23,627 nucleotides of DNA, from IMG/VR virus record IMGVR_UViG_3300017773_000145, positions 1 through 23,627 of that record; one strand, written 5' to 3'. The notes below the pieces were generated by a model. It did no database searches and was not told the DNA's origin. It worked only from the letters and a program-made list of their open reading frames with translations. This document shows, piece after piece, positions 1-23,627 of the stretch (its first letter is position 1; each line of letters begins with the position of its first letter). The position numbers were made by a program, and so were the translations under genes. This DNA is from a virus.

Positions 1-52
1 CCTCGGTATGGGTGAGCGGGCTGCCCTTGCTCGATCTAGTCGTGACAGTCAT
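1..52 (-). CDS. Partial gene, 5' end only; possible tail-fibre or tail-tip protein
   Basis: Only the first 17 codons lie inside the window; the gene runs off the left edge. Its ATG shares bases with the stop codon of the upstream M-like tail gene (taATG), so the two are translationally coupled. The visible product contains the stretch KGSPLTHTE. This resembles the GSxLTHxExDxNF-type motif that I recall near the N terminus of many phage tail-fibre and appendage proteins. The position just after the M-like protein would also suit a lambda L-like tail-tip protein. The coupled start makes the gene likely; its function is an inference from one short motif and its position. Confidence 0.5.
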   Translation of the reverse strand, partial: MTVTTRSSKGSPLTHTE

Positions 53-396
53 TACGGCTCAAAGACTTGGCGGAATGTTGCTTGTATCGTAGCTCGGTTC
101 AGGTAGGGGATCGACTTAGTCCACTGCTCACAAACAAATTTTGAACTGCTGCCTTCTCCAGGCGGTGTGAAATTAAAACTTTCCATGTTGTTTGCTGCTC
201 TTGCGTCTAAAAACGTTTCGATAGTGTCCGCGTCAGTTTCAGACACCTCAAACGTGAGGCTAAAACTTTTAGGGTTCTGGTTTAAACCAAACGTAAGGAA
301 TTGTTCGTAGCCATCACCAAACTGCACCTTTCGCGTGACAGGGGCGCTGCTTTTTTGCACGCCATAGGTCGGTGTAATTGAAGGGAAATCAGCCAT
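52..396 (-). CDS. Minor tail protein, lambda gpM-like tail-tip component
   Basis: A 114-aa protein with the pattern of the phage minor tail protein M family: an early VTRKVQFGDGYEQ segment, a central two-layer beta region containing FSLTFEVSETDADTIETFL, and a C-terminal region ending in ATFRQVFEP. In lambda, M acts at the tail tip between the tape measure and the L, K, I, J proteins. Here it follows the tape-measure gene with a taATG overlap and precedes another coupled gene, the conserved siphovirus order. Length matches the family (about 110 aa). The family call is by recognition of pattern and synteny, not by a search. Confidence 0.8.
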   Translation of the reverse strand: MADFPSITPTYGVQKSSAPVTRKVQFGDGYEQFLTFGLNQNPKSFSLTFEVSETDADTIETFLDARAANNMESFNFTPPGEGSSSKFVCEQWTKSIPYLNRATIQATFRQVFEP

Positions 397-2873
397 TAGC
401 GGGTTAACAATCCTCCAGGTCGTTTTTGCTTGATTAGCTCAGCTTGGACAGCAGCGCCAATTGCCTTGCCCAGTTGCGAAGCGTTTGGACCGTCACCCTG
501 AACAGAAGAGCCAGAAGCGTCAACGTTCACAGTCACATTAGCGTTACCGCCCATTGCATTATTTGGGATGATGTTACCTTTCGCTCCAGGTACAAACAAC
601 TCCGGGCCACGTTCTCCAACGATATAGGGCTTGCCCGCGTTTACAGGGCCACCATCAGCCCTGAATATGTCACCAACTGCGCCAAGAATGCCACTGCCGC
701 TGCCCTTGCCTGAGCCGCCAAAACCCCCAAGGGCAAATTTCATTAACTGGTTACTGATGGTTTTTAAGACGCCGCTGGCTACTTCACCAAGCGTTTTGGT
801 GCCCTCCACTGCGCCCATTATCGCGTCATGGACCCCGGAGCTGATTGTATCGCCAATGCCTTTGTAAAGAGCCTCTAATTTGTCTGCCTCCTCTTGTGCT
901 TTCTTGTCGGCTTCAAGTTGCTTTCGTTTTTCTTCTGTAATGTTGTAATTTTCTTGCAGCAAATCTTTCAGTTGCTTAACCCTTTCAGGGTCTAAAAGCT
1001 TGAACCTTTCTGCAATATCTGCTTTAGCAAAATCAAGCTCTAACAGTTTTCGTCCAGCATCAGTCGCTTCAGAATCAAGTTGATTTTTTCTAGTTAGTTG
1101 CTGAACCAACGCTGTAGCTGCCTCTTGCTGCTTTTGAAGGTCTGTTTTTTTCTCAGTTGTTGTTTTTGTTTTGCCTCCAGGTTTTGTAAGAGTATTATTT
1201 GTTTGGTTAATAGTGTTTTGAGCTGTTGGTTGTTGCACTTGGTCAGGGGTTGGTGCCCCTCCTGTTACGCCTTGCCCTAAAGCTACGGTTTCCGCAATAA
1301 ATTTTTGACCACCTGAAATTTGCCCTTCGATAAAGTTTCTAATTGGCTCAGGTATTAAGTTATAAGCGTTGCGAATAAAACCTGCTACTTTTTCAAATAC
1401 GCCGCCAAAAGTATTTAAAATTCCGTCTCTAATGTTCTTGGAGGCGTCTAGGGCTTTTGTTACTTGAGCCCCAATAAATTTGCCAAGTTGTATGCCAAGG
1501 CCAACGACAAAATTGCTTATGTCAAGAAAAACTCCAAGGACTTGTTGGTAAGCTTTTTCTAATTCAAACGCAACGTTGACTCCAGTTATACCAAGTGCGC
1601 TAGCAATAGCTGAGTGAATCTCTGAAACAGCTCCAATAATTGCTCTAAGTGGTGCGACGGCTGCTTTAATGGCAGCCCCAAAGACCTCAACAGTTACTGC
1701 CGCCACCTGAAATGTGCCTTTAAGCAGCACGCCAAGCTCTGAGCCGTCGGCAAAGATATTTGTAAAAGCCGTCTGCAAACGTTTCAGAGAGCCATTGATT
1801 GTGTTGCCTGCCTCGAAGGCAGCTTTGGCGGCTGCGCCCTGGGCATTGCGTTGGTTCTCCAACAGCTTATTTAGCTTGTCAAAGTCGTTTAACAACGGCT
1901 GCAAAACTGGGCCAGCCTCTGTACCAAAGGCTTTAAGAATTGCGCCCGTATCAGCTCCAGAATCCTTGATTTTTTTCAAGGTGCCGACAAAACCATCAGC
2001 TGCAATCGTGTTGGCGTCAATATTGACCCCAAACTCTTTCAGCTTTTCTCCGACTCCACCAGACGCCAACTGGGCAAAGGCTGTCTTAAGTGCTGTAAAT
2101 GTGACCTCTGCACCAGTACCTGTGCCAGTAATTTGGGCCACCGCTGCGTTGACCTCGTCCAGGCCAATGCCCAGGGCCGCTGCAACGGGGGCAACCTTTG
2201 CGATGTTGGCCGCATATTGACCAATAACAATCTTGCCGTCGTTTTGCGTCTGAATGAACTGGTCAGTGATGCGCGAAGCTTCTTCTGCCCCCAACCCGTA
2301 GGAGTTGAGAACTGACGTTGTGGCATCTGCCACGGTGTTTAGATCAGAAAAGCCACCAGTAGCCGCAAGGCTCGAAGCCTTCAGCACCTGCGCGGCAGAA
2401 GCTGCATCATTAAAGCCAGCAGAGGCCACGTCGTAAGCCGCCGCAGTTAGCTCAACAACGCTGGCTTGGCCCGACAGCTCACGGCTTACATCACTAAGAC
2501 GGCCCTTCAATTCCTCACTGTTGACGCCAAGCGTGCGGACCTTTGCTTCCGCAAAGTCTTGCTGAGCCAACGTCGAAAAGGCAGAAGTAAGGACACCCGC
2601 CGCTGATGTCAGCAAAGCGATGGGCCCTAGAGCTGCCTTTAAAGCAGTGCCCAGGGCCGCAACACCTGGGACCGCTCCCTTTGCCGCTTTGCCAAAAAAC
2701 GCAGACGCAGCGCCTGCACCTTTTGCAGATTTAGCCGCATTGTCTAATGCGCCTTGTGCGCCCTTGGCCTTATTTTTTAGCTGATCAACCTGTGCCTGAG
2801 TCCCCTTGATGGCAGACTTCGGCTGAGAAAAATCAAACTTGGCTGTAAGGACTGTTGTGGTCACATCAGCCAA
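396..2873 (-). CDS. Tail tape measure protein
   Basis: An 825-aa protein that sets tail length and is ejected during infection. The N-terminal 60 residues are Lys/Ala-rich. A long hydrophobic Ala/Gly-rich stretch lies at about 60-110. A helical tape-measure core follows (about 110-380), then hydrophobic segments, and a charged coiled coil (about 560-690) rich in K, E and Q. The C-terminal 85 residues carry the usual tape-measure ending VGERGPELFVPGAKG followed by IIPN. At about 0.15 nm per residue the tail would be near 120 nm. The start is uncertain: the first in-frame start is TTG at 2873, with a GTG three codons later, and neither has a clear Shine-Dalgarno. The gene follows the frameshifted chaperone extension, as in lambda. 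Confidence 0.93.
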   Translation of the reverse strand: MADVTTTVLTAKFDFSQPKSAIKGTQAQVDQLKNKAKGAQGALDNAAKSAKGAGAASAFFGKAAKGAVPGVAALGTALKAALGPIALLTSAAGVLTSAFSTLAQQDFAEAKVRTLGVNSEELKGRLSDVSRELSGQASVVELTAAAYDVASAGFNDAASAAQVLKASSLAATGGFSDLNTVADATTSVLNSYGLGAEEASRITDQFIQTQNDGKIVIGQYAANIAKVAPVAAALGIGLDEVNAAVAQITGTGTGAEVTFTALKTAFAQLASGGVGEKLKEFGVNIDANTIAADGFVGTLKKIKDSGADTGAILKAFGTEAGPVLQPLLNDFDKLNKLLENQRNAQGAAAKAAFEAGNTINGSLKRLQTAFTNIFADGSELGVLLKGTFQVAAVTVEVFGAAIKAAVAPLRAIIGAVSEIHSAIASALGITGVNVAFELEKAYQQVLGVFLDISNFVVGLGIQLGKFIGAQVTKALDASKNIRDGILNTFGGVFEKVAGFIRNAYNLIPEPIRNFIEGQISGGQKFIAETVALGQGVTGGAPTPDQVQQPTAQNTINQTNNTLTKPGGKTKTTTEKKTDLQKQQEAATALVQQLTRKNQLDSEATDAGRKLLELDFAKADIAERFKLLDPERVKQLKDLLQENYNITEEKRKQLEADKKAQEEADKLEALYKGIGDTISSGVHDAIMGAVEGTKTLGEVASGVLKTISNQLMKFALGGFGGSGKGSGSGILGAVGDIFRADGGPVNAGKPYIVGERGPELFVPGAKGNIIPNNAMGGNANVTVNVDASGSSVQGDGPNASQLGKAIGAAVQAELIKQKRPGGLLTR

Positions 2874-2888
2874 CTAACTTGTCCCAGC

Positions 2889-3421
2889 TTACCGCCGTTG
2901 CTGCTTGGCGCGATCCATTGCCTGCTGCTCCTTTTCAGCCTTCAGTTCGTGGTAGGCAGCAAAGTAAATAAGCTCCGCATCGGTCAATTCGTTGCGAAGC
3001 CTGCTTACGGTCATGCCTAATTCGCAGGCCAGGAAGAACTCAAAATAAGCCCAGCTGTCCTGCGTCAGTCGTTTTTTGCGTCTTCAATGTCAGGCTCTTC
3101 ACCAAGGCCAAACAAAAACAGCTCAATCTCGTTTAACACGGATTCAGGTAGCTGCCGCTGAAGCTTATGGGCATCAGCAGCCGCAAACGCTTTAGTCCCG
3201 TCCTCAAGCTCTGCCATCTGGCACAGCATTTGTGTACTGATGTCCAACGCCTCTTCTGTACCTGCAAGGCTCTGGGCTTTCTTGCGGTCGGCGCGTGTAA
3301 TTGGCTTGAAAAACAAATCAACGACTTTTTTGCCGTCAGCGTTTTTTAATTCAAATTTGCGGCGCTGGTTGAGGTCAAACGCCCCAACCAGCAGATCAAC
3401 GGTGCGATTTCCAGCAGGCAT
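2889..3421 (-). CDS. Tail assembly chaperone, long form by programmed -1 frameshift (lambda gpGT-like)
   Basis: The long product reads codons from 3421 to the AAC ending at 3071, slips back one base on A AAA AAC, and continues with CGA to a TAA at 2889-2891. It has 117 zero-frame residues plus 60 in the extension, 177 in total. The extension begins RLTQDSWAYFEFFLACELGM and ends EQQAMDRAKQQRR, a helical domain like the T part of other siphovirus GT proteins (aromatic start, a GMT-type turn, a basic helical end). It fills the otherwise empty 190 bp before the tape measure. The slippery heptamer, the frame of the extension and the gene position all agree. Confidence 0.87.
3065..3421 (-). CDS. 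Tail assembly chaperone, short form (lambda gpG-like)
   Basis: A 118-aa protein encoded between the tail tube and tape-measure genes, the position of lambda G. It opens with a beta-rich segment (MPAGNRTVDLLVGAFDLNQ), has a central helical part, and ends with an acidic stretch. It is the zero-frame product of a G/GT pair. The heptamer A AAA AAC lies two codons before its stop, and the -1 frame continues for 60 codons. In lambda, G and GT hold the tape measure during tail assembly and are absent from the finished virion. No Shine-Dalgarno precedes the ATG; instead an imperfect hairpin abuts it. Confidence 0.85.
   Translation of the reverse strand: MPAGNRTVDLLVGAFDLNQRRKFELKNADGKKVVDLFFKPITRADRKKAQSLAGTEEALDISTQMLCQMAELEDGTKAFAAADAHKLQRQLPESVLNEIELFLFGLGEEPDIEDAKND
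3071..3077 (-). other. Slippery heptamer for -1 ribosomal frameshift
   Basis: On the minus strand the bases read A AAA AAC in the zero frame (gcA AAA AAC gac tga), an exact X XXY YYZ heptamer. The zero-frame stop follows one codon later, so slipping ribosomes avoid termination and enter the 60-codon T frame. The heptamer type is established for -1 sites; I did not define a stimulatory downstream structure. Confidence 0.85.
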
Positions 3422-3446
3422 TTAGACAACAGTTTTGTCATCTAAA
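3421..3446 (-). promoter_or_regulatory. Imperfect hairpin abutting the chaperone start codon
   Basis: GACAA and TTGTC arms (5 bp, loop of 5) extend through a 3-base bulge into TTTA/TAAA. The 3' arm reaches the first base of the chaperone ATG at 3421. The gene has no Shine-Dalgarno, so the hairpin could limit initiation. It is short and AT-rich and may be chance. Confidence 0.25.
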
Positions 3447-3457
3447 CTATAGCCTCA

Positions 3458-3880
3458 TCACTCAAGATTAGAAGTGATGGTGCTGCTGGTGATGAAGTTG
3501 CAGGTAGCAACAACTAGTTCGCCGACGGTAGAACTGATTTCCATGTCAGTAATAATTCCGCCAAAAGAAACCGAATCAGTGCCGTTTGTGTTGCCGGTAG
3601 TGAACAACTCAAACGAAGCATCAGCAGTGTCAGGTGATTTGATGATGTCTTCGACAAACGCAGCTTGGCCCGTTGCATCTGGGTCGTAAACCAGTTCAAC
3701 TGTTCCAGAGCCGGAAATCATGCTGCCAACGAATTGGCGAAAAGTGTTCCCATGAACTGTAGTGTCCAGGGTTTCTTTAGTGATTGACAGGCTCCAGCTG
3801 CGAGTACCAACAACAGTGGCAAGACTGCCGCCGCCGGTCTCAAATTCAACTGAACCAGATTCGCCTCGAAGTGTTGCCAT
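3458..3880 (-). CDS. Major tail tube protein
   Basis: A 140-aa beta-rich protein. Its opening (MATLRGESGSVEFETGGGSLA, then a TRSWSLSITKETLDTTVHG block) is the pattern of siphovirus tail tube proteins of the lambda V/TP901-type fold: a short N-terminal strand, a beta hairpin with a KETLDTT-like motif, and a Gly/Thr-rich C-terminal half. It lies between the tail terminator and the G/GT chaperone genes, the expected place. It polymerises as stacked rings around the tape measure to form the tube. Two bases separate it from the upstream stop. Size is within the family range (140-200 aa), at the small end. Confidence 0.85.
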   Translation of the reverse strand: MATLRGESGSVEFETGGGSLATVVGTRSWSLSITKETLDTTVHGNTFRQFVGSMISGSGTVELVYDPDATGQAAFVEDIIKSPDTADASFELFTTGNTNGTDSVSFGGIITDMEISSTVGELVVATCNFITSSTITSNLE

Positions 3881-3882
3881 GG

Positions 3883-4308
3883 TCAGAGTTCCTCGATGAA
3901 TTCAAAGGTCACAGAGACCCGTGTTTGAAAGTAACCCTCTGGAGCTGGTGAAGCCAGTACCTCGGGGCCGTTAGGAGCGTCGAAGAAAACCCCCGACACG
4001 ATCTCTCTATTGTAAAGGTCTCGAATTCGTTTACCAATTACCAAGTTCGCGCCAGGGCCGACGCCTTTGCCGCTGAAGATGTTGAACACGACAAGGCCCA
4101 CGATCCGGTTCTGAGAATTGGTTGTAGACCCTTGGCTTAGGTATTGGTTGGCCCCAAACGTTGTTAAGCACTGCACAAATGAGCTATTAGGCGTGGGCTC
4201 AAAGGCCATGTTTTGAAAGACCACAGGGATCGCAGGACTGTTCGCTAACTCAGTGGCTAGTCGCCCTTCGATCGTGGCCCGCACTGAGTTGAGGTTTGTA
4301 GCTGCCAT
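3883..4308 (-). CDS. Tail terminator protein
   Basis: A 141-aa protein. It begins with an RATIEGRLATELANSPAIPV helix, characteristic of tail terminators (lambda gpU and relatives), followed by alternating beta strands and a C-terminal RVSVTFEFIEEL strand. Such proteins form a hexameric ring that stops tube growth and joins the tail to the head. Its ATG overlaps the stop of the previous gene (tgATG), and the tail tube gene follows directly, matching the conserved order neck, terminator, tube. The call rests on pattern and synteny. Confidence 0.72.
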   Translation of the reverse strand: MAATNLNSVRATIEGRLATELANSPAIPVVFQNMAFEPTPNSSFVQCLTTFGANQYLSQGSTTNSQNRIVGLVVFNIFSGKGVGPGANLVIGKRIRDLYNREIVSGVFFDAPNGPEVLASPAPEGYFQTRVSVTFEFIEEL

Positions 4309-4781
4309 CAGATCTTGCCTTTCCTTTGAGCATCTTTAACAGCATCGTTGAAACGCCTTTGCGAATCAACCTGCAATTCTTTGGTGATGATTTCGGGGAA
4401 ACCCGCAACCGTGCCCTGGGTGGTCTTAAAGTCGTTGCCCCATGAAGGTGGCAGGCCGGTGCCCATGCAAACCGGCTCGGCGTATTCCACGGCGTTGTGA
4501 ACGTTGTAAACGTTGCCGATTGTTTCAGTGCCTGGTTGGTAGTTAATCCCCTTAGCTCCAGGAATGTTTGATCCTTTAGCCGCCGAGTATTCACCAGGTG
4601 GTTCTGAGTTGCGACTTATGGCGTTTTCACCGATCTGCCAACTTGCCCGCAACCTGCCGGTTTGCGTTGGCGTTGCTTCTTTTAACAATTTGTCGGCTTC
4701 AAACACTGTGCTTTGCGCGAAGAAGTCCCCCAGCTGGTTTAAGTAGTCGTCAACTTGATCAAAACCAATCTGCTTTGCCAT
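4308..4781 (-). CDS. Neck/head-tail joining protein, HK97 gp10-like
   Basis: A 157-aa protein. The N-terminal half has a helix followed by EATPTQTGRLRASWQIGEN. This T(x)TGxLRxSW signature is seen in the HK97 gp10-like family of head-tail joining proteins. The central part contains an N-x-V-x-Y-A-x-P-type segment (YNVHNAVEYAEPV), also typical. The C-terminal 40 residues are helical and basic. It sits between a head-closure-like gene and the tail terminator, the usual location. It ends with a tgATG coupling to the terminator gene. Family assignment is by motif recognition. Confidence 0.7.
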   Translation of the reverse strand: MAKQIGFDQVDDYLNQLGDFFAQSTVFEADKLLKEATPTQTGRLRASWQIGENAISRNSEPPGEYSAAKGSNIPGAKGINYQPGTETIGNVYNVHNAVEYAEPVCMGTGLPPSWGNDFKTTQGTVAGFPEIITKELQVDSQRRFNDAVKDAQRKGKI

Positions 4782-4783
4782 CG

Positions 4784-5146
4784 TTAGGCCCTTAGATAAA
4801 GGTCGTAGGCAATGTCCACACCATTCAGCTCTTGCTTGTCCACCTGGACAATCTGATAAACAATGCTGCTAATCACAACGCGGTCTTTGGTCTCCGGTGC
4901 GCTAGCCACATCTGCCGCCGAAATGGTGAGCTTTTTGTCGCCCGCTTGAATCAGCTCATTGGCCTCACGGAGCGCCACTTCACTGACAACACCTTTGATC
5001 GCTGTGTCTGATTCAGACTCTGTAACCGTGCCCGTCGTGGCGTTGTAACTGCCACCAGTCACAAAGCGAATCGTGACATCACCGCCAAGAACCGTTCCCC
5101 CGATAATCGGGGCCAGCTTTGCCGCCAGGATGTCGCCAAGTGCCAT
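4784..5146 (-). CDS. Putative head closure/stopper protein
   Basis: A 120-aa, mainly beta-strand protein starting MALGDILAAKLAPIIGGTV. It has a VTIRFVTGGSYNATTGTVT segment, the R-x-x-x-G-x-Y-x-x-x-T-G pattern typical of small head-tail stopper proteins, and a C-terminal strand region (RVVISSIVYQIVQVDK) like the barrel of such proteins. In siphoviruses these form the dodecameric or hexameric ring closing the capsid below the portal adaptor. Its start overlaps the previous stop at 5146. The exact family (SPP1 gp16-like or another) cannot be fixed here. Confidence 0.6.
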   Translation of the reverse strand: MALGDILAAKLAPIIGGTVLGGDVTIRFVTGGSYNATTGTVTESESDTAIKGVVSEVALREANELIQAGDKKLTISAADVASAPETKDRVVISSIVYQIVQVDKQELNGVDIAYDLYLRA

Positions 5147-5391
5147 TAAGCCTCGTAAGCAATGATGGTGCCGCTGGTAAGGGTGATGCTGGTGATAATC
5201 AGCCCCTCAATACAGGCGGCTGTATCAAACTCAATCGCCTCTTTAGTAGCTGAGCCGTTTTCTGTGATGTTGGTGGCTGTCATTGACGCGATTACAGAAT
5301 CTTCAAGCGCCATGATCTTGAAAAACTTGCCGGTGTGCGCGGCTGTGTTTGTGATGATCGTGGCCTTGGCCGGCGTGTATCCATAGCCCAT
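5146..5391 (-). CDS. Small beta-rich phage protein, probable virion component
   Basis: An 81-aa protein dominated by Thr, Ile and Ala. It has the pattern ITNTAAHTGKFFKIMALEDSVIASMTA, a Gly-containing turn, and an ITSITLTSGTIIAYEA ending. I recall short phage structural-region proteins with the same TAAHTG...ALEDxVIASxTA...ITxITLTSGxxxAY layout, but their role is not clear to me. The strand-turn repeats suggest an oligomeric beta structure. It sits inside the connector block between the adaptor-like and stopper-like genes, and its ATG is 2 bases beyond the previous gene's stop, so it is co-translated with virion proteins. Confidence 0.55.
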   Translation of the reverse strand: MGYGYTPAKATIITNTAAHTGKFFKIMALEDSVIASMTATNITENGSATKEAIEFDTAACIEGLIITSITLTSGTIIAYEA

Positions 5392-5393
5392 AA

Positions 5394-5954
5394 TCAGCTC
5401 CGTTTGACAGAAATGTTGCCTGGTCCGCTAATCCTAAGCGAATGAAGATATCTTTCAAACATGGGCGGCACGCGATCAGCTCCCACTGAGCCGGTCTTAT
5501 CAGGCACGACCGAAATGCTGCCCACCTGAATGCTCTTGAAGTCCTCAAGGCCGCCCAGGCTGATGCCGTCTTTGTTGCTGTGCAGGTAAACCGCTAGCTC
5601 AATCTGAGCGTGTTTAATCTGCGACGGAATCTCTGTATCGGTGAAGAAATCGTCGGCGATACGAAACGGAAATCCCGTTGCGTAAGTATTGATATACGTC
5701 GAAGGCTTTCTGACACCTGTACGCGGCCACTCAAGCGCCTGCGTGTCGGTTGCCTTGGCCCCTAGAAATCTTTCGCGGTCAAGCCGTTGTGTGGCAGCTG
5801 TCAGCGCACGGTTGCGACTATCAGCGTTGCCTGAGCCCCACTTGTTCGCATCAGTGCCCAGCACCATGGCGTCAACGTAGGCATCAGCTTCCGCCAGCGT
5901 CATGTAGCTGTTCGAGCTTGCCCCGCCCGCTGTTGCGACGATTGTTACTGCCAT
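5394..5954 (-). CDS. Head-tail adaptor, DnaT-like/gp6-type
   Basis: A 186-aa protein starting MAVTIVATAGGASSNSYMTLAEADAY. The NSYxTLAEADAY opening followed by W, a RALTAATQRLDRERFLGAK helix, an LEWPRTG motif and a helical PSQIKHAQIELAVYL segment is the layout of phage proteins often labelled DnaT-like, which act as head-tail adaptors (gp6/gp15 type). The label is historical; position after the capsid genes and before the stopper supports a connector role. The C-terminal tail (PPMFERYLHSL) is also common in these adaptors. The start overlaps the end of the preceding 58-aa ORF by 71 bp in another frame. Confidence 0.7.
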   Translation of the reverse strand: MAVTIVATAGGASSNSYMTLAEADAYVDAMVLGTDANKWGSGNADSRNRALTAATQRLDRERFLGAKATDTQALEWPRTGVRKPSTYINTYATGFPFRIADDFFTDTEIPSQIKHAQIELAVYLHSNKDGISLGGLEDFKSIQVGSISVVPDKTGSVGADRVPPMFERYLHSLRISGPGNISVKRS

Positions 5955-6060
5955 TGGCCTTGCGGGTGGTGGTCTTGGGTTCAGTCTTAGCAGGGGCAGA
6001 GGCCACCGCTTGCGCGGCAGCCTGCTGTTCCCTAAGTCGCTTAAAAGCGAACAAAGCCAT
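5884..6060 (-). CDS. Small Lys/Arg/Gln-rich ORF coupled to the decoration gene
   Basis: A 58-codon ORF whose ATG shares its A with the TGA of the decoration-protein gene (tgATG), so translation can restart directly. The product starts MALFAFKRLREQQAAAQ, continues through an Ala/Thr/Lys-rich disordered stretch, and is basic near its end. Its last 71 bp overlap the start of the adaptor gene in another frame. Without it there would be a gap of about 105 bp in an otherwise gapless operon. No family is recognised. It may be a real small protein, or a coupling ORF that carries ribosomes to the adaptor start. Confidence 0.5.
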   Translation of the reverse strand: MALFAFKRLREQQAAAQAVASAPAKTEPKTTTRKANGSNNRRNSGRGKLEQLHDAGGS

Positions 6061-6425
6061 CAGCTAGAAGCGCCTTTAAGCGCAACAAAGTTGATGACGA
6101 TCGCCTCTGACAGCGAGCCAGCAGACACGTTGGAAACGGTCAGGTTGAAAGAACCTGCCGCCATCGTGCTTGCCTGCACCAAATAGCTGCCAGCAGTTCC
6201 GGCAGAGCCGTGAACAGCAACGACAACATCTGTTGCGGCCACTTCGCTGTTGGTTACAGCAAAAGTGGCTTCAGCGCCTGCACCAAGGGCAGCGCCGTTC
6301 ATGGTGATTTGACCGGATGCAGCGTTAATCGTTACGCCGGTCGTCTTGTTGGTGGCCTGGGTCACAGTGCCGCCAGTGGTCGGGCCAATGAGTTTGCCCG
6401 CTGTTGCCTCAAAAATAGATGCCAT
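6060..6425 (-). CDS. Capsid decoration-type/minor capsid protein
   Basis: A 121-aa beta-rich protein: TTGVTINAASGQITMNGAAL, then AEATFAVTNSEVAATDVVVA, a GS-containing turn, and AGSLSEAIVINFVALK. I recognise this as a small phage structural family usually found beside capsid genes; the SEAIVINF ending is distinctive. It lies directly downstream of the major capsid gene, where decoration or cement proteins usually sit. A very strong Shine-Dalgarno (ccAGGAGGtaattaacc, then ATG) suggests high expression. The cement role is inferred from position and composition. Confidence 0.65.
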   Translation of the reverse strand: MASIFEATAGKLIGPTTGGTVTQATNKTTGVTINAASGQITMNGAALGAGAEATFAVTNSEVAATDVVVAVHGSAGTAGSYLVQASTMAAGSFNLTVSNVSAGSLSEAIVINFVALKGASS

Positions 6426-6443
6426 GGTTAATTACCTCCTGGG

Positions 6444-7472
6444 TTAATCAAGGGAGCTAATAACTGTCGCGCGGACGATACCAATGTTCTTGGTTTCGTA
6501 CACCTGCGACCAGTTACCCACGGTTTCCAGCTGAGCGCGAGTCGGGTTGACCGTGGTCACGCCCCACTTAGCACCGATCGGGTGGTAGCAGTACCCGAGC
6601 GAAATCGCAAGCGCGTCGCTGAGGGATAAAATATCCCGGTCAGTTTCGGTCCTGAGCGCAGTGACCTCAGAACCGCCGACAGCACCCTGGGTCATGAAGT
6701 AAACGGCGTATTCCGTGGAAGCGCCGCTGCCTGTGGTCTGCACGTCATCGCTGACCACAACCCGCATTCCCATGAAGACTGGGATAGTGGGATTACCAAA
6801 GGCACCCTCAAGCGAACCGCCGCTGGCGGTTGCGCCTGCAGTGGTATCAGCTGCAGCGACGAAATCGACTGCACGTCTTTCGACAAGCTCGTAATAAGTC
6901 GCGCTGTGCATGACCACAGCGGCCAACTTGTCGCCTTGGTCGCCCAAAAGATTTTTGGCGCGTGCGACGTGCCCAGGCGTCAATGAGGTCGGTGAATCAC
7001 CAGACTCAGAATCCAAGGACAGGCCAAAGAAAGCACTGCTGGAAGAGTTGTTATTCAGCGAGCCAAAGACACCAGACAGGCAGGAAACAAGATCCTTCTG
7101 CTTTTGGTGGTTTACATAGCGGGCCATTTTCTGGCCAATCGCTCCAATCGGGTCAGAGCCAGATGCCAATGCCGCAAGATCTCTTGCCTCAAAAGCCCTG
7201 CCTCTACGAAGCAACACGCCGATCTGACGATCTGCCTCGATTTTGCCTGGTGTCAATGACGTGCTGTCGGTCAGCACCTCAAAGTCTCCTGAAAGGTTTG
7301 CCTTATAGAAAGGCACGGAGACAAAGTCTCCTGACCCATCGCCGGAAGTATTCAGCTCGGCCATCGGTTGCACCACACCCGACTGCAAAAATGCGTCGGA
7401 ACGGGTCGATTCCTCGATGACGTAAGGGCTAAATACCTCGGGGATGATCAAATCTGACCGAAGGGTGGCCAT
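6444..7472 (-). CDS. Major capsid protein
   Basis: A 342-aa protein beginning MATLRSDLIIPEVFSPYV, a common start of capsid proteins in the P22/SPP1-like group (N-terminal arm with an IIPEVF-type segment). Next come FVSVPFYKANLSGDFEVL (E-loop-like), a LAALASGSDPIGAIGQKMARY helix (spine-helix-like), and a C-terminal part with AVVMHSATYYELVERR and PVFMGMRVVVSDD, typical of the HK97-fold axial domain. It follows the scaffold gene and has a good Shine-Dalgarno (ttcAGGAGatc, then ATG). No prohead protease gene lies next to it, in line with a separate scaffold as in SPP1 and P22. Confidence 0.9.
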   Translation of the reverse strand: MATLRSDLIIPEVFSPYVIEESTRSDAFLQSGVVQPMAELNTSGDGSGDFVSVPFYKANLSGDFEVLTDSTSLTPGKIEADRQIGVLLRRGRAFEARDLAALASGSDPIGAIGQKMARYVNHQKQKDLVSCLSGVFGSLNNNSSSSAFFGLSLDSESGDSPTSLTPGHVARAKNLLGDQGDKLAAVVMHSATYYELVERRAVDFVAAADTTAGATASGGSLEGAFGNPTIPVFMGMRVVVSDDVQTTGSGASTEYAVYFMTQGAVGGSEVTALRTETDRDILSLSDALAISLGYCYHPIGAKWGVTTVNPTRAQLETVGNWSQVYETKNIGIVRATVISSLD

Positions 7473-7545
7473 GATCTCCTGAAGTAGTGTTTACGGTGTG
7501 GGCGTAACCCGATTGGCTCGGCGTAGCGTTGCCAGTTGATTCATA

Positions 7546-8247
7546 TTAACGCTCGCGCAAACGTCTTTCAGCTTCAGCTTTGTAATTCTGCCAATTTTCA
7601 GGGTGCTTTCTAATAATTTCACCCAGGGCTGACATGTTGATGCCGCGATTGATGCCGCCGACGGTCAAGTCACGCAGCAAATCAGGATCTAGGCCACCGC
7701 TCGATGCACTACGCGCTGCAGGTGCGCCACCGCCCTGGGGCTTAGGAACCTTCTGCACCCATTCCGGCACGTTGTTACGAGCCCAGTCAGCGACAGGAAT
7801 TCGCTCATAGCCATCAACCACCACCGGGCCATTGTTGCCCTGCTGGATTTCCTTATCCTTCAAATAATTCCGCATGACCAAATCAGGGTCATGCACAACG
7901 TCTGACAGGGCACTGACCGCAGGCGCAGTCAGCTCAAGGTCACGTACACGGGCCTCCAGCTCTGCGATGCGTTCATCTTTTTTGGTGCTGTTTTCGCGGA
8001 ACTGATGCTCTCTGGCTTGTAGTGCTTCGCTGTATTTGCCCTTTGATTCCAGTTGTTCTTGCTCTGCTTTTGCCTTGAAGTCCATCAACTCTTGGACATC
8101 GATGCCTTCAGGCACTGATTTGGATTTTTTTAATTTACCAATCAGCTCGTGATTTTTGCGTTCTAATGCTTCAACACTGCTTTTAAGCAGATCCAATTCA
8201 GTAGTGTCTGCTGTAGGCGTAGCCTCTTGCAGTTGATCTTCAGACAT
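7546..8247 (-). CDS. Capsid scaffolding protein
   Basis: A 233-aa hydrophilic protein directly upstream of the capsid gene. Residues 15-110 form a long coiled coil rich in E, K, L and Q (for example LLKSSVEALERKNHELIGKL). The middle is less structured, with a VDGYERIPVADWARNN segment. After a Gly/Ala/Ser linker, the C-terminal part ends in a basic helix (KAEAERRLRER). A coiled-coil body with a basic C-terminal end that binds coat protein is the usual scaffold design. Start has a weak upstream AAGG; a 73-bp gap separates it from the capsid gene. Confidence 0.8.
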   Translation of the reverse strand: MSEDQLQEATPTADTTELDLLKSSVEALERKNHELIGKLKKSKSVPEGIDVQELMDFKAKAEQEQLESKGKYSEALQAREHQFRENSTKKDERIAELEARVRDLELTAPAVSALSDVVHDPDLVMRNYLKDKEIQQGNNGPVVVDGYERIPVADWARNNVPEWVQKVPKPQGGGAPAARSASSGGLDPDLLRDLTVGGINRGINMSALGEIIRKHPENWQNYKAEAERRLRER

Positions 8248-8282
8248 AAATAACCCGTAAGGTTAATTGCAGCCCAAATGTA

Positions 8283-8561
8283 CTACCAAAGAAACTTGTT
8301 CGCCCAGTAATCGCCAGAAATTGGCCCACGTTTGATGTTTTGGGAGTGACGTTTCTTCCAGTTGCTGCGTTTCTCTGCGTCGGCTTTGCTCTCGCCGTCA
8401 CGCTTGGGGAAACGATCAGCGCCCTGTAGTCCAAATCGAATTAGCTTTTGTTTGCCATCCACACTGGCCACAACAGCAGCCGCATACTTGGGGTGCCTTG
8501 GGGTCATGATCGGTTTGTTGAGGCCCTTAAAACGGTGGCCTCCTTTCTCAATATTGGCCAT
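8283..8561 (-). CDS. Small basic phage protein with KLIRFG motif
   Basis: A 92-aa basic protein: MTPRHPKYAAAVVAS, KQKLIRFGLQGADRF, then SNWKKRHSQNIKRG and a YWANKFLW end. The KLIRFGxxG, R-x-x-F/W-x-x-R-H and YWAxKxxW sequence is one I recall from small proteins near capsid and portal genes of marine phages and cyanophages; the function is unknown to me. Its ATG overlaps the stop of the preceding polylysine-ending gene (taATG). That junction lies in a 25-bp sequence repeated exactly at 8983-9007. Confidence 0.6.
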   Translation of the reverse strand: MANIEKGGHRFKGLNKPIMTPRHPKYAAAVVASVDGKQKLIRFGLQGADRFPKRDGESKADAEKRSNWKKRHSQNIKRGPISGDYWANKFLW

Positions 8562-8578
8562 TACTTCTTTTTCTTCTT
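8554..8578. repeat. 25-bp direct repeat, copy 1
   Basis: This 25-bp sequence is identical to 8983-9007. It covers a polylysine coding end (AAG/AAA codons), the TAA stop, the fused ATG and the next two codons (GCC AA). The copies diverge immediately on both sides. Confidence 0.85.
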
Positions 8579-8815
8579 CTTTTTCAAAAGGTCAGCGTCT
8601 GCCGTTCGTGCGCCGCCCTTGCCAGAAATAAAGCTATTCACACGACCCATCGCCCAAGCGGGCATGGAGACGTTACGAGAGCCGCTTGACAGATAAGCAC
8701 CTTGGCCACGGCGATAGACAGCAGATAGCTGCCCAAGTGTGAACCTGGACTTATCGGCCTTTTTTTTGAGCGCGGCCTTTGTTGCCTCGCTTAGTGGTTT
8801 TCTTTTTGGTGCCAC
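8561..8815 (-). CDS. Small phage protein with GAYxSSGSR motif and polylysine C terminus
   Basis: With a GTG start at 8815 the product is 84 aa: a basic Ala/Lys helix, then RFTLGQLSAVYRRGQGAYLS, SSGSRN, MPAWAMGRVNSFISGKGGAR and a tail of seven lysines. The YxxGxGAYxSSGSR...WAxGRVxSFxxGxxGAR pattern matches a small family I recall from marine phages, of unknown role. A GAGG lies about 10 bases upstream of this GTG. An earlier in-frame GTG at 8899 would give 112 aa but overlap the 79-aa gene by 149 bp. Even the chosen start overlaps that gene by 65 bp in another frame. The stop is fused to the next ATG. Confidence 0.6.
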   Translation of the reverse strand: MAPKRKPLSEATKAALKKKADKSRFTLGQLSAVYRRGQGAYLSSGSRNVSMPAWAMGRVNSFISGKGGARTADADLLKKKKKKK

Positions 8816-8990
8816 CTTGCTTAGTCCTCGATGCAGAAACGGCTTTGATGTCGATGGATTCGCCGCGCTTATAGGCCTCGGCGGTGCGCTTGAGTTCACG
8901 GGCCTTAGCAGCGCGGTTTTTAGCGCCCGACAGGTACTTCTTCGGCAGGCCAGTGGCCTTGTCCTTTGGTGGCCGCCGCTTTTTGGCCAT
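8751..8990 (-). CDS. Small Lys/Arg-rich protein, coupled
   Basis: A 79-aa protein with roughly one third Lys plus Arg: MAKKRRPPKDKATGLPKKYL, an Ala/Lys/Arg helix (KNRAAKARELKRTAEAYKRG) and a very basic C-terminal tail (TKKKTTKRGNKGRAQKKGR). The opening resembles small phage proteins with a GLPKKYLSG motif that lie in head-gene clusters. The charge suggests DNA or RNA contact, perhaps in packaging or inside the capsid. The ATG is fused to the stop of the upstream 24-aa ORF (taATG). Its end overlaps the next gene at a run of eight A. Confidence 0.55.
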   Translation of the reverse strand: MAKKRRPPKDKATGLPKKYLSGAKNRAAKARELKRTAEAYKRGESIDIKAVSASRTKQGGTKKKTTKRGNKGRAQKKGR

Positions 8991-9007
8991 TACTTCTTTT
9001 TCTTCTT
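8983..9007. repeat. 25-bp direct repeat, copy 2
   Basis: Identical to 8554-8578, with the same gene-junction content: Lys codons, stop fused to ATG, then GCC AA. Here it joins the 24-aa micropeptide gene to the 79-aa gene. Between the two copies lie the 79-aa and 84-aa genes. Confidence 0.85.
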
Positions 9008-9064
9008 GGGTTTTTTCTTGCCCGCAGGTTTCTGGGGCTTCATGGGGCCTTTGTAACTAGGCAT
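8990..9064 (-). CDS. 24-aa lysine-rich micropeptide with strong Shine-Dalgarno
   Basis: A 24-codon ORF, MPSYKGPMKPQKPAG followed by a Lys/Pro tail ending in five lysines. An excellent ribosome-binding site precedes it (AAGGAGG, then 7 bases, then ATG). Its ATG touches the stop of the 40-aa ORF upstream, and its TAA shares bases with the ATG of the 79-aa gene, so it is a fully coupled member of the operon. Its very strong SD inside an operon with weak SDs suggests it is abundantly made, or that it delivers ribosomes to the next gene. No family is recognised. Confidence 0.6.
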   Translation of the reverse strand: MPSYKGPMKPQKPAGKKKPKKKKK

Positions 9065-9186
9065 CAGCTGTCCTCCTTGGATGCTTCTGTTTTAGCTGCT
9101 TTTTTCTTAGCAGTGGGCTTTTTTGGAGGGCAAGCCGGGGCCTCTTCTGTGGTCGGTTTGAACTGGAACTTGCTGTGAAGTTGCAT
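9064..9186 (-). CDS. 40-aa Lys/Pro-rich small protein, first gene after the plus-strand insertion
   Basis: A 40-codon ORF starting MQLHSKFQFKPTTEEAP, with CPPKKPTAKKKAAKTEASKED near the end. An in-frame stop lies upstream and no other start intervenes, so ATG at 9186 is the only choice. The Shine-Dalgarno is weak (AGGG at about -12). Its TGA overlaps the ATG of the 24-aa ORF. Together with its neighbours it forms a run of four tiny basic proteins between the MuF-like and scaffold genes. Function unknown. Confidence 0.5.
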   Translation of the reverse strand: MQLHSKFQFKPTTEEAPACPPKKPTAKKKAAKTEASKEDS

Positions 9187-9220
9187 GGGACAGGCCCTAA
9201 CAGCATCACCAGCTTAACTT

Positions 9221-9250
9221 TTGCCAGATTTTTTCTCAACAGGCTATGTT
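9221..9250 (+). promoter_or_regulatory. Possible sigma70-type promoter for the lone plus-strand gene
   Basis: TTGCCA (9221-9226) and TATGTT (9245-9250) are separated by 18 bases, with a T-rich spacer. They match the -35 consensus at 5 of 6 and the -10 at 4 of 6 positions. The predicted start of transcription falls at about the ATG at 9257, so the mRNA would be nearly leaderless. No Shine-Dalgarno is seen. Confidence 0.4.
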
Positions 9251-9256
9251 GCGAAC

Positions 9257-9547
9257 ATGTCCCAAATAGTTGTCACTAACGGTTTTGGTCGCCTTGTGCT
9301 CAGGCATGAAGGCACCAAAGTCACCGCATCGGGCGGAAAAGACGCCCTGATGTATTGGCGTGACTTGCAGAGGCTTGGCCTACACGGGGCCTTTGGGCAC
9401 TATTTCGACCCAAACGACTGTTTTGTAAGCGATGTCTTCGCAGCCGTTTTGAGCAAGTACGACAGAAAGGCTGTTGATATTGACGTTGAAGACCTAGTAC
9501 AAGTCAAAAAGGAGCTGAGCAACTACCCCAAAGGGGCTATCCCTTAA
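9257..9547 (+). CDS. Lone plus-strand gene inside the late operon, moron-like, unknown function
   Basis: A 96-aa protein of unknown family: MSQIVVTNGFGRLVLRHEG, a short strand region, LMYWRDLQRLGLHGAFGHYF, an acidic/aromatic middle, and DIDVEDLVQVKKELSNYPKG. It is soluble, mixed alpha/beta by appearance, with no signal peptide or membrane segment. It runs against the flanking late genes: divergent from the 40-aa gene (70-bp gap) and convergent with the MuF-like gene, whose stop shares TTAA with its own. An earlier in-frame TTG (9221) coincides with the putative -35 and is less likely. Opposite orientation and its own promoter suggest an independently expressed accessory gene. Confidence 0.7.
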   Translation: MSQIVVTNGFGRLVLRHEGTKVTASGGKDALMYWRDLQRLGLHGAFGHYFDPNDCFVSDVFAAVLSKYDRKAVDIDVEDLVQVKKELSNYPKGAIP

Positions 9548-12036
9548 TCAAAACGCCCTGTTTGACTCAGGCCAACCATGATCTGAAATAACTCTGGGTG
9601 CTTACGCGCCAGCATTGACATGCGATCTGCGCTTACAAAGCTCTCAGCAGCAACTGTCAGAACTTCAGTTGCGTTTGCTCCATCTGGATAAACCTTGCCC
9701 ATATACACGTTTTGGAAATCATCCTTGTAAGCAATTTCCTGCTCTCCATAATCAAGTTCTGAAATATCGCGCAACTTGAATAACGGCTTGCCGTCTTTTT
9801 CCCTTAGCGCCTTTGGCCGCAAGTCTTTTGGCAGCATCTTGCTGTTACTCGCGTAGGCATTTTTCAACCTAAAGTCGCTCGCCTGTTTGAAGACCTGTGG
9901 CCTCTGCATTTCAACAACGTGCATCAGCTCATGAAACATGTTTTCTTTTGAGTTCAAACGGACGCTTACGCGGCGAGTGCTTGGGCTATACGATCCACGC
10001 CCAAACAAGGATGGTTCAATTTTTGCAGCGCCCAGTCTGCCTTCGTAGGTGTCAAAGCCTTTGCCGTTAAACATCTGAATGAACTCTGTAGCAATTTCTT
10101 TGTGCTCGTTCATTAGAGCCTTTAACTTGCGGCCCGTGCCCCAATCCATTGGGTCAAACGCCACATTGCTGAGCAGTCTTTTTTGCTCAGACTTATTTAG
10201 ATCAGTCTTGAGCATGGCCTGACGGATTTTTGCCATGGCTGGCTTGAGCTTCATATTCGCTCTTTCCTGAATTTTCCGAGATTGGTTGTATTTCTCGATT
10301 GCAGCTAAACGATCTTCTTTATTGGTTGCTGCTGCCACTCGCTCGGCTCTTAACTGCATAACGCGCACAGCCTTCCTCTCAATACTTGCAAAGCTGTTGA
10401 TCTCAGGGGCCACATCAGCAAGTAATTGCCTGCCTTTGTTTTGCAGTGAAGCCTCTTGCTGTTTTCGTAATTCAGCATCAAGCTCACGCTTTGTTCTGTC
10501 AGCTTTTGCTTTGGCCTTATCTGCGGCTGCTTTGGTCGCTGCTGTCTTTGCCTTGGCCCGTGCCAGCTCATCACGCAGATCCTGCGTTGTTTTAGGTTTC
10601 GCTTTAGTGGCCGCAGCTTTCTTGCTCTTTGTGATCTTGTCTGGCTCCCCATAGCGGGAACGCAGCTGTTTAAGGCTCACCTCTGAGCCGTCCTCTCGCA
10701 TAAACCGTTTCATGGCACCATCTGGGCCATATCGGTCAGCCAACCGGTTGTAATAACGAGCCTTCTCAAATGCCCCAGGCGTTGCCTTGCCACCGTTCAG
10801 CATCCGGGCCTGGGCAGGGCTGGCATCAAACCTTGATTTCTTGCCCGCCTTAGTCGTGCCCCGAAGGTCGTACAGGTGCTGTGCTGCGCTAGTGCCTACA
10901 GGCACCCGGCCACCCTTGGGGTCTGCACTAGACGGCGTGCCCTCTTTTGTCGGCCGATAGCCAATCTTTGAACTAGGTGGTGGAATATCGATCCCAAATT
11001 TCTTGGATGCGCCCGCGTAATCAATCACCGGGACCGTTGTAGATCTGCAGCCGAAATGTGGTGGATTCGACGGTGTTGGGCCTTTGCCGTAGAAGAACTC
11101 CTTCTGGTCCAAGTTTCGGCAGATCGCTGTGGTGTTGCTATCCAGCGTCGCGATCCATCTGTACTTCTTCGTGAGGTTTGGGTTGGCCTTATAAACCTGC
11201 AAGCTCGCAGCGTTTGACGTGGCATTGACGCTGGTCCTCACCAACGTCCGCACCTGATGCTTGGCCATCTTCCAGGCGTTGCCCTGCTGGGCCAATGCGA
11301 CCTGACGTGGGGTCAGTGCCTCAGTTGAAAAGCCCAGCTCACCATACAAAGACCGAGCAATTGACGCTGTGCTCTCACCTGTGAGCAGGCCATCCAGCAC
11401 CGCACGCGAGAACAGCTCGCCTTGCCGTTCAGCTAAACCGCGAAATGCTTTCACGATGCTGGTGCCATCAGGCATCCGGATTACAGCGCCCTGCCGTGCC
11501 GTCAGTTTCAACACTGAACCGGGCCCCTTCACTGCCTCCTCAAAGCTGTCCTGCAAAAGGTTGGTGCCCACATCCAGTGGGTCAGCTTTCACCACAGCCT
11601 TGGCGAAAGACTCGGTGACCTCGACCGTTCGCACCTGGGTCTTGACCGCTGCAGGCACTACCCGTTGCAGCTCCGCCCTGGCAAACGCAACCTCAACATC
11701 AGCCAAACCGTCCAGCTGTTGGATTAACTCATTGATGCTCTGGCCGGACCACTTCTTCATGGCGTCCAGGTTTTGCTTGATCAGGGCCCGCATCCGTGCA
11801 GCCTTGAACTGCGGCTTTTTGCTGCTGGGCATCTTGTCGATGCGCTCTAGCTCCCGCACCGCCTTGACGATCTGCCGCCGGTAAGACTCCAGCAGCTTGT
11901 TAGCAACACCATTGCTAAACCGATTTAGATCTAGTGCCTTGCGGTAGTAGCTCTCAGGCACTCCCGCAACGCCACCAGGCTTGATGGTGTTGGCTAGGAA
12001 TTTGCGCTGTTCCCCAGCACTAGGCGATGCGGTCAC
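9544..12036 (-). CDS. MuF/SPP1 gp7-like minor head protein fused to a putative zinc metallopeptidase domain
   Basis: An 830-aa protein. Residues 1-260 are helical. Residues 262-337 carry the MuF/SPP1 gp7 core: VRTSVNATSNAA, WIATLDSNTTAICRNLD and PPHFGCRST. This portal-associated minor head protein is packaged and in some phages enters the cell with DNA. Residues 470-535 form a Lys/Ala-rich coiled coil. The C-terminal region contains FHELMHVVE with HExxH at 702-706 (coding bases 9919-9933) and Glu at 791 and 798 as possible third zinc ligands. Typical MuF proteins are 250-450 aa, so the last 400 residues are an added module. GTG start at 12036 overlaps the upstream TGA. No separate prohead protease is visible in the window. 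Confidence 0.82.
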   Translation of the reverse strand: MTASPSAGEQRKFLANTIKPGGVAGVPESYYRKALDLNRFSNGVANKLLESYRRQIVKAVRELERIDKMPSSKKPQFKAARMRALIKQNLDAMKKWSGQSINELIQQLDGLADVEVAFARAELQRVVPAAVKTQVRTVEVTESFAKAVVKADPLDVGTNLLQDSFEEAVKGPGSVLKLTARQGAVIRMPDGTSIVKAFRGLAERQGELFSRAVLDGLLTGESTASIARSLYGELGFSTEALTPRQVALAQQGNAWKMAKHQVRTLVRTSVNATSNAASLQVYKANPNLTKKYRWIATLDSNTTAICRNLDQKEFFYGKGPTPSNPPHFGCRSTTVPVIDYAGASKKFGIDIPPPSSKIGYRPTKEGTPSSADPKGGRVPVGTSAAQHLYDLRGTTKAGKKSRFDASPAQARMLNGGKATPGAFEKARYYNRLADRYGPDGAMKRFMREDGSEVSLKQLRSRYGEPDKITKSKKAAATKAKPKTTQDLRDELARAKAKTAATKAAADKAKAKADRTKRELDAELRKQQEASLQNKGRQLLADVAPEINSFASIERKAVRVMQLRAERVAAATNKEDRLAAIEKYNQSRKIQERANMKLKPAMAKIRQAMLKTDLNKSEQKRLLSNVAFDPMDWGTGRKLKALMNEHKEIATEFIQMFNGKGFDTYEGRLGAAKIEPSLFGRGSYSPSTRRVSVRLNSKENMFHELMHVVEMQRPQVFKQASDFRLKNAYASNSKMLPKDLRPKALREKDGKPLFKLRDISELDYGEQEIAYKDDFQNVYMGKVYPDGANATEVLTVAAESFVSADRMSMLARKHPELFQIMVGLSQTGRFD

Positions 12037-12302
12037 GTGCCCTCCAAGCCCAATTCGGCAGGGTCACAATCCACATAAACAGACACGTCAGCACCTTCCC
12101 GTAATGCTGTGCCCACCACTGCAGTGAACTTGGCTGTATTGATCACCCAGTCGGGGCTTTCCCTCAGCCTTGTTTCTTGTATCCCGCTAATTTTGCCGTT
12201 GTCGTACCAAGTAGTTCTCACGATCCCAAAATGTGGACCCACACAGCTGCCCTGAAACACAAATAGGTTTCGCTCTCGACGCTCCGGTTTATTCCGCCAC
12301 AT
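12033..12302 (-). CDS. Small hypothetical protein between portal and MuF-like genes
   Basis: An 89-aa protein, with FVFQGSCVGPHFGIVRTTWY, an RLRESPDWVINTAKFTAVVG helix and a C-terminal VDCDPAELGLEG stretch. It is co-translated: its ATG lies within the last codons of the portal gene (14-bp overlap), and its TGA overlaps the GTG of the MuF-like gene. No family is recognised. The location suggests a small partner of portal or minor head protein; that is inference from position only. Confidence 0.65.
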   Translation of the reverse strand: MWRNKPERRERNLFVFQGSCVGPHFGIVRTTWYDNGKISGIQETRLRESPDWVINTAKFTAVVGTALREGADVSVYVDCDPAELGLEGT

Positions 12303-13740
12303 CTTCTACATCCTCATCCTCTTCTGGCAGCGTATCTTCTTCATCTTCTTCTGGCTCCTGCTCCTCTTCTTGTTCAGGCTCCTGTGTGCCCGAAAGACCG
12401 CCCATTTCAAGCGCCTCAAGCTCTTCTTCAACGTCCAGATCATCAAGCACCTCGCCTTTGCTGAGTTCTTCAAGCAAGGTTTTTTGGGTGATAGTCCCGG
12501 CAGTGTAAAGCTGCAGCAATGCTTGTATTTCTTGCGGTTGCAGACGTTGACCCATGAAGTCCCGATTGACGTAAGCCGTCCCTGGCTGGCTTTCGTTCAA
12601 ATACTCGGCATGAAAACGCAAACAGTTATCTAAAAGATCTTGCATTTGCATTGCGATCAGCATCATGGTGCTATCGCCCTGGCTGCGATCAATGCGCTTG
12701 GACTCGGCTGTTTCTGCTGACAGCTTTTGCCCCAGGACACTGGCCAACGCCAGCGTATTGATCTCTTCCGCGATCCGGTCCAGGTGCTTGAACTGCGCCT
12801 CGTAACTGTTGCCAGATGGCTCAATAAACTCAACTCTCGAATCAGTCGGCAGGCTCATGGCCTCCGATGGGCCAGCCGTTATTTCTTCCGCGCTAGGCGG
12901 CATCCCGTAGATGGCCAAGAAAGGCACTGCACTGATTCTCAACTGGTTGCTGAGATCAGAGCTGGCTTGATAGTGCTTGAGGTTCAGCTCTGCAATGTCA
13001 TTCATTGGTGGCCGCGACTCAAGCACGCCAACGCGGTTGGAATATGCCACCGCAAACGGAATGTCTTTAACAGTGGTTGTGCCCTCGTCGAACAGCTTGA
13101 ACTCACCGTCCTGTTCCTTGCGGTGAATCTCGTAAGCACCAGGAGTCAGGACTCGAACTTGCTCAACAACCTTCTCTCCGTATTTACCGTCAGGCTCAGT
13201 AATCGTTTCAAATAAACGCAGCTGAGTCAGCTTCTGTGCGCCATCAATGATTTCACTTCGCCAGCCAAGGATGTCTCTGGGCGCATAGCGCACGTAGTAC
13301 GGTCTGCCGCTGCCATCAGACGCAGCATCGACCAAAACACCGACATGTCCATATCGCAGGCAGATTCTTGTTGCCTCATAGAGAAATTGAGTGATGTCGT
13401 TTCCTTGCAAATCTGCATCGAACAGTTGCTCTGTGATCGTGTCACTTACATCGGTCAATCTGACCGGCTTTCGGGTCAACATGCCCGCCAACATTTTTTC
13501 GATGCGAGCGTAGAAGGGGCTGAGACAGCTAATTTTTAGACGATTGTCATAGCTGAGGTCATCTTCTCGCGGATACTGCGGCAAGAATTTTCTGTGGCCC
13601 TTCCGAAGGCCGTAAGTGCCCGATAACAGGACTTCAAGAAGGCTCCAATGGTCAGCCATGTTCATGTACGCCTGGTTGGGCGAATCAACAGTGCTGACGT
13701 TGCCAACACGCTTAGCGCCACCAATCCCAGATGAATACAC
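12289..13740 (-). CDS. Portal protein (DUF4055-type)
   Basis: A 483-aa protein with the layout of DUF4055 portals: N-terminal LEVLLSGTYGLRKGHRKFLP, a YDNRLKISCLSPFYARIEKM segment, CLRYGHVGVLVD, YVRYAPRDILGWR, a LKHYQASSDLSNQLR helix, and ALASVLGQKLSAETAESKR. The portal is the dodecameric ring through which DNA is packaged and which nucleates the head. The last 40 residues are almost wholly Glu/Asp. Gene order terminase-portal-MuF supports the call. A 27-bp gap separates it from the terminase gene. Confidence 0.9.
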   Translation of the reverse strand: MYSSGIGGAKRVGNVSTVDSPNQAYMNMADHWSLLEVLLSGTYGLRKGHRKFLPQYPREDDLSYDNRLKISCLSPFYARIEKMLAGMLTRKPVRLTDVSDTITEQLFDADLQGNDITQFLYEATRICLRYGHVGVLVDAASDGSGRPYYVRYAPRDILGWRSEIIDGAQKLTQLRLFETITEPDGKYGEKVVEQVRVLTPGAYEIHRKEQDGEFKLFDEGTTTVKDIPFAVAYSNRVGVLESRPPMNDIAELNLKHYQASSDLSNQLRISAVPFLAIYGMPPSAEEITAGPSEAMSLPTDSRVEFIEPSGNSYEAQFKHLDRIAEEINTLALASVLGQKLSAETAESKRIDRSQGDSTMMLIAMQMQDLLDNCLRFHAEYLNESQPGTAYVNRDFMGQRLQPQEIQALLQLYTAGTITQKTLLEELSKGEVLDDLDVEEELEALEMGGLSGTQEPEQEEEQEPEEDEEDTLPEEDEDVEDVAE

Positions 13741-13767
13741 GGCTAAGCCCCTACCAATAATTTGATA

Positions 13768-15129
13768 TTAATAGACACGGATTCCAGTGCCACGTCCGGC
13801 CCGTATGTGTAGCGGGTTGTATAGAGCCCAAACGGCGTAGCCCAGCGCGTCCGTTAAATGGTCATAGCCACCTTCCTTATCAGGTTGCTCAGGATTGCGC
13901 TCTGAATAACCCTGTAGCTCCAGGCACTCGATCATCTTTTCGCACTTGGCAAGGATCTGTAAACGGACCTCGCCCTTACCGTTCACTAGCAGCGCCTGCA
14001 GAGCTGCCACTCTGTCCCTGATTAGGGGGTTACTTTTGCCTGCTATGACAGTGAGCCCGGCCATTTGCAGCAGCTCAATATCTGTTCTCGCGGCATTAGT
14101 GCTGCGGTTTGCGCCTGATGAGTCAGGGTAAACATATACAGGAACTTGTAAGTGAGCTGATTTTTCTTTAATGGCTTTTGCCATTGAGTCGGTGTCATGG
14201 GCTTTCACTTCGTCGATTAGGAGAAATGAATTGCCCAGGCGTACCCCGCACACAGCGTTGCAATTACCAATGTTGAAATCGCAACCCCAGTGGCGTGGCT
14301 CATTGTCCAAGTTGACCGGGGCCGTCTCAATGACGTGCTTCGCTCGGTCAAAACGGTCGTAAACCTGGCCAGTGTTCAGGTTGACGAAGACTCCGTTCAG
14401 ATAGGACTGAATGAGTTGCTCTGGGTAATTCTGCAGTAAAGAATCAATGAACCCTTCTGGGAGGTAAGGGTTGTCCGTAGTTTTAGCGCGAATCAACGCA
14501 GTGTCGTCACCTGCGTTTTTCTCAAAGGTGTCGAACGCCCAGCCGAAGCCTTCTGGTGTGGTGGCCGCATAGAACTGCTGGACATTGCCAGAGCGCAGGC
14601 GAGCCAGTGCCATCCGCATGGCTTGGGTCGCAACTGACTTGTTTGCTGTATCGGCTTCGTCGAACCCAACAGCGCAAAGGTTTTGACCACGGATGCGATT
14701 GGCCGTTTCCATGGTGCGAAGAAGGATGGTATGTGAGCCCTCGCGAAAATGGATCCGGTATTCCGGCAAGGGGCTCACACGAAAGTCAAAAGGGATCTCA
14801 AATTTCGTAAGCAGCTCATCCATCTGGCGCATGAGAATATCCCTAAGCATGGGAGCAATGGGTTCAAACAGGGCAGAAACGTGGCCCACATTCAGAGCCG
14901 CCATGTGAAGGCTTTTGCAGATCAAGCCGTAGGTTTTGCCCGCTCCAAATCCACACACAAGGCCAAGTTTGCGGTGCTCGGTGTCCTGGCAAAAAGCAAT
15001 TTGATGGGGAAGCAACTCCGCCTGCACACGCTGCAGAACTTCTGCGGTGGTTGGTTTGCTGAATCGCTGCAGCTCAAGGATCGGAGCTAGTAGCGGTTCA
15101 CTGCCTACAACATCATCGACCAGACTCAT
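13768..15129 (-). CDS. terL: Terminase large subunit
   Basis: A 453-aa packaging motor with ATPase and nuclease domains. Walker A is GFGAGKT (60-66), Walker B VGFDEAD (154-160), and a TTPEG coupling motif lies at about 190. RNase H-like nuclease acidic residues are visible as WGCDFNIGN (Asp 284), YPDSSGANR (Asp 336) and YDHLTDALGY (Asp 423 and 427). The start chosen is ATG at 15129, which overlaps the stop of the small subunit (ATGA). Longer in-frame readings run back through the small-subunit gene and are unlikely. Full-length and intact. Confidence 0.95.
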   Translation of the reverse strand: MSLVDDVVGSEPLLAPILELQRFSKPTTAEVLQRVQAELLPHQIAFCQDTEHRKLGLVCGFGAGKTYGLICKSLHMAALNVGHVSALFEPIAPMLRDILMRQMDELLTKFEIPFDFRVSPLPEYRIHFREGSHTILLRTMETANRIRGQNLCAVGFDEADTANKSVATQAMRMALARLRSGNVQQFYAATTPEGFGWAFDTFEKNAGDDTALIRAKTTDNPYLPEGFIDSLLQNYPEQLIQSYLNGVFVNLNTGQVYDRFDRAKHVIETAPVNLDNEPRHWGCDFNIGNCNAVCGVRLGNSFLLIDEVKAHDTDSMAKAIKEKSAHLQVPVYVYPDSSGANRSTNAARTDIELLQMAGLTVIAGKSNPLIRDRVAALQALLVNGKGEVRLQILAKCEKMIECLELQGYSERNPEQPDKEGGYDHLTDALGYAVWALYNPLHIRAGRGTGIRVY

Positions 15130-15449
15130 GACATCTCGAAGCGCAAAAGTCGGGCCTGCAACTCGATGGCCTTGAGGGCTGTGCTGTATTGGCTTTTTGT
15201 GGTGGCTTTTCGCTGGATATCTTTCAGGGCACAGAGCGATTCGTGAAGCCACTCAGGCCGCTCTAGCTCAGCGTCCAGGCGCTGGTGATCACGGGCCCGC
15301 TTGATGTATTCCTCCAGCTGGCGAGTGCTGAGGCCCCAGGCGTCCGCGCCATATTGCAGGATTTGAGTTCTGCTATTGCCTTCCAATAAGAGCTTGTAAA
15401 CGGTATTTATCCGCTCATCTACCTGAATATTGGTCGATTTAGCAGCCAT
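15126..15449 (-). CDS. terS: Terminase small subunit (putative)
   Basis: A 107-aa protein directly upstream of and overlapping the large terminase. The N-terminal half has a helix-turn-helix-like unit (RINTVYKLLLEGNSRTQILQ, then WGLSTRQLEEYIKRARD), as in small terminases that bind the pac or cos site. The C-terminal half is helical (YSTALKAIELQARLLRFEMS) and suits oligomerisation. Length and position are normal. The upstream ribosome site is weak (AGGGC close to the ATG). Confidence 0.82.
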   Translation of the reverse strand: MAAKSTNIQVDERINTVYKLLLEGNSRTQILQYGADAWGLSTRQLEEYIKRARDHQRLDAELERPEWLHESLCALKDIQRKATTKSQYSTALKAIELQARLLRFEMS

Positions 15450-15458
15450 GCCCTGACG

Positions 15459-15716
15459 TTAACAGGGCTTGGAAGTTTGGTGAAGTGAATTAATGGCGAC
15501 AGAGGTTATATGGAACGCCTGATCGCGTGAGAGGAAACCTTTGTATCTGTGATGAACTTCGGTCGCGGCCTTGTGAAGCTGCGAGGTGGAGGGTTTGAAA
15601 TCAGAATTGGTCAAGTGGTCAATAACGACGTGTGAAAGCGGTTTTTGATTTTGCTCAGCGATGCGTTTGTAAGCGTCTAGCTGGTCTTGTTTAAGGTTGA
15701 TTGTGACTTTAGCCAT
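15459..15716 (-). CDS. Ribbon-helix-helix-type small regulator
   Basis: An 85-aa protein. The first 40 residues (MAKVTINLKQDQLDAYKRIA, then QKPLSHVVIDHLTN) have the strand-helix-helix layout of CopG/Arc-type DNA-binding proteins: a short basic strand KVTINL, helix A, a turn, and helix B. The remainder is a His/Lys-rich helical tail. It sits 9 bp upstream of the small terminase. It may regulate the packaging or early genes; the fold call is by pattern and the target is unknown. Confidence 0.55.
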   Translation of the reverse strand: MAKVTINLKQDQLDAYKRIAEQNQKPLSHVVIDHLTNSDFKPSTSQLHKAATEVHHRYKGFLSRDQAFHITSVAINSLHQTSKPC

Positions 15717-15747
15717 TAGGAAAAATGAAAAAAATGCAGTTAATTTT

Positions 15748-15942
15748 TTACTGAGGAATTTTTACTCGATCACCTATCCAGTGCAAATATGGGCCAATAT
15801 TGACCTCTGGTTCCTGCGCGGTGTACCACCTGTAATCGCAGGTATTGCAATGGCGGCGACGGACTGTTTCGTAGGGGCCTTCAACAGTTCTCTTGGTGCT
15901 CACAACTGATATGCGAAGCGAATGGCATTTCGGGCAATGCAT
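15748..15942 (-). CDS. Zinc-ribbon protein, NrdR N-terminal-like
   Basis: A 64-aa protein, MHCPKCHSLRISVVSTKRT, then VRRRHCNTCDYRWYTAQEPE. The CPxC...RRRxCxxCxxRxxT layout is that of the zinc ribbon at the start of the NrdR repressor and of related small phage proteins. The ATP-cone that NrdR uses to sense nucleotides is absent. The ATG at 15942 is preferred over an in-frame TTG at 15969 because the ribbon starts at the second residue. It overlaps the end of the upstream 83-aa gene by 62 bp. It may bind DNA; the target is unknown. Confidence 0.6.
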   Translation of the reverse strand: MHCPKCHSLRISVVSTKRTVEGPYETVRRRHCNTCDYRWYTAQEPEVNIGPYLHWIGDRVKIPQ

Positions 15943-16132
15943 GAGCGGAAAGGCGAAGAATTTGATCAATTTCTTTTAGTTGGCCCGAAATAAACTCATA
16001 AGTTGATTCAGGTAAGGGCTCAACATCTTCGAGGGTGTTATCAAGAACTGCACGCGATACAGCCAAAGATTGATCAAGAAGCGTTTGCAGGCGAAAGATT
16101 ACAGGCCGTTGCCTGACTGTGTGGAGTTTCAT
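15881..16132 (-). CDS. Small helical hypothetical protein
   Basis: An 83-aa mostly helical protein (RLQTLLDQSLAVSRAVLDNT, then an EFISGQLKEIDQILRLSAHA helix). The Cys-rich end (HISCEHQENC) lies in the overlap with the zinc-ribbon gene. Its ATG is directly adjacent to the TGA of the upstream 169-aa gene. No family is recognised. Lack of spacing and the coupled start place it in the same transcription unit as the replication initiator. Confidence 0.55.
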   Translation of the reverse strand: MKLHTVRQRPVIFRLQTLLDQSLAVSRAVLDNTLEDVEPLPESTYEFISGQLKEIDQILRLSAHALPEMPFASHISCEHQENC

Positions 16133-16642
16133 TCAGTCGATTGAAGGTAGGAGCTGCTCTACGTTTTGAAGCTGCTCTTTCACGTCAGCAATGTATGCAG
16201 GCAGGAGTGGCTTGAGGCCAGTGCGGACTTGTTGTCTTAACGAGTTGATGTCACGGGCAGTGGCCTCCCAGTTGGCACGACGTTGACGGTGGATGTCACG
16301 GATGGTGTCCTTGTCAACGTTGACGCCTATGGGTTGTTGACGGCCATTCGTGTCAGTTGCGCGAACACCTGTGGAATCACGAAACCCTGCGCGAGTTGTT
16401 TGGGCCTCGAAGTCCTGGGCCTCGTAAGCGGCAACGCAGTGACAGATAACGGCTAAGTCTGAGCCACCATGCCGATGGATGTTGCCGTCGATAATTTCGG
16501 CGTCGTAATCGGGCAAGTAATGGTTCAGGAGCCCGTCGCCATTGGTGACAATGCCAGTGTCGTAGCACGCGAAGCAGGAGACCTTCGGAGCGTAAAAGGT
16601 TGCGTCACGGTCGAGAGACGACCGCTTGTGAGATGAAGTCAT
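16133..16642 (-). CDS. Cys-cluster protein downstream of the replication initiator
   Basis: A 169-aa protein with an N-terminal zinc-cluster-like pattern: VSCFACYDTGIV at about 21-32 and VICHC at about 65-69. CxxCxDTG plus CxC clusters occur in helicase-loader-type and DnaJ-like zinc domains. The middle is unremarkable, and the C-terminal 70 residues form charged helices (DIHRQRRANWEATARDINSL, then KEQLQNVEQLLPSID). It lies 15 bp downstream of the O-like initiator, the place where lambda has the helicase loader P. It lacks a P-loop, so a loader role is only a positional guess. A C-rich stretch, not a Shine-Dalgarno, precedes the ATG. Confidence 0.6.
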   Translation of the reverse strand: MTSSHKRSSLDRDATFYAPKVSCFACYDTGIVTNGDGLLNHYLPDYDAEIIDGNIHRHGGSDLAVICHCVAAYEAQDFEAQTTRAGFRDSTGVRATDTNGRQQPIGVNVDKDTIRDIHRQRRANWEATARDINSLRQQVRTGLKPLLPAYIADVKEQLQNVEQLLPSID

Positions 16643-16657
16643 TGGCCAGGGGTGGGG

Positions 16658-17467
16658 TTAGAAGGGATCGCCTTCCTGAACACCAAGATGGGTCAGGTGG
16701 CTGGGTTTGGCTGTGGCTGCTGTGGCAGTTTCGAGGAAGGATTCATAACGGCCATCACGCAGCCAACGAAAACAATCGGGGTAGCAGGTCAGGAACCGGC
16801 CCTTTTGCTCTCCTCTGGCCTGATCCTTCAACGAAGCGGCCAAAGTGCCTTGTAGGCGCTCCTGAACGCCTCTGGTGAGCTTTTTGTATTCAGCCCATGC
16901 CTTGGGCTTGGATTGACCAGTCGCTCTATTGCCAATTTTTTGGTACTGCTGCCAAAAGGCCAGGAACTCGTCGCTGTAGGCATCTGGTCCTGGTTTTCGG
17001 CCTTTTGCAGCTTTACTGGCTGTTTGTAGTTCTTTTGTATCTAGTTCTTTTGTATTTAGTTTGGCGGCAGCTCCTGCCGGGGGGTCCGGCACCATTTGCC
17101 GGGGGGTACGGCATTTCCTGCCTAGGGGTGCGGCAGATGCTGCCGGGGGGTCTAAGGACGGTGGGGCAACGTTGGCCAGGTGGTTGACGGTGACCCGATA
17201 GAGGTTTGTGCAGCAGTCGCCGCGATCGTTTCGGCGTGATTCGCGCTGGAGAAGTCCCATGGACTCCAACTGCCCAGCAACAGCCCGAGCAGTCCGGACA
17301 GAAACACAAGCACCATCAGCGATGGTTTTGATTGACGGCCAACAGTCGGCGTTTGCCCCGGCGTAGGTCTGGATGACCCAGAGAATCGCCAGCTGATTCG
17401 GCTGAAGCGTTCCGCGAATTGCTGTTGGAAGTGACGTAAAGGGAACGCCTTGCGGGATGAATGACAT
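16658..17467 (-). CDS. Replication initiator, lambda O-like architecture with internal origin
   Basis: A 269-aa protein. Residues 20-95 are a winged-helix DNA-binding domain (LQPNQLAILWVIQTYAG, CWPSIKTIADGACVSVRTAR, QLESMGLLQRESRRNDRG). Residues 100-150 are a Pro/Ala/Lys linker encoded by DNA that carries four iterons and AT-rich repeats. The C-terminal domain (155-255) has DEFLAFWQQYQKIGNR, PKAWAEYKKLTRG and FLTCYPDCFRWLRDGRYE, a common module of phage replication proteins. In lambda, O binds iterons within its own gene and recruits P/DnaB. The same layout here makes the initiator call strong. It is the first leftward gene, divergent from RusA. Confidence 0.78.
   Translation of the reverse strand: MSFIPQGVPFTSLPTAIRGTLQPNQLAILWVIQTYAGANADCWPSIKTIADGACVSVRTARAVAGQLESMGLLQRESRRNDRGDCCTNLYRVTVNHLANVAPPSLDPPAASAAPLGRKCRTPRQMVPDPPAGAAAKLNTKELDTKELQTASKAAKGRKPGPDAYSDEFLAFWQQYQKIGNRATGQSKPKAWAEYKKLTRGVQERLQGTLAASLKDQARGEQKGRFLTCYPDCFRWLRDGRYESFLETATAATAKPSHLTHLGVQEGDPF
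17027..17062. repeat. AT-rich tandem 15-bp repeats next to the iterons (possible unwinding element)
   Basis: TAGTTCTTTTGTAT occurs at 17027-17040 and 17042-17055, with a third partial copy (TAGTTT) at 17057. On the gene strand they encode repeated TKEL residues. They lie 13 bp from the first iteron and contrast with its GC richness, the arrangement expected of a DNA unwinding element beside initiator sites. Confidence 0.65.
17075..17157. repeat. Iteron array, four copies at an exact 22-bp period (probable replication origin)
   Basis: Four 17-bp units begin at 17075, 17097, 17119 and 17141. Plus-strand sequences: TGCCGGGGGGTCCGGCA, TGCCGGGGGGTACGGCA, TGCCTAGGGGTGCGGCA and TGCCGGGGGGTCTAAGG. 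The first three have inverted ends (TGCC...GGCA). A half copy (GGCGGCA, 17063-17069) is in phase before them. Because 22 is not a multiple of 3, the same DNA is read in all three frames of the host gene, so DNA rather than protein is conserved. Confidence 0.85.
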
Positions 17468-17496
17468 GAATTAGCGTTGAAGGGGAAGAGCACCGG

Positions 17497-17524
17497 GCGG
17501 GGATTCGAGCACCCCGCTTTTTTT
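17497..17524 (+). terminator. Intrinsic terminator immediately before the rusA start codon
   Basis: Stem GCGGGG/CCCCGC with a 9-base loop followed by seven T; the resolvase ATG begins on the next base. It has no T-run in the minus direction, so it acts on rightward transcripts. Placed at the head of the rightward block, it could act as an attenuator or antitermination target. Confidence 0.75.
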
Positions 17525-17944
17525 ATGCGTTACGACATCGAAATTTCAGGAATCGAAGCCGCACCGCAAGGATCAAAAATTCGCACTCGTTACGGGATGC
17601 GAGAAGCCTCAGAACGTGTCGGGCCTTGGAGAGACGCCGTGCGAGTTGAGGCATTAGCTGCCTGCGGAGAGTTGATTGAGCAAGCCTGCAGCGTCGCCGT
17701 TGAGTTTCGGTTTTTGCGCCCTAAGGGTGATTTTGGGGCCAAAGGGTATTTGCGTCCATCAGCTCGCACGCACTACACGGCCAAAAAAAACGACATCGAC
17801 AAGTGTTGCCGGAGCTTGCTTGATGGGCTGACTGGGGCGGCATTTACCGACGATTGTTACGTGGTGGTGCTGAGTGCTTGTCAGAGATACTGCCTGCCTG
17901 GGGAACGTCCAGGGGCAACTGTGACGATTGAAACTCTGTCCTAG
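17525..17944 (+). CDS. rusA: RusA-type Holliday junction resolvase
   Basis: A 139-aa protein, the normal RusA size. It cuts four-way junctions and branched DNA during phage recombination and packaging. Visible family features: an N-terminal strand and GIEAAPQGSKIRTR loop, a central helix, and KKNDIDKCCRSLLDGL with Asp 90 and Asp 92, then FTDDCYVVVL with Asp 109/110. These match the spacing of the essential E. coli RusA aspartates 70, 72 and 91. The ATG at 17525 is chosen because the domain starts there; an upstream TTG (17477) would translate through the terminator hairpin. No Shine-Dalgarno is seen. It fits functionally with the RecE/Rad52 module downstream. Confidence 0.9.
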   Translation: MRYDIEISGIEAAPQGSKIRTRYGMREASERVGPWRDAVRVEALAACGELIEQACSVAVEFRFLRPKGDFGAKGYLRPSARTHYTAKKNDIDKCCRSLLDGLTGAAFTDDCYVVVLSACQRYCLPGERPGATVTIETLS

Positions 17945-18003
17945 TACCTACCAAAGACCTACCAAGTGGGGCCATATTGGTTGCAGATCAGTCAACCACC
18001 CCG
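17921..18003 (+). promoter_or_regulatory. Repeated promoter/leader module, copy 1 (partial upstream element)
   Basis: CTACCA at 17948-17953 and 17959-17964 (11-bp period), 8 bases, CATATT (17973-17978, -10-like), 14 bases, CAACCACCCC (17993-18002), one base, then ATG. The upstream GTGCCAA...CACAA part is decayed here (GTGACGA at 17921 at the same distance) because it overlaps the end of rusA. Confidence 0.6.
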
Positions 18004-18231
18004 ATGTTCAGCCCCACCGCAGTCATCAACGCCGCCATCGTCACCGGCCTGCCTGAAGGCTGGGAGCACTCCGAAGCAGCTGCTGGTTTCTTTGGGCCAG
18101 ACCTCGCAATGGTCGAGGCCAAAGCGACCCGCAAAGGCTTTGTTTGGGAGGCCACTACCCCTGACCTCGATTACAAAACCTTTGGGCCCACCAAGGTGTT
18201 CGCAGCCATGGCCTGGGCAGAGGCAAACTGA
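18004..18231 (+). CDS. Small cassette protein 1, unknown function
   Basis: A 75-aa protein: MFSPTAVINAAIVTGLPEGW, a Gly/Phe turn (GFFGPD), a charged strand-like middle (VEAKATRKGFVWEATT), and an Ala-rich helix at the end. No signal peptide, membrane segment or known motif. The start is set by the CAACCACCCC leader one base before the ATG, the same arrangement as three other genes nearby; a longer in-frame TTG start would cross the -10-like box. A strong intrinsic terminator follows the stop, so it forms a self-contained promoter-gene-terminator unit. Confidence 0.7.
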   Translation: MFSPTAVINAAIVTGLPEGWEHSEAAAGFFGPDLAMVEAKATRKGFVWEATTPDLDYKTFGPTKVFAAMAWAEAN

Positions 18232-18262
18232 GCACAAGGGGCTAATGCCCCTTTTTTTGTGC
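18232..18262 (+). terminator. Intrinsic terminator after cassette gene 1
   Basis: Stem GGGGC/GCCCC with TAAT loop and seven T, starting right after the stop codon. Flanking GCACAA and TTGTGC can extend the stem. The TTGTGC arm is also the beginning of the next promoter module, so the two elements share bases. Confidence 0.85.
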
Positions 18263-18340
18263 CAACCTAAAAAGCTGCACAATCCCTACCACTTGGCTAC
18301 CAGCAAGAGCCATACTTAGCTCAGTTCAGCCAACCACCCC
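18259..18340 (+). promoter_or_regulatory. Repeated promoter/leader module, copy 2 (complete)
   Basis: GTGCCAA (18259-18265), 12 bases, CACAA (18278-18282), 3 bases, CTACCA (18286-18291), 5 bases, CTACCA (18297-18302), 8 bases, CATACT (18311-18316), 14 bases, CAACCACCCC (18331-18340) touching the ATG. If CATACT is the -10 box, GTGCCAA...CACAA falls at about -64 to -41, the UP-element position, and the first CTACCA falls at about -35. Confidence 0.7.
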
Positions 18341-18580
18341 ATGAACCTCTCCACCTTCTTCGCTGAGAAAGACTTCACGATCAAGACCTACGAAATCACC
18401 AGCCCTACGACCGGCGACTCGCACATCATCACCACCGACGTTGTGATTGATCGCATCCTCAGCACCAAGGGCCAAGAGCGTCAGCAGATCACCGGCATCC
18501 TTCAGCAACTGGATTTCCGCAACGGCGATTTTCACCACTTCTTCAAGCACCTGGCCACTGGCCTCGCTGCTCAGTTCTGA
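18341..18580 (+). CDS. Small cassette protein 2, unknown function
   Basis: A 79-aa protein: MNLSTFFAEKDFTIKTYEIT, GDSHIITTDVVIDRILSTKG, then QQITGILQQLDFRNGDFHHF and a hydrophobic helix end. It appears to be a beta-strand N-terminal half followed by helices, soluble, with no recognised motif. It shares the opening MNL and the whole upstream module with cassette gene 4 but the proteins are otherwise different. It is flanked by a complete promoter module before and a small GC hairpin after. Confidence 0.7.
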   Translation: MNLSTFFAEKDFTIKTYEITSPTTGDSHIITTDVVIDRILSTKGQERQQITGILQQLDFRNGDFHHFFKHLATGLAAQF

Positions 18581-18595
18581 GGCCCTCGGGCCTTT
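18580..18595 (+). terminator. Weak hairpin at the stop of cassette gene 2
   Basis: AGGCC/GGCCT stem with CTCG tetraloop, starting on the last base of the stop codon, but followed by only two further T. It may pause or process RNA rather than terminate strongly. Confidence 0.4.
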
Positions 18596-18625
18596 CCGGG
18601 GATAACAGAGAGGAGTCGCCAGCTT

Positions 18626-18679
18626 ATGGGCGCAGGCTTGCCAACCCCGGCTTTATCCACCCCTGTTTTATGGAATTAA
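18626..18679 (+). CDS. 17-aa leader peptide overlapping the alpha-CTD-like gene
   Basis: The ORF MGAGLPTPALSTPVLWN starts at an ATG 10 bases after AGAGGAG, the best Shine-Dalgarno in this stretch. Its stop overlaps the start of the next gene by 10 bases in another frame. The next gene's own ATG lacks a Shine-Dalgarno, so translation of the leader could deliver ribosomes to it. Real translation is inferred. Confidence 0.4.
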   Translation: MGAGLPTPALSTPVLWN

Positions 18680-19023
18680 CAAAACCCCAGCTGTCCTACG
18701 TGGCCAGCTTGATCCGTGAAGACTTGGCCAATGGGGTCATGGCTTGGGACACCCGAGAGGGCCAGTCCCTAACCCGCGAAGACATCCGCGAATTGTGCGA
18801 AGCCCTAGAGCCACCAAAAAAGGAAAGCTTGCATGAGATGCCGCTTGACCGGCTAATGCTGCCAATCCGTGCTCATAACGCTCTATGGCGGCGTGGTTAC
18901 AAAAACGTCGGGGCTGTCATGGCGTTGACCCGTAGAGACCTGCTGTTGATTAGCCACGTCGGTGAGGGCAGCGCCGACGAAATCTTGGCCGCTATCGAAA
19001 ACCTTCGGGAGGAACTGCAATGA
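18670..19023 (+). CDS. RNA polymerase alpha C-terminal-domain-like protein, possible transcription regulator
   Basis: A 117-aa protein. Residues 57-113 align without gaps to the bacterial RNA polymerase alpha-CTD (MPLDRLMLPIRAHNALWRRG, GAVMALTRRDLLLISHVGEG, SADEILAAIENL). Residues matching the E. coli UP-element contacts R265, N268, G296, S299 and E302 are present as R67, N70, G98, S101 and E104; K298 is replaced by Gly 100. The N-terminal 50 residues form a different helical region (LTKPQLSYVASLIREDLANG), not the alpha assembly domain, so it cannot replace alpha itself. It could bind promoter DNA or compete with host alpha-CTD. Its stop overlaps the next ATG (ATGA), so the pair is co-translated. 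Confidence 0.8.
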   Translation: MELTKPQLSYVASLIREDLANGVMAWDTREGQSLTREDIRELCEALEPPKKESLHEMPLDRLMLPIRAHNALWRRGYKNVGAVMALTRRDLLLISHVGEGSADEILAAIENLREELQ

Positions 19024-20054
19024 GCAAACCAAACAGATACCTGAATCCCATGTACGACCACGACCACGGCAATAGTCAGGACAAGATCCAAAAACGTCGT
19101 TCTTGGTTGCACGACAAGATGACTCAGATGGGCCACCACCCAGACGAATATAAAAAATGGCATGAGGAATTAGAAACCCTCAAGCAGCATCCGAAACACG
19201 CCGAGCGGGAGCCAATCGTAAGGACTGAAAAATTTGCCGTTAGGCCTGCGGCAATCCTTAAAGATGGAGCATCCCTTAGAAGATGCACAGCATACGAGTT
19301 AGAGATCCTGCGAAAGTTTGTTTATGACGAGATCAGCAGACGCGCAACTGCTAGGCACAAGATCAAAATGCAACGAGTGGAACAGATCTTGCTGGGCTAC
19401 AAAAGACGGGGATGGCTACCCGAGTTTGAAGCATTTGTAGAAGTGCGCCGTGTGATTGTTCAGCAAAAGATTTTTGGGATGGGCAAGAAACGCGCCGCCA
19501 AAGAACTAAACGACCAAATCATCCGGGCTATGTGGCGAGGCGACAAGCAGCCATGGGACAAGCATCAAGGCATTGGCGCGATGCCCAGAGGACATTTTGG
19601 CTATGAACCAGGCAAGAAAAGCAAGACTCACTATTACTTGGATCCGAAACAGCTGCTCTGTCATGTCATTAACCAACGGAAGTACCAAGCCCAAAAAAAG
19701 CGACAACAAGCAGAGGCAGCCGCCGAACGAAAACGCTTCCACGAGGCAAAGATAAAAGAATGGGAGGAAAGGAACAAAGCCCGATCAGCAGAAGTCGCTC
19801 AAGAATGGCATCAGCAGATAAGTAAGCAGAACAAGAAGTTTCGGCAGGCCTTGGCGAAGCACGAGGAGATAAAAGCTGAGTTGTTAGCAAGGAAAGACCG
19901 CTTGGTATCCGAAGAAAACAGGGCCGGCAGCTATGAAGTTGCGATGCACACTCAGCGGCTGCTGGCAAAGCATGTGATGAACACTATCCCTGTGCCAATT
20001 AACGAGCCTCCACAATCCCTACCAAACACCGACCAGCAGGTGCAAAATGGATAG
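19020..20054 (+). CDS. 344-aa highly basic protein of unknown function, co-translated with the alpha-CTD-like protein
   Basis: Unrecognised. The N-terminal 60 residues are His/Asp/Lys-rich (NPMYDHDHGNSQDKIQKRRS). Residues 85-190 look folded (YELEILRKFVYDEISRRATA, LPEFEAFVEVRRVIVQQKIF). Residues 190-230 contain MPRGHFGYEPGKKSKTHYYL. Residues 230-310 are a long coiled coil dense in K, R, E, A and Q. The tail is Pro/Asn/Gln-rich and is encoded by the upstream half of promoter module copy 3, so the last 20 codons are probably shaped by regulatory DNA. The high charge suggests nucleic-acid or polymerase binding; the ATGA overlap links it to the alpha-CTD-like gene. Confidence 0.72.
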   Translation: MSKPNRYLNPMYDHDHGNSQDKIQKRRSWLHDKMTQMGHHPDEYKKWHEELETLKQHPKHAEREPIVRTEKFAVRPAAILKDGASLRRCTAYELEILRKFVYDEISRRATARHKIKMQRVEQILLGYKRRGWLPEFEAFVEVRRVIVQQKIFGMGKKRAAKELNDQIIRAMWRGDKQPWDKHQGIGAMPRGHFGYEPGKKSKTHYYLDPKQLLCHVINQRKYQAQKKRQQAEAAAERKRFHEAKIKEWEERNKARSAEVAQEWHQQISKQNKKFRQALAKHEEIKAELLARKDRLVSEENRAGSYEVAMHTQRLLAKHVMNTIPVPINEPPQSLPNTDQQVQNG

Positions 20055-20071
20055 GCCCACGCAACCACCCC
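19992..20071 (+). promoter_or_regulatory. Repeated promoter/leader module, copy 3 (inside the end of the 344-aa gene)
   Basis: GTGCCAA (19992-19998), 12 bases, CACAA (20011-20015), 3 bases, CTACCA (20019-20024), 5 bases, CGACCA (20030-20035), then CAACCACCCC (20062-20071) touching the ATG. CACAATCCCTACCA is identical to copy 2 over 14 bases. The -10-like box is not clear here (AAAATG at the matching place). The spacing is the same as in copy 2 although this copy is mostly coding. Confidence 0.6.
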
Positions 20072-20218
20072 ATGGATCTTGGCTCTAGCTACCTGAAAGC
20101 CCTTGTGGCCCACCAGGAAGAACTTGACCGCAAGGTACAAGAACAGCACCAGCAACTAGTCAAAGGCCTCAACCAGTACCTGGCCCAGGAGCGCAAGCGC
20201 CTGGAGTCTATCGACTGA
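20072..20218 (+). CDS. Small cassette protein 3, helical
   Basis: A 48-aa protein that looks like one long amphipathic helix or coiled coil: MDLGSSYLKALVAHQEELDR, then a Gln/Lys-rich heptad-like stretch and LAQERKRLESID. Its ATG touches the CAACCACCCC leader, and a UUCG-loop terminator begins 4 bases after the stop. No family is recognised. Like other short helical phage proteins it could act by binding a host protein, but nothing in the sequence shows that. Confidence 0.68.
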   Translation: MDLGSSYLKALVAHQEELDRKVQEQHQQLVKGLNQYLAQERKRLESID

Positions 20219-20222
20219 CCCT

Positions 20223-20244
20223 GGGGGCTTCGGCCCCTTTTGTT
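20223..20244 (+). terminator. Intrinsic terminator after cassette gene 3
   Basis: Stem GGGGC/GCCCC closed by a TTCG tetraloop and followed by TTTTGTT. It is directly followed by the GTGCCAA of promoter module copy 4. Confidence 0.8.
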
Positions 20245-20325
20245 GTGCCAACCCAAAAGGCTGCACAAGGGGTACTAGTCACCTACCAGGGCGGGGTCAT
20301 ACTGACTTCAGTTCCAACCACCCCA
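20245..20325 (+). promoter_or_regulatory. Repeated promoter/leader module, copy 4 (complete)
   Basis: GTGCCAA (20245-20251), 12 bases, CACAA (20264-20268), 3 bases, GTACTA (20272-20277), 5 bases, CTACCA (20283-20288), 9 bases, CATACT (20298-20303), CAACCACCCC (20315-20324), one base, ATG. The first 26 bases starting at TTGTGC differ from copy 2 at only two positions. Confidence 0.7.
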
Positions 20326-20493
20326 ATGAACCTCTGGACCCCCGAACGCTGCAAGACCATCTCCACCCTGGTCTTGATGGACAACTCCCTCGAAATGAGT
20401 TCCCAGGCAGTCACTACCAACAACTCCGCAAGGAAAGACCGCCTGATGTCCATCGTCGAAATGATCCAAGCCGAACTGCGTTCCCGCGTCTGA
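20326..20493 (+). CDS. Small cassette protein 4, unknown function
   Basis: A 55-aa protein: MNLWTPERCKTISTLVLMDN, a Ser/Thr/Asn-rich middle, and a C-terminal helix (KDRLMSIVEMIQAELRSRV). It is soluble with no known motif. The start is placed one base after CAACCACCCC; a longer in-frame reading would translate the promoter module. It shares the opening MNL with cassette protein 2 only. A GC-rich TTCG hairpin follows the stop. Confidence 0.68.
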   Translation: MNLWTPERCKTISTLVLMDNSLEMSSQAVTTNNSARKDRLMSIVEMIQAELRSRV

Positions 20494-20500
20494 TCTACCC

Positions 20501-20520
20501 GGCCCCTTCGGGGGCCTTCT
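20501..20520 (+). terminator. Hairpin after cassette gene 4
   Basis: Stem GGCCCC/GGGGCC closed by TTCG, followed by TTCT. The stem is very stable but the T-run is poor, so it may be a leaky terminator or an RNA-stabilising 3' end. Confidence 0.55.
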
Positions 20521-20532
20521 CCCCCCAAACCA

Positions 20533-20733
20533 ATGAAACAAATCCGCTACCAAAGCACCAAGCTCTACAACGACCCCGGCAGTCCCCCGTGGTTTGCTCC
20601 AGCCTTCACCACCTTTCTGTTCCTGCTGTTCGGCGGTGCCTTGTTCGTTTCTCTGACCGGCACGCTGGACCAAATGACGGAACGCGACTGCCGCCTGGGC
20701 GTGCAGGCCGCCTGCGAGGAGCTGCAGCGATGA
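20533..20733 (+). CDS. Small single-span membrane protein
   Basis: A 66-aa protein with a hydrophilic, tyrosine-containing N terminus, one clear membrane helix at about 22-44 (FAPAFTTFLFLLFGGALFVS), and a C-terminal part with two cysteines (ERDCRLGVQAACEELQR). N-terminal Lys/Arg before the helix suggests the N terminus stays in the cytoplasm. The leader is C-rich (ccccccaaacca) with no Shine-Dalgarno. The stop overlaps the next ATG (ATGA). Small early membrane proteins in phages often target host or superinfection functions, but nothing specific is visible here. Confidence 0.68.
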   Translation: MKQIRYQSTKLYNDPGSPPWFAPAFTTFLFLLFGGALFVSLTGTLDQMTERDCRLGVQAACEELQR

Positions 20734-21062
20734 TTCGCCCTGGATACGAGGTTCAAATTCCAATGAAGGAAAGGTGGGGGCGTTGGCGTTTTGTCAGATC
20801 ACAACTCACGCTGCTTCACACCAACGGCTACGAGATTGACCTCGAAAGAATCAACAGTTGCGCTGAAATGCTCGACTGGATTTTTCAGCTCAATCACAAA
20901 AACGACGAGGTTTATGGGGTTGATGTCGTAAAAGACCTTGTTGAGGCTTTTGATGACATCTTTCAACCTCAAAGCAACTGCTGTTCCATGGGCTCTGAAA
21001 AGGAGTTCAGCGGCACGAAACTGGCCAAGGCTTACGCCTTGGAGCTTAAAAAAAGTAAATAG
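20730..21062 (+). CDS. Hypothetical early protein
   Basis: A 110-aa protein: MIRPGYEVQIPMKERWGRWR, then HTNGYEIDLERINSCAEMLD, WIFQLNHKNDEVYGVDVVKD, LVEAFDDIF, and a basic LAKAYALELKKSK end. The YEIDLERINSCAEMLDWIFQL segment with a conserved-looking W and helical packing resembles small phage proteins of unknown role. The ATG overlaps the stop of the membrane-protein gene, so both are made together; an AGGAGG overlaps its own stop codon and serves the next gene. Confidence 0.65.
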   Translation: MIRPGYEVQIPMKERWGRWRFVRSQLTLLHTNGYEIDLERINSCAEMLDWIFQLNHKNDEVYGVDVVKDLVEAFDDIFQPQSNCCSMGSEKEFSGTKLAKAYALELKKSK

Positions 21063-21076
21063 GAGGACAAACCCCA

Positions 21077-21328
21077 GTGCTTCAACCACCCCTGGCATCG
21101 CTTCTGAAGTCTGCCCACCCAGACTCTAGGCCCCAAATGACTCAAAGCGAAATTACCCGAATGTTCCATATCGCCCAGGTGCATGGCGGCAGCTTCTTTT
21201 GCAAGTTGGCCACCGCTGGCCTGGTCGCTGACCCGGACAACGTGGCCAAAATCTTGCGGACCTGGCCTGAGCTTCAAGGCATATATGGCCCTGGCAGCAT
21301 CCATTGGGATCGGGAGGGCGCCAAGTGA
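21077..21328 (+). CDS. Hypothetical early protein upstream of the RecE-like gene
   Basis: With the GTG at 21077 the product is 83 aa; AGGAGG lies 10 bases upstream (21061-21066). An internal ATG at 21137 gives a 63-aa protein beginning MTQSEITRMFHIAQVHGGSF, which covers all of the folded-looking part: helix, FFCKLATAGLVADPDNVAKI, LRTWPELQGIYGPGS. I keep the longer form because of the ribosome site, but the shorter one may be right. CAACCACCCC occurs at 21083, here without an ATG next to it. The stop overlaps the GTG of the next gene. No function is known. Confidence 0.6.
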   Translation: MLQPPLASLLKSAHPDSRPQMTQSEITRMFHIAQVHGGSFFCKLATAGLVADPDNVAKILRTWPELQGIYGPGSIHWDREGAK

Positions 21329-22098
21329 CCCTCTCAGAAGTCGATTACTTCAGCGACCCTGGTTACAGCCAGAGCGACATGAAGCAGGCTTTGGAGTCCC
21401 CTGAGCTTCTCTACTGGATGAAGCATCAAGGCGGCAGGGCTGAACGCAAGCCAAGCCCTCAGATGATCGAGGGCACCTTGGCCCACTGCTTCATCCTTGA
21501 ACATGAAAAGTTCAAAAACACCTACCAAGTTTGCGGCCCACGCAACACCAAGGCAGGCAAAGAAGAGGTTCAGCAAGCCATCAACAACGGTCGGCAACCC
21601 ATCACCCTGGCCCAATACCAAAAGGCCTTGGGCATGAATCACGCCGTAAATGGAAACCTTTTATGCAACACCTTTTTTGTCGATGGGTTAGCTGAACAGT
21701 CTTTTTTTGCAGAAGACGATTCGACAGCTTTGCCGATGAAAGCTCGGCTGGATTGGATTACCCCAGATGAAACCATCGTTGACCTCAAGACGGTGCCCGC
21801 TGGTGGAGCAAGCCCAGCCAATTTTGCCAAACAGGTGGCTAATTTTTCTTACCACCTGCAATGCGCTCACTATCTGGAGATGTCCCAGATGAAGCGTTTT
21901 GTCTTTGTAGTTGTTGAACGTGAACCGCCTCATCAAATCGGCATATATCGCCTTGATGATGACGCGATCGCAGAAGGCCGTTATCTACGCCGCAAGGCCC
22001 TGGACCTGATCGCCAACTGCAGAGTCTTCAACAACTGGCCGGGGCACACCCCGATGGAACCACAAACCCTTTCACTGCCCTCTTGGGCCTTCAAATAA
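21325..22098 (+). CDS. recE-like: RecE-like exonuclease, PD-(D/E)XK family
   Basis: A 257-aa protein that would degrade one strand of double-stranded DNA 5' to 3' to expose ssDNA for annealing. Motifs of the RecE/exonuclease VIII C-terminal nuclease: EGTLAH (G50, H54), KARLDW with Asp 143, VDLKTV with Asp 153 and Lys 155, and a YHLQCAHY helix with Gln 179. These match the E. coli RecE His, Asp, Asp, Lys active site order. Size is that of the nuclease domain alone, as in many phages. The GTG start at 21325 overlaps the upstream stop (GTGA); a longer TTG reading is less likely. The stop overlaps the Rad52-like ATG. Confidence 0.87.
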   Translation: MTLSEVDYFSDPGYSQSDMKQALESPELLYWMKHQGGRAERKPSPQMIEGTLAHCFILEHEKFKNTYQVCGPRNTKAGKEEVQQAINNGRQPITLAQYQKALGMNHAVNGNLLCNTFFVDGLAEQSFFAEDDSTALPMKARLDWITPDETIVDLKTVPAGGASPANFAKQVANFSYHLQCAHYLEMSQMKRFVFVVVEREPPHQIGIYRLDDDAIAEGRYLRRKALDLIANCRVFNNWPGHTPMEPQTLSLPSWAFK

Positions 22099-22790
22099 TG
22101 GACATGTCAACAATGCCTCTCGATCAAGCTGCCAAGGAATCCTTGGCTGCACCGCTTGACCTCAACAACGTCAAAAAACGCAAGGGTGCTGGGAATCGCA
22201 CGCTTGACTACATCTCCGGCGAACACGCCATCTCAGAAGCCAACCGAATCTTTGGATTTGATGGCTGGAGTAGTGAAACCCTTGAAATGAAATGTGTAAA
22301 CGAAAAGCAGCCCACTTACATCGCCCGCGTTCGCGTCCGTGCCGGTGGTGTTACCCGTGAAGGCTGGGGAGGTGATAACAGCCACGACCATGAAAATGCC
22401 GTTAAAGGTGCCGAGACCGACGCGATCAAACGAGCCCTGCGGACGTTTGGCAACCAGTTTGGTTTGCCCTTATATGACAAGGAAGAGAACGCCGAGAACC
22501 TGACCCGTGGGTCAGAGCCTGCACCAAAGCCCCGGCCAACGCCTAGCCCGGAGTTCAAGCGCACTCAAGAGATCGTCGAAAAAGACATCAAAACGGGGCC
22601 CTTTTACATCTGGGAAACCAAAATTAAAAACGCTGGCCCTGGTTCCAACTGGATGGCCATGGAAGCCGCCATTCGCAATGGCAAAGACAAAAATGGAAAC
22701 GATGCTGGATTAACCGACGCCCACAAACAAGACCTAATGAAGGCGTATAAGGCAAGAAAAGCCGAAGTTGAAAAGGTTGCAACGGCATGA
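22098..22790 (+). CDS. Rad52-like single-strand annealing protein
   Basis: A 230-aa recombinase that pairs complementary ssDNA produced by the exonuclease. Residues 20-130 show the Rad52/Rad22 pattern: LDLNNVKKRKGAGNRTLDYI, SEANRIFGFDGWSSE, ARVRVRAGGVTREGWGGDN, and the signature HDHENAVKGAETDAIKRALR followed by TFGNQFGLPLYDK. The C-terminal 90 residues are Pro/Lys-rich then helical and probably bind partners. ATG at 22098 overlaps the previous TAA (taATG). Exonuclease and annealing protein in one coupled pair is the usual phage recombination arrangement. Confidence 0.9.
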   Translation: MDMSTMPLDQAAKESLAAPLDLNNVKKRKGAGNRTLDYISGEHAISEANRIFGFDGWSSETLEMKCVNEKQPTYIARVRVRAGGVTREGWGGDNSHDHENAVKGAETDAIKRALRTFGNQFGLPLYDKEENAENLTRGSEPAPKPRPTPSPEFKRTQEIVEKDIKTGPFYIWETKIKNAGPGSNWMAMEAAIRNGKDKNGNDAGLTDAHKQDLMKAYKARKAEVEKVATA

Positions 22791-23035
22791 CCATGATCCA
22801 GGCCAACTATGACCCGAACTATTCCGGGCCCTACTTTTCTGAACAGCAGCTAGCGCAGCGGTGGGGCAAACACCCCAACACCCTGCGCCGTTACCGACAG
22901 GCAGGCACTGGGCCCGCTTTCTACGAAGTGCGGCAGGTCTTTGGCCCCCGCGCCCCACGCATCAGATACAAGCTTCACGACGTGCTGGCCTTTGAGCTGG
23001 CCAACTCCATTACCCCCGACAAACTCAATGGCTGA
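22787..23035 (+). CDS. Helix-turn-helix DNA-binding protein, excisionase/MerR-like
   Basis: An 82-aa protein with the HTH_17-like pattern YFSEQQLAQRWGKHPNTLRR, YRQAGTGPAFYEVRQ, and a final IRYKLHDVLAFELAN. The PxxYxxSxxLAxxW...TLRRWRxxGxGPxxxK...VRYxxxDVxxFE layout is shared by excisionase, AlpA and small phage regulators. Here the loop between wing and helix is longer by a FGPRAP segment. It begins in the stop of the Rad52-like gene (ATGA). With no integrase in view, a role as transcription regulator is as likely as excision. Confidence 0.72.
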   Translation: MTMIQANYDPNYSGPYFSEQQLAQRWGKHPNTLRRYRQAGTGPAFYEVRQVFGPRAPRIRYKLHDVLAFELANSITPDKLNG

Positions 23036-23363
23036 TTTCAACCCCGCATTACCAACCCCTGGCAAATGGAACATTTACCAGAACGACGCCGACCATCAAT
23101 ACAACCCAGGCGGCAAAAGGCTGCAGTTAAAAATCCCTGTGGAATCAATCCCGGCTTTCTGCCAACACTTGATGAATCTTGCGGATGATCCCGCCAAACA
23201 CAGAGAGATTCAGGTCTGGGATTTTGAAGCTAGAGAGGTGAAAACTGTCACCGCCATTTCTGCTGGCTTCAATGCAAAGTCCGGCAAGGAAGACGACGAA
23301 GGTTGGTACGGCACCATCAACCCACCGGCACACAAGGCCCCAGCCACAGACATCCCGTTCTGA
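23028..23363 (+). CDS. Possible SSB-like protein with DIPF C-terminal tip
   Basis: A 111-aa protein: ALPTPGKWNIYQNDADHQYN, a strand-rich middle (GKRLQLKIPVESIPAFCQHL, REIQVWDFEAREVKTVTAIS), a flexible Lys/Asp/Glu/Gly stretch, and the end APATDIPF. The terminal D-I-P-F is the tip through which bacterial and phage SSB proteins bind partners, and beta strands followed by a flexible tail are the SSB design. The body does not show an OB-fold motif I can name, so the call is tentative. It sits directly after the exonuclease/annealing pair and overlaps the HTH gene by 8 bases. Confidence 0.6.
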   Translation: MADFNPALPTPGKWNIYQNDADHQYNPGGKRLQLKIPVESIPAFCQHLMNLADDPAKHREIQVWDFEAREVKTVTAISAGFNAKSGKEDDEGWYGTINPPAHKAPATDIPF

Positions 23364-23587
23364 TGGCAGGCCCTGAACTCCAAGCCTTTCGAGAGCTGGA
23401 CAAAATGGGGCTGATCTTAAAGGGTGAGTTTTTCTCGCCCTTTATGGCGGGCCAGGATCACTACACCAAGCTTTTGGCGGCCGTCAAGGCTGACCGCCTA
23501 GGCGTTAAACGCCGCGCAACGACTGACAGTCCATCTCAGCAATGCGACCCACCGCCTGCTGAAGCAAACGCGCCGTCTGACGATTAG
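23363..23587 (+). CDS. Hypothetical protein at the end of the recombination operon
   Basis: A 74-aa protein. The first 45 residues look folded (MAGPELQAFRELDKMGLILK, FFSPFMAGQDHYTKLLAAVK), followed by a disordered Pro/Ser/Asp tail. The ATG shares bases with the stop of the SSB-like gene (tgATG), which supports translation. No family is recognised. The 40 bases after its stop hold no visible gene on this strand; an open frame on the other strand begins at the window edge and overlaps the disordered tail. Confidence 0.55.
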   Translation: MAGPELQAFRELDKMGLILKGEFFSPFMAGQDHYTKLLAAVKADRLGVKRRATTDSPSQQCDPPPAEANAPSDD

Positions 23588-23627
23588 CTCTGGCCAACGA
23601 CACGCAGAGGCCCTGCAGCTCTGCCAC

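Follow-up and report, generated by a model that had tools for sequence, protein, structure and literature searches.

Small extra genes that carry a promoter and a terminator of their own are known in phages as morons. The closest precedents for the module described here are two other arrangements, the promoter-early stem-loop cassettes (PeSLs) of T4-type phages (Arbiol 2010 and Comeau 2014, as cited in PMC4503421) and the SAS and ESAS elements of cluster K mycobacteriophages (PMC3203893, PMC12699233). PeSLs, as the citing paper presents them, are composites of terminator and promoter repeated between small genes and tied to their shuffling. The passages on SAS and ESAS describe elements present in multiple copies where unrelated non-structural genes begin, with an upstream part whose consensus differs between subclusters, which is read there as a changed DNA-binding specificity.

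The module works like both of these and fails the defining features of each. With PeSLs it shares the repetition between small genes and the link to their shuffling, two of its four copies abutting terminator-like stem-loops, and with SAS and ESAS the multiple copies at unrelated gene starts and an upstream part that varies by group. However, the PeSL of the citing paper is an early sigma70 promoter of T4-type phages, whereas here the nearest terminases are those of cyano-siphoviruses, the window-type promoter (class A below) is without a −35 hexamer, the promoter appears to stay put while the gene behind it is replaced from the ATG on, and an array phased at 11 bp varies in step with a candidate phage regulator. 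The SAS, as described, is a 13-bp GGGATAGGAGCCC with a Shine-Dalgarno core, which is not a feature of the modules; its consensus gave 0 matches in the window at up to 2 mismatches. The ESAS consists of 17-bp inverted repeats in those accounts, in contrast to the direct repeats spaced 11 bp in class A, and these passages name no cognate protein, whereas an HTH_17 protein is proposed here. What the module adds to PeSLs and SAS is that genes are swapped, with ATG-sharp borders, while the promoters stay fixed, and that the array varies in step with an identified phage protein. In contrast to morons, many of the genes here share a single promoter type and a single candidate regulator, and a search of the complete relative turned up no tyrosine integrase.

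The window, that is the whole stretch of DNA analysed, is a 23.6 kb IMG/VR fragment from a cyano-siphovirus, a relative of S-H1 and KBS-S-2A and one of a family of marine cyanophages that infect Synechococcus-type bacteria. For its terminase, the nearest counterparts are from cyano-siphoviruses, and identity to the terminases of KBS-S-2A, S-H1 and MED4-184/P-HS2 is about 50%; a search of the window DNA against phage records gave no useful match. The relevant features are as follows.

17948–18003, + strand: module 1, with CTACCA at 17948–17953 and 17959–17964, −10 CATATT at 17973–17978 and leader CAACCACCCC at 17993–18002
18004–18231, + strand: 75-aa gene behind module 1, its place taken by other genes in relatives
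18236–18258, + strand: terminator-like GC stem-loop with T-run, abutting module 2
18257–18340, + strand: module 2, with TTGTGCCAA at 18257–18265, GCACAA at 18277–18282, CTACCA at 18286–18291 and 18297–18302, −10 CATACT at 18311–18316 and CAACCACCCC at 18331–18340
18341–18580, + strand: 79-aa gene behind module 2 (phrog_6004)
18670–19023, + strand: 117-aa stand-alone RNA polymerase alpha-CTD-like protein, limited to classes A and A′
19992–20071, + strand: module 3, with GTGCCAA at 19992–19998, CACAA at 20011–20015, CTACCA at 20019–20024, CGACCA at 20030–20035, −10-like CAAAAT at 20043–20048 and CAACCACCCC at 20062–20071
20072–20218, + strand: 48-aa gene behind module 3
20223–20241, + strand: GC stem-loop with T-run, abutting module 4
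20243–20325, + strand: module 4, with GTGCCAA at 20245–20251, CACAA at 20264–20268, GTACTA at 20272–20277, CTACCA at 20283–20288, −10 CATACT at 20298–20303 and CAACCACCCC at 20315–20324
20326–20493, + strand: 55-aa gene behind module 4
22787–23035, + strand: 82-aa HTH_17 winged-helix protein (HTH17), the proposed regulator that would bind the 11-bp array

A preliminary description of this DNA had proposed a four-copy module, and this is confirmed. The composite GTGCCAA-N12-CACAA-N3-CTACCA-N5-CTACCA occurs on the + strand at 18259 (0 mismatches), 19992 (1) and 20245 (2), against a mean of 0.00 matches in 100 dinucleotide shuffles, a comparison that concerns three of the four copies; exact CTACCA pairs stand at 17948 and 18286. 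The full composite had been claimed for both 18259 and 20245 and holds for the former, but the first hexamer at 20245 is GTACTA, so that only the second there is CTACCA. At 19992 the weaker −10 is present as CAAAAT, but the spacing claimed to be the same is not, since the last hexamer lies 7 bases from it, compared with 8 at 17948 and 18286 and 9 at 20245. The copy placed at 17921 with a decayed upstream half does lack that half, but the reason is that the 3′ part of rusA occupies this stretch (stop at 17944), whose sequence is much alike in relatives. Module 3 is contained in a 344-aa gene, at its 3′ end. Modules 1 and 3 thus overlap coding sequence, and stem-loops with T-runs adjoin modules 2 and 4; terminator-like matches in the region (7) are not above shuffles (5.9). 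As first described, the copies end touching or one base from an ATG, the gap from CAACCACCCC being 0 or 1 base at all four starts (18004, 18341, 20072, 20326), and the 75-, 79-, 48- and 55-aa proteins behind them fall in separate families.

Relatives were gathered by a search with the 79-aa protein, which yielded 41 viral loci, and two IMG/VR pattern scans added further contigs and other genes behind the module. The search of complete genome and relatives against gene starts that had been suggested bore out the association: the complete relative G001 (39,225 bp, 77-bp terminal repeat) holds exactly four copies and no others, at positions matching those of the window and each preceding a gene, and 97 modules were typed into seven promoter classes, A (window), A′, E, D, C, B and S (S-H1, KBS-S-2A). 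In most groups of relatives the module is present in several copies, in a version particular to the group. The tie to gene starts supports the claim of a putative phage-specific promoter class, as does a pattern scan of 84,980 bacterial and archaeal species genomes without an exact match, on which a host origin of the module was rejected.

The outer parts of the module are constant (TTGTGCCAA...GCACAA; CATAMT; TCAGTTCA...CAACCACCCC), while the inner part, an array of hexamers 11 bp apart, is variable: CTACCA in A, CTGCA/RGCA in A′ and CGAGCA/CGCGCA in E, with GTGCCA also found elsewhere. The 11-bp spacing noted for the CTACCA pair therefore stands in class A, but CTACCA is just one of several array types. 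Compared with random windows of the same genomes, lag-11 repeats are enriched in A (z 4.5), E (z 7.0) and D (z 3.5) and weakly in A′ (z 1.8, p 0.04), and the same test found no 11-bp phasing in B and C; class S, judged by eye, has no clear 11-bp phasing and looks nearer 10 bp. With the −10 as the reference point, classes A, A′, E and S agree in having TTGTGCCAA or a GCC core resembling it some 50 bases upstream, GCACA or GGCACA some 32 bases upstream and an TNAGNTCAGTTCA-like initial sequence downstream; CAACCACCCC before the ATG is common to A and A′ and partly to E. A CATAMT or TACAWT −10-like element lies upstream of the 79-aa gene in nearly every relative. The best −35 match, out of 6, is 2.50 in A, 1.86 in E and 2.50 in S against 2.34 in shuffled sequence, and these classes are thus without a −35 box; it is slightly above shuffled in A′ (3.25), and a −35 is present in D (4.33) and C (5.00). 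Class A also has one 6-bp inverted pair, TTGTGC/GCACAA.

Behind the seven classes stand 34 protein families, and 67 pairs of promoters at least 85% identical precede proteins without detected similarity; a few families are fragments or close variants counted separately (e.g. two MTVHTLLLD proteins), so both counts are slightly high. The module 1 promoter precedes several unrelated genes in relatives, and conversely the 79-aa gene lies behind six of the seven classes. Two junctions illustrate how sharp the exchange is. Loci L089 and L094 are identical at 95/95 bases before the ATG and 32% identical after it, and the 79-aa gene of the window (class A) is 26% identical to that of a class C locus (L082) upstream of the ATG and 93% after. 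Homology that begins or ends exactly at the ATG indicates that genes are shuffled behind stationary promoters, with apparent breakpoints at the ATG or, as for the MFILQLDRVG gene, which brings its own leader hairpin, within the leader. Promoter and small gene had been expected to spread together as cassettes. Shuffling between related phages is indeed found, and one promoter does occur with unrelated genes, but the promoter stays while the gene is exchanged, and movement of both as one unit is contradicted by the ATG junctions and was rejected.

The reading that we favour, at a probability of roughly 55%, is that the modules are promoters for the host sigma70-type RNA polymerase, which the phage HTH_17 protein would activate as one regulon of swappable genes by binding the 11-bp array. 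Each copy would offer a CATAMT −10, no −35 and a leader of 17–25 bases, and the array would occupy the −35 and spacer region. A protein of the Xis/Apl/RdfS/BldC type could then bind head-to-tail, one protomer per helical turn, forming a filament that would substitute for the absent −35 and let all copies fire in concert. Recombination would swap the gene from its ATG on and leave the promoter in place, and a change in HTH17 specificity would be followed by the arrays of that genome.

The fold of HTH17 is compatible with this role. All nine aligned members (9/9) match the HTH_17 domain, the best at 2e-6; the window protein itself scores 5e-5 and 23.9 bits against the Pfam model, under the curated cut-off of 27. 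Its predicted structure is of moderate confidence (pLDDT 74), and Foldseek places it nearest to RdfS, BldC-DNA and Pukovnik Xis with probabilities of 0.97–0.99, all at E above 0.001; no PDB fold match was found at E 0.001. HTH17 thus belongs to a domain family shared with RdfS and excisionases, and resembles the array binders Apl of phage 186, RdfS, Pukovnik Xis and BldC in fold, small size and putative promoter regulation. Their targets are direct repeats about one turn apart, as in classes A, E, D and weakly A′; BldC forms a head-to-tail filament on DNA and regulates promoters (PMC5859096). In contrast to these systems, several promoters are concerned here and not an att site or a switch, and specificity classes can be followed over related phages. 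Moreover, the tyrosine integrase (PF00589) that would be the partner of an excisionase was not found in complete G001, S-H1, KBS-S-2A and G012.

The preliminary description had left open whether an activator would come from phage or host, and the evidence points to the phage's own HTH17. The protein was traced in 33 close contigs, and the array type follows its allele in 21/21 contigs holding both, which represent few independent lineages. The window-type allele (HPNTLRRYRQAG...RAPRIRY) goes with CTACCA arrays in 8/8 contigs with readable modules, the LARYR[RK]HG allele with CTGCA/RGCA arrays in 10/10, and the E allele with the E array in 2/2 E contigs; contig L120 has a hybrid allele and mixed arrays. 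As the A-class contigs are mostly close relatives, the co-variation rests chiefly on L062/L118 and L120. L062 is instructive: its array is of type A and its HTH17 shares 93% identity with that of the window against 72% with that of A′ genomes, while its rusA, HTH36 gene, 66-aa gene and exonuclease are nearer to A′ genomes. Neighbouring genes also track the array less cleanly in general, the class label changing once on the HTH17 tree and twice on that of each of five neighbours. The AU test is only partly supportive: it rejected a single A clade for rad52 (p 0.042), but p stayed above the threshold for SSB (0.093), for the 66-aa gene (0.126) and for the exonuclease (0.656). Since changes in the repeats accompany changes in one phage DNA-binding protein, that protein is likely to be the controller of the whole promoter set. 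The pairing is seen in the close group only, as almost no modules were found near the more distant HTH17 relatives (L137–L184). Two genomes (L066 and L120) hold two array types, and class S has HTH17 without clear 11-bp phasing.

Activation is favoured over repression because the −35 is missing, and HTH17 probably acts as an activator. The main rival, which we regard as doubtful, is that HTH17 reads the same promoters with the same pairing as a repressor, shutting off early genes on accumulating, like Apl and Cox at P2-like promoters. The array does overlap the −35/−10 region, which is the promoter core and would be the place for a repressor too; Apl acts as a repressor at two promoters, by way of direct repeats 10–11 bp apart (PMC7498355), RdfS, which forms head-to-tail filaments, autorepresses (PMC11963761), and the HTH17 gene lies downstream of module 4, which would allow feedback. 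However, the −35 hexamer is missing in A, E and S but present in C and D, as a need for activation would have it, and RdfS activates as well (PMC11963761).

It is improbable that the array is read by a host regulator, e.g. a PhoB/OmpR-type response regulator, or by another phage protein, with HTH17 co-varying by linkage. Some response regulators bind direct repeats (PMC5859096), and class D has 11-bp repeats with no detectable HTH17 relative, but the array differs among related phages and tracks a phage gene, and no host genome in the scan has an exact match to the module. The alpha-CTD-like protein is confined to classes A and A′ and is a possible partner; since it does not separate A from A′, it was rejected as the specificity factor. 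Finally, a role chiefly in translation or as a target for recombination, with incidental promoter-like parts, would suit the coincidence of module end, breakpoints and ATG and the C-rich leader kept in several classes, but is very improbable given conservation over about 85 bases upstream at near-fixed spacing from the −10, terminator-like stem-loops abutting two copies, good −35 hexamers in C and D and a leader without Shine-Dalgarno sequence.

By what means phages take up the many small genes of their early regions, and how these are expressed, is an open question; the present case offers an expression socket, junctions at the ATG and a candidate for the regulator. The wider view is that in phages without a detected integrase an excisionase-family protein has become the dedicated master regulator of several promoters, that its specificity and these promoters switch together between phages, and that the regulon is a socket accepting any small gene at its ATG; this view is tentative and we hold it at slightly less than even odds. 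The natural specificity classes predict which regulator would read which promoter, and the modules provide a sequence tag for accessory genes in cyanophages. A phage sigma factor was rejected as the reader, Sigma70_r2 being absent from complete G001 and S-H1; it is present in KBS-S-2A and G012. The isolates S-H1 and KBS-S-2A (Synechococcus WH7803) carry seven and two modules of the same kind, respectively, which makes the proposal testable in a laboratory host.

The gene at 18670-19023 encodes a protein that resembles the C-terminal domain of the RNA polymerase alpha subunit and stands alone, with a match to Pfam PF03118 at 1.5e-11. This protein was seen solely in phages whose modules, the promoter/leader units repeated directly 5' of small genes, belong to class A, that of the window, or class A', and a search of the phage record collection with it returned no match. 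The protein encoded at 15748-15969 holds the zinc-ribbon part of NrdR only. Genes for sigma70-type factors were located in relatives of classes D and S as follows:

G012, 4521-4739: sigma70-type factor gene of a class D phage
L068, 7779-8708: sigma70-type factor gene of KBS-S-2A, a class S isolate

A factor of this kind is absent from the complete 39,225-bp relative G001 and from the cultured class S phage S-H1.

The phages of class F (contigs L060, L075, L076, L077, L037 and L038) carry one promoter only, GGGGTATACCCCATAATTA, which lies 5' of the 79-aa gene and has no repeat copies. Judged from the sequence, a putative hairpin-like stretch is seen between the -10 and the ATG in classes D, C and F:

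L074 6853-8137, L082 and L060: hairpin-like stretch, e.g. GGGCAGGGATGCCC or GGGGGCGACCCC

The pre-ATG leader of classes A, A' and E (17993-18002 in the window, and its equivalents) is C-rich and without a Shine-Dalgarno sequence, and that of class B is also C-rich.

S-H1 carries seven modules that are built in broadly the same way as those of the window:

L069, 21105, 21519, 13962, 8231, 7064, 6500 and 3533: modules

Unannotated open frames are found 3' of some of these, and the opposite-strand genes annotated at those sites may be wrong.

Follow-up and report, generated by a model that had tools for sequence, protein, structure and literature searches.

At bacterial promoters, the alpha subunit of host RNA polymerase normally places its C-terminal domain (alpha-CTD) at about −66 to −41. 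Phages can also encode this domain: it is annotated in many phage genomes, for example in Microbacterium phage Atraxi gp24, Bacillus phage Goe8 gp5 and Ruegeria phage V16 gp23, and in Mycobacterium phage Mithril, Rhodococcus phage Finch and uncultured phages. ORF40 of Erythrobacter phage vB_EliS-L02 has been annotated with an alpha-CTD as well (PMC9127768). Our literature search for a characterised phage alpha-CTD protein found nothing functional. Nor, to our knowledge, has any of the other phage alpha-CTD proteins been linked to a palindromic promoter element. Here, we analysed a 23.6-kb virus record (the window, 23,627 nucleotides in full) that encodes, like Atraxi, Goe8, V16, Mithril, Finch and L02, an alpha-CTD without a full alpha subunit. 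What sets it apart from the annotated cases is its N-terminal domain, the loss of the sigma-facing patch and a co-distributed palindrome. The locus also resembles the general type of dimeric regulators acting upstream of −35-less promoters, where an inverted-repeat operator lies upstream of −41 as it does here, but the suspected binder is now an alpha-CTD, and its binding is putative. The window family offers a testable case, with a small protein, a candidate site, promoters, gene-lacking relatives and a natural domain deletion; if the palindrome is bound, a general-purpose polymerase domain would have been turned into a dedicated transcription factor.

The alpha-CTD gene (18670–19023, + strand) encodes 117 residues and is supported as an ORF by Pfam, by its relatives and by dN/dS. 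Pfam PF03118 (RNA_pol_A_CTD) matched residues 49–110 with an E value of 1.5e-11; its 44.3 bits exceed the cut-off of 23.8, as do the scores of all full-length kin. In a PDB search, RpoA chains were the sole strong matches (3e-6 to 1e-5). NCBIfam RpoA models matched as well, but with at most 37 bits as compared with rpoA cut-offs of at least 228. Identity reached 37% with the closest host alpha-CTDs and was 32–37% over cyanobacterial alpha-CTDs. The alpha-CTD domain spans residues 49–113 (18814–19008, + strand), as delimited by Pfam, the PDB matches and fold comparison. The alpha-NTD is absent from the protein. In its place stand residues 1–48 (18670–18813, + strand), modelled as a helix, a short hairpin and a helix, which matched no family; the first 51 residues found no Pfam or phage relative, and a PHROGs search with the whole protein returned no family. 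The original prediction of a stand-alone alpha-CTD-like protein lacking the N-terminal assembly domain of alpha is therefore borne out: by homology, the protein holds as an alpha-CTD relative without the rest of the subunit. Residues 1–48, a domain of its own that host RpoA does not have, probably serve self-association.

We then compared the protein with host alpha-CTD position by position, using the E. coli names of the DNA- and sigma-contact determinants, which we take from established alpha-CTD knowledge. Residues 57–113 aligned without gaps, as previously proposed. Taking the full 265-type DNA-contact set as R265, N268, N294, G296, K298, S299 and E302, the window retains R265, N268, G296, S299 and E302 (R67, N70, G98, S101 and E104) and has lost K298 (G100), which is what had been read from the sequence at the outset. 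The equivalents of R265 and N268 were invariant in 17 of 17 relatives, including one at 40% overall identity; nonconservation of R67 and N70 had been named as a finding against the prediction. G296 was kept in all 16 scorable relatives and S299 was S in 15 of 16, while the E302 position held E, D or Q. G296, R265 and N268 are likewise shared with the S. elongatus host domain (9dvt/9dvu), as are the fold and the ungapped alignment. Position 298 is G in most relatives, as it is in Atraxi, and N294, which the original prediction left out, corresponds to H96 in the window, though to N in the sister group, with H, N or Q among relatives. In contrast, the acidic positions that contact sigma region 4 are replaced in 17 of 17 relatives, D259 by R or H and E261 by M or Q, whereas host alpha-CTDs and those of Atraxi, Goe8 and V16 have an acidic residue at 259. 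Activator-contact positions also differ from the host. On the alignment, the protein is thus one that retains the DNA face and loses the polymerase (sigma) face. Since it has neither an alpha-NTD nor an acidic sigma patch, it would be a free alpha-CTD with no obvious grip on polymerase, which counts against the regulator that we propose below.

Relatives were found in 17 IMG/VR contigs in all. A protein search gave fifteen contigs that encode the protein in whole or in part; the majority of copies were full-length, at 76–100% identity. A divergent form occurs in two contigs, G009, whose copy is cut at the contig end, and G029, which is 40% identical overall. No relative was found in the bacterial genomes searched. 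The window terminase is 50–51% identical to those of cyanosiphoviruses KBS-S-2A, S-H1 and MED4-184, so that the host is likely a marine picocyanobacterium; none of these three phages has the alpha-CTD gene. Values of dN/dS were ~0.05–0.23 against kin with measurable dS, and 0.27 against the near-saturated G029, which places the gene under strong purifying selection. The gene lies 3′ of RusA and 5′ of exonuclease VIII, Rad52-type annealing and SSB-like genes. A 79-aa ORF assigned by PHROGs to phrog_6004 (18341–18580, + strand) precedes it and is missing in several gene-bearing kin. A fast-evolving 344-aa ORF (19020–20054, + strand) overlaps its stop codon, and falls to as little as 30–40% identity in kin where the alpha-CTD protein is at 76–86%. 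In one relative, G004 (IMGVR_UViG_3300017738_000044, ~15238–15399), the CTD has been deleted in frame, so that the N-terminal domain and the final residues remain; it is possible that this is a natural deletion or a metagenome assembly artefact.

The gene sits, as anticipated, among four repeated modules, at about 17948, 18286, 20019 and 20272, each made of a tandem repeat, a CATACT-like hexamer and a CAACCACCCC-ATG leader. All are on the + strand. Module A (17948–18003) has CTACCA-N5-CTACCA, CATATT at 17973–17978 and the leader, carries no palindrome and overlaps the end of rusA. Module B begins immediately 3′ of a terminator-like hairpin (18236–18253) with an exact TTGTGC-N14-GCACAA palindrome (18257–18282), followed by a promoter-like part (18286–18340) with the tandem repeat at 18286–18302, CATACT at 18311–18316 and the leader; the start codon at 18341 opens an operon made of the phrog_6004 ORF and then the alpha-CTD gene. 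Modules C and D stand ahead of the small ORFs that come next, 5′ of the exonuclease and Rad52-type genes. Module C (19990–20071) has a palindrome with two mismatches (19990–20015), the tandem repeat, CAAAAT and the leader before a start codon at 20072. Module D (20243–20325), immediately 3′ of a second terminator-like hairpin (20223–20238), has an exact palindrome (20243–20268), the tandem repeat, CATACT at 20298–20303 and the leader, with a start codon at 20326. The region yielded no promoter of the TTGACA/TATAAT type, and a comparison of module DNA with isolated phages gave no match. We presume that the modules are promoters. A or T at −10 positions 2 and 6 was partly built into the scan, and the invariance of these positions is not counted as evidence.

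The palindrome is a 26-bp inverted repeat, and two exact copies were found where 0.04 would be expected by chance. The CATACT-like hexamer follows 27–29 bp past it; with the hexamer at −12 to −7, the palindrome falls at −65/−67 to −40/−42. The original prediction had put a GTGCCAA...CACAA part of the modules at about −64 to −41, which comes near this position, but such a part is present in three of the four modules (from 18257, 19990 and 20243). It had also read the protein as keeping UP-element-binding residues. The R265, N268 and G296 equivalents are kept; the UP-element reading is nevertheless weaker than proposed, as N294 and K298 are replaced in the window, the sigma-facing residues are gone and near-intact palindromes are not A/T-rich (54% A+T versus 48% in the window).

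Because the palindrome was left out of the scan with the promoter scaffold, we could retrieve ten gene-lacking sister contigs, several of them spanning the rusA–exonuclease interval, and ask how often they contain it. A near-intact palindrome, defined as at most one mismatch in at least one module, was present in 18 of 18 gene-bearing contigs and in 2 of 10 gene-lacking ones, all with the same scaffold. Fisher's test gave p = 1.4e-5 assuming independent contigs, which these are not, and the counts include near-copies and hence reflect few independent events. In a RusA tree, however, carriers G009 and G029 grouped with the gene-lacking clade, apart from that of the window (support 89/79, moderate), and both nonetheless have gene and palindrome. 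Their position favours gene loss or two gains over a coincidence within a single clade. Searching viral contigs with the palindrome pattern alone returned mostly chance matches and one new real module carrier. Co-occurrence across these contigs supports, but does not prove, an action of the alpha-CTD protein on the palindrome.

We tentatively propose, at somewhat less than an even chance, that the gene product is a phage promoter-binding transcription regulator. The alpha-CTD would be used as a free-standing DNA-binding domain, joined to a small N-terminal domain for self-association. Its target would most likely be the 26-bp inverted repeat located around −66 to −41 in the rightward (early/replication) promoters of the phage, bound as a dimer or a pair, with half-sites ~20 bp (two turns) apart. 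The bound protein would help or gate host RNA polymerase at promoters without a −35 hexamer, and the promoter of its own operon would be among those regulated. We infer DNA binding, dimerisation and the palindrome as target, as well as the sign of the effect, activation or repression. The fuller version, in which a detached polymerase alpha-CTD, minus its sigma-facing surface and plus a pairing domain, has become a sequence-specific operator-binding regulator whose palindrome occupies the place of host alpha-CTD, is rather unlikely in all its parts.

The link between protein and modules, put forward as an inference in the original prediction, finds support in the association, but is weakened by three contigs that retain palindromes without the gene or its CTD: G022 (28 kb) and G030 have two perfect copies each and no alpha-CTD gene that we could find, and G004 keeps its palindromes despite the in-frame deletion. 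These same contigs speak for the palindrome being the operator of another phage protein, with the alpha-CTD protein an unrelated DNA-binding neighbour in the operon, as does the inverted symmetry that dimeric repressors typically read. Small DNA-binding candidates for this role exist, namely an HTH_17/excisionase-like ORF (22787–23035), an NrdR-type ORF (15748–15969) and a DUF6364 ORF (15459–15716), yet none tracks the palindrome as well as the alpha-CTD gene does. The HTH_17 protein also occurs in gene-lacking kin and in the module-free KBS-S-2A, S-H1 and MED4-184, and the NrdR-type ORF is absent from several palindrome-bearing kin. Moreover, the promoter-gene start in G022 (MFQRI) is common to the gene-bearing G008, so that the G022 palindromes could be imported cassettes. 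On balance, we hold a different reader of the operator to be somewhat unlikely. In most genomes, the module nearest rusA has no palindrome, which would therefore not be needed at every module. A host regulon operator was also considered and rejected, as 18 picocyanobacterial genomes showed no enrichment of the palindrome (45 matches versus 54 for the reversed control); its binder is thus probably phage-specific.

A role outside transcription, as a helix-hairpin-helix DNA-binding accessory of phage replication or recombination, is suggested by the position of the gene between RusA and the exonuclease VIII, Rad52-type and SSB-like genes, and has some backing in the fold. An AlphaFold model built with close kin only in the alignment was poor (pLDDT 51). 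With host alpha-CTD rows added, pLDDT rose to 86 and exceeded 90 in the alpha-CTD part, but the fold is then not independent of the sequence match, as the alignment contained RpoA rows. The closest solved fold was, as the original prediction would have it, an alpha-CTD, that of S. elongatus (Z 11.4, rmsd 1.4 Å, 62 residues), but the N-domains of Rad51/Dmc1 also scored Z ~10, so that assignment to the RpoA family rests on sequence. Foldseek against a viral library gave nothing at E ≤ 0.001, its weak matches including named phage alpha-CTD proteins. Profiles, however, favour RpoA, Pfam returned neither an HhH nor a Rad51 family, the R..N.L motif of alpha-CTD is intact, and exonuclease genes are found in KBS-S-2A and MED4-184 without an alpha-CTD gene, making an accessory of this kind quite improbable. 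Least probable of all is a decoy that would weaken host promoters by occupying host UP elements or transcription factors, which would suit a free-standing alpha-CTD with a DNA face, its likeness to cyanobacterial alpha-CTDs and its place in a replication-side operon, but only the DNA face is mimicked, sigma contacts being replaced and activator-contact positions unlike the host, and the association with phage palindromes would be left unexplained.

No sigma factor gene was found in contigs of the window's group, whereas KBS-S-2A carries one. The tandem hexamers have an 11-bp period and stand where a −35 element would be (17948–17964, 18286–18302, 20019–20035 and 20272–20288). They are of the CTACCA type in the window, and of the CTGCA/CAGCA or CACAAC/CACCA type in kin, which suggests a second activator with a specificity varying between phages. 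The alpha-CTD protein is unlikely to be their reader, since repeat type does not follow CTD sequence: the near-identical CTDs of G005 and G007 go with different tandem repeats. A candidate reader is the 85-aa DUF6364 protein (− strand), ribbon-helix-helix-like by eye, whose ORF is conserved in both gene-bearing and gene-lacking kin. The 73-aa NrdR-type ORF (− strand) is a stand-alone zinc ribbon (Pfam E 3e-9) present in part of the group only. Directly 5′ of start codons, CAACCACCCC stands instead of a Shine-Dalgarno sequence (18331–18343, 20062–20074 and 20315–20328), and it is conserved at this place across dozens of modules. Lastly, repeats with a 22-bp period (CGGCA...GGGGT) lie at 17065–17151, inside a minus-strand replication-initiation gene.
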